Shown here: piece by piece, positions 1 through 64,000 of the stretch
Layout of the letters: each line of letters opens with the position of its first letter
Position numbering within the stretch: the first letter of the stretch is position 1
The notes under the pieces: model-generated
Databases searched by the model: none
The model's input: only the letters and a program-made list of their open reading frames with translations
Told to the model about the DNA's origin: nothing
Program-made: the position numbers and the translations under genes
Origin: Lepraria neglecta
Lineage: Eukaryota; Ascomycota; Lecanoromycetes; Lecanorales; Stereocaulaceae
Reading direction: 5' to 3'
Assembly: GCA_033220425.1 (NCBI GenBank)
Contig: CM065651.1
Location: 1,984,001 to 2,048,000 of the forward strand
DNA length: 64,000 nt

Positions 1-178
1 TCTCCAACACGAAGGATCCAAGGTGTAGAAGACTTTGGGCCCGATGATTTTTCATGATAACACCAATCCGAAGGGCCGGTATCTGGAGTTTCACCCACGC
101 CGGTACAACGAGGTCAAAGAATTGCGCGACCTTGACTGGGTTGAACTTGATATGTTCCGTGCGCAGGCGGACTGGTAG
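1..178 (+). pseudogene. 3' end of an LPxELRxxIY-family protein, broken
   Basis: The frame ending at TAG 176-178 carries the C-terminal signature of the family, a KGRYLEFHP block at about 83-109. Equivalent blocks are KGRYLAFRP in the copy at 28800-29468 and QRYLEFRP in the copy at 14583-15452. The gene's 5' part lies outside the window. The same frame has a TAG stop at 26-28 with plausible family-like sequence on both sides, so this copy is probably a pseudogene; CAG to TAG is the simplest origin. Function is unknown. Confidence 0.55.
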
Positions 179-688
179 AAGCGATGACAGGACTATCGGC
201 TGGGTGTTTGTGGTACATGTGCGACATGGGTAGCGAGATGACTAGGCGTGATTTCTAGAAACCGTTTTCTGGTAGCTCTAATTGCATGCTTCTTTTGAGA
301 TTACTTCTAGCTTGATGCCTGATTGTCACTTTCTCACTGCGTGTCGGGAATAATCTATGGAATTCCTCGCGGTCCCATGCCTAAATTGTCAAGCCGTCGC
401 TGTCACTCGTTAGGAGTTCCTTGGAAGGGGTCCGATTTTATGACTAAATTTCTTACCGTACTACTGCTTGCCATCAAGGTTTGTTATCATCAAATTAGGA
501 GTGATTTGAACTGCTAAACAGTTCCGGAAAGGGATCGAAGAATGCCCAGATATGGCACCCAGTAACATGATTGGGAACGGCCAATGTGGAAATAAACTTG
601 AGAATGTGAGTTGCGTCGTATTTGTTGTCTAATGCTGTGGACGGACCGCCCGCGCCACAGCTGGAACCCTTCCCCTCCTGATATTCAT
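179..688. other. Intergenic, nothing recognised
   Basis: Only short ORFs in several frames with no family features. It separates the broken family copy from the convergent SDR gene and may hold both 3' UTRs. Confidence 0.5.
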
Positions 689-1612
689 CTAACGCTTTCT
701 TTGCTCTTCCTCCCATAATCCCTTCATGCGTGGAACGACCACACTGGCAAAGACACTCGCAGGCAAAATATCCAATATGAATTTCTGCATTGCGTGCCCA
801 ACATAACCCACTACAACAGCCTTCCCACACCCAACCCGCTGCAACGCAGCCCTAGCCACCGTCCTCGCACCCGGCGTAAAGAAAGTAATGGGATCCTTGC
901 TGTGGCCCACTTCCGTCACCTTTCCAACAGGAATAGCCAAGACTTCAACATTCTTTCCTTCTGCTTTCATCTCAAGTGCTAAAGAGCTACTCCAGGCCAT
1001 ATTGAAGGCTTTTGAGCCGCCGTATGTGACTGCATATGGTACCATGAAGTCTGCTAGAGACCCAATGGTCATGATCAGGCTTGGAGCTTTCGACTGCGTA
1101 AGTTTGGGTAGAAGTGCCCTTGTAAATTGCGTTGGAAAGCGAGCGTTGAGGTTGATGGCAGAGTCGATCTCCTCGGCTGCCAATAGTTCGAGTGGTGAGG
1201 TTTTGGCCACGCTGCCTACATTGTTGACCAGAACTGTGAGATGTAGATCCTGGAGTTTCGCTACAAGCTTGTCGATCTGCTTGTGTGACGTAGAAGAGGC
1301 ATCCACCACGGCACACCGAAAACTGACATTTGGATACTCCTGTTGCAATCTCCCTTTCACCTTTTCCAATTTCGTAGGATTTCGTCCGTGCAGCACAACA
1401 TTGAAGCCGAGCTGTGCAAGTTCTTGGGCGAAACCAAGACCGATGCCGTCACTGGCACCTGTAACGAGGGCCCACGTGTTAGTTCCCTTACAATACCGCT
1501 TAATGGATGATGATCGCGTGTAGAGGCGGATAAAGCGAAGGAGCTTCAATACGAGAAGTAATGTTGTTGCAGCGCCCACTACCGAGCAGATGTCTTCTAT
1601 CATCTTACCCAA
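689..1612 (-). CDS. Short-chain dehydrogenase/reductase, very-long-chain 3-oxoacyl-CoA reductase-like
   Basis: A 307-residue intact single-exon SDR. An N-terminal hydrophobic stretch (about residues 12-30) looks like a membrane anchor. The NADP(H)-binding TGASDGIG motif is at 51-58, NNVG at 130-133, the catalytic Ser in MTIGS at 185, and the YxxxK pair at Tyr197/Lys201. This layout (membrane anchor, TGASDGIG, YGGSKAF) matches the family of 17-beta-hydroxysteroid dehydrogenase type 12 and yeast 3-ketoacyl-CoA reductase, ER enzymes that reduce 3-ketoacyl-CoA in fatty-acid elongation. The C-terminus ends in a basic EEEQRKR stretch, loosely like an ER-retention tail. It is one of the few undamaged genes here, with no in-frame stops. 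It could be a divergent paralogue acting on another ketone, since copies of this family are common in fungi. Confidence 0.85.
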   Translation of the reverse strand: MGKMIEDICSVVGAATTLLLVLKLLRFIRLYTRSSSIKRYCKGTNTWALVTGASDGIGLGFAQELAQLGFNVVLHGRNPTKLEKVKGRLQQEYPNVSFRCAVVDASSTSHKQIDKLVAKLQDLHLTVLVNNVGSVAKTSPLELLAAEEIDSAINLNARFPTQFTRALLPKLTQSKAPSLIMTIGSLADFMVPYAVTYGGSKAFNMAWSSSLALEMKAEGKNVEVLAIPVGKVTEVGHSKDPITFFTPGARTVARAALQRVGCGKAVVVGYVGHAMQKFILDILPASVFASVVVPRMKGLWEEEQRKR

Positions 1613-2929
1613 TGTCGTTGAAAGTCGAATGGAGGGTTAAGGAACAGTCGTCAAGAGCACTCTGGAAGCGTAAAAACAAGGCAACTATATCTATTGATTG
1701 TAGCACAAAGGACTGATGAAATCATACCTCAGAGGCACAGCAGGAGACTGGTACGAATACGAGATTAGCCCTATATTCTTGGCAGGATCATCCCAAGTCT
1801 GACAGCGATCAAACTTACCATGGTATTGGAATACAGATCTTTGTGATATCGTTTGCAAGACAAGACAAGTGAAGTTTGTTGATGATCCATTACTAGCTTA
1901 TGATCCCCCCATAAGATTGTCCCGTGCGGAGAAAGGAATGAAATGACTCAAAACTGTCCCATTCCTTTTGACCAAGACCTCTAGTTCTACAGGTTCAAAC
2001 CAGATTCTCGCGCATTCCCTTACATCGAAAGCTAGATCTTTATTGTGAAAGGCGTCTCGTCAAACTCCGATGGCATCTTGTTGGACTCCCCCTGAGCATG
2101 CCTTTGTCCAACATACTGATCTATGATCATTTAATATGGCCTCATGTCCCAATCTTGAGAGCATGTAGCCGACAAAGTCCAGCTCGATCTCATTGAAACC
2201 CTAGACGATCGAGCTCGACACCGTTTATAGTAGATGAAATGATATCTTACTTGATCCATACATGGACTAACGACCCAGGTAGACTGTCAGGAGCCAACTC
2301 GAGGAACGGCGTGCAGAGATCTCAAGATGTTTCAGTCGTCCACGAGAAAAGCACCTAATGCCACAACGAAGTGTACCCTAAATTCTAGCAGAGACCGTTA
2401 GTATATCAAATCGTGTTTGTTTTCCACCATGAGTAGATCGAATAATTGACTACAGTATTGAGGCTAGAGTTGTCGATTGTTCTTTTCGTTTGAGGTTCAA
2501 GTATTACAGTAGTCTCGCGGAGACGTTTGAAATCTTCCACTGTGACAGATCGATATGAGATACATCAAAGTGTTTGACTCACTGGCGAGTATAATGCAGT
2601 ACTTATACCTTGTCTCTCTGTAGCTCTGCATTTCTCAAAATCCATGTTACCAACCTAGAGCTTAGATTTACCCAAAGTCTAGAGTCAAAATCGTTCAAAT
2701 TGATTGCCAAGTTATCAGGAATCCTCTCAGCTCGACAATCTCCCACTTCCACTCTCCTTCGAAGCTTTCTCGTTCGTGACGCAAAGCGTGCCATCCTATC
2801 AAGGCAAATCTTGAAGTCTGCCCGAAGTCAAGACGGAGACGCTAGATCAAAGTGTCTCGTCGCGTTACGCAACGCTCTTTCTCGCATGGAGCATACTAAC
2901 AATCCCACTGAGAGCTCGGGAAAACAAGC
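1613..2929. other. Intergenic, nothing recognised
   Basis: The upstream region of the SDR gene plus unassigned sequence. No ORF over about 65 codons until 2610, and that frame does not resemble the family member that follows. No repeats or RNA genes were seen. Confidence 0.4.
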
Positions 2930-3292
2930 TGGGCCAGTCGATCTGAAGAACTTTTTAACTTCTCCTTGGAGTTGCGTGAAATGGTATACGGACGACTTCT
3001 GGCGGCTGGGCAGATACAGATCCTTCGTACATCGAGGGAAGTTCATAGTGAGGCTATGGAGATTTTCAAATTCTACGCGGCCTATCGATTTACAATTGAC
3101 GACAAGACCAACCCAGAGGAGCTCGATTCGAGAGAGCTAATCAACCCCAAGCTCCGGGAGATCAGTATCCAGATGATCACTGTAGACGGTAGATATTTCA
3201 ACAGGCGCTTTCAGTCACCATATATTAAAAGCTTGGTGGCTGAAAGCCGGACGCACAAGAGAAGATGCTCTATCGATCTGAACCAAGAATAA
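2930..3292 (+). pseudogene. LPxELRxxIY-family fragment next to a transposon
   Basis: The frame through 2966-3292 reads LELREMVYGRLL, then QIQILRTSREVHSEA. This aligns by eye with the LPRELRDMIY and ILRASKSLHKEA blocks of the intact copy at 14583-15452. Later parts (NPKLREISIQ) match the KIQNFSIR block of that copy. The frame has a TGA upstream at about 2910 and no start codon with the usual Leu-Pro context, and the C-terminal KGRYL block is missing. The ORF stops at TAA 3290-3292, directly at the edge of the Tc1/mariner remnant, so the transposon probably cut the gene. Function unknown. Confidence 0.6.
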
Positions 3293-3296
3293 GGTG

Positions 3297-4277
3297 TAAC
3301 GGCGCAAGCCCTGGGTCATAGTCGTCCGCGAAATCGGTATTATAGTATCAGCAAGCGCTATCAACTCAGCGTACGAACGCGCTGGCTATGGGCGCTATCC
3401 GCCCCCATATAAGCCTCTCCTCACCCCGGAAATAAAGCTATAGCGCCTAAATTTTGTTATTGAGTGGCTAGAGAAGCTGCGTGGCAAGGAGCATAAGATT
3501 GTTTACACAGACGAGACTAGCGTCAGGGTCGGCGAGTCTCGGGGGCAGATTTGGGTCACTAGGACTAAAGAGGAGGCATACTATAAGGACTGTATCAATA
3601 TACAGTACCGTGGCTATACCGAGCTGATGTTTTGGGGTTGCTATACCTCTGAACTACGGGGCCCTTGCTACCTGTTTGGGAAAGAAAATATCGCCGAAAG
3701 GAACGCCGCAAAGGAGGACCTTAGGGACAGGAACGCCGACTACTATTCACAACAACAGATTATTAGGGAGCACTTCCTAGCTGAGCAAGCTAAGAAGCCC
3801 AAAATTCGGCGTCTAAAGACCGTTCCAAAGCCACACGGTGTTGTTTACGAGCGCAATAAATCGTCCCACCGGGGGATCGATTGGTATCGCTACCAAACAT
3901 ACGTACTATTACCCCGATTAATCCCATTCATTAAGGACGTTATTACCCAGTACTGGGAGTGTTTCCTAGTACAAGATGGTGCCCCAGCTCATAACGCCTG
4001 GCAACAGGAAGAGCTCCTAAAAATTCGGGGTTTAACGGTCCTCCCTTGGCCTGGGAATTTACCTGATTTGAACCAGATTGAGCCCTGTTGGTACCACCTA
4101 AAGCGTCAGGTTTCTAAGTGACCAGCCCGCCCGACTACTAAGGAGTCCGTAATTAAGGCCTACCAAGCTGAATGGGAGGCGCTGGGGCAGGATCATATTA
4201 GGGGGTGGTGCGGGCGTATGTTAGACCGAATGGAGCGTGTAACCCTAGCGGAAGGCGGTAACAACTTCCATAGCTAA
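3297..4277 (+). mobile_element. Tc1/mariner-type DDE transposase remnant
   Basis: One frame (3300 to TAA 4275-4277) carries a degraded transposase. It starts inside the helix-turn-helix region (RRKPWVIVVREIG), continues through PPPYKPLLTPEIK, and reaches the catalytic core: VYTDETSVRVG with the first Asp, VQDGAPAHNA with the second Asp, and LPDLNQIEPCW with the third acidic position. Two in-frame stops break it, TAG at 3441-3443 and TGA at 4119-4121; CAG to TAG and CGA or TGG to TGA would explain both. The N-terminal DNA-binding part is truncated. I could not find convincing terminal inverted repeats or a TA duplication. The element abuts a family gene fragment that ends at 3292. Confidence 0.85.
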
Positions 4278-5639
4278 TAGGTTGTAGAGCGCTATTTTTA
4301 TGCTAATCGAATGTATTTATAGCCTATTCTATTGAGTGGTTGCCCCTGTATCTAGTTTTGAAAATAATGAGGCCTGAAATGCGACTCGGGTGCGGATTAA
4401 TTAAGCGAAAACTCTGTTGTATCCATATTTCCTACTGCTTTGATATCCCTCCACCTTTCTTCTTCATTTCCTACTCCAGTGCTTCGATGTTCCTCTTTGT
4501 CAGTAGCAGCTTCACCAGCAGCTTCTTCTTCACGTGGTCTCTTAAGCTACTGGCAGGATATGTCTTGACCCTTTGCCTTCCACATCCGGAAACATTCTCG
4601 ATTTTCGATCGGGGCGCGTGTCAAGGACATGAGGACTGTCTGTGTTCTCGTCAAAGTGTGCTACTAAGGAAAGTTGATTGGCTGGAGCATATGATAAGAT
4701 CTGTCTTCTAAGCCTTCTCAAAATGATGTCTACAGGGGCCGTCGCTGTCTGTAGACCAATCGCTGGCATGTTGCTTTTTGAAGCTGCGGACAGAACTGGG
4801 GCCGCTTGTTTCCCGTGACCACCATATGCTTTTTCGTAATGTTTGCTTCAGCCTCTGTCTAGCCTCGATAATGTGCAACCATAGATGCCAACGACGATGT
4901 TGATGCCCTTCCTAACCACACGCTTCTGGCGTGGTATTAGTCTGCAAATACTTCCTTCTCGGTATCCTCGAACCCTCAGGATTCAATCATACGAACCAGG
5001 CCTGCGCCTATAACATGAGTACAGAACGAAGTTGCTGCCCCTAATCCAACCTCCGGTTTGCCGCATGGAACACGCCAACGGCGAGCTGCTGAAAGGACTG
5101 AATATACTCCGCAGAACGGGCTTCCTTGCTCCTTGCCTCGTCACGGGCATTGCCACGTCGTAACCGCACGGCCGTCGAGAGCTGTCAATGCAGACAGATG
5201 AATGGGCCGGAAGTGACGGGAAGAGGTCAGGCCGTTGCGCCTCGTCCTTGGGAACTGTCGCACTCAAATATCGCCAGGGATATGCGGAGCACTGCCTACC
5301 CAATTACCTTCTCCGGGCGGCGTGTTCCCGATGGGATTGACTTTGCTAAGGAATGTAACAGGGACAGTCCACAGCCTTCCCATTGACAGGCTGTTAAGGA
5401 CGGCTAGGAGCCGGCGATGAGGCTCGGCTTGATCGCGTGGGGGGAAAGGGGAACGATCTCAGCCAGTTGTCTTGTCTGCGTTGATGGTCCTCGGAGGTGG
5501 TCCAGCAATTCATACGTTCGACTTGTTATATGACTGCATAAAGGAAGCCCAACGATCGCTTCTGTCCACTTGCCTTGTGCGGCATAAAACGCATCGAATC
5601 TGGTTTACCGGGCAACGCTCTTGATGGTTAACCAACTAA
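4278..5639. other. Intergenic, mostly unrecognised
   Basis: Small ORFs on both strands. A minus-strand stretch at about 4430-4550 would encode a Lys/Glu-rich segment starting KRPREEEAAGEA that looks protein-like, but it is short and broken, so no gene is called. Confidence 0.3.
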
Positions 5640-6215
5640 TTAACTTCTTGGCGGTTTAGGTGGTTGGTTTGCCTTTTTGACCCTCGTAGTTGGTCCGGTT
5701 TGGGATTTAAATGGTCCGGTTTAGACGGTCTGATTTATATGGTTGGTGGTTGAAACCACCTAAACCGCCAAGGCCTGGAGGAGTAGATTTTCAGCTATAT
5801 CGGGTTAGCGAGTTGCCTCAAAAGGTTAGTAGCCCTAGCCCTATACCCGGGGTTTACCCGCAGAATTGCAGGCCTGAACCGAGATTTTTACCGAAGCCTT
5901 TTAACTTCTGACTTATTTTATTCCTCGTCAACAATGGACTGTTCCGACAGCGAATTGTAACTTAAAATCATTGAGGGAACTCGGTCCGAGTTCGAGCGAC
6001 TTCTCACCCGATTTTGGTGCAATTTACACCAGAACTTAGTAAGATGCGGCTCCTTTCTAATATCCCCGCCCTTAAACCATTTAAACCATTAGTGACTACT
6101 GGTTTTAATGGTTTAGACGGTTTAACTTTTAAACCAGACCACCTACCAATTAAATCTCGTAGTTGGCCCGGTTTGCGTTTGAAACCAACCACCGAGACCA
6201 TCAACAGCCTTGCCG
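5640..6215. repeat. GGTTTA/TAAACC-rich block with a 19-bp perfect inverted repeat
   Basis: CTTGGCGGTTTAGGTGGTT at 5647-5665 is exactly complementary in reverse to 5754-5772, giving a 19-bp stem around an 88-bp loop. Related GGTTTA or TAAACC words recur across the block: a CTCGTAGTTGG(T/C)CCGGTTTG direct repeat at about 5682 and 6156, and GGTTTAGACGGT near 5718 and 6112. A small palindrome, GGTGGTTGAAACCACC, overlaps the right arm. No transposase is encoded inside. It may be a decayed non-autonomous DNA transposon with subterminal repeats; identity is unproven. Confidence 0.6.
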
Positions 6216-7800
6216 GTTTACCATGGCAGTCGCATCAGCCTCCACATGTATAACTCAATCCTGTATTGAGGCATGAACGATAGCAACTATGAGGCCGTAA
6301 ACAGGTTCAGATGAAACGGCTTAGCCGCCAAGTTGAGTAGATAAGTTTCTGCCTGTTACGTCCAGTAGCATGTGAACAAGTGTACAAAGAGTCTGGACTA
6401 CCTTAGCATTATTCACAATTCATCTTTGAAGTCGAGTTACATCGCGTTCACTTACTACATTATCCCCTGTAGCGAGATGAATTCCTCAACGACTTGGAGG
6501 CCCCGTAATTTCAGACGCAGAGGAAATCCCACCGACGAAGCTCTTTTAGTTTAGAGCAGAACAGTTCGGTTGCGAAACCGGTATTCCAAGGAAAGCCAAA
6601 CCCCCTCTACGAGTCATGCTCTTCTTCGATACCGGAAACAGATATACTGTGGTCACCAAAGCCTTCATTTCGCGTACGAGGATTGGAGTGAAGCTCTCTG
6701 ACTCGAAGGAGACCGTAGAGTGGGGAAGTCACAGTTACCAAAGAATAGCAGAGTTCGACATCCTGCTAAGTCCCGACAGGTGCAGCGTATCCGTCGTCAT
6801 CCTCGAGGAAGACACTAGCCCTTAGCTCGCTATGGGTACCGAGAACATGAGTAATAATAAAATCAACTTCTCATTTTCATCTCGACAAATCTAGTTTGCC
6901 AATATGTGGATAGCTCCCATAAATATCCAAGGAAGCGCCGTGATCCTTGACACATATTGATACGGGCCGAGCATACTCGATGCGAGAGAAACATAAGAAG
7001 AAAGATCTGAGTCTGCAGGAGACTATAACAGTGATGGTACGCTCGTGGACGTGGAAGATGGGGAGATTACGGTGGGCATTGATGACAGACCGTTGGCAGA
7101 GGATGTTGGAGGATCTTGATGGCCTCAAGCCTCAGCGAAAGCTCATGGTTGAATATGACGCCTGAAAATTAAGGCGAGAGTGCAAGGACGTCATATCACT
7201 AGTTTGATTTGACGTGTGGAGTTTCAAAGTTCCGCCTTAGACCTCCACTTACAGTGGCTTACAAAATCGGCTTCCAGTTTTTGCATTCGAGAAATTCTCA
7301 GCACACGGTCTTCCTGCAGCTCTTGGCCTTTATCGATGCTAGACCTGGGATAGCCTCTGCTGCCCTGCATTCTGGGAAAGACCCTTTCCAGACCTGCACC
7401 AACTTTGAAGCGTGCAGTATTGTACCTTTCTATACTGCACCGCCGGAGAGATTGCAAGTTTTTGCCAATAAGGGTATGGCTGGAGCGGGTCCGCCAGCCC
7501 TCCCTACTAGCGTGATCGAGGTGTTCGTCCATTTCTCTTAAGACCAAAACATGGTAAATCTTTAAGCTTAAAGTTAATTCTATTACTGGCCATCTTGTTA
7601 CCGATCCAAAGGACTAGAAGCTTCGCCGTGAGCAGTGGCAAATTATCCGACTATATATTCACGCTTACCCCCGGCCCCTCTAAGAAATAGAGATAAAATA
7701 ATAAATTATAAATAAAGCAAAATAAGACCCCTAAGATCCTTAAGATATAATCGGTTTAGATATTAAAATGAATACCTATATATAAACGCTTCTAAGAATC
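6216..7800. other. Intergenic downstream of the NLR gene
   Basis: Mostly unassigned. It includes one short ORF listed separately (6616-6825) and an AT-rich stretch at 7670-7800 that is probably the 3' flank of the NACHT-WD40 gene. Other ORFs at 7209-7547 overlap on both strands with no family features. Confidence 0.35.
6616..6825 (+). CDS. Short hypothetical ORF with a DTG-like motif
   Basis: A 69-residue ORF beginning MLFFDTGNRYTVVTKAF. The DTG followed by hydrophobic residues loosely resembles the N-terminal half of a retropepsin-like domain, but the usual Ser/Ala after DTG is Asn and the second half is missing. It may be a fragment of a retroelement or an unrelated fungal ORF. Not recognised with confidence. 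Confidence 0.2.
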   Translation: MLFFDTGNRYTVVTKAFISRTRIGVKLSDSKETVEWGSHSYQRIAEFDILLSPDRCSVSVVILEEDTSP

Positions 7801-10800
7801 TTAAGAGTCGTCGACTTTAAAGTTGTATATCCATATCTTTCCAGATCCAACACCGATGCCGATCATCTTCTCCGACACGGCCGAACACGACGGCCGATAC
7901 TCTGAGGGTAGCCATAGGAAGTTCTCTGAATTATATATTATCCACGCTCCGTCTAAACTTAAACCTTTGCTTTGATATCGAGGATTTTGAGAATCCGTTA
8001 CACTCGATATTATATTTGAAACTGATAATATATCAATAGCGATAGTACCAATTTCAGTGTGAAGATATAAGCCGGTGGTATCGACTGATATGTTTAAAAG
8101 TGCCTTGCCAATCTCGAGCGTCTGTAGGCACTCGCCACTGCTCGTATCCCAGATCTTGACCGTCCTATCGCCTGACGCCGACGCGAGCCATGTCGAGTCG
8201 TGTGAGAAGGCGACCGACCTGACCGAATCGCTATGGCCCTCGAGCGTCTGTAGGCACTCGCCACTACTCGTATCCCAGATCTTGACCGTCCTATCGACTG
8301 ACGCCGACGCGAGCCGTGTCGAGTCGTGTGAGAAGGCGACCGACCAGACCTGGTCGCTATGGCCCTCGAGCGTCTGTAGGCACTTGCCACTGCTCGTATC
8401 CCAGATCTTGACCGTCCTATCGTCTGACGCCGACGCGAGCCGTGTCGAGTCGTGTGAGAAGGTAACCGACCTGACCGGATCGCTATGGCCCTCGAGCGTC
8501 TGTAGGCACTCGCCACTGCTCGTATCCCAGATCTTGACCGTCCTATCGCCTGACGCCGACGCGAGCCGCGTCGAGTCGTGTGAGAAGGCGACCGACCAGA
8601 CCGGGCCGCTATGGCCCTCGAGCGTCTGTAGGCACTCGCCACTGCTCGTATCCCAGATCTTGACTGTCATATCGCCTGACGCCGACGCGAGCCGTATCGA
8701 GTCGTGTGAGAAGGCGACCGAGCAGACCGGATCGCTATGGCCCTCGAGCGTCTGTAGGCACTCGCCACTGCTTGTATCCCAGATCTTGACCGTCCTATCG
8801 TCTGACGCCGACGCGAGCCGTGTCGAGTCGTGTGAGAAGGTAACCGACCTGATCGAATCGCTATGGCCCTCGAGCGTCTGTAGGCACTCGCCACTGCTCG
8901 TATCCCAGATCTTGACCGTCCTATCGACTGACGCCGACGCGAGCCGTGTCGAGTCGTGTGAGAAGGCGACCGACCAGACCAGATCGCTATGGCCCTCGAG
9001 CGTCTGTAGGCACTCGCCACTGCTCGTATCCCAGATCTTGACCGTCCTATCGCCTGACGCCGACGCGAGCCGTGTCGAGTCGTGTGAGAAGGCGACCGAC
9101 CAGACCGGATCGCTATGGCCCTCGAGCGTCTGTAGGCACTCGCCACTGCTCGTATCCCAGATCTTGACCGTCCTATCGCCTGACGCCGACGCGAGCCGCG
9201 TCGAGTCGTGTGAGAAGGCGACCGACCAGACCGGGCCGCTATGGCCCTCGAGCGTCTGTAGGCAGGCACTCCATTCATCTCTTATAGCCGGCTTTATCGT
9301 GATCCACTTCGGCTCTTCCTCCTTGAAAAGACCCCTTATCAGGCTGCGGGCTGGGCTGAACACGAGTGCAGACGCATATGCCTGAAGAGGATTGTTCTCG
9401 ATAACGAATCTATTGGACAAAACAAATCGATAAGCATCCTGAACCAACCGGAGAAGTTGGAACTCGGATGAGACTCTCTGGATCAATCAGTATTCGCAGG
9501 TATTCTACCTTGTTTAAAGTAATAACTAACCTCAAGCAAACCGGTGAGCTTGCCCATTGAAAGTACCCCCTCCGACATGCTCTTGAGAAGGGAGAGAGCC
9601 TCAAGCCAGTGAAGAAAGTGCTTCTTCAGAAAGACATCGATCGTGCCGTTTTCGCAGAGCCCCACTCTGTCGTGGCCGTTTTCAATCTCGCAAAGATGGT
9701 CGATCCAGTAGACACAAGCGTATCGAATCGACGCTAGGGGATCTGGATGGGGAGCTTGAACTTTCGAGATGGGAAAACCGGGATACTCCAACTCATAGAT
9801 ATTTCTTCGCAGTTTGGCTCTCATGACTTCGAGTGACTGCGATACGATCATGTGATGTCCTTCTGCGCGTCCATAGGGGAAGATCTCGGAGAGGATCTCA
9901 GACTTTGCATGCTCAGTAAGGTAGTCTTTCGCCGACTGGTGAACAAAGTAGACAGTCTTATCATCCTCCTTAATAGTGAGGAGGCCACAAAGCCTTACGA
10001 TGTTGTGAGGAACAGCCAATTTCGGTAGCGCAACCAGTGTGACCAACTCGGACAGCTGGAGTGGGCGATAAGTATTGACCATGGTCAAAAGCACAAGCTT
10101 GCTGTGTTTGGAGGAGGCATCCTTTTGCTCAATAATTTGGCGCATCATCCGGTCGTACATTCCGTTAAGGTCTGGAGGTATCTCGCGAACGAGCTCGAGG
10201 ACCTTGTCAGCGCCACAATCGGTGTCGTCATCTATTTGCCGAAAGACAAGCGCCACCCATAGAAATGTGCCGTCGGCTTTTCGGCGAAGCTCCTCGGCGA
10301 CTTGGGCTTGGACTTGTCGAACTTCCTCAAGGGTGCTGTTCTCACAGTCCGCGTAGGTCCTCCCAAATCTTGCAGCGAGGTCCCTCATCTTATAGTCGAT
10401 ATAGAATTTGACAGCGCCAGCCACAGAGTCGGCGTTCAACTCAAGAGAAAGGCTCGTTCTTGTCTTATTTTTATCGACAATGTTTTCGATGTAAGTCTCG
10501 TTTCGACTGGTCACCAGCCACTTGACTTTGTTATTCTTTTCCGATATCTCGGAAATCAACTCCAACAGCTCTTTTAGGCCGGGCTCCTCCTTCTTGCACT
10601 CATCGAGAGCATCAACGGCGAGATATGCTCTTTCCAAGGTTTCGTCCTCGAGCATAGATAGGAGAATCTTCTTCAGATTATAGAACGCTGCGTGGGCTTC
10701 GAAAAGCGTCGATCCATGGTGCTTGAACTCGTCCAGATGGCGTATAAGCGACTTTTGCTGGCGTATGAGCATCCATATTAGTCCTCTCAAAATAGCGGTC

Positions 10801-12061
10801 GCCGTGTTGAGCCTGTCATTGGTGCCTTGACAGAAGAAGTAGGACAGATGAGACTTGTCAAATTGTGTATTCAGCTCGTCCGAAAGCTCAGTGACGATAC
10901 CAATAAGAAGCATCGTCTTTCCCTTGCCTGCGTCGCCCTTGATCCAGAGAAGTCTCTTCGTATTGCCGTGATGCCAGTCGGTGAAGTCCTTATACTCCTG
11001 GTTGTCGAGAATCCACTTGTACGAGTCCTCGAGCAATTGATCCTTCCGCTTTTGAAGTGATTCGATCTCCATGGTCATATCTGCCACATACAACTTCTGC
11101 ATGATCTCGTCCTGTGCCTTGGAAATGTGCATATCGACAAGGAGTCTGAGGTAGGAATTGGCCTGCGTGACGCCAAATTGGCGGGCGGCCTCCTTGACGT
11201 AAGTCTCGGCTTTGATCACATCGTCTAGGCTTCCGCTCCAGTCGTCAAATTTGACCAGGTTCCGGAGATACTGGAGAACAGAATTTCGGTAGTTTACACA
11301 GATGCTCTTGATGATATACTTGAGAAGTACTTTGTATAGGCCGAGGATCCGATCCGCCAAGAGCCCGCGCAGTTCTGCAAAGCGCTCGTTGTTCTGGGAT
11401 GTCTCTTCGAGAAGGAGTTTCGAGAGGCTGGAGTACCATTTCATATTTTGGACGACCTTTTTAATTCCTTCTCGATTTGTTCTCGTCTCGTCGGATGGAT
11501 TCTGAAAGACCTACGAAATGTTAGAGTAAGTAGTTGAATATGGGATGGTACAATTGCCTGTAGTAGGACGCAGATACCAGCCCACGCAAGGGCAGCTATC
11601 GGAACGGCCTGCAGACCGCTACTTATTGCTTCCTTAACGGAGAGGACGATTTTTATTGCATCGCCAAAAAAAATTTCAGCCTTAGCTAGCTTCGCTGTGT
11701 TATCCAAGCCAGCATTTAGAAGGTCCTCCATCTGGGATCGTCTCTTCATTCGGTCCGTCTGCTCAATAATATTTTTCTTGGCTCCTTTAGAGCTGCCGAG
11801 GTCATGGGAGAGGACTGTCTCGTAGAAGTCGAATAACTTAGGTTCGTCCCGCTTGAGGTCGTCGTAGGCTTGGTCCCAGAGTTGCTCGGGTTGGATGGCG
11901 GGTTCTGTCTGAGCAGAGCTTTTGGACGGAGTTGCGGGCACGGCAGGTGGTGCAACCTTGCCATCTTGTCGGTTGCTATCATCCTTCTTTGACTTCTGCT
12001 GTTTCGAGAGTCTAAAGAGGCGCGAAGCTTTCCCAAGCGGGCGAGATCTTTCTTCAGGCAT
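7801..12061 (-). CDS. NACHT-WD40 STAND receptor (NWD family, NLR-like)
   Basis: Three exons join in phase: 12061-11558, 11510-9531 and 9477-7801, giving 1386 residues and no internal stop. The first intron (47 bp) has a GC donor, the second (53 bp) is GT-AG. The N-terminal part (about 60-290, LWDQAYDDLKRDEPKL then GLQAVPIAALAWAG) matches the NWD NACHT-NTPase N-terminal domain. Walker A, GDAGKGKT, is at 360-367 and Walker B, LAVDALDE, at 465-472; the sensor-like VTSR follows. Residues 900-1277 are nine 42-residue WD40 repeats that are nearly identical, then one degenerate blade and a C-terminal tail. In fungi such proteins (HET-E/HET-D relatives) sense non-self through the WD40 propeller and signal by NTP-driven oligomerisation. 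There is no HET or Goodbye-type effector domain in front of NACHT_N, so the output domain is unclear. It is the only intact NLR in the window. Confidence 0.93.
8131..9264 (-). repeat. Nine tandem 126-bp WD40-encoding repeats
   Basis: Nine units of exactly 126 bp, each coding for a 42-residue blade of the form CLQTLEGHS...KIWDTSSGE. A tenth, degenerate unit starts at 8130. Units differ at only a few codons, clustered at blade positions 10-13, 16, 22, 23, 29, 31 and 42. The 126-bp period is a multiple of three, which produces long open antisense frames that are not genes. Confidence 0.95.
11511..11557 (-). other. GC-AG intron in the NACHT-WD40 gene
   Basis: On the minus strand the exon ends CTACAG and the intron runs from GCAATTG to TTTCGTAG, with a CTAAC branch-like site near the 3' end. 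Splicing here joins ...CVLLQ to VFQNPSDE..., which restores the conserved N-terminal domain. Keeping the intron leaves the frame open for a while but then meets a stop before the NACHT domain. Confidence 0.75.
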
Positions 12062-12448
12062 AGCGCTTGAGCAGGCGATCGATAGGAGCGACCGTGGTAG
12101 CGGTTGGAGCAGAAAGAGCTGGCATCATGTCGTCTTCAGCCCAACCTTGCCCGACGTACCCGGCGGTTAATTATCGCAGGGCTGAAGAGGCTTGCAGCTG
12201 GCCAGTGCTTGTTAGAGGCCAATGGGATATCCCCAAGCCTGCGACGGCGCCATTGGCCCTGGTGCCAGATGATGCAAGCTAGAACCCGCGCCCAACCTGA
12301 GGGATTGAAGAGAAAAAGTACAACTGATTGGAAAAGGGTTTTACGAGGACGCGTTCAAGGCAAAGCGCCAAAGCCATGAAGACCTTGAGGGGTTTCCATC
12401 AGACGAAACCCTTTTATCGGGAGAACTGGGAAAGATTCAAGAGACCAC
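12062..12448. other. Upstream region of the NACHT-WD40 gene
   Basis: Holds the promoter of the minus-strand NLR gene. No TATA or other element could be assigned with confidence. The right end may include the N-terminal remains of the ankyrin fragment that follows. Confidence 0.4.
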
Positions 12449-12690
12449 TATATTTTGCGGCCGAGTAAGGGCGTAGAAGCATCGTTCAACTACTGCTCAA
12501 CGCTGGCGCTAACGTATACACCACCACTTACCACCAATGATAGCACTATATTACGCTACGATCACATATCATCAAGATGTCTACCAATTACTCTTAGACG
12601 CTGGGTCTGATATGTCTAAGAAGGATTGTTTCAGAATGACAGCGTCGGGCTACCACTCTGATCGGATGATTGAACTTTCGAAAAAGGAAA
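12449..12690 (+). pseudogene. Ankyrin-repeat fragment
   Basis: The plus strand reads YFAAE, a stop (TAA 12466-12468), then IVQLLLNAGANVYTTTY, a stop, and LYYATITYHQDVYQLLLDAGSDM. These are two ankyrin repeats in one piece of sequence interrupted by stops or frame changes. It is too short and damaged to be a gene; it is probably the relic of an NLR or ankyrin protein, families that are abundant nearby. Confidence 0.55.
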
Positions 12691-12773
12691 ACGGCGGATA
12701 TCATTACAGGATATCACTATCACATCCTCCCCTCCCCTTGTCTTCCTCTCCACTCCAAGTAGAGTGAACGCCC

Positions 12774-13400
12774 TCAACACGAGAGCAAGGACGCCACTTC
12801 ATCGCAATCTCCTTGGATTGCGATGTCCAAAGAAGCTCTCAAAGCAGCTGGCGGTGCGACATTGCTGATCCAGATTGTCAATCCACCTCGAGCCTTGGCT
12901 GCGCAACAGAGCTCTCTCACCAACCTCTTCGCTCCTGGCACTTGAAGAGTTGTCCCACCACAAGAACAACATCTGGACCTCTTCCTGTGTCTTGTACCGC
13001 CATAGCACCCATCATCTCTCCTCTGGGGTGCTCTTCTCCGTAGAGCACCACGTTAGGACGTAGTCTACCGATTCCGGAGGGTCTTTCTCCCTTTTTTTCT
13101 CGTTCCAAAGCCATCTCCTGGCATCTGGGGCAAGCCTCAGAGAAGTTCTCAGACGTGCGCGGCCCAGTCCACCCACAATACTGACATAAGACCTCATCGA
13201 TTCGGCCGTGGAGCTGTATAGTTCTTTCGCAAAGATGAGGGAGGCATCGCTCGATACAGTCAATATTTTGTGTGTGATGGCGAAGGAGACGGCCGTTATT
13301 GGCGATGCTGTCCATAAAGGTATGAAACGAAGGCTCAAAATGTGGACCAAAGAATGAACTATGAAAAGTGAATGCAGCTTGTCGAGTCTGAGGCCAGCCG
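12774..13400 (-). pseudogene. Sirtuin (Sir2-family NAD-dependent deacylase) fragment
   Basis: The minus strand reads GRLLRHHTQNIDCIE, QLHGRIDEVLCQYCGW and CPRC, then RLRPNVVLYGE and PDVVLVVG. These are the TQNID motif, the catalytic His in LHG, the two CxxC pairs of the zinc site, and the RPNVVLYGE and VVG blocks of sirtuins, in the usual order. After VVG the frame shifts by one base; the continuation (TTLQVPGAKRLVRELC, then LTIWISN) is in the next frame and ends at TGA 12774-12776. The N-terminal GAGxS NAD-binding segment is missing or unreadable. It resembles fungal Hst-type sirtuins. As it stands it is a truncated, frameshifted pseudogene; a sequencing error could explain the frameshift but not the missing N-terminus. 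Confidence 0.75.
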
Positions 13401-14582
13401 AACGATGTATTCAGAAGTATAGAGGGTCGCGATCGATGTGGACTCCCTTCGACTGAGTCGGTGGCGCTGGTATTGCGCCGGCGAAGTGGTTGTCATAGCT
13501 GTTAACATAGTCCGGATTGTGCGTTGATCGTTATTTGAACAGCGTAATAAGAGCCGGTACGAAAGAGACGGGGGCAATAAGGTGTGCCAGGCGAAAGGAA
13601 GGTCAGAGGAGATGGTGATGGATAGATTGGAGACGAAATATAGACGTATGGTATTTCATGCGTGCGAATAGGATCGAGGCCCAGGCACAGATGAAGCCAT
13701 TGAATATGGTGCCGTCAAGGCGTTGGGCCTGCAGGGCGGCCGCTAACGAGGGGCGATGGAAGGCGGGCTTACGGCCTGCGTGCTGCGCCCCTGCACTGCC
13801 CCGTAATTCAAAAGAGTACTCCAGGCCGCCATCTCGTACAGCTTTTTACCGGTCGATACCGTGATTTTAGTTCCACTTGTAAGATGCTTAAAATAAAATG
13901 TGAGAAGACTGCGTGAAACGGCGTTGAGACCATCTCAAACCCGACGTGTTTTCACCTGCACACAGAATATCCGCGTCTTCAGTAGCATTGTGGTCCGCGA
14001 GCGGGACAAATTCTCCAATTGTAGGCGATATGCTGCAGAATCGCGTCTAATGCAAGAACTTGGGCTGGACACTTGCATACACAGAGCGGTTCGTCCGACG
14101 CGGCTAGAGAATCAGCATGCCTCGGCATTTGGCGAGCCTAGTTGTACCGCGCTGTACCACCTCCTTGGGTGAGATCCTTATCTCTTGAGCATCGAATTCT
14201 AGTGATGCTCGTAGATGACCATAGTTAGCTACCTCGAGAGCGGTGGACCTCATTCCGATTTTTGGCAAAGTGAAAGATTTAAGACCATCTAATCCACGTA
14301 CTCGTTGAAGGGCCCATCTTCTGAGCTGGATTTGGCTCGTTAGTCTCCGAAGACTTAAAGTGCGATGATCCTATGGGAGGCTCGGAGGATCCGATGCTGG
14401 CTCGGTCCGTCTCAAGCTCCGACCTTCTTGATTGTTTATTTTGCAACCCCAAACCCAACCCCAACATCTTTTCCCGACTTGTTCTCAAGGCTCAGCGCAG
14501 TCCGTGATCGGCTACGGGCGGGTTGCACTTTGCGTCTAAGATCTTATAGATTGACTTCCTTAGCGATTGTAGCTGCTAGCCG
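13401..14582. other. Intergenic, nothing recognised
   Basis: Contains a GC-rich patch at about 13710-13810 in an otherwise average stretch. The ORFs at 13658-13864 and 13900-14172 show no family features. The right end is the upstream region of the family gene at 14583. Confidence 0.4.
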
Positions 14583-15452
14583 ATGATGGCTTCAGCCTCC
14601 ATGCATGATTTGGACCGAGTCAGAGATGTCAAGCAAGACCTTCAGTTCGCTCCCCAAGGAATCGCCGATGGTCGGGAAGACCAAGGGTATCATATTCACG
14701 CCCAGCTTGTTAACATCCCCGATTCTTCGAAGAAGGCTAGGCTCTTCACGTTACCTCGTGAGCTTCGCGACATGATCTACAGCGACCTTGTGCAATCTGG
14801 TCAGGTCAATATTCTCCGAGCTTCCAAGTCCTTGCACAAAGAAGCTACAGAAACAGTCCTCAAGGAAGGCGTCTGTCGGCTCCACCTCAATAATCTCACG
14901 GAACAGCACACTCCCAAGTCCCACGTGCAAGAACCTTTCCCTTCCAAGATCCAAAACTTTAGCATTCGAATTCCCGTTTCTGAGAAAAATCACATCGTGC
15001 CGAGCCTTTGTCTCAAGCCTTTCCGGAGACTCGCCCGCTCGGACGTTGCGCGACAAGATTGTCATGTAACCTTCGTCATACTCGACTGTCACATGAGTCT
15101 AGATGTCAATAGGCTGAGATCTCTACCAACCTTGCTTGCCCATGTCGAGACTCTCATCCAGTTCAAGGCGCTCTATGTGAAAGTTCAAGTTGAAGGACCC
15201 ATCAGCAACGAAGACCGTAGGTGGGCCGATCGAGGATATCAGGGGATGAAAGACGATCTACAAGAGATCGTCTTCAACAACATTAGGACAACTTTGGAAG
15301 GGACGTTAGGTACTGCCTCTTGGCATGACAGGGACTCATCACAGCGATACTTAGAATTTCGTCCCCACACACATCTGGAAGCTCATCCGAAGAGCCTATC
15401 AAAGAGGGTCCAAAACCGCATTACCCGTTGGAGACGTTGGAGGGAGTTCTAG
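14583..15452 (+). CDS. LPxELRxxIY (2EXR/F-box-like) family protein, intact
   Basis: A 289-residue intact ORF and the best reference copy of the family expanded in this window. After a variable N-terminus comes the core LFTLPRELRDMIYSDLV (about 54-70), then ILRASKSLHKEA, a region of alternating strands (KIQNFSIRIPV), a VARQDCHVTFVILD block, and the C-terminal QRYLEFRP motif followed by a basic tail. The core resembles the start of 2EXR and F-box-like domains (LPxELR plus aromatic residues), which suggests a protein-binding helix, but no function is established for this short family. A start at the second Met is possible. No intron is needed. Confidence 0.7.
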   Translation: MMASASMHDLDRVRDVKQDLQFAPQGIADGREDQGYHIHAQLVNIPDSSKKARLFTLPRELRDMIYSDLVQSGQVNILRASKSLHKEATETVLKEGVCRLHLNNLTEQHTPKSHVQEPFPSKIQNFSIRIPVSEKNHIVPSLCLKPFRRLARSDVARQDCHVTFVILDCHMSLDVNRLRSLPTLLAHVETLIQFKALYVKVQVEGPISNEDRRWADRGYQGMKDDLQEIVFNNIRTTLEGTLGTASWHDRDSSQRYLEFRPHTHLEAHPKSLSKRVQNRITRWRRWREF

Positions 15453-15958
15453 GCACGAAGAACATTGGTATGGCGGCATGCAGATATTATTCTCCAAAAG
15501 GCTGGTAGGGTCCGGAGTCTTAATGTGTTATGTTGTACGCTGGCTTCCAGCTAGTAAAAGAACTCTAGCGAGCCTCCTTCAAATTACCCTTTGATAGCTC
15601 CAGTCGTGACGAGTTGGACAGTGGAGAGTCGTAAAGTTCCAGTTGCACGGATTGGTTAGTGTGGGCTATAGTGTAGCTCCATAAGGTATAAGCACGGTAT
15701 CATACAATGCGAATCTCAAGACGGGTCCTTATGGCATCGTAGCTTCGAATCAATCAGGTAGAATGTTGACACAGGAAGCAGAGAGAAAGATTTCAAAGAA
15801 TCAGTCTCCTATGATGACTAAGCAAGACAACGCGTCCAAACTGAGCGCGCCCATTACCCAATTTTCTCCAACAATTTACTCATAGGTCACAATTTGCCAT
15901 TTGCTAACGCAGTACACGGTGAGCAGCTTGAGGGTCCTCAGATCAGAACTAACTAGTA
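15453..15958. other. Intergenic, nothing recognised
   Basis: Downstream flank of the family gene and upstream flank of the acidic pseudogene. No ORF of note. Confidence 0.45.
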
Positions 15959-16932
15959 ATGCCCCTGCGTATACGGTCCAATGGTGCCATCACGAAGCCC
16001 TCCTCTTCAGCGAGTCGAGCAATTGCGAAAACGGCTGCAAGGAGGGTTATTGATTTGACGCAGGATTCTGACGAGGAGTCCGGACAACGCTCATGATACG
16101 AAGAGGGCGGAGAAGCTGAAGGAGATTCAGATGAGGATGCAGACGAAGAGGAGGAGTCAGATGTTAAGTTTGAAGGAACAGAGGCGTCCGAAGACGAGCA
16201 AGTACCAAGCGGACGGAGTTCGAGAGCAGCTCCGCCAATGCCTATTAGGCAGGAAATCCTCCGCCAGCAACCCGATCGACCCCTTCAGTCAGAGTATATC
16301 CTCGAGGATACGTTCGTTGTGACGAGCACCTATCATGCGCCCCTGGGATTCTCCGGACGATCATACCACCTTGGGCGTTTACAACACAGAGTCAGAAGCC
16401 ATGCACGCTGCTCAGAAACACTACAACTCGGATCAAATACAAAGGAGTGATGGGTGGAAGTCCAGATGGCGGCAGGACTCTGCGAATATCTTCGTACTAC
16501 ATGGCGAAGTAGACGATGGTGAGGATGAATCTGAGACTTGTGAGATTACGATACAAAAGTTCCAGCAAAGGCGGAAGAAACATATCCAGGTTGTTGAGGT
16601 CCAATATAAGCCTACACCAAGGGACTATCAATGTGTTTACGTGGTCAGGGAAGAGCAGAGGATGGATGTAGGAGCCGATGACATTCAAAATGTATTCTAC
16701 AACGAGGACGGAGACCTCAAAGATATCCAGCTACACGGCATATACAAACAAAAGCCTGGATGCTGCAAATGAAGCCGCCCGTGAGATCTATGACGATCCT
16801 CTCGAGGAATTAGGTGACGAGGCTGACGCCATAGAGGATAAATTGAAGCGAGGAATGGTAACAATACGTGTGGAGGACCGGAATGAGGGGACGACTTATC
16901 TGGTTACGGTTGAGAAAATGCACCTACAATGA
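15959..16932 (+). pseudogene. Acidic hypothetical protein with two related domains, frameshifted
   Basis: Starting at ATG 15959 the frame encodes a basic head (RAIAKTAARRVIDL), a TGA stop at about 16094, and a long Glu/Asp-rich stretch. It then reads to about 16335, where a one-base shift in a C run moves it to a frame with WDSPDDHTTLGVYNTESEA followed by AAQKHYNS. A second one-base shift at about 16755 leads to SLDAANEAAREIYDD and ends at TGA 16930-16932. The two AA(Q/R)-containing blocks look like two copies of one small domain (GVYNTxxxAxxAA versus GIYxxxxDAANEAA). Not recognised. The three lesions make this a pseudogene unless the assembly is wrong at homopolymers. Confidence 0.5.
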
Positions 16933-17586
16933 AGGAGACCATTCTTGAGCAAGACATGTCGAGATTGTCATTCTTCATGCAGCATCCCAATTGCTCCCTA
17001 ACTATATGATCGTGACCCGTCTACAAATTAACGTACTGGAAAATCGCATAGAGGCCATATTGGCTGCACAATGACGAGCAGTTGTCCCGCCTCATAGCTT
17101 TGAGTGCCTCTCTTCAGCAGGGCCTTCTCTTGATTAGCGATTGATGAATTCCGATCTCCGGGCAAAAGCACAACAGCCATCAGAATTCACTCTCATCGGA
17201 ACTTCGCCATGGCAAATCAAGGCCCGACATAAGTGACGCTCCGCGGCGACGGATGCCAGTGAACATGATGTATGAATGTCGTCGGTTCTCGTGGACTTCA
17301 TTACCATGTTGGTCATGCACAGGGCGCCCAGAGAATCTGCTCCACTTCCGTACAAGGCCAACATCACTGGATTCCTAAGCCCGAAACCCCCACATCATCA
17401 ACGGTGACACAATGACGTGTTCGACAAATTGCCAGTTCGTCACGGGGCTTTTAAAAGGCGGTCTCGTCACATCGCCCTTGTAATAATTTTCTCCTCGTGT
17501 TCAGAATCAAACGCTAGATTGGTGATCTCTCACGCATCCAGGCACACACTCATATCTATACTCGTATCCAAACTCACCAGCACTAA
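16933..17586. other. Intergenic, nothing recognised
   Basis: Short overlapping ORFs only; no family features. The right end is the upstream region of the EthD pseudogene. Confidence 0.45.
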
Positions 17587-18042
17587 ATGCCCTACGTCGT
17601 CCTATTCTTCGTTACCCGCAAGACCGGCATGCTCCCAGCCGACTTCAAAAACCACTTCGAAACCAGCCACATCCCGCTGATGCAGTTCCTCACCGGTCGT
17701 CACTTCCCCAAAATCCATGTTCGACGCTACATCCAATGACTAGATGGTAGTCCCTCATCTACCGACCTTGGCGTGAGCCAATCTAACTACCCAGCTACAG
17801 TCATAGTCGGAACGGAGGCTGATTTCGAGTTCGATGCGATTGCGGAATTGATCTTCGATGATAAGGCGGCATCCGACAAATTCTTCGAGCTCATCAATGA
17901 TTAGGAGGCGTTGGCGACGCGTGTCAAGGAGGAAGAGACGTTTTTGGATCGGAGCAAGACTAAGGCGGTAGTTGTGGGAGATGTGATTACGACGACTGGT
18001 ACGACCGAGGCGACTGGCCCAGCGACGACCGGGTTAGCTTGA
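17587..18042 (+). pseudogene. EthD-domain protein with two in-frame stops
   Basis: One frame runs from ATG 17587 to TGA 18040-18042, about 151 codons. It opens MPYVVLFFVTRKTGMLPADF, then FETSHIPLMQFLTG, typical of small fungal EthD-fold proteins (dimeric alpha/beta barrels of the ferredoxin-like class). The latter half (DFEFDAIAELIFDDKAA, then EEETFLDRSKTKAVVVGD) fits the same family. Two stops interrupt it: TGA 17737-17739 and TAG 17902-17904. CGA to TGA and CAG to TAG would explain both and leave the rest of the frame undisturbed, so the gene died by point mutation, not by indels. Function of the fungal family is not well defined; some members act near polyketide or pigment pathways. Confidence 0.8.
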
Positions 18043-18734
18043 GATTGCGGGGTGGACCACGGAGGGATGGATTGGCATACGGTAATGACTGGCGAGGTCT
18101 TGATGGAGGCCCAAAGATTTCCCAATGGCCTGAAGATAGAGGCATTGGTGATAGATTCGAAAGTTTGGCTGGCTGCTGTGTCAAATTAAGCTAACATAGC
18201 CCTTACTACTGCTGACCATTCAAGGAATATTCTTGTCCAACACCTTCATTTGTGCTCCAGCGGTCTTCTGCGCGCCTCCTGATACCTGTGATCAGACGGC
18301 TCCCTTCTTTCAAGACTTTCTGAGCAGAATCTCTTCACCGTTTTCCTGTTCCATGACCTAGGGGCTGTAGCCCAGAGGTTTATCTGCCATTGACTATGGA
18401 CTATACAGTGGCCTTCTTTCTTACGATGGTAGAGCTTCCACGCTCTATTGAAATAATCCACTGTCCCTTGTACATGACGCCGTGCCAAGTACGCGATCCA
18501 TGGTACAGAAAAAGGGTTCTGCGCTTGGGGTGCTTGCCATGGTAATGCGTCGTTGTAAGCGAGGGCTGAATGCGGCTCTTCTCTCGCAGACTGCAGGCTA
18601 CACAGCTAGTCATTGTGGCCCACTTTCTCCGAAGGAGTCCTAGAAGGGAGCCATACACTGACCTCCTGTTCCCTAAGCCGACCAAAGCGGCAGCCATCGG
18701 TCCGAATCATACGCAGGCTTAGTAGTCTAGTGGT
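18043..18734. other. Intergenic, nothing recognised
   Basis: Unassigned minus-strand ORFs at 18246-18488 and 18401-18697 follow the transposase remnant and may be its decayed downstream part, but I see no DDE motifs in them. Confidence 0.3.
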
Positions 18735-19080
18735 TAAGATGTATGATATTACGCTCAAGTAATTCTGTTGCCATTTGACGAAAGTGCTCAACACGTGATA
18801 GCCACCCCCAAGCTTGCAGGCGTCGAATATATGATTCCAGCTCTGCTTCTTCCTCAGGACAAAGTCTCTAGCGCCGCTCGTTATACTGCTGAGCTGAGCC
18901 TCCTCTATTAATACGATCGTATAGTGTAGATTTAGGAATCCCATGACGTTTAGCAATTTTTCTCCCTGAGATAATGCCATCTGCATCCTTCCAGGCAGTG
19001 TGGGCGAGGTCTGTAGGCTCTGCTTTCGGTAGTTCGATATCGTCAGGATCGGTAGGAGGTCGACGGGCGTTCCTAGGCAT
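18735..19080 (-). mobile_element. CENP-B/pogo-type transposase N-terminal remnant
   Basis: From ATG at 19078-19080 the frame reads a basic head, DADGIISGRKIAKRHGIPKS then TLYDRINRGG (a psq-type helix-turn-helix), a TAG stop after NERR, and CPEEEAELESYI, LQAWGWLSRVEHFRQMATEL. This is the usual start of fungal pogo/Fot-like transposases: psq helix followed by the CENP-B-type second HTH. The TAG sits where Gln is common in relatives, so CAG to TAG is likely. The frame decays near 18735 and no DDE domain follows. Short direct repeats (GTCCGG-TGTTAGGTG and GTCCGG-TGTCGGGTG type) at 19177-19211 upstream may be part of the terminal region. Confidence 0.75.
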
Positions 19081-19294
19081 CGTAAGTGTAAAAAAGAACT
19101 GTAGTTGATATGGAATAAATAAAATAAGTCGATTCCTGCAATACAAAAATCGAAATAGGAGTCTCAGCCCTATAGGGCTGTCCGGCTGTTAGGTGTGTCC
19201 GGTTGTCGGGTGAACTCTTCTAGTCTGCGCTAGTGTGCCGCGATATTTACTTGCCAACAATTTGGCATCTATCAACCATTGCATCACGACTACA

Positions 19295-20245
19295 ATGGAT
19301 ATAAACACGAGAAGCGGACTTCTTCAGCTTTCTGACCTCGTCCGGTCATTCCACGCCTCATTCGGGGACAATACCAGAGTTCAAGGAGACCCGATCTCAG
19401 ATAGTCTTTCCAACACTTTTCGGCTAACATTAATTCCTTAAAAATGTCAAGTCTTTTGGAAACCTCGACCTCTTAACTAAGACGCCTTTAGTAATACGGT
19501 CAGCAAAGTCAGAGATGAACGATATGAGCTTCCCGCCTATTTACTATTTCCGCCCGTAGGAAAATATTTCGAGATAGACGAGGCGTACCACAGAAGCAGT
19601 AGCACTCACGCCGATATCCTTACTTATGTATCCAATGGCATCTTTTACAGCGACGACTTTTGCGACACCGAAACCGGCCAGTGTGAATTCCTTTGCTTTG
19701 AGTATGCGCTCTATCTCTCTTCCCCAACCTAGGATGCTTAGAGTACAGTGCGGTGCTAATTTCGCGCCCAGGGATTTATACGTCTATCATCAGATATTCG
19801 TGGAAAGTATTCTCGTCTTCTGCTCGCCTCCCAGGCCCTATATTACTGTTGTATCCATCCAGCCACAACAAGGACCTCCTGATAACCTCGTGCTCACCGA
19901 GCTACTCACCTTGATATACTGGGGGACGCATTTCGCCCGTCGTGTAAGAAAATACGGTTCATTGCCTATAAGTGATGTGCTTATATCGAGATGACAAGGA
20001 AAGGACTGATGTGTGGCTGCTTATAGATACGAGTGGTTTTAATCTGCGATACCAAGGCACGTTTCCTATCGGCGAACCTGAGCCCCGAGTACTTGAGATA
20101 TATAGCGAGAGAAAAACCAGATAAGGAAGATCTCCCAGGGAAGCTGGATATTAATATTGGGGCATACTATGAGATGAGCAAAGACGAGGAAGTTGTACAG
20201 TTTATGAGAGAGCTCGTGGATATCCCTGTTTCTCGTTCCGTTTAA
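19295..20245 (+). pseudogene. Unrecognised protein relic with several stops
   Basis: One frame from ATG 19295 carries coherent protein-like sequence: SGLLQLSDLVRSFHASFGD, stops TAA at about 19439 and 19474, then ERYELPAYLLFPPVGKYFEI, a Cys-containing stretch and further stops near 19728. The same frame resumes at about 20033 with KARFLSANLSPEYLRYIARE and ends at TAA 20243-20245 after DIPVSRSV. In between, the best reading moves through other frames. The early stops fit CAA to TAA. I do not recognise the family. Confidence 0.4.
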
Positions 20246-22109
20246 GATAGCCAATGAATTTGATACTATGAACGCTTTGTATAGTGAGGATTCTATAATT
20301 GACACGGCCTATCTCATGCATCTGCTACACTGTTCTTGCCGATAACGTACTGCGCTAATCTCAGAACGTGGGATACTCTCCATTCCCTGAAGAAGCTATA
20401 TTATGGTATATTTCGGTAGGATCTTTAATCTCTCGGACATTAATCTTATTCTCGACGAGCATCTTCCTTGACCGGGTGAGCCTATACTCACAAAGAGTTT
20501 CGTTCTGTATGCTTACTGACTCGTATTCAAGGCTATATAGTCGAGTTGACTCCTCCCGCGAACCTTCCTCCCTCCGAACGATGATCTCCCTATAAAATCT
20601 CCTCATAAACGCCTCTCATCCTCACGAGACTAAATATACTCCTACGATAATACTCTTCTACGAGACTCCCTCCCTGGGAAGATACGTCTATGCAAACCTA
20701 TACGATGATATACTATGCTAGAAAAATGGACTCCATGGTCATTTGCCTGGAGGTTCTGCCAAATTTATAGCTAACATGCCAGCCTCCCTAAAAAAGGGAC
20801 ACTTGCTGAATTATAACCAAGTTAAGCGTTGTTTCCCGCTTGAATTCTTGGTAAGGCTATTGTTTTGCCAGCTTAAGGCAGATCTACCCTAGTCTACAGA
20901 TACCAAGACATACTATTTCACTTGGCATTGACAGTCGAGACCTCAATAAGTAAACGCTTTTAGTAACGATGAGCTGATCTAAAGTATTGGTGGCTCATCG
21001 CCAACTCCGTCTACCAGGCCCTGCGTCCGTTCTCAAGATGGAGTAGATCCCAAAAGACCATATGGAAGCCTCTCTGAAAACCGAAAAATCTAGTCCCTTG
21101 CAACAGTCCATTGTGTCAATTCTTGATCATGTTCTTCATTCATCACAGTGATCTCTGATCTCTCGGCTCGACATTACCAGATCTCTCAACAAGAATGCCG
21201 GAAAGTTGTAAAATTCGTGGAGATTCTCCACATACATCGGGCCACTTCATTCTGCTCAAAATTCCTAAGCATACATCCAACCACCGAAGCTGGGCCCGTC
21301 TCAACCGCCACCGCCACCAATACCCCCACCACAACTGTTGGGTTTACGGCAATCCTCCTCCCACTGTAAAAGCCAAGTTCTGGCGAGAAGAGGAAGAAAT
21401 CGAGGGCCCAGTCTTGGAGGAACGCTGAGGTCACCCTCGCAACAAGCCTTGCCCTAAAGATCCCTACATCAATCAATTTCCTTCATCTGCAATCTCAAGT
21501 TCCTGCAGCTGCCTTTCCATCTCGGCTGCCGTGCACACAATAAGACCAGTCGCCATCATCACCGTCGCCGCTGAAGCAACAACATCAACCGTGAGCGCAA
21601 AATCCCTGACCTTGATCCTTTGCATTTCTCTCACTGCACCCAGCCAACCAAACTCAGGTCCAAACACATACCACAATAGTCTACCGTACGTTCCCACCCC
21701 TCCTCTCTCTGACCCAAGGACAAGGACAACCCACTGACACCCCCTTCCCTAGCATGCGCCACCCCCCTCCCAGACCTCTAATCAACCCTCTCCCTCCCCT
21801 TCGGCGCCCCCTACATCCTCACCAACGTCCCCGCCAGTACCACAACAACCTACTCCCTCAGCAACCCTCTCGCATGCTGCAACCTCTGCTTCTTCACCCT
21901 CCCCTACTGACTCAGTGCCAAATACCGCCCGGATGACGACTACACGGTTGTGGAGGCGACCGCTGATGTTAGCAGTGGTGGCGCGCAGACGGTCTAGTGT
22001 TTGAATGGTCCGGTCAAGGGGTTGACTTATGTGCAAGCTGATGTGGAGAGTGATTTTGGGAGTGTGGCGTCTTTTGCGGGTCCTTGTACAGTGGCAAACC
22101 GTTGGAAGC
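20246..22109. other. Gene-poor stretch, nothing firm
   Basis: The part at 20340-20720 is AT-rich with repeated CTC-GAG-type words and many stops. The part at 21140-22090 is C/A-rich on the plus strand with overlapping low-complexity ORFs (Pro/Thr/His-rich). A short segment near 21930-22080 (DDYTVVEATADVSSGGAQT, stop, CLNGPVKGLTYVQADVES) looks like the tail of a secreted protein but cannot be tied to a gene. Confidence 0.35.
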
Positions 22110-22883
22110 TTATACTGTTGGGCCCTTGCTCCTCAGCCCATATTTTCCCTTCTCATACTCCAATCTCACAGCATTCTCCATTCCGTATTCTTCAAAATTC
22201 AGCCTCTCCAGCCATGGCGCTTCGCTTAGCAGGCCCTCCAGGGTTCCTCGGATGGGTTGCTCGTCGGTGACTTTCCCGTGTATGTGCAACTCGTAGAAAC
22301 GAAAAATTGAATGTTGTTCGACATCGAAGTAGATTGTTACATTGCGAACCTTCAGCCCACGGATTTTTAACAGCCCAGTCACCAATTTGATACGATTTCC
22401 AATCTAGACGATATCGTAGTCCCACGGATGGCCCTCAGCTTCGAACTCTATGCTCCTCAGTCTCGTAGCACTGCGGGATCCGATTGATGTTTTGAAAGGG
22501 GTTAGTAAATCGCAATTAACGTGGTTGACGGGATACTTGTCAAGTTCGAAATGGAAGATGTTCTCGCCATAGAGGATCGGTGTTGCTTCTCTCTGGATTT
22601 GGCGACAGGTTCTCAACAGCTTGGGGAAGAGCTCAAGCGGATGTTTGCGCATTTCCAAACCCCGGCCATCGCACAATGCCCTGCCCACAAGCTCTTGGGT
22701 ATAGCCAATCTTTCTGATATGTATGACCTGTTGTTTTCCGCTACAACTGTCCCAGTGGTGTTCCTTTAGTCGAGCGATGAGGAGATGGCTATAGATCTCA
22801 AGGTGTATCTCTGTGGGCAGACTCAAGAACGGACTCTTGGTGATGGCATTTGACGCGCCTGAAGGATGGCTAGTGGCTGCCAT
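22110..22883 (-). pseudogene. 2EXR-like protein with one in-frame stop
   Basis: The frame from 22883 to 22110 (258 codons) is open except for one TAG at 22404-22406. It starts with an N-terminal Ser/Thr-rich segment, then FLSLPTEIHLEIYSHLL, a clear 2EXR/F-box-like opening, then LELFPKLLRTCRQIQREA and PILYGENIFHFEL, the TCRQIxxEAxPILY(G/E)xN pattern that is very common after this motif in fungal proteins. The part after the stop (GLKVRNVTIYFDVEQ) continues the same protein. CAG to TAG would account for the lesion. This is a longer subfamily than the small LPxELRxxIY proteins around it. Confidence 0.75.
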
Positions 22884-23261
22884 AATCAGCGGATGAAGTG
22901 GTGCGAGTGGTGGAGGTTGTCAGTTCTTGCGAGCTGGGGCTTGCGGGTAATGAGTAGTAGTTGGTATGGTCAGTACAGCGCGAGGATTGGACTTTAATAA
23001 GAAAAAAAAGTGTCAAATGCAAGGTCTTAACTTTTCAATTATTAGAGAGTTTGAAGTAAATTTGAGCCAGAGTATGTTCTAGGAGTGGAAGGCGGGGTCA
23101 TAGCAAAAGAAAAACATATCTCAGAAATAGATTGTTGCTTTGCATGCACAACATTCCTCTGCATGACTGGCTATAAACCCAGCGAATCCATCAAGACGTG
23201 ACATAGTTTCTGCTCAAAAGACTCTCCAATAGGGCTTACTTCACTTTTTTTGTGTCTTCTA
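22884..23261. other. Intergenic
   Basis: Upstream of the 2EXR-like pseudogene and downstream flank of the F-box gene. Nothing else seen. Confidence 0.5.
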
Positions 23262-24579
23262 CTAAACAATGTCCTTGTCTTCAGATACCGCCGACGCGCG
23301 TAGCTCCTCCAAATCCTTCAGTAGTGCTTTTGTTGGCTGGCAGTCCGAGAAGTGGGCTAACATCTCAGAAGCGGTGTAGAATCGCGCTTTTGCTATCTCG
23401 CCCCTGCAAGAGTATATACCTCCCAAGAGCTCCGTCGGATCATCGGTGTATGGCTTACCCTCAACATCAACCCCTCCAGGAAGCGACATCTGGCAAGGTC
23501 CACATCTATTGGTTTTCACCATCATACAACCTTTACAGCAATAGATCGGCGCGGTCGTCTGCAACGCGGGGATGAGGCTAGGCATTGAGACTAACCAAGT
23601 CCGGGGTTTCTGCACGTTGGGATGTAAATTCTTGAGGAAGGGGCCCGTGCTGGTTGCTTGCGCTGTTCCAATTTTCCTTGCCTCGGTCCTACTGACTAGA
23701 TAGTCGCCCTCAAGTTCATGAAGTGTATCAAGGCGAGAGTCCCTGGCGCCTTCCTCGGCATTGAAGAGCCAACCGCCCTTATAGCTATCTGCCAACTGTA
23801 TCTTGGGCAATGATGAGTCTGGAGCGGTGTCATATTCAATGCCATACACCCGTTTGGCAGAGCCAAGGGTGATTGGTACGAGCTCAGGGTCGTATTGAGC
23901 GCAACGCTGGCAGCAGCGTTGTAGTCCAAGTAGTGAGATGTAGCCTCCAAATCGATTGCATACAACACATCTCGACTGTGTTAGAACATCATGGAGGCGG
24001 GCGATCGAAAACAAAGATTGTAGGCCTGTCTTGTGAAGTGCTTTGACGGCGGCGGAAGCGTGGGTCATGACATCCGTGTACTTAGGCATCGAAAGAACCA
24101 CTGAAATTACCTCAGATTAGCAATTTCCTCCAACATAGAGCAAAATACCCACTCATGCGAGCGCAAGAGTTGACAAGCTTGAATCTTTGAAGATCTGGTA
24201 TACTCAACTCCGAGAAAATCATCTCAATGATGTCGTAAGGTCGCTCCAAGGCCCCGAGATATGGTGCTGTGTCGGAGCTGCCAACTGCGCCTAGGTGAGG
24301 AGTATTAGACTGAGAGTCATTCTCGGGTGGTCCTGATACAGCGAGACTATGTAGAATCCCAGACTGCTCGAACCCAAATCCAGTGATATGGAGCGATTCA
24401 GCTGCTTCCAGCGCTAAAGCTTTATGTTGCCAGCAGAACGGCGGACCTCGAGGTATTCTTCGAGCGCAGCGGTCGTGTTTGTGACGTCTGGGCTGGTCAA
24501 GCCATTTACACTGCTCACTCATGATGCTAGTGCAATAACCGAAGGTAGGGTATTTGGATGGCTTCAGTCTGCAGTCCAA
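23262..24579 (-). CDS. F-box domain protein with Cys-rich C-terminal region
   Basis: Two exons, 24579-24153 and 24100-23262, joined across a 52-bp GTGGGT...TTTCAG intron, give 421 residues. The start may instead be the Met at residue 20 (24522), just before SEQCKWLD. The N-terminus has a small Cys/His-rich patch (CKWLD...HDRCARR...FCWQHKA). The F-box is at about 111-142 (PYDIIEMIFSELSIPDLQRF). After the splice comes MVLSMPKYTDVMTHASAAVK, then CVVCNRFGGYISLLGLQRCC and C-terminal CC/C-x-C pairs, a layout typical of a fungal F-box family. Such proteins usually recruit substrates to SCF ubiquitin ligases through Skp1. No lesions seen; it is one of the few intact genes. Confidence 0.82.
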
Positions 24580-25803
24580 TAGCGATGTTAATGGCGAAGT
24601 ATCCGTGGGCGGTGTCTAAGGAGTAATTTTAAGGTACAATGATGACTGACACTTGTGGGGTCGTGTTGATAGAAGCGTGAAGGACTGTATCACTGATGAA
24701 GCGTGAAGGCATGCCACTTTCTGCTCGATCACAAAGTCACTTCGTCCTAGTGCGAAGCTCATAGCGTGTGATAGATGAGATCAGCTTTTATTGGGCTTGA
24801 GTGTTGGCCTGGTAAAATGCCGCGCTAGCATGTGTCGTTCTGCGTCAAAATTAAGGGTGTCGAAGCGTGGATTTAGCGTGCTTGATTATTGTGTTCTATG
24901 GTATCGAAGTAGCCAATTCTACCGCGTCTTAGCATCAACCAGACGGACGCGGGTCTTACATGTGTTATTTGCGAGAGAAGTAGCGCCTTTGAAGCGTGGG
25001 ATGTATCAATCTATGTTTAATCGCCAAGGCATTTACGCCAGATAAGCTCGCACCTTCCTCTGTGATTGTTTGAATGTCACTGAGCAGGAGCACGAAGTAG
25101 GTCAGATACTACTCTATGGATTGGCAGGAAATCTGATGTTGGCGCCAGCTTCGCGAATGCCAAGCACAAGTAGGTTCCCCTATATTCACTCTGTCCTGGG
25201 AGGGTGCTCCAATTCTTCCGATGTCGCGTCATTTTCTTGCACCACTCGAGCAACATCCAGGCCTTTGTCAGAATTCATAGCAATGCATTAGATTCCTTAC
25301 CCTCGCCAGCGTCAATCAATATGCTACCGAAGCCCGATACGACTCGAAATGGAGGGAAAGGACCAGAAGACCGCGAAGGGTGTCCGGATCAATTGCGGCG
25401 ACGACCAGTGTTTCCACGGGGTAGAGCCCTTCGTCTCGATCGATGTTCCTACCTACAGCCCAATCTTCGGTGCAAACACTTCGGCGCCCACCTCGATGAT
25501 ATCCAAGCATGTTGGGTTGCCAGTCCGAGTATGCAAGCTCCCACCAGATCCCACTTGGGTGAACAGCAACGAAATCGGGACTTGTGTCAACCAAGAAGCC
25601 ACCTTCCTCATGCGCCAACTAGACCCCACTAAGGCGGCCCAGGGACGTCCCTAATACCCAAACGTGCTGTCCGAACGCCTACTAACCAACGTTCAGGGCC
25701 AACTCAACGCGTTGCACCATCTCAGTCGCCTTCTTGTGACGTAAGATTGGCACTGGGGAAGGACGATTGATATATCCAAGGTTCATGCAATACACTTTTT
25801 GGT
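24580..25803. other. Intergenic with one unrecognised ORF
   Basis: An ORF at 25349-25654 (+, 101 codons) has several Cys residues and ends near a further Cys-rich reading (about 25660-25720) in another frame, possibly a decayed secreted protein. No family is recognised. The rest is the upstream region of the F-box gene. Confidence 0.3.
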
Positions 25804-25992
25804 TCATGATAGCTCCAACTGCCTCGTGATGGATCGTTTTCGAGACACAAAGGCATCGAGGTTGTCTTCAGCTATGCGTTCGTACACCATGTTGCGGATT
25901 TCTGGAGCGAATCCCGAGAAGACTACGCTAGTGGAAGTAGCTATGGTGTCATTGTATGGCAAGGCGAATGGGTGAGTTACTAGCTGATGCAA
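25804..25992 (-). pseudogene. LPxELRxxIY-family N-terminal fragment
   Basis: A 62-codon ORF containing VVFSGFAPEIRNMVYERIAE followed by FVSRKRSI. The FAPEIRNMVYERI core corresponds to LPRELRDMIYSDLV in the intact copy, and the SRKRS stretch to its RASKS block. The frame ends at TAG or TGA soon after, and no downstream family blocks are visible, so it is a truncated relic. Confidence 0.6.
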
Positions 25993-26464
25993 GTCATGAT
26001 CTGGGGCTATGGAGGTTGGAGTTTGGTTTTGTTTTGGACTTGGACAAATACCGGACTGATTTCGTTCCGGCTTAATTCACTTGAAGCAACCTCGAATTAG
26101 AGAATGCTTACTCCATTGCGATTGACCAGAAGCTCATCTCAGCGAGTATGATAGTAGCCAAACATCGGTTCTTGTTATTTAAGTGGGATAAATTGCCAGC
26201 TGTTATATATCTGCTGTGCCAGTCCTTAGCCTTTCGACGGCACAAGTTCGACAGATTGCGAGTCATTCTGGTCTCTACTAACTAAAGTTTCGATGATGTG
26301 AACATGGGAACTTAACAACTCATGGGTTCTCTAGAGTTTGCGCCTTTGGCCATGCACTTTCGAGGACCTACAGGCTTTTGTGTTCTCTGATAAGCCGCCC
26401 TTATAGCTCAGCAAGTTGTAAATTGACAGACTCCACGCCTCCAGAAGGGCAGATCCGATCACTC
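25993..26464. other. Intergenic, nothing recognised
   Basis: No ORF of note between the family fragment and repeat copy A. Confidence 0.5.
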
Positions 26465-26849
26465 TTAGTGTTCTCACTCCTGAAGCTATACACACCGGCA
26501 CAAGTGGATATGTAAATAGATGCTTGGGCGGTCCAACGCCAGGGCTAGCAGGCCTAGAAAGGCTACAACAGGTGCCCCAGCGCTAGAAGACTCCCATGCC
26601 TAGGCGGCATAGACCTGGAGTGTAGATAGGCTATATATAGGCTATGTATAAGGTGCGGGTGGGCGGGAAAGAACTGCTATGGCTCTGAAAGAGATGAACT
26701 CGACTGAAGAGCCAACTGCTGGTGGGATGCTCATACAAATAGTGCTCTCAGGAAGCACGGATCTCTCGCTATGGCCCATGGTCATGGCGCATGGCTGAAA
26801 CCGCATCTGATCATGAGACACACTAACCCACAGTCCCACTGTAGCGAAT
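26465..26849. repeat. Dispersed repeat, copy A (with 109-bp insertion)
   Basis: Matches copy B at 44630-44905 end to end. The only length difference is 109 bp at 26501-26609, bounded by the 5-bp direct repeat CGGCA at 26496-26500 and 26605-26609. Outside it the two copies are collinear over 276 bp with only about five or six substitutions. Flanking sequence is unrelated. A minus-strand ORF of 65 codons is open in both copies but has no recognised family. Confidence 0.9.
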
Positions 26850-27314
26850 AGCTCTTATTTTGCTCTAGAATCCGATTTTGACATGGCAACAGCGCCGACT
26901 TTGACTTAGTTGGTGACTTCAAAATGGTCAAGTGAGGATCATCCCAAACTTTGTTTTCTCTATCGTATCACATATGTAGCTTAGAAGCGCTCAAACAACT
27001 CAGTTCGTAGTTATTAATCTTAAGAATAAGACGGACTATAGGCTTTGAGCTTCACTGCTGCATCGCTTCTTCGTTCCCAAATAAGGCTAGTTCAATGTTT
27101 CAATGTTTTTATCTCTATCAATCCACCGACTGGCAAACCCTTGCCCAATCCCACCTCTCACAGCACGCCAAATACCATTCTCCAATCAATTCGAGGGGTA
27201 GCGGCGCAATATCTGCATATTGTGACAAGGATCACCCAATCACCTTTCATTCCGGACGTGGAGCCCCAAACTTGTCCTCCTCAGCAAACAGATCGCGGTA
27301 CCCTGGCGACTTCC
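26850..27314. other. Intergenic, nothing recognised
   Basis: Includes the 3' flank of the next family pseudogene. The plus-strand ORFs at 27045-27461 are shadows or unassigned. Confidence 0.4.
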
Positions 27315-27975
27315 TCACAAGTCTTTCTGGCACTCCTCTTGGATAGAACGCCATCTGCCTTCAAACACGTCACGGTCCCAGTCGACCTCCCCAAGCGTGG
27401 GCTGCAACTCCTGCATAGCTTTCTGGTACGACCGATACATCCTTCCGCATACTATCTGTAAGTCGCAATCTTCCAGAGACTGAGGCCAAGGTTTTTCCCC
27501 ATGCCATTCAAGCTCAATCTTCACGACAACCTTCTCGAAGCCTGTGAAAGTCTTGAGTACGTTGAGTGCTTCAAAAGCTACCATGATATGATGAATGTGA
27601 TTGGGAAAAATTCGAAAGTGACGGTGCACACCTCACGGGGGACGTCTGATCCAGAGAAGACCTTGAGAATATCGAGCTCGCGAAGACCGCCAAACTGAGG
27701 ATAACAGCTTGTATTGGCGCGCAAGCTAATGTTCTGGATCTTTGCAGCCAGTTCTTGACTTGGTCTCATGGTAGGGCTGAGCGTGGCGTAGCCGAAGTTC
27801 CTTCGGCAGACACCGTGCTTGAAGATCAAATCTGACATCTCCTTGTTGATAGCGGTGGAGGTTTGCATGATGCTGACATCGCCTGCTTGAACATATGGGC
27901 ATATGCCATGTCTCGAATCTCTCGGGGCGGGAGAGCAAGACAGCCAAGTCGCTTGTAGGTGGGTGTGAATGCCAT
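27315..27975 (-). pseudogene. LPxELRxxIY-family copy with two frameshifts
   Basis: From ATG at 27973-27975 the frame reads GCLALPPREIRDMAYAHMF, then one base must be skipped (near 27895) to continue QAGDVSIMQTSTAINKE, the equivalent of QSGQVNILRASKSLHKE in the intact copy. It goes on through RRNFGYA and AAKIQNISLRA to VPREVCTVTFEFFP. A second shift at about 27600-27620 leads to FEALNVLKTFTGFEKVVVKI and the C-terminal part ending at 27315. The segments are in family order, so this is one gene broken by two small indels. Function unknown. Confidence 0.7.
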
Positions 27976-28799
27976 GTTCGGATTGGTGTTGTCGTTGTTG
28001 GAAGAACAGAATTGTATCGTTGTTGTAGTGGTGAAACTTTTCGGCTCGCAATAGCGGTTGAGAGTGTTGTATGTTTCTGGTTGGTGGTGATGGATGATGA
28101 TGAAAGAAAAGAAGATGGAGAGAATCCTAGCAGGATATATACGGTTGACATGATCGTATCATCACACAAGGTGTGTCCAAATCAACAGTGTCAAGTCATG
28201 GCTTTGAGTGGTCAATTACGGGGCTTTACCCACGTGTTCCAACTCAAAATATAGCAACGGCCTTTTACACAGGCGGCATAGGCTATGTCGCGTAGCGAGA
28301 GACAAATTGGACTTTTTTAACATATAAGAACTTCAACATGTATAAGTCATTGGTAACGTGATACATCACACATAGCTTACAGAATTTTCGTACGTCCTCT
28401 TGGTGGCATGAGTAGTTGAACAAAGACAAAGGAGACAACATCAAAGGATTATTGACATCATTCACATTTGCAATTGTCAAAGGAAAGAAGTCATGCAGAT
28501 GTGTATTCGAATTGCGGAGTACAGAGCATTGCCATTTGGGAATTTGCACTTCTGGCAACTCTCGCCAATTTGTTGCTAGAATTAATTATGTAGTCCCATA
28601 AGGGGAGAGAAGAATACCGTGGGGGCCAGAAGCTCTGTGCTGCATCAGAGTTGAAAGCATTGATGAGTCAAAGTGTAGATTCGCTGAAGCTGTTGGCCTC
28701 AAGACTCTCGAGGTCCGTGTGCTAGCTGCGCAACACCGTAGTCGTTCCTGTGATTCTGGCCCGTAGAACCCTCCGCCCAAGCTGAACATGTAGACCAGA
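27976..28799. other. Intergenic, nothing recognised
   Basis: Upstream of the frameshifted copy and downstream of the intact copy at 28800. No ORF with family features. Confidence 0.45.
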
Positions 28800-29468
28800 C
28801 TAGAAGGTGTATTCGGTATCCGATACCGGGATGTTGTCACTGCAAATTGTCGAGTTGTTGATAGGACGGAATGCCAAATACCGACCTTTGTTATCCAAAC
28901 CCTCCACTGCGACTCCAAGGGCAAGCTCCAGCTCCTGGCGGAAAGCGCTGACCATATCCACAGCTTTCTCCAGTGTCTCATCAAAGCATTCCAACACTGG
29001 CGCCCCTTCGAGAAACTTTGGTACAATGTGCATAACCACCTCCTCGAAACTCTGAAGTGTTTTCATAGCTTCGAAGTCGTCAGGCTCCATGAAGGTGTGG
29101 TGGAATGGATGTATCTCCAGGTGGACGGAACACACCCCTCGAGGAATGTTGGGGTCCCAGCGAAAGGCTAAGATACCCTCATCATCGCGATCGAATTCAT
29201 CGTCGTGATCGGGAACACTCCAGCAGACATCCACATTTTGAATCCGCTCCCCAGTTCCTCGAGTCGGCAGGTTCGAACGGCACTCTAGTCCTTTTGGGTA
29301 GTTGACAAACATTAGATATGGTATTTCTTTGTCAATAAGGGGTATGACTTCGTTGCTTATCACTCGATTGGTCCTTAGGATAGCGAGATCACGAGATGCG
29401 ACAAGAAAACCATAGATCTGGTTGCGAAGCTCGCCCGGGAGTCTGGAAAAAGGAAATTCAGTCATCAT
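28800..29468 (-). CDS. LPxELRxxIY (2EXR/F-box-like) family protein, intact
   Basis: A 222-residue intact ORF. It opens MMTEFPFSRLPGELRNQIYG, continues with LAILRTNRVISNE (the ILRxS block), GERIQNVDVCW, PRGVCSVHLEIHPF, FEEVVMHI and ends with KGRYLAFRP about twenty residues before its stop. All family blocks are present in order, making it a good reference copy beside 14583-15452. Sequence between blocks is highly divergent from the other copies, so the expansion is old or fast-evolving. No signal peptide or membrane segment. Function unknown. Confidence 0.7.
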   Translation of the reverse strand: MMTEFPFSRLPGELRNQIYGFLVASRDLAILRTNRVISNEVIPLIDKEIPYLMFVNYPKGLECRSNLPTRGTGERIQNVDVCWSVPDHDDEFDRDDEGILAFRWDPNIPRGVCSVHLEIHPFHHTFMEPDDFEAMKTLQSFEEVVMHIVPKFLEGAPVLECFDETLEKAVDMVSAFRQELELALGVAVEGLDNKGRYLAFRPINNSTICSDNIPVSDTEYTF

Positions 29469-30566
29469 TGGCTTGTAGAATGGGACGCAGCGAGTTATGG
29501 TGAGTTCGAGCCGCGGTGATCAAGTGGATTGATTGTGATGAGCACAGGTCTGAATTGGCGAAGAATGCGTGCTTGCTTCGGGAGACTTCTGAAGCACAGA
29601 GAGGATGTCAGATAATCCAGAGCTACTTCCGTTCTAAAATGAAATGACCAAATTTTCACGTGCATCAGCATAGCACATGAATAAGGTTTTGCCAAGACGG
29701 CCATTCCTTCGCAAACACAGCTGATCGCCTAGGCGACCGTAGTTAGACCCAGAACATTCCAGCTAATGCTCTTGGCAGGGACTGAACCCGAAGCTTTATA
29801 CGGGTAATCCTCGGCCGTTCAGCTGAATGGGGCTGGCCTTCGCCATGTGGCGCAATTCTGTGGAGCGCTTCTAAAAACTTCTCAGTTCGTGAAAGACTGG
29901 ATCCAGGGATATCTTTACTTTGATTTTTGAAGGGGTGTGTACCACGTAGTCAAGGGATTCCTACAAATCAGCTTTGAAGGTCGATGTGAAGCTGAGCAGA
30001 TATCATTTGAGCTCGCGGCCGTTAGGAAACGATTGATCAATGGAATCTATTCAGGTTCCTTTTCAGCATTAAATAGATCGCCCCTGGCCTTGCTTTGATT
30101 GTAACGACGATAACCGTCGTATTCTACTCCTTCCAAATTGTGTAGAAAAGGCTACGGTACATCCACCTCATCCCCCCAATAAGCCTACTCCCTAGCACCT
30201 TTTCCCTTTGGCTTCTTGAATACCGGCTCAGACCTCCGAGAGGATGGGAATCTCGGGGTCCTTCCTTGTGAGTACGAGGGAGTCGATTGGCTGTCGTCTT
30301 GTTCGAAGGTTTGACGTTTGATTGCTGAGAGGGGGACTCGACGAGCATGACTTCTGGATCGGGTAGCTGGTCAACAGCGGCACAAATTCTTTGGAGGTGG
30401 ACCTGGAAGGAATGTGTGTACTCGAGACCATTCTCGAGTATATGGGAATATCTTTAGGTCACCACAGCGGCCACCAACCGCTCGGAATGATGCTAAAGGA
30501 CGGCATCGATATCGGCTTGCTCGATTTGAGACTAACGGTCGATGACTCACTTGTAATCTTAGAATC
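29469..30566. other. Intergenic, nothing recognised
   Basis: A short GGGTTCAGTCCC-like word on the minus strand near 29780 was checked as a possible tRNA T arm and rejected. No long ORF. Confidence 0.4.
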
Positions 30567-32134
30567 CTAGATCACTTGTGATCCTCCAGAACCCGTACCA
30601 GACCTATTATTGACTCGACGAGTCTTCTTGGATCGTTGATTCGAGGAGACTGGGGGTGGAGGTTTCGTTCGAGCCCCGACCGGAGCTCTGCGACTGGAGC
30701 TAGTAAATGTGTCAGCGTCTAGGGCAAGCTCGTCAGCTGACGTCTCAGATTCTGGTCGAGTAGGCTCGTTCGATGGCTGTGACGTAAAGCTTTGCGTGGA
30801 TGACACCAAATCTGAATATTCCGCATCTGGCACCTTGCCATTCGCCGCCGCTATAAGTTCCTCCCGTTTCTCTTTCGCCCAGTCTCTAGCGTTCCTTAAA
30901 GCGCCAGCTCCTTGTCGGAAGGTTTCTGGGTTGCCGGTCATGGCGAACGAGTTGAGTTGGGTTATACGGTATTCGGTAGGATTTGTAGGACTTTCGGACG
31001 CAGTAGGATGGGTTGTATATATGGTAAGGAGGCCACTATGATGATAGGTTGATGTGATCGTATAAGCTTTGTTGTCGAATGGCGTCTCCTGACCAACATA
31101 AGATCGAAGCTCATGTACCCCACGGGCACCCAAAGCCCCGTCATACATTGCTTGTAGCTTGGACACAGGCGCACTCCCATTTGGGCCCTTCGCCTCCGTG
31201 AAGAAATTGGGCAGGCACGGTGCGGCGGTGTTCGTTGACGGCACGATGTAGGGGCCCAGCTCTTCCCGGATGTGCTTGTCTAGTTCCACCGGACGGCTTC
31301 CATCGTAGAAGTCCGGCTTAGCCTTGGTGATAGAGCCGTCGGTCAGGTGTTTGAGATTTCCGAAATAGAGATTCTCCTGCGAGGGAATATCGGCGGTGCC
31401 AGCAATGATCGGGAATGCCTTGCTCATCACCGTATTCTCGGTCAAAGCCTGCATGTTTGTCTTTTCAAACTTCCGAAATGCTTCACGAGGAAAGCGTGAT
31501 GGTGAAAGAGAAGGCCGTGGCCGTGCTAGCATTTCGTTTATTTCCTCCCAGTTGTCTGGATATACGGAGCCATTATCATCACCATGGTCGTACCCATGCG
31601 GGTAGATACCATTATTAATGAGATGCTGCTCGAAGTTAGGGTCGTAGGCAGAAGATTTCCTGGTCTTCGAGGATGTATCCGAAATTTTGGCTCGTTTCCT
31701 AGAACCCGATTGACTCGAGTCCATCATTCGATTGGAAGGAGCTGCGGTTTCGGGTTCTGGATACTATCATACAGTTAGAAAGCTGTCTGAGAAGGTTGAA
31801 TCGAACTTACAGCCCTAAGGTGATCGAGGCTTGGTCCACCGTGTCTTGCGAAGCGCTTGAGCTGTACAAGGTCAATGTCCTCCTTGCTAGTCCGCTCAGG
31901 TGGCACAGGAGCAGCAGGCCACACAGTCCTTCGATCAAACTCTCGAAGAGCGCGGGGAGTAAGCCACAGCCGTGACAGGTTATCCCAAAAGGAACTGGGT
32001 GTCCTGTATCGTTGCTGATTCTCGAGCTTTCGTCGTTTGGCCGTGGGCGGCGATGAAGAGTCAGTCGCAGGCTCTGCTTCAACACACAGCTTTCGTTTCC
32101 GATTACAGGGCATTGAAGATTTCTCTAGAGGCAT
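30567..32134 (-). CDS. DUF7924-like protein with PD-(D/E)XK nuclease signature
   Basis: Two exons, 32134-31811 and 31763-30567, joined by a 47-bp GTAAGT...GATAG intron in phase 0, give 506 residues. The first exon is basic with a KRRKLE-type nuclear signal and SFWDNLSRLWLTPRALREFD then FARHGGPSLDHLRA, conserved at the start of this fungal family. The core has KPDFYDGSRP (Asp259), LGPYIVPSTN, and FFTEAKGPNG with Glu298 and Lys300, which is the D...ExK pattern of the PD-(D/E)XK fold, then SKLQAMYDGALGARGVHELR. The C-terminus is Ser/Thr/Pro-rich and ends basic. The family is expanded in ascomycetes with no settled role; nuclease activity is inferred from the motif only. Frame is intact. Confidence 0.8.
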
Positions 32135-32383
32135 TGAACCTCAGTCTTATAAAATGCCTTATTTCAATAGATGATAGATAGCGTGCGTCTTTCACAACTG
32201 CGCTAGCCTGTGAGTCATTTCGGATTGCGGGGTTGATAGCCAATCAACGGAATGCCTGGAAGTTGCTATAAATAGTTATGCGCGGGATAGCACCCACACC
32301 TTCGTTCCATTGAAAAAGATGATGGTGTAAGCACTTTGCGCACTGCAGCTTCGAGCCCCCACCCACGTCTATCGGATTCTCGA

Positions 32384-33484
32384 ATGGGGAACTTGGTGAG
32401 TGGGTTATGCTATTCGATCTTACCTCTTCCCTATCCCTGACAAGACATGGCCACGGTGTACTGACACCTTATCTACTTTAGGATTTACGTATCGCCAGTA
32501 AATATCGGCTGCAAAGGAGGATCGGTGGGGGCAGCTTCGGCGCAGTGTATATAGGTAACAGATGCGCGTCCTCATCGCTGCTTCATAAGACTGATCACGC
32601 GTAAGGAACCAACATCGATACGGGCGAAGATGCCGCCATCAAACTCGAACACGTGTCTATCGATCCCTCCTTACTGAAAGGTGAAGCCGACGTCTATCGA
32701 TCCCTCTCCGGTGGTGCCGGTATTCTATAAGTCCACGCCTATGAGACAGAATGCGAATATAACGCTATGGTGTTCGATCTCCTGGGGCCGAGTTTGGAAG
32801 ACCTTTTTAACTTCTGCCGCCGTAAGTTCTCTCTCAAGACCGTGTTGATGCTCGCCGAGCAGCTCATTGGTCGTCTCGAATATATCCACTCTAAGAGCGT
32901 CATCCATCGAGACATCAAGCCGGAGAACTTCTTGATGGGTGTGGGGAAGTATGGAAATCAGGTGTATGTGACGGATTTGGGCCTCGCTACGGAACGCCGT
33001 GATGCCCAGGTGAAGACCAATACCGGTCGTGCCCGGAATCTATATCTGATTGGCACGGCTCGTTTCGCCAGCATCAACGGCCATTTAGGTGTCGGTAAGC
33101 CTAACTTCCTCGCTTCTTGCTGCTCGAAGACTGATTACTATCCAAGTGCAACATCGCTGCGACGATTTGGAATCTCTCGGATATATACTTCTCTACTTCC
33201 TCTGGGGCTCTCTCCTATAGTAAGGTCTCAAGGCTACGGATCAGAAGCAAAAGGAGGAGTTGATCTTGAAGGAGAAGGAGATGATTGGTATAGGGGATCT
33301 GTACAAGGACCTTCCTGCGGAATTTGCGGCTTATTTCGACTATATCCGTTCTCTTGGCTTTAACGAGAACCCGGATTATTCCTATCTGCGTAAGATCTTC
33401 CGCAATCTTTTCGTACGCAAGGGCTTCGATTATGACTATGTGTTTGATTGGACAATCCTCGAATATCTGAAAACCACACAATGA
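32384..33484 (+). pseudogene. Casein kinase 1 homologue, full splice structure, three nonsense codons
   Basis: Four exons (32384-32395, 32482-32554, 32606-33094, 33147-33484) join in phase to 912 bp with good splice borders. The product follows the CK1 catalytic domain from IASKYRLQRRIGGGSFGAVY through [57 protein letters not shown] to PDYSYLRKIFRNLFV and YDYVFDWTI. Stops are TAA 32728-32730, TAG 33218-33220 and TAA 33221-33223. In CK1 the second site is SLPWQGLKA; here it reads SLL, stop, stop, GLKA, so Pro, Trp and Gln changed by CCA to CTA, TGG to TAG and CAA to TAA. The Mg-binding DFG is DLG. All inferred changes are C-to-T or G-to-A in CpA/TpG context. No regulatory tail follows. It is a retired paralogue of the Hrr25/CK1-delta type. 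Confidence 0.88.
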
Positions 33485-33564
33485 AGTTGCTAGAAATAGG
33501 TGGCCAAGATTCCTTTCAGGATTAGAATAAGGGCAAACGAGTACAATTTAAGTTCAAAGCTAAT

Positions 33565-34227
33565 TTAAGCTGGCGGGACATCGAAAAACTTTGAACCGAC
33601 CTTACTCTCTACGTTGTCCCCTTCAAGGCCCTCCTCACTCTCTACGCTATCTTCTTCGGGTCTATCCTCATTTTCCTCATCCTTACTATCCTCGTGATAT
33701 TCTGTACTCCCGCACTCATTTTCATTACTTTCCACAAAGCTATCCCTCTTACAACTTTCGTCCCAGCTGATATTACTATTAATAGTACCAACTTCGGTAT
33801 CGGTATCGTTCATCTCTTCATCACCTCGTCATTCTCGACCCTTATAAATATTTTTATAACATCCATTTTTTAACACCCGTTCGATCTCAGCCTGTAGAAT
33901 CTTCTTGCATATATTTTGATATATTATCGATGTCTCTTTTCCTACTATATCTAATACTACTTTGGACCAATCAATTTGGCCAAGAATAGATTGGTATGCC
34001 TTCATCATCTCCGCTGAAGAAAAGTTATAGTATATATTGGTAGGTGAGTATCTGATCGCGCATAGTAATATAGCGATTCGGCGTCTCTTTATATTCATTT
34101 GCTTCGATTCGCTGAACGGTATAGACTCTGTTAAGGTAGGGTAAGGAGTATGTAGAAAGACCTTGTTTGCCGAAGAGAGCATTAGCGGCTCTAAGTGTAA
34201 AACCTTTGCTCTCCTTTTTATAATCAT
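33565..34227 (-). pseudogene. Unrecognised acidic protein relic, possibly Myb/SANT-like
   Basis: One frame from 34227 to 33565 (221 codons) is broken by a single TGA at 33829-33831. The first part is basic and contains IAILLCAIRYSPTN and AYQSILGQIDWSKVVLDIVG, loosely like the short Myb/SANT-type domains of fungal proteins (a tryptophan in IDW, then a helix). The part after the stop is strongly acidic (Asp/Glu/Ser). CGA to TGA would restore the frame. Base composition is AT-rich, as in the neighbouring RIP-damaged tract. The Myb-like reading is tentative. Confidence 0.4.
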
Positions 34228-35049
34228 TGTAGTTACTGTCTTCTAGATATCTCCGAAGCTTATTTTGGCTCTCTCAAAAGGTCTATTTCTGGCTCCTTTT
34301 TTGGCTCAGTATTTATGGCTCTAAGTCTAGCCCCTTGGCTCCAATTCAGACCTCGAATAAGCTCAAAGATTGTATAGGCTTGATTTTGCACAAAGCTCAG
34401 AAATACTTTCCGGGGGTCGGTGTGTCGTTGATACCCTGAATCTTGTCGATCTTGTTCTCAGCCTAAAGTACAATAGCGTATGGAATAAGAGGACTTTATG
34501 TTTAGAAGGCGGACAAGGTGGCGTATCCACAATGATGGGCCGCACCCTATTGGAACCAACAGCACCCAGAATTGGCTGCAACCTACCATCCAGAATTACC
34601 GCATCCTAGGCTCACTCTGCAGCACCCATAACCGACGGCGTGTACAACTAGCCTCTTGCAACTTAGAAATATCTCAAGGACTGGTCATGCAATGCCTTAC
34701 TGCTAGGCTAACCGTACGAAACTTCTGGATAACGGTGCTGGGATCTGAGCATTGAGTAGGGCCCGTTTGCGGACTGTGTCATTATATATTTGACTGTCCC
34801 ATCGCATCGATATGACGTGGTTATTAAGACGTTCTTTACTCTATTTTTAATAAGAGAGAAGTATAAGGAGGTCACTACTAGGTAGTAAATAAAGCGATGG
34901 CTATCAATATATTCAATCGAAGTTCTATCTAGAGCCAGAAGCAGAACATATCTTTTCATCGGTTATGATGAACTAGTAATTTCTAATATCGATATCATTC
35001 GTTCTATAGGAGTCCATCCCTCAAGTCTCCGAAGCTATATTATGTGACA
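34228..35049. other. AT-rich intergenic, nothing recognised
   Basis: No ORF over about 85 codons and no family features. Probably RIP-eroded. Confidence 0.45.
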
Positions 35050-36084
35050 TTACTTGCGGATACGGTGTCGCGGCGGGTGATGACGGTGCCGAAGTCTTGG
35101 AGCTAACGGCAGCAGGAGGCGTCGTTTTATATCATTAAGTCGCCCACTATATAGTAAATTGTCTCGTTTAGGTTGCCTTGAGGGTGCTTTATATAAAGAG
35201 CCGATGCAATAGGAAACTAATTTACTCTTGAGGTTGCTTCCATTGGCTTCGTTGTCATTTGGATACGTGTAGGTAGTCCCTGCACAGGCTGCGAAAAAGG
35301 GCGGAGCGGGTCCATTGGCAATCTTCTGGGTAGGGTTCAGGCAGATAGGACCGTCGATTTGATTGTTACATAGAATACCGGGTTACTTGAATAGGTCAAT
35401 GTTGTAACCGGACACTGCGGTACCTTCGGAGGAGCACGTTATAGGCACAGAATAGCCATCCATATAGCTAATATCGATATTAGGTGGACCCGTATAGCTG
35501 CCTTTAACCTTGCTGCCGTCGGGGTTGAGATTCGGGCCCATATATATCCTTCCGGCCCATCTAGTTGGGAAAGCATACTGGGTAAAAGTATTATCAGGGA
35601 GTGTAGTAGCTGAAGGATTACCTACTGGAGACGGGCCGCCAGTATTTAAAGCAAAAGAGAGCCACAAAGGATTGCCGTACGTGTTGGTTATCGCGATTAT
35701 CATATAATCGTCTGCGCGATCCGTAGTAGCAATACTCTCGGCTTCTGGAGTACTTGTAGTCGAAGTAGCTGGGACGGAAACCGTGTTCCTGACAGTAACT
35801 ATAATAGTAGAAACGGTAGTACTCTTAGCTTCCGGAGTACTCGTGGTTGAAGTAGCCTCCAGAGCTAGAACGAAAAACAAGTGTCTGATAGTAACCGTAA
35901 TAGTAGGAACGGCAGTACTTCTAGTCTCTGAACTACTTGTGGTCGAAGTAGTCTTTAGAGCTGAGACGGAAATCGTGTTCCTAAGACTAATAGTCCCAGC
36001 AGAAACCGGTGGGCAGTCGAATGGGCTTACAGCTACCAGAGCCGCGAGTATCAAAACCGCGATCATCTGATAGGAAGTTTTCAT
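35050..36084 (-). pseudogene. Secreted thaumatin-like protein with a nonsense codon
   Basis: From ATG 36082-36084 a signal peptide (hydrophobic IAVLILAALVAVS) is followed by three imperfect Ser/Thr-rich repeats of about 30 residues (TISLRNT..., TITVTIR..., TIIVTVRNT...). The C-terminal domain reads FTQYAFPTRWAGRIYMGPNL, VKGSYTGPPNIDISYMDGYS, VPITCSS and YNIDLFK, the thaumatin-like pattern (WAGRI, DxSxxDGY(S/N)VP). TAA at 35383-35385 stops it at 233 codons, but the same frame goes on with GPICLNPTQKIANGPAPPFF, AACAGTTYTYPNDNEAN, also thaumatin-like, to TAA 35050-35052. CAA to TAA explains the stop. One Cys usual before NIDLF is Tyr, again a G-to-A-type change. Family members are secreted glucan-binding or glucanase proteins; this copy would be truncated. 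Confidence 0.8.
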
Positions 36085-37886
36085 TCTGGTTCAAATTATC
36101 CAGAGAGTAACTTATCTTAGAAAAATCTGGGGCTTCCGTTCTCCTTTATAGTTTATAACGGATGTCACTTTTTAGGTTGCTTATAAGAGCATCCGTATAG
36201 GGAGTGTCGTGATATCATTCTTTCTTGGTTTAGAACGGGACCTCGGAATTAGCCTTAGGATATGAGCACCATCTTTCGCCTCGCCGAGCTGCGCTATTAT
36301 TGGCCGCTGCCAGCCAGAAAAGGCACTCAGCAACATCCAATTATAAACACTACTAGATGGTACTATATCTTTGACCTGGCATTAGAAACCAAATTTCATA
36401 TTCAGAAATTGAAAACCTGTTGGCACTTTGTCTGTCCAGCCCATATTCTGGTCATTATACCCGCAAGAGTCTATAACGATGTCTAGATCATAGACTCATT
36501 CGCTCTTTTACTGTTTCAGTCCCATACACACATATAAGCTATTTGAATCATATTGTAGAGGCTGGACGCTTACCAATAACTTCAGGCTGCTTATCCTTTT
36601 GGTGTCCATGCATCCTCTACGGCAAAATCCAAGAGCGCAGAGCAGGGAACCCAGATCCCTCCATATATAATGGCAGTGTAAAACCCCCTCCCTGAAATCT
36701 ACACTCATTTGAGCTGTATCCTCCCTAATTCTTTCCCATCTAGTGCGCCAGTTATTATACTCTTATTTGCTGCACTCGCCGCAGCATACGCCACCAATAT
36801 GGTATCGATGGTAACGCATGCACTGATTGCCTTGCCTCCTAGTACTATACTTGCTATATATTAGTACAGGAGGCGAAGGAGGTGAAGGAGCGCTCCCCGG
36901 GTAACAAACAGGGGTATACCAGTCAGCCGAAAATGAACTATGCGCCTTAGTAGAATGTACAGGGGTGCTTTTGCCTGGAGTATTAGTAGCGGCGATCTTA
37001 AGGAAGCGCGACCGAGCTTGGCCTTCTTTTATCTGCACTTTTCGTGAAGTTATAATACAACCATAGATGTAAGTAGTTATTAAGCTTAAAGGAATGTCGG
37101 TAAATATCGACATATGATACTCATAAGGGGAGACTTTATCTTTAAATCGAAGCCCTTTGAGGAGTCTTTGACTTATCACCGAAGATTCTGGCCAATGGGC
37201 CGGTGTCTCGGATGTATTCTATGAATTGCGCAATGGTTCGGTTTCAGGGGCAGAGCCTTTTGGCTTCCAGTCGCAGTTTTTGCAGCAACAAAGCTCAACA
37301 CCCAATTAATACAACTGTTTAAAACTTCACATTACGTAGAAATTTTATGATCATCCTGAATCATAACCTCAAGTACTTTTTATTTAATTTGGTGTGTGTG
37401 TGTGTGATTGATGTTCGTTGATTTTGCCAAGTCTGCGAGCCCTTGCTTCCGCCATTCATGGGATAGCTCTCAGTCATACGTTACCTAGTACTTACGAAAA
37501 GGAGGTAGAGATTCCTGCAAGTCATCTTGTGCGTTAGCGATAGGAAATCGATTCAAGGGGTGATGAAATTTGGACGTTTTATGAGACTTATTGAGTTGAT
37601 CGATTATCTAAGAAGCTCAGTGCATGCAAGTGTTTTAGTTATGCCTGAGACGGCTGACTAAGCTAATTTCCAAGGGCTGGAAGAATGACCTATAGTACCA
37701 GCTTCGTATTCAAAAAGGGTTAGATTTGACGCGAGACTATTCAACTTGCCACTCTGCGCACGCTTGAGACGGCCTCTCGTCCAGACGTTGCATTTTGCCA
37801 TAAATGACTCTTACCATTTTTGAGTCCCGCCGAGCCACTAATATAACACTTTGTGCGTGAACGCTAAAAGGTTCAACCACTTTGAC
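36085..37886. other. AT-rich gene-poor stretch
   Basis: A minus-strand ORF at 36763-37179 (138 codons) has a Cys-rich end (CMRYHRYHIGGVCCGEC) but no known family. A (GT)n microsatellite sits at 37392-37406. The frame of the DUF3723-like gene ends at TAA 37887; the GGTAAGT there could also be a splice donor, so a further exon may lie in this stretch. Confidence 0.35.
37392..37406. repeat. (GT)7 microsatellite
   Basis: Fifteen bases of alternating G and T, seen directly. Short and of no clear meaning. Confidence 0.9.
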
Positions 37887-39905
37887 TTACCTCGTCTTCT
37901 GTCCTTGTCTATGTCCTTCCACGTTTTCAAAATGAAAATTATCTAAATAATAAAGATCCTTCTCTAGTCGGGGAAGCCTTTCTTTTATCTCATTGTACAT
38001 TATACTATAAAATCGAAACCTATCCTCGGATACCTCTTCCAGTATCAGCAGCGTGGTCGAGTCTTGCTAATAGTCAAGGAGCATCTAGACTGCTTCGTCG
38101 CGCGTGATGATCGAGTCTAGCTGATGGTTAAGGAGCATCTGATCTACTTGGTCGCGTATAATGATCTCGTCCTCTTCGAATAACAATCGATCTATAGGCC
38201 TCGATAAACTAAAATAATCTATTTCGTTAAAGTAATGTTGAGTCTCTACAAGCGGAAGTTCTAGAGATAGAGGGCTTAAGCGATTCCTTAAAGGCCTATT
38301 AGAAGCCGGGGGGAGCGCTAAGGGAGGTACTTATAATTATAAAGGATCTCCGTCATAAGACTAAAGGGTATTAACCATTAGTAAAGGTCGAGGCTTAGGC
38401 AAATTCCGAGACCTTAGGTTACTAGGACTCTCAGGCGCGCCAAAGAAGCTATAGAATATATCCCTCTTTACAGTAAAAGATCGGATATATTCTTAATAAT
38501 TTTGAGGGACTCGATCAATCTGTACTAAGAACAGTACCGGTTAGTCTTCTCTGAACGGGGTATAGAAGGGTACACCGCAGCGGAACGCGATATCCGGCCC
38601 GCAATTAACGCCAACCTCGTCTTCCAGGTATTCTAGTTCCTCTATTTCCTAATCTTGCCTACGAAGGGTCTTAAGGAGACCAACTATCTGTTAAAGTTCG
38701 TTTTACATACTTCCCGTATAAAGCTAGTATAGCCACACTTACTATAGGAACGCCTTAACCATCTTGTAGTCCGCTTCGTCGTTATTAGTATAGGTTCGGT
38801 CAATACCAGTATAGCCACAATCTAATACCAATTATATAAATCCATACCACCAGATGAGTTCTATAGCTGGTCTAGGTGGTTTCGGTTGTCCTGGGTCTTT
38901 CCGTAAAGGTTGACCCGTTATCTCTAGGAAATGCCGTATGCCATATAACCATTATTGGCGATAGGCATTACGATAGGCATCATCGCTCAATACCTCTGTC
39001 TATAGTATAAAGGTCGTTTCTGCCGTCTAAAGCGACCATGATTTCTTCTTATTATATATCTATTCAAACTCCTGCAAGATAGTAGTCTTACAAGCGCTCG
39101 GGAGTAGCGTCTTTATAATCCTAGCGCAGGGCTTAAGCAGCTTTATATCTTTAAGAAAGGTGTGAATAGAAGGTATAATATAGTCGATCTCAGCGATCCC
39201 AGTCCATATAGACTATCGGGGTCTATCCAGGCAGGAGAAGATATCTTTCCACTGCGACCGAATCAAGTCCCTATCTCCCCTATACTTCGGGTACCGACCC
39301 TGCAGTACATCCACAGTCTTTACGTCTAATATCTTTCGCAAACGTTTACGCCCCCTTATAATTCTATCCCAAGCTTCTCTAATCCTGGTTATATATCTCG
39401 TCATTTCCTCGGAAGTATATTTAGTACGTTGCTGGCGGCTAGGAGGTCCTCGCACTTACCTCGGGGTATCGTATTACTAGAATTCGATAGAGTATTCCGG
39501 CAAGAAAAGCGGGCTACAGGCCGGGAAATAGGAGTAACTTATTAAAGGCTGTAAGAAGATGGTATATCTAGGGATCTTTTTCTGCCCTCGTCTCTAACGA
39601 ATAAACGTCCCGTCTCTTAGTGGTCGACAATTTCGATAGCTATCTTTTCTTAGCTACTATATTGTCCGCTAAAGCAGCGCACCGAGAATATTAATAGATC
39701 TCCCCATCGTAGAAATTACTCGAATTAGAATATTCCTTACAGAGCTCGTCGACCTCAGCTTCGCCCAGAACTATAATATATTAGCTGAGCGTAGCCGTCT
39801 AGGACGGAACACTCACCGTCCGCATAGAGATCCACAGTCCACTACTTATCGTCCGGATGGAGGAACTTCTTCGCCGCTTCAATACGGTGTCTACCGCAAA
39901 AGTAT
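37887..39905 (-). pseudogene. DUF3723-like gene, RIP-damaged and 5'-truncated
   Basis: Read down the minus strand from 39905, the sequence gives GRHRIEAAKKFLHPDDK, stop, WTVDLYADGE; then DRIIRGRKRLRKILDV with VDVLQGRYPKY; then IDYIIPSIHTFLKDIKLLKP with CARIIKTLLP; then AYRQ, stop, WLYGIRHFLEITG and LRKDPGQPKPPRP; then IEELEYLEDEVGVNCGPDIA with FRCGVPFYTPF. This is the block order I know for fungal DUF3723 proteins. The part from about 38700 to 37887 is a single frame with nine stops (five TAA, four TAG, no TGA), so every one can come from CAA or CAG. The region between 39455 and 39850 is more decayed. The gene starts abruptly at 39905, beside unrelated sequence. No known enzymatic role; the family often travels with Starship giant transposons. 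Confidence 0.68.
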
Positions 39906-40323
39906 ATTAAGCTCCGGCTTGGCCTCACCAACTCTGGCTCGCTGCTTGGTGTGATTCCCCCTACAACCTGACAGTCTAACAGAGCCCCAATCATTGCCAT
40001 TGAAGCTTAACTTGCAGTTACGAATTGTCTCAAATGATGCACTTCTACAATTTTGTATGCAAATATTTCTCATAACAACCCATCGTGGCGCTGTTATTGC
40101 ATGGTAAAGTTCCCCAGCGCATGTCTTTATAGGCGGGCTAGCACGGGCAAATTGGCCGGCGGTTATTTTCCACCGCCGCGAGCGGATCAACTGGTGGATG
40201 GATGACTCCTTGTCAAGGTATTGAAACCTAAGCTCTAGAGTCTAAGGTAGACAGTCTGCGGAAAAAGGACGTACAAGTATGTGGCATGCCCCTGCTAGTT
40301 GCCTCACGTCGTAAAGCAAACCA
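39906..40323. other. Intergenic between DUF3723-like and NLR relics
   Basis: A 99-codon minus ORF at 39891-40190 crosses the truncation point and has no family features. The change from AT-rich, stop-rich sequence to average composition occurs near 39905. Confidence 0.4.
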
Positions 40324-43300
40324 TCACTCTCTCTGCGATGGCAGGCTCTCAAACTCAGCGACCTCTCTATAATGAGGAAACACAAATGTGCTGTTGTACC
40401 TCAGCTGACAAGCTCCAAAGTCTCGGCGTCGAGCCAGTCCCCCGGTATGAAGAAGTGTTCTCAAGCCAGCGGGGTCGTTGCCCATGTCAGAGCACCACGT
40501 ACATACCCACGAATCGTGATCGAGATAGATCAAACTTCGTTCCAACAAGCTTACAAGTTTGCGAATATTCGATGATATGCCGGCGGGGATTGGCAGCGTG
40601 GAGGCTGAGTCTGGGGGTTGGGGGCTGGCTAGTCCATTAGAGAAAGCGAAGAGGTTTTGATGATGGAGACATTTGAGTCTGTGAGAGCGCGTTTGAGTAG
40701 TGTGCAAAACGATGTGGTCCGGATCGAATGAAAAGAAAAGTTCCACAGACGAGGTGACTTCCATACGGCTGAGGCCCGCGGGAGAAGACCTTCTCCGCAG
40801 AAGTTGGTTCCTATCGTGATCGTCTAATACATTTAGCATCGCCATAGCATTGGAGGAATCTCGTGGTTTGACGATCTCGGAACGATTCCAGGTATGAATG
40901 GTCGCACTTTCGACGTAGAAATGGAAGCACTGGTTGTTATCCTTTGGGTTGTTCGTAAGCATCCATTCGACCCTTTCCTTGGAGCCTCCGAACTCCCTTA
41001 CACAAAGGCCTGAGTCTAATTCCCAGAGTCTACATTTCGAGGCACCATCTATGATTAGACGCTTGGAGTCGGGACTGAATAGGAACTGATGCACACCGTC
41101 TATTGTCTTGATCTCACGCATTGGCTTAGCCCGTAACTGAACTGGACATGAGTCGCTCCTGGAGACATGAAAGACACCTACGCGGCCGCCAGGTTCGGAG
41201 CAAGCGACTAAGTTGCCATCTTGACTGAAATGGGCTAGATCAATTCCAGAAAAGGATGTTATGGTCTGGACGGTGGCATATGTTGATGGTCTTATAGGGG
41301 GGATTGCTAAGGGAGGAAAAAGTGGGCGGAGGGCCCCTATTTACTTGCATTTGCCAATCTCGGCAGACCTCCATTCTCTATTGCTAAGAAGCGGGGCGAC
41401 CTATAGATCTCTGTTTAGTTACATTTGAGGTCACATAGCTGTATGATGCCAGCATCATGGTCTGCACAATAAAGCTTTACACTCGTAGGAGAGTAAAAGG
41501 CGGTGACGGGATCAGCAGTCTCGGCGTATGCCTCCGAGCCAAAAGCAAATTGCGAGGCACTCCCGGCTTCGCTCTCCCTTTCACTGGCACGCTCTTCTGT
41601 CTCGGTGAGCCATATGAGGACGTTAGGTTCCCAGACGTTGCATTGGATTTCGTTGAGGTCATAGATACAGCGGAAATTTGGGCTGGAATAGATATCGGTG
41701 ATACCATTGTCGCAGGATAGTTGATAGACGGGAGCGAAGTGCTGATCATTTCATATCTTGATAACGCTGCCAGTGTCGCTAGTCGCGAAGAAAGTTGCAT
41801 CGTTGCCAATGTCAATCTCCGATGCCCGTGCTCGAGATTCTTGTGTATCCTCCTTGTAGAAATTCCATTGAAAAGCGGAGCCGTCATTGTAGAGACTAAG
41901 GATCTCACCGCTATTCGCATGCCATCGTACACAATCAACGCCTATCCATGTATTACTATTATGCTCTCGGCTTCCAGCGTCGCGTCTAAGCGTCGAAATC
42001 GATCGTTATTCTAAGAAACTCCATACCGATAATGGATACCCTCGGTAAGCAACTGCGACTAGGGATGCATCTTGGTTGAAGTCCATGTATCTTGGAGTGT
42101 TCGTACCCGTTCCAGATAAAGGATTTTCCGAACTCAGTAATTTATTATCAAGAATCTGGCATCCTTGTCTGGGCTCCGTAAGGTCGAGCTTTCTGATCGA
42201 TTTGTCGTCGCCTCCGAGAAGAAGGTTCATGTCTTTGTTCGTGAATGCAAATGCATTCAGGGCTCTGCAGTCCTTTGGATCCTTTATCATGTGCTTCTGT
42301 TGTCCTTCCGGGGTGCATCATAGTTTGGTAGGCTGGTAGCCCAAAGAGATCCTTGTCTCACCGCTGGCGAAACGATATCTCTCGCTCGGCTAGTCGAATC
42401 TTCCTCGAATTGAAGGTGTCATGGGAGCAATAACTCCAAAAATCATGGAAACGTAGAGGTAACCGTCATCATGTTGTATTGGAAGCGGTTGTAGCCTGGC
42501 GCCTATTGGCATCTTCCCCCCGCAATCGATCCAGGAAGGGTTGGTGAGCCCGTCACAGTCTTCATGCTACTCCGCCTTCTCGTACTACAGATGTAAGGCA
42601 GAATCCTTCAAGGAGAATGGTTGTATGAGCTTGTGGATGACACTAGTCCGTTGCCTCAAGCTCGGTACGAAATTGGCAAAGACTTTCCGACAGACCAGCA
42701 GCAACAGCTCAAGTAGCTTCAGATCTTGGATTCGGTACTTCGAACGGGGTTGTGTTTGCGTGTAGGCTGCCTTTGCATTTCACGAAAGTGCCAAGTCTGA
42801 AGTGGCTCGGAGAAGCACACTGAGTTGATCACGTGTTCGATGGTAGAGACCAAGTTGGGATCGCAAGGCTTGTTGGAGACTTCGGCGAGCAGCGTGGAGA
42901 GTAAGATTGTAGCATTTCAAGATGGCAGACCCTAGCAGAGACGGTAGTGTCAGCGAGTTTCCCCATTTGTAGAAAATAGTAGGAGCTTTGATAGTACCTA
43001 TCCGTTTCAATTCCGCCCTCAGAGCCAGACCAGAAGTGGCAGCCAGTGACCCGGCGGACAGCTGTTGAAGGGCCCTAGTAGCGTTGATCGAGGGCTCTCG
43101 CGCAGAGGTACTGTGAGGGGACTTATGGATATTCTGGAGGGTCATAGCCACGTGTAAAGGGCCATGGAGGGAGGCGAAATGCCCCTATACCTCGCCAATA
43201 GTAAGACCAGAAGAGGTCTGACTCCAAGGCCTGAGAGAACTCAGCTAAGGTTATAACACGCTGGGAGCAAGCCACCCAAGTCGGAACACAGTTCACCAGA

Positions 43301-43735
43301 TCTCTGTCGCTCTTCCTCAAACCACGGGCTATGCTCGTAACCTGGTGCCATCCCCGTCCGGATCCTGTTTAGTGCCTGCTCGATTGCCCCTTCTGTACAA
43401 CGGATTGCTTTCATGGCCAGATTTGCCCCAAGGAAGTTGGCCGAAGCTCTTTGTCTGGTGTCCTCAAATACTTACTGCTTGAATAGCTCGTCGACAGTGT
43501 AGCTCTTTGCAAACAACAGTGGTAATGTCACTCTCGTGAGCCCTTGCCGAATGGGCTTGGAAGTCATTCGGATTGTCTGGGGGCTCGAAGGGCGAAGGAA
43601 AACGGTGGGTGCATCGGCCTAGCAGGAGAAGGTGGATAGGGACTCTGGCCTTTGAAATACCACACAAGATGTGTAGCCCAGTCAGGAAAGAGTGAGCTTC
43701 ATCCAACGCATCAATGGTCTATTCGCGACTATCTG
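40324..43735 (-). pseudogene. NACHT-WD40 STAND receptor relic (3' part)
   Basis: The sequence starts at Walker B: a TAG, then TIDALDEAHSFLTGLHILC and HLLLLGR. Next is RKSDRDLVNCVPTWVACSQR, VITLAEFSQALE, a block that follows NACHT in many fungal NLRs, then decayed sequence (about 43150-42300). The WD40 part covers 42290-40324: FAFTNKDMNLLLGGDDKSIR, RWHANSGEILSLYNDGSAFQ, SPTSVKLYCADHDAGIIQLC, FSQDGNLVACSEPGGRVGVF, FLFSPDSKRLIIDGASKCRL and the terminal HDSWVCTW stretch, which are the FSPDG...GS...W type blades in divergent, not near-identical, form. Several frame changes and stops (for example TAG at about 43717, TGA at about 41749) break it. Walker A is absent. The hydrolase relic at 44906-45996 on the same strand is probably the N-terminal half of the same gene. 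Confidence 0.75.
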
Positions 43736-43842
43736 ACATTACTCTAATATTGAGTAAAATCGTATGGCCGGAAAAGCAGATAAATCTGTCCACTTTGATC
43801 ATGAAACTCCCCGGGGCCAAACGCAGGCTCCAAAGCATCCTG

Positions 43843-44463
43843 CTAGATTTGGAACTTGTTCCTATGCCACCATGATGTTACACCCTTTGCCCGCGCTGCA
43901 GCCTCATTCCGTGGAGTGTCCGCCTCATAGATCATCTTGAGGGTCAAAGTCCGAAAGCAAGTCAAAGTCTTGAATGAGGTGAACAGCATGCCGTTTACGC
44001 AGCGGTGGGTCAACCACCCTTTTTCTCCGTAATCGAGAGTGATTGTGCATGAAGCGCGCGTGAATTGAGACAGCCCGCCAAAATATTCGAGGAGATTCTT
44101 TTTCCAAGGACGGGGTTTTCGCCCATTCTCAAGTCCACATCGCTTGATCGTCACCGTTAAATTCTGCACCATCACCGTGGCCTTCGACCCTAGCGGTACT
44201 GATACAGGCGGGTGCCATGCCGAACCGAAGTAGACTCTGAAGGTTTTGAGCAGCGCGATGGGTGCGACCAACTCTTGATGTACCTTCCTCGACGCAAGTA
44301 GCACAGTCAAATCACCCTCCTCAAGGATCTTGTCGTAGATGATATTGCGGAGTTCGGGTGGGAATTTGAACAGGTCTATGCGAATGTCGTGATGGTCTGC
44401 GACCAGAGAAGCTGACACATCTCCCTTCGAGCCGAGTATGGATGAATCTTTGTTCAGAACCAT
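43843..44463 (-). CDS. LPxELRxxIY (2EXR/F-box-like) family protein, intact, inside an NLR relic
   Basis: A 206-residue intact ORF with IRIDLFKFPPELRNIIYDKI, LTVLLASRKVHQE, VMVQNLTVTIK, TRASCTITLDYGEKG and FRTLTLKMIYE. These match, in order, the PRELRDMIY, ILRASKSLHKE, KIQNFSI, CxVTF and VxVKI blocks of the other copies; the C-terminal KGRYL motif is absent or displaced. It sits on the minus strand between the hydrolase relic (44906-45996) and the NACHT relic (below 43735), so it probably entered an older NLR gene. No intron or lesion. Function unknown. Confidence 0.68.
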   Translation of the reverse strand: MVLNKDSSILGSKGDVSASLVADHHDIRIDLFKFPPELRNIIYDKILEEGDLTVLLASRKVHQELVAPIALLKTFRVYFGSAWHPPVSVPLGSKATVMVQNLTVTIKRCGLENGRKPRPWKKNLLEYFGGLSQFTRASCTITLDYGEKGWLTHRCVNGMLFTSFKTLTCFRTLTLKMIYEADTPRNEAAARAKGVTSWWHRNKFQI

Positions 44464-44629
44464 CTGTTACCCCGCAAGATTAGCAAATGAAAGGGACAAC
44501 TCCCTAAGTCCAAGTCAAAATATTCGGCTGAGCAGGGATTGACTGGATGATTGGACTTTAAGCCCGATGCAATGATGGCGACTCAAATTACTGACCTTCT
44601 TGACAGGCGTACCCATAAAATGTGTCTCA

Positions 44630-44905
44630 TTAGTGTTCTCACTCCTAAAGCTATACACACCGGCATAGACCTGGAGTGTAGATAGGCTATATATAGGCTA
44701 TGTATAAGGTGCGGGTGGGCGGGAAAGAACTGCTATGGCTCTGAAAGAGATGAATTCGACTGAAGAGCCAACTGCTGGTGGGATGCTCATACAAATAGTG
44801 CTCTCAGGAAGCACGGATCTCTCGCTATGGCCCATGGTCATGGCGCATGGCTGAAACAGCACCTGATCATGAGACACACTAACCCACAGTCCCACTGTAG
44901 CGAAT
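44630..44905. repeat. Dispersed repeat, copy B
   Basis: The uninterrupted 276-bp form of the repeat at 26465-26849. It is flanked by TGTCTCAT (44623-44630) and TGTCTCGT (44906-44913), a near-perfect 8-bp direct repeat that could be a target-site duplication; the one mismatch is a G/A. It directly follows the FYET codons of the hydrolase relic, so it probably inserted there. No clear terminal inverted repeats and no transposase. Confidence 0.88.
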
Positions 44906-45996
44906 TGTCTCGTAAAAGGAGAAAATCTGGAGTCCTAGAGCAACGTGCAGGAAGTCCTCAATCAGACTTTCCAGCAGTGCAGAATCTCTCTTCGAGTCTG
45001 TGATGTACTGCGTCGGGTGCAAAGTTACTTCAAGTATTCTATACAGTAGCTCGGCCAGGTCAGAAACCCTGTAAGGAGTGGCGAGGAAAATGATGAATGA
45101 TATGGACTTCGCGGTATGGATATTTTGGGCGTCGTTCTGTGCAAGGAGGTACGCCTATAAATTATTACCTTGCGTACTCTCGAGAGGCTAGAGGCCAGCT
45201 TACCTTCCTGACGACGAGGCCGCCCTGAGAATGCACAATGAAAATGAGGGATGTTTAACGAGAACTGACGATATGCTGTAAAGTGTCAGCTCGTGAATGA
45301 AAAAACCCTTTTGAGGTTGAGGTTGTCATGGTGACATGACACCTTGATGCTGTTAAGGAAAGAGCATACCTCCCCAACATTGAAGTCCTCCTTCCGCTCA
45401 TCCTTCCCATGCTTCATGCCAAATGCTAAATTTTTACCGACATCAGTAACAGTGAGTATGGTTGCCGAGCTGGTTGGGCTGGCTGCAGAACGGTACCAAA
45501 CGAGAGCAACCGAGCTGCGCAGAACTCGGGCTCCTGGGGAGGCCACTTCTCTGGCCAACAAACATCGGTATCCCTGTCCTTCAACCAGGTGCTGGGGCTA
45601 GTCCCGTTGAGCCCCATGGACAAACATAATGCTGAATCCAGGATTTGCTTCCGGCTCATGGGCAGCATTCAAGCCCAGTGAAGACTCTTGCCTTGAGGGC
45701 GTCATCCATGCAGTCAGAGTCTCCCCGGAGATGGTACTTCCATCTGGAGAGGAACGGCCTGATCGGCAAGGATCATCCTTCCTGCGTTCTCTGTGGCCAG
45801 CTGCACCTCCATTGTCCACCTCTTCACGCCCCGGCTGATACTGAGGATTGATCGAGGTTTGGTGTGAAGAGCATGAAAAGACGACCCAGGTCTGGTTTTT
45901 GGATGGCCCATATTCGATGGCGGAGCTTGTGCAACTGTGAGCTACCGTTAGCATGATCTGTCCTGAACTTGGGAAGGTCAATCTCACGGCGTCCAT
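44906..45996 (-). pseudogene. Alpha/beta-hydrolase (SesB/SERAC1-like) relic, N-terminal half of an NLR?
   Basis: After about 100 unassigned residues from the Met at 45996, the sequence reads GFSIMFVHG, shifts by one base in a G run, and continues LNGTSPSTWLKDRDTDVCWP, then RLLSFG, another one-base shift, and YRSAASPT. A probable intron follows (GTATGC...TTTACAG), then LIFIVHSQGGLVVRK with the nucleophile elbow HSQGG, a second probable intron, and AQNDAQNIHTAKSISFIIFL, ATPYR, then LQIFSFYET up to the repeat at 44905. This is the N-terminal lipase-like domain found in fungal NLRs (SesB type) in its usual order: VHGL, GHSxGG, ATPHRG, SFYE. Two frameshifts make it a pseudogene. Confidence 0.75.
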
Positions 45997-46816
45997 GTCA
46001 ACCTAAGCCATGCAGGAAGCCTCCCGAGGAGAGTGAGTTGAAAACGGTAGCTTCCCTGCTTGCAGTGTCTGGCCAGAGACATGCAGGTGCTTTGCTGAGA
46101 TCTACTCTAGTCATTGTCGGATGGTCGCGTTGTGAGAAATTTGAGAAGTTTAAGGTTGCAGGCTTGCGCGGGGCTGGAGCTGATAGCCCGCGCTGAGCTA
46201 TCACGGCATTGGCAATGCTGACACAGCAATCTTCTTGAAGACAGAGCGCGGACGGACCGATGCCGTAAATTATGCCATCTCCAGCCAAATAAAACGCGGG
46301 ATCTTTCGCTTTGCCGTACTACTTATGCAGGTGAGACCAATCCCTGCATCGATCTCGTACCGTACTTCGTTCAGCCTTGTGAATCAAGACAAAGACTAGC
46401 CGTGGACCTCCATTTTCAGAGTACACACAGCTGAAAACGTGATTGAGGATGCCGGATAAACCAGGGTCTATCGTCGGTAGGTGCTAGATAAATGTATCGT
46501 AGAAGGTTAACGTCCCAAATCCTTTGCCCAGGTCGTAGCTAAATTGTGTCCAGCATTGCCGAAAGAGGGCTACAGAGTGGTCAGAGCGGACGGTGATGGA
46601 ATTTCAGCCTGGAATAAGACCGCGCGCATTATCACAGGAGCGCGAGCCATGTGAAAAAAATGAAGTTCGAGTTTTCCTATTGTTAATTTCCCATCCTGAA
46701 AACCTTCTCCGAACCCATCCACCAGCACACCATTACAAAGGAACCTCGACTGCCAGATCTCTCTGTGTCCTACCCTAGTTCTCGTTACCGAAGACTAGAG
46801 GTTCTCGTCCTCCAAA
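45997..46816. other. Intergenic, nothing recognised
   Basis: Upstream of the hydrolase relic and of the plus-strand family copy at 46817, so it may hold two old divergent promoters. No motifs assigned. Confidence 0.45.
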
Positions 46817-47490
46817 ATGCCGGAAACATCAAAAACCATAGCCTTCTTTGACCTTCCTTGGGAGATTCGAGATAATATCTATGTGCAGTGCTTCTCGACA
46901 AGATACGACGTACCTGACTTGGGCTATCTGGAGCTGGAAGCCACTAAGTCCTTCTTGCCCACATCATACCCTGGACTCGTTGGGGACGAACATGTTTTTT
47001 TTTCCACGAGCAGCGAATTTTCGCCGTCTCAGGAACTATGGCTAAAGAAGCAGAACAAGCCCTATACAAGTACAAAACGCCCACGTTCGCCTTCGATGTA
47101 CCTTTGCGAGAAAGCTATTCTTGAATTCCAAGCCAGCAAATGGCCAACCGCATGCAAAATGTGGAGATAGAAGTTAGCTTCATGGACTACGACGTATTCG
47201 ACTCCTGGTCTCTTGAGGAAATGGAAGACCAAGTTTGTTCGATGATCGGCCGTTGCAGCGGATCAGAAATATCACGCAAGACTCGTCGTATCATCATTAG
47301 CTACGTGCTAGAATATGGAACCATTCATGAAATTTCTGAAATCTTTGAGGCCTTCAAGACGTTGATTGGATTTGAGACTCATCGTTGTGATACACAACTG
47401 TTCCTAAGAGGAAGATTTGAAAGAGGCGAGGAGGGCGGAGGTGAGTGGTTATCTAATGAGGGCGTTGGGACCTGCAGAAGTTTCGGGTGA
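46817..47490 (+). pseudogene. LPxELRxxIY-family copy, poly-T frameshift and one stop
   Basis: The frame from ATG 46817 reads IAFFDLPWEIRDNIYVQCF and on to GDEHVFF. A run of nine T at about 46995-47003 shifts the frame; the continuation (HEQRIFAVSGTMAKEAEQAL, YKYKTPTFAFDVPL) contains the AKEAEQAL helix typical of the family and meets TGA at about 47129, then resumes ANRMQNVEIEVSFMD to the end at 47490. One homopolymer indel and one CGA-to-TGA-type change would account for everything. The T run is a classic site for replication slippage or for sequencing error, so the frameshift should be confirmed before calling the gene dead. Confidence 0.65.
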
Positions 47491-48046
47491 AGGAAAGATC
47501 TATTTCGTCACATTTTATCTGAGGGGACATATGACAGGGCTGGCGGCGGGTGGGGCTAGTACCAGGTCGGGGCATTTGCTCCGGTCAAGAGACAGCAAGG
47601 TAGATGACTGGTCGGACTCGAAACTCTGGTTGCATGTCTGATTGAAGATGTTGAGTTATGTACGTAACAAAATGACACATTGTAGTTTAGGAAGGGGAGT
47701 ATGGTGTCATTTGAGGCTGAGTCATACTACTGCGGTGAACGGATTGGCAGATCCAACAGCGTCCATCTAACTAGCATGACACTTAACTGAGCGTAGTTCT
47801 GGTCAATGTTTGCTGACGGACAGGGCAATCAATCTCTCGCCTGCCTCAATCCTAGATAATTTTATAGCGCGAGCCAAGGAGTAGAGCCAAGGAGCTAGCC
47901 TGTCAATTCGAATATATCAGAGCATGAAATAGAAGATTAAAACCCACCAGTTTTGAAATTACTGAAGTATGAATTTCCCACGACCCTGACACCTCATAGC
48001 GACACAGTCTCTCCACGCCGCTTCTATTCGCGTTAGAACCACAATC
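47491..48046. other. Intergenic, nothing recognised
   Basis: Spacer between two tandemly oriented family copies. Confidence 0.5.
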
Positions 48047-48690
48047 ATGGCCAATTCCTTACCGAATTCCAAGTTCTCCGACTTCCCTCCCGAGATCCGA
48101 GACATGATCTACAGCTACATACTGCCCCAAAAAGTCAGCCCAAGAGAGATTGCTATGAAACGCCGGAGAAACGATGACCCCGGATACGACCTAGCAATGC
48201 TCCAAACCTCAAAGGCCACATATAAAGAAGCTAGAAGAGTGTTCTACTCGGAGACAGCATTTCGGTTTTCGCGGCTATAAATGATATAAGTCAGCATTCA
48301 ATCGACCAAATCAAGAGTGTGGAGTTTGGTATGAATCTAGGGATATACAGATGCCAATGCGGGTGGGGAGAGGGTCCAGTAATGGATAGAGACTGCTCGG
48401 CCATCATCAGCAAGTTCATTAGGCGAGATGTCAAGAGGCGGACTTGCAGTCTTGCCTTTGAGAAATTTTCAAACTTCAATCTCCGCGATAGCTATCAAGA
48501 GCCGTGGTACAAGGCTCTGGAGATGCTGAGTGGTTTTAGTGCGGTAAGGGTGAGGTTTGAGTGTTTGGTGTGGTGTTTGCCTGGTGCTTCTGATGAGGGG
48601 GATAAACCTTGCACCTTGATAGCTGAATTCTCGGATCGTGGGGATAGTGTTAGGGAGGCATTGCGGTTTATGACTGATGGTTATTGTTGA
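48047..48690 (+). pseudogene. LPxELRxxIY-family copy with one frameshift
   Basis: From ATG 48047 the frame reads SKFSDFPPEIRDMIYSYIL, then DLAMLQTSKATYKEARRVFY, SETAFRFSR and a stop at about 48280. A one-base shift leads to NDISQHSIDQIKSVEFGMNL and on through RRTCSLAFEKFSNF to TGA 48688-48690. The LQTSKATYKEARRVFY stretch is the 2EXR-style (L/C)xxSxxxxxEA block. With a single lesion it may be a recent pseudogene, an assembly error, or a gene with a very short unrecognised intron. Confidence 0.65.
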
Positions 48691-48916
48691 TGTGAAATGA
48701 CCGGCATTATCGAATTGCAGATGAATAGGCTTGTGACGGAGAACGAGATGGTTTCGCCTGGACAGAGAGAGATGAATGGTAGGAATGACAGCTACGGCGA
48801 CTTTCACCATTACTTACTATGATTCTACTACTTGTTTGGAAATGAAATAAAATCCTAGTCCATATCGAGGTAGAATCTCCCTAGCTTCTTGAAACGGCCT
48901 AGTGTGTATGCCCACA

Positions 48917-51252
48917 TCAACCACGCACCCTCCCTCCGAACTCGACGCGATATAGGTGTCGGAACATAACGTGCTTCAGCTCCTGCAGCTCCGACTCACC
49001 AAGCACATCCTTCATGATAGTATCGAACGTCATCTCCACACCATTGCGTAGCCAGAGCTCTTGTAGTTGCTCATCTGACAAGAATCCGTACACAGTATTT
49101 GTATCGATTGCGTGGCGAGGAGGGCAGGGCTGAGTAGCAAGAATCCGTACGGCTCCTTCAATAGCTTTGATGCCTGGTAATGAGTGTCAGTGTATGCAAC
49201 TTTTGACTATGATTTGGATATATACCGCAATCACGTATACTCCCTAGATAGTCACATCCCAATGTTAGCAAGTGTCGACTTAAATCGACATAGATTCCTG
49301 ACCTGGGTTGTCGAAAACCATCTCAATTTCCTCCATCACATGATGTCCATCTTCTTCAAGCGATCTGAAATTCCGTACGAGACCAACGTCGGGGTGCCAA
49401 GTAGTGAAGGTCTCTAGATCAGCGACTTTATAGATCATGCGGGATAGATGGTTCGGTTTGAAGACATTGTATGCTGTGAATATCAGCCTGCTCAGAGTTA
49501 TCGAGGAAATACCGAATCGCTTACCGTTAGCAAATGCGTCTTCTACTCCCTCGGGACTACTCGTTTGTCCAGGCAGAAGCTGCCTTGTTTTGGGGTTCCG
49601 CTTGGAGAGGTCCCTAAGCTGTTTGACAAATAGCCACACGCGTCTCGGAGGCAGTGAGGAAATCAACTCTACTCGGTTCTGGCGCATTACGTCCCTGCTA
49701 TCTTTGCTTTGCATGCGCGTCATGGAGTCGCTCTTGATAACTAGCTGGACAAGGCAATTCGCCTGGTCTAAATCGTAAATTAAAGTAGAAGCAGTTCCGC
49801 CTTGTAGAAATTAGCATTGTGCAGTGATATAGAGATGAGTCTCTTACCAAGTTTCCCATAGACGTCTGTCTGCACTGTTCCTAACGCTGACCCAAGTGAG
49901 GCTCTTCCGGGATCGATCAGTGTGAATTTGGTGACGACTGTGGTCCCAAGCTCTTTGGCAATCCTCTCTAAAAGCTGAAGATATGGAGCGGCCTTGTCTT
50001 CACTCCATTTCCCCCATACGTCATTTTCGAATACGTTAGTAGGTGGAGCACGGTACATCTGCTTGATTCTCAGACTGTCGTCTAGTAGATAGAATTCCAG
50101 AGCCCGACTCAGACTAGCCGGCGATTTGTAGACGATAGCTATTGTGCCAAGGGCCTCTTCCAGGAAGATTGCGTTGATCTTCTGCACGTGTAAATTTTTG
50201 ATAGGGAAAAAACGGAAGTAAAAGAAGTGTTTGTCTCTGGACATTTTAGTATGAAGCAGCTCGATTTTGCCGTTCACCACCTTGGTGTAGTTATTCCGAG
50301 CTTTGGCAACAGGCAGATCCTCCAAACAAGATCCAGACATCTCAGGAACCTCATGCATCGATTTTGTCGCTTCCAAGAGCATTTTTCGATTTGTTTCATC
50401 CTCTTCGAACCCACTGGGCAGGAGGAAGCTTCGTGTTACGAGCATCAATTTAGGTGATACTGGCGCGAAAATATGATAGTCCGTCCAAGCTCTAGCGCTG
50501 TTAGGCCCTTCGAAGATACTGTACGCATTCTGAGTCAATATGAACTCATCAGCATCCTCTTCAGGTGTGCAAAAGGCAAGGAATGACATCTGCACGTTGT
50601 TGAAGAACCATTGTGCATCATGGGGGAAAGCCCGTTGTTCAATCTGCTTTTTCCAGACTTGTGGCTCAGTGCTCAGGTCAACGTCCAAGAAGGCTCGGAT
50701 GTTCGCAAACCAGACGTCCCTTGGCCTTTTAAATCCTTTCTCGTTCATGTAGGCTAACATGAACTCTCTATCGTTGGAGTCATAATCCTCGGCCGACTTT
50801 TCGTACCGGCCTGCTTGAGTTCTGTTGCGGTAGAGCATAATGAAGAGAAACCTGCGCACGAGGTCTTTTTCCTTGCGGGAGAGCTGAACCTCGTCCTTTC
50901 CAGCATCATGCATACGCTTCGCTTTCCGGAAGATCTCGCTAGTATCACTCTCAAGACGAGACAGCCTTTTCTCCAAATCGTATTGATTAGGTTCAGACAC
51001 GTCGAAGTCACGGTACATGTCCACGAAGCCGAAAGTATGGCCAACATCTGCTTGTTCAAGCTTGCCTGTCTCTAGGTTCAAGAGATTGAGCCTATTGGGT
51101 ACTGGAGGGCTTTTCTTCTTGCTGCTGGAAGTCTTTGGTGTGATCTTGCCGGGATGTTTGAAAACAGCGAAGTTCCTGAGAAGGAAGCGTGGGATGAAAT
51201 GATGGTACTGAGGGCGTGCTGATGAACTAGAATTATTGCTTCGTTCCGCCAT
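48917..51252 (-). CDS. DUF4238 family protein, five exons
   Basis: Exons 51252-49848, 49800-49525, 49473-49303, 49243-49226 and 49173-48917 join in phase to 2127 bp, 708 residues, with GT-AG introns of 47, 51, 59 and 52 bp. The fourth exon is only 18 bp. I start at MAERSNNSSSS; a Met 40 codons upstream is in frame but unlike the family. QYHHFIPRFLLRNFA at 15-29 is the hallmark of DUF4238, followed by a long alpha-helical region (LEKRLSRLESDTSEIFRK) and a WFANIRAFLDVDL segment, and NVQMSFLAFCTPEEDADEFI, LTQNAYSIFEG, which match its second half. The C-terminal exons add VWLFVKQLRDLSKRNP and a tail ending FGGRVRG. DUF4238 has a presumed nuclease-like or defence-related role in bacteria; in fungi its function is unknown. 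No lesions seen. Confidence 0.85.
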
Positions 51253-52130
51253 TGTTGTCACGCAAAGCTGCAAGTGAGGTCCTGCGTTTGAAGTCGGAAG
51301 AGCGCTCAAGGTAATGATGTTGGCATCGAAGGTATAGGAATCAATGTTAGGCTGAAGAGGGATGGAGCGCAAGTAAGGGAACTTGAGGAGGGGACCATAT
51401 AATCCTTCAAACGCTGGTGGCGCTCAGCGCCTGGGTCGAGCTGTGATTGGCTGAATTATGTCGGCCTGCTGCAGAGGATTTGCGGGAGAATACGAGCCAG
51501 ATTTTACATCTTATTGGTTGAGACAGGGTCAAGCCCGGCACAGCTACCGCCGTAAGGCAGCAATCCTGCAAGATCCCATTCATGATTGTTGCAATCCGTT
51601 GCTTGATTGCTTTCTATGCGATTCCAGAAGCCTGTTGCTAGCCGTTCTTTATCTGTTTTGGCCATATATGGGGCCCTGGGGGCCCCCATTAGCTAGATAT
51701 CCTTCCCAGCCTATTGCCACATTGCAACAATGATGAATATACTTACTCAAGCCACTAGCAATAGCTTAGTGAGAATAAGTGGTACCATGTTAAATTAGCG
51801 AATTACACCTTACACATACAGTAGAAATAAAGTCGTCGCGGTTTCGTCTTGGTGCTATCAAGCAAGCGAGGAGAAAGTGCCACCCAGGTTGCCGTACTCT
51901 TGGTGAATGAAGAATTGATTCCTCCCTAGAAAAGCACCTCAAATCGAGCTTCCCGATTACCAGCTAAATTTGGCCAACCGAACATCATGCTGTTTTAATC
52001 AAATCTTTTGAAATTCTCTTACTGATGGCTGTTAGTACCGCGCATAAGCCAACCTAGACAGAATCTGGCGTTAAGCCACCGAAAAGAGAAACCATAATGA
52101 AAAAAGGCGTGGCACATGCTGCCTCAGCCG
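51253..52130. other. Intergenic, nothing recognised
   Basis: Holds the DUF4238 promoter and the 3' flank of the hydrolase-ankyrin gene. A palindromic GGGGCCCTGGGGGCCCC-like word occurs at about 51670. Confidence 0.45.
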
Positions 52131-54257
52131 CTAGGGATATTTGCTAATCAACAGGTCAAGCAAGAATTCCTTGGTATCGACATCACTGCAATAATTCCTC
52201 ACCAGCTCTTCCGGCAGCTTATTATTAGCGTTCCTCGCACGCGGATCAGCATCATACTCAAGCAGCAGTCTCGTTGTCTCGCGCAGCCCATTCATAACCG
52301 CAAAATGCAGCGCCATTTTCTTCTTCTTCGGACCATCACGTGCATTGAAGGAATTTTGCCATTGCCGACCTATTGTAAAGAATGGCTAGGTGCAGTGGTG
52401 TCTCTCCGTTGTAGTCTTTGACTCTAACGTCAGCATCATGGTTGAGTAGGATCTTAAAGCAATCGAAGTAGCCGTAACGGCAAGCTACGTGCAGAGCCGT
52501 CCGTTTCAACTTTTGCATTGCCTCAACCCTGGCTTCAAATTGGAGGAGCACTTTCAGCGTTTCACAATGCCCACGGCTGGAGGCGGCTAATAGTGGCGTA
52601 TTTTCTCCGCTGTCTCTTGTATGAACATCCGCGCCCTTCTGCAAAAGGAGCTTCGCGAGCTTAGAATAACCTTTCTTAGCTGCTAGAAGCAGCGCTGTCG
52701 AAGACGTCTTATCGCGAGTTTCGAGTTTGGCTTTGTTATGAAGGAGTATCTCTACCATCTCAAAGGATTTCATGTTGACGGCTATCATCAGAGGCGTGAG
52801 TCCGTCTAGAGAATGTTCAATGTCGGCGCGATCCGATAAGCATCGAAACACCTCTGTAACGTTGTTCTTCTTGACGGCGGCAATTAAACTATCATCGGGA
52901 CTTGTCGACAGCGGTTTCATCTGCGGCTCTGGTTTCGTCTGTGGCTCTGGCTTTGTCTGCGGCTCGGGTTCCGTCTGCAGCTCTGGCTTTTCGGCTGGGT
53001 CTGGGCTGGCGTGGCTGGGGACTGGGGGATCCACACCCGGTGCTGAGGCAGCGTCTTGCTGCATACCTGGAAGCACCTTAGTTCAGAAATAGTGATTTCA
53101 AATGCAAGTCTCTGGAGAATAACGAAAGTGATCTGACCCATGTGACCAGAGCAAGGTGTAATGAGTGATATGTTGCTTACTATAAATCTGGCAGGCAGCA
53201 TCGTACAGCTCTTTGATGTTCAGCTGCACAAACTTGTAGTTACTCAAATCTTCCCCCGTCTCACCGTCGTAGCGGCACATGTTCTCATGATCCGTCTCGA
53301 GGCGAACTTTTTTCTCAACATCATCAGGAAGGCCAATCACAGCAGACTTCCAGGACATGGTCTGGGCGAGGGTCAGAGTAGGCATTCATGTATTCGACCT
53401 GCACTAAACTCACCTCTCTCAAACCTTCGTAGAAGGAAACAATTTTGTACTGCTTTAAGTGATGTTGCCATTCCTCCTGTAACAAATCTGTGAAAAGAGA
53501 TGCATCACTTAATCCTCGAACCATATCGTTAGGTGGATCACGGCGGAGGTGCTGAAGGATTTGGATGGACAACCCAACGGCAGAAGGGCATCATTTTTTC
53601 CTTCATGCGGAGTTCCAAAAAGTATAAGGCCGGACCTGTGTAGGTCAGAAATATGACATCGGCTTCAAACCACAATATTTGCTTACACGGCTTTCCGTAA
53701 AGGCTGATAGCTAGCGCTTTTGCGAGCGTTTATAAGAGCCTGGGATTGATTAGTACAAGGCTATTATTCATGGCTCAAATACTCGCCTGCTTGATCAGTA
53801 TCCCACCAAGACTAAAAGCAATGAAGATCAAAGGTCTTTCAGGATCTGTATCATGCCGATGGACGCGGACTGTCTCCAAGAACGAGTTTGCGTGCTGGAC
53901 GAGGTCTTCTTTTGATCCTTTAAAACCTAAATCCGATTTGTAACTATAATTAAGTATTCGTGCGTATGGTGTTGCCTTTGGAAGGTCGTCTCGGAGCCAT
54001 AGCCTTCCGTCGTCACCTTTTGGCTTCCTCCAGGTGTCTAAGGCATGGTCGGGATTGTACCAAGGATCCAAACCGTGGACGGCAATAATGCTTGAGATTT
54101 CATGATTGTCAGCATATAGTGATATCAAAAAGATCATGGATGACTGACTCGACTTTTGGTAGTCCCTTATTGTCATCGTTACCAGGGTACAGCCCTTGAA
54201 GAGGCTACAAACAGATGAACTTGGCTCTAGAGGCAGGCTTTGATTATAACTAACCAT
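52131..54257 (-). pseudogene. Alpha/beta-hydrolase plus ankyrin-repeat protein, frameshifted
   Basis: The first exon (54257-53787) has ISSIIAVHGLDPWYNPDHAL, TPYARILNYSYKSD and LIFIAFSLGGILIKQ, the SesB-like hydrolase start with FSLGG in place of GHSxGG. A 47-bp intron with a GC donor (53740-53786; GCGAGT, TACTAAT, CAG) leads to ALINARKSASYQPLRKA, another intron, and GLILFGTPHEGKND. A one-base shift near 53575 reaches IQILQHLRRDPPND, SLFTDLLQEEWQHHLKQYKI and VSFYEG. Further exons give SAVIGLPDDVEKKV and IKELYDAACQIY. The last part (53076-52336) has a Pro/Glu/Lys run with EPQTKP repeated, then about six ankyrin repeats; a frameshift at about 52330 leads to the final repeat ending at 52131. No NACHT domain lies between hydrolase and ankyrins. 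The two frameshifts decide pseudogene status. Confidence 0.68.
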
Positions 54258-55791
54258 GTTAAATTAGTAGATGATCAACGGTTTACACTAAATCAAAGTT
54301 CAAAGGTTTAGACTGAACGAAAGACTAGGTTTTAAAGTAGGTCAGGAAAGAAGCCTAATGAGGACAACGAGCTCTAAATGAACTAAATTTACATAGACGA
54401 GAAGGAGCGATTATTCAATGCGGGGCGCGACGGAAAGATTCGGCACCTCTACCTAGAATAAGGCAAACCAGGCGCAGAAGACTACGTCAGCTGAGCCCGG
54501 CATCGTGATCTGTTCACGAGATAAAGATCGCGCGAAAGGGTATTTTCCGGAGGGTCTTCAAGGTAGTATGGGTTTGGAAGGTAATAACAGTAATCCATCT
54601 GGCACTTGAGTGTCTAGCGACATGACTCTTACCAGACCTCAAAGTCTTTCGAGAAGTGGTGGACACCGAGAAAAAACAAATACCATTCATCAAAATTGCA
54701 GCGGTACGGAGAGCTTGTGTGGGTGCCATGGCCTTCGAGGCGCTGTCAGAGCGGCATATTGCAGCACTTCCTGCAAGCTAGCGGGGAAATGCTCGCCCTA
54801 TTGGCTGGGAGTAGGTCACTTCTGGAAAAGCCTCGTAAGACGCCAGCGCACAGGCTCTCAGCTTTATCGGATTCGTATCATTGAGAACAAACAGGAAATG
54901 TTAATTGGAAACGTTGTCGCTGGAGCAGCGTCGCGTCCTTTGCCTCAGCCACGCAGCGCAAGGTCCCTTGGGAAGCCGAAATCTGTCTAAAGACAAGTGA
55001 GCCGAAGGTGCGTGCCATGCATATGCATAATCCGTAATTGACGACAGGGTGCTTGCATAGCCATAGCCACTAGACTGCTCTCTATTATGAACAGATTGGC
55101 AATGTCACCTGAATTGTTCGGTTGACGGCTGTAAGTCATTGTAGCTTGACAGCAAAAGCTCGTTGACAAGGCGTCATGCCTTGTGTACAAACTCCGTTTA
55201 CAGCAGGGGGCGTTGGGAAAAATTGTTAGGTCAAGCTGCTAGCAGCTCCAGGGATGTCTGATTGCCCGGACCCAAGCTTCCAGAACGCCGGCACCACGGG
55301 AAAGCGCGGCCAAGCCTAGAACTCAACCAACTTCCCTGCTAACAACGCTCCTATCCACAGCGCGGACGCGTGTGATTCTGGAACATCCACGGAACTCAAT
55401 CAGCCAGACTCTGACAGATAGGTACCGAAAAGTTGCACGCTACCTATTAGGTGCAGCTGCCTAAGTGGGATATTCGCTACCCACCCTCTTCGTCCTTTCC
55501 ATCTCTTTCCACACCAGTTTCATTTTACCATTGAGGTATTTGCATTTCGATGCCTACAAATTAGCGGTAAATTTACCCTACTTATTTGTTTTGGGCAGTA
55601 CTTACGGCGAAGTTGCTGCGCAATACTTTACTATTAGGCACAGCCTTATCCCGACATTGTGCACCTGTCGTTGTCTTGCGGCCTCTGTCGTCTAACACAA
55701 GCGTTCGTCCACTGATACCGCTCAGCAAGACTGACCCTCGTCAAATACCTAAATTACATTCGACACATGAGGAGACCTGGAGTCAGTGAGC
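54258..55791. other. Intergenic, nothing recognised
   Basis: Divergent spacer between the minus-strand hydrolase-ankyrin gene and the plus-strand NACHT-ankyrin gene. ORFs at 54514-54990 overlap on both strands with no family features. Confidence 0.4.
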
Positions 55792-58700
55792 ATGGATGCC
55801 ATTTTGCGTAATGAAAGCGCTTAGACTCCTAGAAGACCTTACGAATGAGGAGCAGGCAATGTTCGACAAAGTCTCGATTGAAGCTGTTTTATACGATGCC
55901 AGTGCAGCAGAAAAGAAGCACGGTGTCTGTTCAAAAAGTCGCGCGCTTTCAAAAAAGTTCGAACCCCTCGTCTCCGCCATCGATCAGTACGGCGAGGCAA
56001 TTGATGTCTACGCCAATGCTTACCCTCTTGCTTTGAGTCCCCTTTGGGCCAGTATTCGGATTGTTCTACATGTAAGCAGCTCCATTACATGACCACAATC
56101 TGTCAGCTTATGAATATTAGTTAGACAACTTGGACGCGAAAATGGAAAGTATGTCGACAAGCTGGTGGACATGTTTGTTAGTATTGGAGACGTGCTCCCA
56201 CGATTCAAGATTTACGAGAAATTATTTTCAAACCATGAAATCCTCATTCAAGCACATTCGAAAGTCTACATTGACATCATTGAGTTCTGCGCGGACGCCA
56301 AGAAAGTGTTCCGAGTTGGAAAGAGTGCTCCTGCTTAGACACCTGACCTCTTAGGCTTTTTCATGGGATCTTCTCCATCGGACTGCATCCGAATGGGCTT
56401 TCAATTTTCTGCATCGGTACATCGGGATATTGCTAGTTCTACATCTTACCACTGTCACATTGGGGTCAGCGTCAATGATGTACACTGTCCTAGATTTCGT
56501 TCATTGATGGCGTCACGCTTTCTTTCCATGGAAGTCTTCATTGACAGAGAGGGAAAGAGCAGACTGTTGACAAGCATTGTCGACATGCGGTGTTTTTCCT
56601 TAACATTCAGGGATTATACGTTGGTCATGAGCTAATTTGCATAGGTCTTAGGGTCGCTTTTATAAGCGGACTTGGAAACCCTTCGAGCGACAATTCGGTC
56701 GGCAACTGGAACATTCCCGCCAACACCGAAAGAATGTCGAGAAAGAAGCTGTGTTAGCGCATATGATGGAAGCGGCTGATTCGAGGGCTCTGGTGCTTGC
56801 TAATCAGATGCAAGTGGAGAAAGTCCGACAACGTTTGTGGTCACACTACTGTCACTCCGAAACGAGCAGCTAACACATACAGTCGACGAGCGCCGGCAGC
56901 TGCTGAAAGGTCTGTCTACAGTAGACTACACAGCTAAACATCATAAAATCCAAAATGCTCGTTATGAAGGGACAGGTGACTGGGTATTCGAAAGTGAGGC
57001 GCACTTGGCATGGGAGAAGTCAGAAGCCTCGGTATGCTTGTGCTGTACCGGGATACGTACGTAACCCCCCAACCTGACCGCGTTAAAAAAAAAGATGTGC
57101 TCACATAGGCCCTCGAAAAAACAGCTGGTTCTGGAAAGACGGTTCTGGCGTACGTATTCTATCTGTCTCATGCACACTAAATGCTCACAGAGTGTGCAGG
57201 TCACGCATCGTAGACCGCTGACTTGCAGCGCACGACCATACGAAGATGCCCACTATATACTACTACTGTGAATACGCCGACGTAAGGACCCTTCATACTG
57301 AACACAATTTTGAAGCTGTCCTGAAACAGCTCCTCCTATAAGCTCTCGTTCCGGAAGATGTTGAGTGCCAGCTTCAACAGTCATTCGTTGGTGAAGTGCG
57401 CACAGCAGGGACTAAACAGCTACAGGAGAATATATGCTCAGCAATTGCAGCTTGTTTACGGATCTGTATCATTGTGGATGACCTCGACGAGTGTAAGAAA
57501 GCAGCCAGACGAGATGTTATTGCCCTCCTGGAATATCTACTTACACTTGAAATAACTATTATCAAGGTCCTCGTCTCTTCCAGAGAGGATGATCAGAGCT
57601 TGACAAGTCTTGACGCATACCCTCGCATTCAACTATCCGAGTCGATGCTTGCTGCAGACATCGAAGCGATCATCACGGAAAGCGTTGGGTCCAAGATCCA
57701 CGATCGTGAATTGAAGGTTAATGACCCAACGCTTGAGCACGAAATTGTTTCAGAGCTTGTCACAAAGGCACATGGGATGTCAGTGCCCCGCACTCTTATC
57801 TTCTTTAGGCTCCCATAGTCGATCTCTCCTGGAATTGTTGGGGACTCGCGCCTTGCACTGTGTCTTCACCCTAGGATTTCTTGCTAACATATCGCAGGTT
57901 TCTTTGGGTCTTCTTCCAACTAGAAGAACTCTGCGACGCTCCCTCGGATACAAGTGTTCGCGAAATACTTCGGGAATTCCCCAAAGGGGTGGCGGCGACC
58001 TATGGTCGAATACTAGGGAGACTCGGTAAAGCAAAGAACAAAATACCGTCGAAAGTGTTCAAATGGGTCGCGTGAGCCCAGCGACCACTGCAATTAGGCG
58101 AGCTGCAAGAGGCTATTAGCCTTGAAGTCACCGACAAGTCCTGTCATGACGCCGCAGAAACTGACGGCGACCGGCTCATTCGATCTTCTGGAGCTCTAGT
58201 ACGTATGGATGCGGAGGACGGGACGGTGCGTTTTGCACATCATACTGTGCTACAATATCTGCTTTCAGATCCCAAGGACGTTACCCTTCCTGATTTTCAT
58301 TTCAGCCTTGCTCAAACCAATCGTTGCGCTGGAGAGCTGTGTGTAGCATACCTCTGTTTCTCCGATTTTGAAACAAGCGTAGCACGCAAGGTATTACCCA
58401 GCAAGATTCAAGACGCTGCTCCATTCCAGGCAGGTGGGCTCTCAGTCATACCAACTGTCCTTGGCATCGGCAAATATCTCTACCATATTCCATATAGGCT
58501 ATACGGGACCCAGCGGATGAAAGAGTCTATAAGACTCAGCTACCCAACCATTCAGCCAAGGGTCATGGACCCGCTCGCCCCAGCACTGACGGATAAGTAT
58601 CGGTTACTTGAATATGCGGTAGAACACTGGGATTACCACACGAAATGGCTAGGGTCTTCCATTGGCAATGGGTCAGTCTGGAACCTTTTCATCAATTTAG

Positions 58701-59775
58701 TGATATCTAAAAGCCTCCCACGGAAGTGGGGCTCTAACGAGCATTACGGAATCTGGGGTTGCAGCTCTTGTCCTGAAAAGCCGCAGACTGCGGCCAAAGA
58801 CCTCCCTTTCATGCCATTGGTTCATTACGCAGCATCACTCGGCCATCTACCTATGCTGCTGCTTTTACGCCCTGGCATGGGTATTAGCCAGAATCTAAGC
58901 GCGTATTGTGGGCACGAGCCCAACCTCCGGACGTTTTTCATCGGCACTAGTAGCACTGGGAATGACTGCCTCAAGCACGTTCTTTGTTATACACTTGATA
59001 GTTTCTCTCATCTTGAAGTCCTAGAACACGCTCTTACTTCGGGGCATGTAGACGTCGTGCGGATCATCTTCAAGGATTACGATCAGCCATGCTTTGACAA
59101 AAAATGCCCATGTGCCATGTTCCATCCTAAGGTCTTACTTTAGCCTGCGGTCTGCCATTCGAAACAGGCAAGCTACCGTGGTAGGAACTCTACTTGAGGC
59201 GGGGTTCCTTTCGACTTGGAGCATGATCCGAAGAACAGAAAAGCATTTGGAGTGACGTTTCGGGACAGTCACAATACTGTAATTGCTATGGTCATAAGAA
59301 AGTGCAGGTTGCTTCCCACCGATGATCCAAAGTGGGATGGCACGCATCCGCTCCATTTTGCCACCTTGAGGGTAATACCCTGATCCTGCAAGCTCTCTTA
59401 GAAGCTGGAGGGCCGGTCGATCGCCGTAATGATCAAGGACACACTGCCTTACACGAAGCGGCAGTGGTAGGGCATAGCAACGTTATTCGAGTCTTGTTGG
59501 GTCATAATGCCGACATCGAAGCAGTCGGCGGCTGTGGAGGGGTACGTTGACGCCTTACGGACGTTCTGCCAAGGGGTGCGAGCATCAAGGCAAATCCCAG
59601 CACTCCCGAGCGGACTGTACTCCATTTTGCAGCACAAAATGGGCGCGTTGCCATAATTCGGGATCTTTTCAACTTGGGAGCCAACATTGAAGCCACTAAG
59701 AGATATGGAAGAACGCCATTAGATATCGCCATCATGTGGGCGAAAAAGATGCACAAGCAGTTCTACGAGAGCTAG
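55792..59775 (+). pseudogene. DUF7708-NACHT-ankyrin STAND receptor relic
   Basis: The start is ATG 55792 (MDAILRNESA, then a frame change). The N-terminal domain reads LVSAIDQYGEAIDVYANAYP, SPLWASIRIVL, then QLGRENGKYVDKLVDMFVSI and IDIIEFCADAKKVF, the DUF7708 layout. Next come HHKIQNARYEGTGDWVF and AGSGKTVLA (Walker A, 57124-57150), then CIIVDDLDEC (Walker B) and IKVLVSSRED. FLWVFFQLEELC and FKWVA, stop, AQRPLQLGELQEAI follow, as in NACHT proteins. The long frame 58205-59143 leads to ankyrin repeats (TALHEAAVVGHSNVIRVLLG, TVLHFAAQNGRVAIIRDLF). Stops (TAG about 56336, TAA about 57339, TGA about 58074) and frame changes break it; some gaps may be introns. The domain order is that of fungal NLRs. 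Confidence 0.8.
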
Positions 59776-60212
59776 GAGCCAAGACTAGTTCTGAACTGTC
59801 GGCGGGTGAACCAAGTGATGGCTAGGACTCTCGGCCTTGGGCACATGGCAAACGGTTCATCTCATGGAGGAGTTGCTTGCGGGTGTTGCAGGCGTCAAAG
59901 GCTTTTCACCGGTCGAAAGTTCTAAAGTCGTGATTCTCAGAACAACTAAGAGTCGTGCCTGATAAAATGAAAGCCCAAGACTACGACGAGTCCCGGCAAG
60001 AAGCAGATACGATTTGTCAATAAGGTCCGAATCCCAGCCCGTCGAACGCGCATAGTGGAGATCACTTCCCAAGCACTGCAGTCCAAAGAACATTATATAT
60101 CAGAACGACAAATCGCGACACCAAGGCCTTGTTGCCACGAGTACTACCAACTTATACCAGACCGATCCCAAAGACCCCACAAAACGCTAGTCCAAAGCCC
60201 CAAAATACATTA
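59776..60212. other. Intergenic, nothing recognised
   Basis: Convergent spacer between the NACHT-ankyrin relic and the oxidoreductase gene. Confidence 0.5.
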
Positions 60213-61950
60213 TCACTGCTGTTTCTTCCCCGGCTTGTACCGCACCCCATGACTAATCAAAAGATATTTCTTAAACAAATCCTCCGCAAAATCATCAAAT
60301 TTCTCATACTCAGCCCCCAACCTATACGCCGCCGCTATCCCGCTCACACATGCCATCTCATGCATATTCACCAGCGTCCAACTCCCCGCAAAGAACGTAT
60401 TGTTCTTCCCATTCAGGAACATCATGCCCGGCACAACGCGCACGTAGTGCTGCCACCTATGGCCTAGCTGATGCCACCATTTTCGCTCGATAATCTTTGA
60501 GCTGTCGATTTTGTCTATGGTCCACAGATCTGAGTGTGTCTTGTCGAGGAAGATGGATTGGAAGACGTGGTTGTCATAAGGGATTGGCGGCTTATCTGCG
60601 TCGTGATCCGTTCGAAATTGGTGCTGGTAGTTTGTGCAGTCGAAGGCCATTTCGATCTTTTGCATGTCTTCGGGGTAAGAGTGCGTGTAGTACATTGGTC
60701 TGTAACCTGACGGTTCGCCATCTTGACCTTTTTGTTCATTCTTGGCAAATGCTATCTGACCTTCTTGTTGTTTATTTTTGGGCTTCGCGCAAAGCTCGGG
60801 GTTGAAGTGCGTTTCGTAATTTTCTTGGAAGTACTTGGAGTCGGAGTGCGTGATGGTGATGTCGTCGAAGAATTTGGCGCCGCCGAGGACGAATTTCTCG
60901 CGCCATGTTGCTGTCTTGCCTAGGAGCTTGAGAGCGTCGTCTGCGAGGACGCACATCACTAGGTTGTCGAATGTTTCTGTTGTGCTCTCTGGCCCTATAT
61001 GCTCACCCCCGCTTTGTTCGGATGTTGTTGGCTTGCCTTTCTCGGGATCGAATGGCGCTGTAGACAGCACGACCCGTTTCTTTGACCTGCTTTTGATGGC
61101 TGTGACATCCGTATTGGTCCGAATGTCGACGCCTTTGGATTTGAGGTCGGCTGCCCAGTCGCCATAGAACTTTTCGAGGTGCGGGAATGTGACCATTTGA
61201 GGGAGGTTGGGAAGAAGGGTTTCAGGGTCGTAGTCCCAGAGCTTCATGTTCGGATCGTCGAAGAGGCGCTCGAGGATGGCGCAGGAGACGTTTGCTGTTT
61301 GATTACCTACTCAACAGTCAGCAGTTGCATTTGCGGAAGAGGGTTCTTGGCTATTGGATCGGGTGAAGCGTACCAGTACCCAAAAAAAGAGCAATGAGAG
61401 GAAAGACCATCTTATCCCCAAAGTCCTTACTAAAGAAGAACATTCGCAGCATGATCCGTATAGGCACAATTCCCAGTACAGGCATAGTCCACTTAATAAT
61501 CTTCAGCACGTGGCCAAACTTCCGAATATCCCCACTAAACTGATCCACAAGCGGACTCGGGAAACAATTCGTCCAGAATGAGTCCTTGCCTTGCCCGAAC
61601 GCAACCTGCAACTTTACACCCTCGGGCTCGTGCCCGTACCGCTTGAAGAAATTGAAGGTGTGTTTGAAGACGGGGGAGCCGCCTTGCACACCGTCGTTCA
61701 ACCAGGATGTGCCGTAGCGGTCTGCATCAATGGGGATGGAGGTCGCTTGCCCACCTACTACGGACATGCGTTCCAGGATCGTGACGTGGTATTTTTGGGG
61801 GTGTTGGGATAGGGTTGCTGCGCATGACTGTAAGAGTGTCAGCGAATGCGGCTGCTGGAGGTTTTGTGGAAGTCTGACCATGCCAGCAGCTCCTCCACCA
61901 ACAATAACCACCTTCTTCCTCCCATCTTTGAGCAGCTCTTCTGAGGACAT
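60213..61950 (-). CDS. FAD/NAD(P)-binding oxidoreductase, amine-oxidase-like
   Basis: Three exons (61950-61879, 61827-61374, 61306-60213) join in phase to 1620 bp, 539 residues. The first intron, 51 bp, is itself open in frame. KVVIVGGGAAGMS at 13-25 is the dinucleotide-binding GxGxxG (here GGGAAG), followed by LERMSVVGGQATSIPID, the conserved second glycine block of flavin oxidoreductases. Then come YGTSWLNDGVQGGSPVFKHT and a C-terminal half with TFPHLEKFYGDWAADLKSKG, VDIRTNTDVTAI, VMCVLADDALKLLG and LNGKNNTFFAGSWTLVNMHE, the last a GSW...xHE flavin site typical of amine-oxidase-like proteins. Substrate is unknown. The gene is intact, with no lesions. Confidence 0.85.
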
Positions 61951-62472
61951 TGTTAAGGCACTTGGAGAATCTGCGCGCTGTTGCTGCGGTTCTATGGAAT
62001 CAAGGGAGTCGTGTACGGCTTAAAGAGACGCTCGACGCGTGATCTGAGATGAACGACGTGTAGACATGGAGAAATGCGCTTGTCATCTTGGATTGCCGTC
62101 TTCTGAGTGGTTGCATTCTGAATGATGATGTCAAACAATGCCAGAATGCTTGGTAACGTGATCTTAGCGTGTCTTGGCCCAAATAAGATTGTAGATTGGC
62201 TCGCGGGTCTAAGAAAAACGTGGAATGGTACTTTGCCAAGGCATAGAGCCACGAATATTGCGCTGACAGCTTAGCTTTCTACTGTAAACTTGTTGAAGGC
62301 ACCGATAATTATAATGTTATCTGCAAGTGTCTTTGGTAAAGATAATTGTTTGTAGATTTACTGAGGTGTGAAGGTGTAAAAGTAATGTTCTTGCGGGCGG
62401 CTAGCACCGGAAAATTGGCGGGCAATTCCACCTTTTTCTTAGACCTGCGAGATTGGCTTTTTGGCAGATGCG
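61951..62472. other. Intergenic, nothing recognised
   Basis: Promoter side of the oxidoreductase and 3' flank of the family pseudogene. No elements assigned. Confidence 0.5.
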
Positions 62473-63703
62473 CTAGTGCTTAATGTAAGGAAGTGTGGCT
62501 TGGCAATATCTGGATTTGAATTTTTCGGGATAGGGCGGAGCTAGTACAACACCTATGAGGTTGATCCAGCTTTCGCAGTTAGCGCCCTTCCAATCCGAAC
62601 CAACTGCACGGTCCGCCTTAGTCACAGCAGTGGCCAATCGGTCTCCTATCTTCCTCGCCTTCCATCTGGCCACCTCAGTCACAGCAGTGGCCAATCGGTC
62701 TCCTATCTTCCTCGCCTTCCATCTGGCCACCTCAGTCACAGCAGTGGCCAATCGGTCTCCTATCTTCCTCGCCTTCCATCTGGCCACCTCAACATCCAAT
62801 GCCTCCGCCTCCTCCCTTAACTTCGCCGCTTTTCCTTCCAGTCTCTCCATTTCGTATACAATAGTCACTTCTCGCGCTAGTGGCCGGCAGTCAGAGTGTC
62901 TGGCGTAGACAACATTGCAAGCATCCGTGACAGGACCCTCCGTGCTGACACCGAGAGCCGGCTCTAGAGCCGTCCTTATTTGATTGTGGATATCTGCAGC
63001 GGGTCCCCGTGAACTGAGAAAGTAGCTGTCAACGTACTCTGGCATCTTTGCACAGGATATTGGGGGCAATATATCGAGTTCAGCCAAGTTCATTGCCTTC
63101 AGAGCACGTAGACCACGTTTCTTTATCCACCACTGTTGGTCCATGTAGCATGATTGGACCTCAACGACCAGAGCTCTGAAACCCCTCAGCTCTTTGAAAC
63201 TCTGGAAAAGCGACGTTGATAAGAGCCTGGGTTGGCAGTTTAGCTGGTCGCGTTGATCAGCACCAAGGGTTGTGTGGAATTTGATGCGACAACTATTTCG
63301 GAGGACAGCATTGCCTTCGAATTGGGCGACGAGTGCACTGAGTTGTGTCTTTGTGGCCGGGTCTTGGGGTGTCAGGGTAGCGCACGTGAAGAAACCCAAC
63401 TCCAGATGCTGATGGCGAATTCGATAATTCTCATCTTGTTTGCCGTCTTTTGGTCAAGTATGGGTGTGCGATGCTCATTGCGAAAGTCCAAATTGAAACG
63501 GAAAACGCCTTAGCTATATAGTGCCTCGATCACCTCTTCGCTGATGGCTTGGGTGGGCGTAGTATAGCTAGACTCGTGACCGCTTTTGGCTTACGATTCC
63601 GGGAAGTGGCGACGTATGTTTTGCTCAACAGATGGTTGTAGATCGTGTCTCGGAGCTCGCGTGGGAACATATTGAGCGTGCCCAATGAGGTGGGATGGGC
63701 CAT
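62473..63703 (-). pseudogene. LPxELRxxIY-family copy with tandem-repeat C-terminus
   Basis: From the Met at 63703 the frame gives SLGTLNMFPRELRDTIYNHL, then drifts; other frames give TQAISEEVIEALYS, stop, GVFRFNLDFRNEHRTP (the KEAxxxxxxxGVxR block) and RIIEFAISIW. The frame from 63399 to 62473 then carries RIKFHTTLG, ELRGFRALVVEVQ and ALEPALGVSTEG, which match the family, and a C-terminal extension with a coiled-coil-like MERLEGKAAKLREEAEALDV followed by three identical 19-residue units (EVARWKARKIGDRLATAVT). No other copy here has such a tail. At least one TAG and two frame changes break the N-terminal half. Confidence 0.65.
62621..62791 (-). repeat. Three perfect tandem 57-bp repeats
   Basis: Copies at 62621-62677, 62678-62734 and 62735-62791 are identical base for base. 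They encode the 19-residue unit EVARWKARKIGDRLATAVT three times (the last followed by KADRAV). Confidence 0.97.
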
Positions 63704-64000
63704 TATGCAGGTATTGAAGTACAAAGTCGAGCAGGATGCTGAAGAGAGTGAGCACTGAGATGGTTTCGGGATATGGACGGTATCTCACCTTTGGAAAAAG
63801 GCGAGCATGTGGTATCTGGTACCTTGAACGAGGTAAATGGTGTGGCAGTCTCTTTCGATGATGGAATAAATTGAGCTGGTTGTTGATTGGTGCGACGGCG
63901 GAAATATGAACTGCTTCTGGTGTTGCTGTGTTGTTATGTTGGAGAGGGTTAGTGAAGAACGTTCAAGAAGCACGAATGCCGAGTTTCTAGCATACAATGT

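Follow-up and report, generated by a model that had tools for sequence, protein, structure and literature searches.

The closest described relatives of the gene discussed here are the HNWD genes of Podospora anserina, het-e, het-d and het-r. In the accessible text of PMC1805685, four codons of their repeats (7, 9, 25 and 27) are under positive selection and flank the constrained codons 8 and 26. In WD40 propellers the residues called R1-2, R1 and D-1 contact partners on the top face, according to the part of PMC3419727 at hand, and the available text of PMC5587647 reports that highly repetitive WD40 proteins vary at such top-face hotspots. NACHT_N is a Goodbye-like profile (PMC9815663), and Goodbye domains are described, in the portion of PMC4986451 that we could use, as very seldom joined to repeats of high internal conservation (HIC).

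The window, i.e., the whole stretch of 64,000 nucleotides that was analysed, contains a predicted gene that combines these elements. It starts on the minus strand with an ATG at 12061 and runs to a stop ending at 7801; once two introns, with splice sites predicted from the sequence, are spliced out, a frame of 1388 aa remains open. Its features are:

11552-12061, 9531-11510 and 7801-9477, minus strand: predicted NLR gene, 1388 aa, three exons (spliced reading and Pfam)
11511..11551, minus strand: intron 1, 41 bp, GT-AG, phase 0 (inferred from sequence)
9478..9530, minus strand: intron 2, 53 bp, GT-AG, phase 0 (inferred from sequence)
11193..11887, minus strand: NACHT_N (PF17100), aa 59-276, putative effector or signalling domain (Pfam)
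10503..11024, minus strand: NACHT / NPHP3_N ATPase core, aa 333-506 (Pfam and motifs read in the translation)
8131..9264, minus strand: nine tandem 126-bp WD40 units, from unit 1 (9139-9264) to unit 9 (8131-8256) (Tandem Repeats Finder and translation)
7804..8130, minus strand: divergent C-terminal part (sequence comparison)

The NACHT_N match (E 2e-56) covers 218 of the 220 profile positions, and intron 1 splits its coding stretch. The ATPase core is matched above cut-off by NPHP3_N (aa 333-506, E 3.4e-33) and by NACHT (aa 356-511, E 9.4e-11); it contains GDAGKGKT, which we take to be the Walker A motif, and AYLAVDALDEC, presumably a Walker B-like one. Pfam further matched nine WD40 stretches towards the C-terminus. 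The protein thus shows both hallmarks of fungal NLRs of the NWD type, a NACHT NTPase with Walker motifs and C-terminal WD40 repeats. Comparison of the 1388-aa protein with Pfam profiles lists nine families up to E 1, and HET is none of them. The C-terminal part is common to three paralogues at 39-50% aa identity and, judged by eye, perhaps comprises three cryptic blades. The composition profile revealed nothing specific. On the plus strand an ORF of 436 aa (8075-9385) was rejected as a gene, being antisense to the WD40 array; it presumably lacks stops since a single stop-free unit recurs at a period, 126 bp, that is divisible by three.

The first-pass annotation had called this an intact NACHT-WD40 receptor. 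The open frame after splicing at the predicted introns, the NACHT motifs and the complete domain order NACHT_N - NACHT - WD40 bear this out. Of the five STAND-type loci that it counted in the window, it took this gene to be the single intact one. For two loci this could be compared: of the 197 NPHP3_N candidates 150 were scored, and two of these lie in the window, the present gene and a match with two stops at 57201-57584.

Tandem Repeats Finder delimits the array as 8113-9264, with a period of 126, 9.1 copies, 94% matches and a score of 2087. Nine near-identical units had been claimed before, and nine were found, all of full length. Their mean identity is 95% in nucleotides and 91% in amino acids; at 0.907 over 378 aa the array lies within the range that defines HIC repeats (>85% over at least 100 aa). 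Numbered from the C of CLQTLEGHS, ten of the 42 aa positions vary, namely 10, 11, 12, 13, 16, 22, 23, 29, 31 and 42, exactly those listed in the earlier reading. Units 1 and 6 have the same DNA sequence. A single-sequence AlphaFold2 model reached a mean pLDDT of 63.6 and does not fix how the blades close or how many make up a propeller.

The variation is not scattered. By matching the constrained V and D, the four Podospora codons (as given in the accessible text of PMC1805685) become positions 11, 13, 29 and 31 of the present unit; the seven Podospora positions of high dN/dS, taken from the part of PMC12222747 at hand, become 9, 10, 11, 13, 29, 31 and 38. Five of these seven vary in the window array (hypergeometric p 0.005), as do all of the four strongest (p 0.002), and a rank test yields p 1.9e-4. 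With these values, chance clustering of the variable positions was rejected. The most variable positions are 29, 13 and 11, each in four of the nine units. By our own mapping of WD40 blades onto this unit, 11, 13 and 29 are R1-2, R1 and D-1. If all triples were equally likely, exactly these three would come out on top once in 11480 cases.

The window array is not alone. A query of two WD40 units had at least 152 matches in the genome (42.0 Mb, 11 contigs). Twelve arrays were read, from selected loci plus three small extra stretches. At least nine further arrays are stop-free, which makes ten with 128 units altogether: window 9, C3 12, C6b 10, C6c 20, C5 5, C1a 22, C1b 7, C1c 12, C4 23 and C2 8. 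Stop-free here refers to the units only; the NOD matches ahead of C1b and C5 contain stops, and at C2 a NACHT was not seen in the stretch read. Two arrays are damaged (7 and 4 units). The aa identity is at least 0.85 in six of the ten stop-free arrays, the exceptions being C6c, C5, C1b and C4. Averaged over the ten, the top five variable positions are 29, 11, 10, 13 and 31. They remain the same without the window array and without the edge filter described below; position 31, however, does not vary in C1c, nor does position 29 in the seven C2 units retained. Throughout, variation falls on almost the same five residues of each blade, and the leading positions agree between arrays down to 53% DNA identity.

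Most loci appear to keep their units to themselves. In a tree of 125 units all nine window units group in a single exclusive clade (support 0.98), which supports concerted evolution within the locus, and the units of C3, C6b, C6c, C5, C1b, C1c and C4 do likewise (support 0.85-0.996). Eight of the ten arrays are homogenised in this way, each within its own locus. Only C1a and C2 intermix; these two arrays are 92% alike. In one case a block of repeats seems to have been transferred to an unrelated gene. Mean DNA identity is 0.95 inside the window array versus 0.77 to the nearest other locus. Homogenisation therefore acts mainly inside the window locus, and the monophyly of its units is the sign of concerted evolution expected of HIC repeats. 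Within the window array, units 1-4 resemble units 6-9 (identity 0.972 at offset 5; permutation p 0.035), a pattern expected after a multi-unit duplication or an exchange of multi-unit blocks. Unit order is also non-random in C2 (offset 4, p 0.009), C4 (offset 1, p 0.023) and C1a (offset 1, 0 of 2000 permutations), these p-values being uncorrected for the eight arrays tried; C3, C6b, C6c and C1c did not pass the permutation test.

Selection was estimated from distinct changes weighted for mutation opportunity (omega; kappa 1 or 8.5). The main counts comprise 110 units, after removal of those with two or more differences from their array consensus within the first six or within the last six positions. 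Because it takes out change at the ends of blades, this edge filter could bias the result towards diversification; the window array lost none of its nine units to it, while C5 kept only 3 and C1b only 2. The alternative set of 125 units has no edge filter and leaves out three C4 units with an insert; the two damaged arrays are excluded from both. The five-site set (10, 11, 13, 29, 31) includes position 10, which was added after the data had been seen. The four and seven positions fixed by the papers of 2007 and 2025 were also used.

In the ten arrays (110 units) the five sites carry 100 nonsynonymous and 6 synonymous distinct changes, as compared with 79 and 66 at the remaining positions (Fisher p 2.6e-13). 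Without the filter the figures are 114 and 6 versus 129 and 81 (p 6.3e-13). At the five sites the pooled omega reaches 3.7 with kappa 1 and 5.4 with kappa 8.5, while the other positions give 0.44 and 0.58; for 125 units the corresponding values are 3.5 and 5.1 versus 0.59 and 0.79. Leaving C2 out of the pooled counts changes little. At the preset four sites the nine other arrays reach an omega of 3.6-5.4 (p at most 2e-13), and outside these four sites omega is 0.37-0.74. All these p-values are optimistic and the counts indicative, since the distinct variants of one array do not count as independent events and its units recombine.

For the window array taken separately, omega is 4.0 (p 0.008, kappa 1) or 5.9 (p 0.0009, kappa 8.5) at the five sites, 4.6 (p 0.005) or 6.8 (p 0.0006) at the preset four, and 2.8 (p 0.041) or 4.1 (p 0.007) at the preset seven. 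Diversifying selection at the top face, another trait of HIC repeats, is accordingly visible at the preset sites (omega 2.8-6.8, p 0.041-0.0006) and weaker in pairwise and Fisher tests. The pairwise pN/pS is only 1.07 at the seven positions of 2025, versus 0.40 elsewhere, and the Fisher contrast gives p 0.07; it also exceeds 0.05 for C1b, C4 and C2, each taken alone. Outside the sensor positions omega is 0.32-0.43 (p 0.053-0.13), i.e., below 1 but not significant by itself. The window array alone provides weaker evidence of diversification, concordant with the pooled data. The expected peak of dN/dS at the listed sites is thus clear in the pooled arrays, whereas for the window array it ranges from p 0.0006 to 0.07 with the test, one pairwise pN/pS being 1.07. 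The claim that concerted evolution and diversification act together is supported: it agrees with the single clade of window units and with hypervariable positions that match those of Podospora and of the nine other arrays.

Could all this variation merely reflect repeat-targeted mutation (RIP) or recent duplication, without selection? The raw material for such a view is there. The array at C6:1523248-1524129 has stops in all seven units and RIP indices of 1.38 and 0.58; among its 130 differences to the C1b consensus 97 are C>T or G>A, 60 of them in CpA/TpG context. From this damage we conclude that repeat-induced mutation has probably acted in this genome. In the ten stop-free arrays, too, CpA and TpG have the highest transition rates: C>T changes preceding an A affect 26 of 101 sites (0.257 per site) and G>A changes following a T 16 of 67 (0.239), while other contexts range from 0.083 to 0.21. 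Some of the variation may therefore come from RIP-like mutation. The hypervariable sites, however, changed mainly by transversion (76 of 137 nonsynonymous base changes, versus 18 of 92 elsewhere, where transitions prevail), and in the window array only two of twelve distinct C>T/G>A changes fall at CpA or TpG. RIP as the sole source was rejected on these two counts, a contribution being possible. Moreover, the same positions lead in arrays that share as little as 53% of their DNA sequence. Recent whole-gene duplication as the cause of array likeness was rejected for this gene as well, since its N-terminal aa identity to the two closest full-length paralogues is only 36-47% in the longer matches. 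An explanation without selection is hardly credible; RIP-like mutation may feed the variation, yet fails to explain where change is kept.

Very probably, then, the predicted protein is a fungal NOD-like receptor (NACHT_N - NACHT - WD40) with a diversifying WD40 sensor, as far as its sequence can tell. The WD40 propeller or propellers would sense a protein ligand, with about five adjustable residues per blade (10, 11, 13, 29, 31). Unequal exchange within the array would homogenise the frame and reshuffle the blades, while diversifying selection would keep the contact residues varied. Binding of the ligand might release the NACHT ATPase, which would oligomerise, and the oligomer might drive the Goodbye-like, four-helix NACHT_N domain into cell death or another defence. 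As ligand, both a conspecific protein (allorecognition) and a foreign one have to be considered. A role as allorecognition receptor is plausible.

Which role the receptor plays is a matter of degrees of likelihood. That it is a heterokaryon-incompatibility gene, with alleles responding to a conspecific protein that is itself polymorphic, in the way HET-E and HET-D respond to HET-C, is suggested by HNWD genes with the same array anatomy and the same hypervariable positions. We nevertheless consider it rather unlikely: NACHT_N stands at the N-terminus in place of HET, and there are nine repeats where, in the available text of PMC2873952, at least ten are needed for incompatibility in Podospora. 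Also, 21.6% of the annotated WD repeats in fungal NLRs are highly internally conserved, as stated in the accessible part of PMC4986451. Arrays of this kind being widespread among fungal NLRs, the array alone is no pointer to a het role. An immune receptor for foreign proteins of bacteria, viruses or other fungi, the diversification of which would track microbes, is a serious possibility, if somewhat short of an even bet. It would fit the large NOD repertoire, with at least 150 NPHP3_N matches above cut-off (150 of 197 candidates scored, exon pieces and damaged copies counted), and the many diversifying arrays, although the same anatomy serves allorecognition in Podospora. The allele might also be non-functional or partly decayed, with an open frame and an incomplete propeller, as nine conserved plus about three cryptic blades make 12, not 14. 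Active Podospora alleles usually have 11 conserved blades and three cryptic ones, together modelled as a pair of seven-blade propellers (PMC12222747, in the part at hand), and repeat loss is their commonest inactivation according to the available text of PMC2873952. Against decay speak the open 1388-aa frame with its NACHT motifs and the omega below 1 outside the sensor positions, the latter not significant by itself; unit number varies widely among the arrays of this genome, from 5 to 23, and a second propeller of other size is conceivable. We regard decay as improbable. More tentatively, the receptor may belong to a collection of at least ten diversifying arrays spread over the genome (128 units), eight of them homogenised per locus. 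With its own sensor joined to NACHT_N, and with one repeat block apparently moved into another gene, the sensor array would be a portable recognition module independent of the effector.

How does the gene compare with what is known? Its nearest relatives at home are two paralogues, C6:2069661-2073525 (10 units) and C3:1522027-1526065 (12 units). They share NACHT_N, NOD and WD40 array in this order and a similar C-terminal part, but each has its own repeat sequence and the N-termini have diverged to the extent mentioned. The best PDB sequence match of the array is the highly repetitive WD40 protein 2YMU (E 5.1e-190), which also has near-identical blades; it is, however, a WD40 protein of 577 aa, and its record names no NACHT. 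With the Podospora HNWD genes the present one shares a NACHT ATPase and tandem 42-aa WD40 units of high internal identity, and its hypervariable positions 11, 13, 29 and 31 correspond to the selected codons of the 2007 paper. It differs in its effector, NACHT_N instead of HET, in its number of repeats (nine, whereas active alleles there usually have 11, as far as the accessible sources state) and in the traffic between loci: according to the available text of PMC1805685, units are exchanged family-wide in Podospora, while here each locus mostly has its own clade. Lacking both an N-terminal HET domain and the ten or more conserved repeats of active alleles, it is not a strict HNWD gene. Among genes other than the HNWD ones with their HET domain, it is a further, well-preserved example of diversification at largely the same five residues of each blade. 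That the positions agree over the ten arrays of this genome points to a general means of reading the variable contact code of fungal WD40 sensors. The fungal HIC WD40 NLRs of Dyrka et al. 2014 (PMC4986451) have the same architecture and a repeat identity above 85%; in the portion of that paper at hand the Goodbye-type pairing is rare, whereas here NACHT_N precedes three of the ten stop-free arrays. Judged by its predicted protein, the gene belongs to these known high-internal-conservation WD40 NLRs, with a less common effector pairing.

The genome of Lepraria neglecta holds a block of eight WD40 units at C2:3893464-3894471. Across about 1 kb, the block is 92-93% identical to C1a, a stop-free WD40 array on another contig, and the units of the two are intermingled in the tree of WD40 units. 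For its flanks, about 0.5 kb on each side, no match was found in C1a or in C4, a further stop-free array. The open frame that holds the C2 units comprises 1297 aa; 3' of the units and in the same frame, zinc finger-like, dehydrogenase piece-like and cytochrome b5 domain-like sequence was read by eye, and NACHT was not seen at this array in the stretch read. The C2 WD40 block seems to be a repeat block that was transferred between loci.

The C4 array (C4:1776988-1780299) consists of 23 WD40 units. Three of the 23 carry low-complexity inserts (DEASASDDASASDD), which are in-frame and lie within the blade.

All seven units of the WD40 array at C6:1523248-1524129 contain stops, and the bias towards C>T/G>A is strong there, in CpA/TpG context. 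The array is damaged, probably by repeat-induced mutation (RIP). Within the window, RIP-like dinucleotide indices were obtained for three of the five 1-kb blocks of 35001-40000 (composite 0.66, 0.64 and 0.49), a stretch in which GC is low.

The window further contains:

12917-13315, minus strand: SIR2 family fragment (E 5.5e-11)
49780-51372, minus strand: DUF4238 protein, open frame of 530 aa (E 6e-53)
57201-57584, plus strand: NOD profile match (NPHP3_N) with two stops
58205-59143, plus strand: open frame with an ankyrin match below threshold
62616-62791: tandem repeat inside an open frame, 57-bp period, 3.1 copies, 99%

Less than 1 kb separates the receptor gene, the NACHT-WD40 NLR, from the SIR2 family fragment, which lies upstream and shares the gene's strand. 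On the plus strand the NOD match precedes the open frame with the ankyrin match, and together they are a probable remnant of another NLR.
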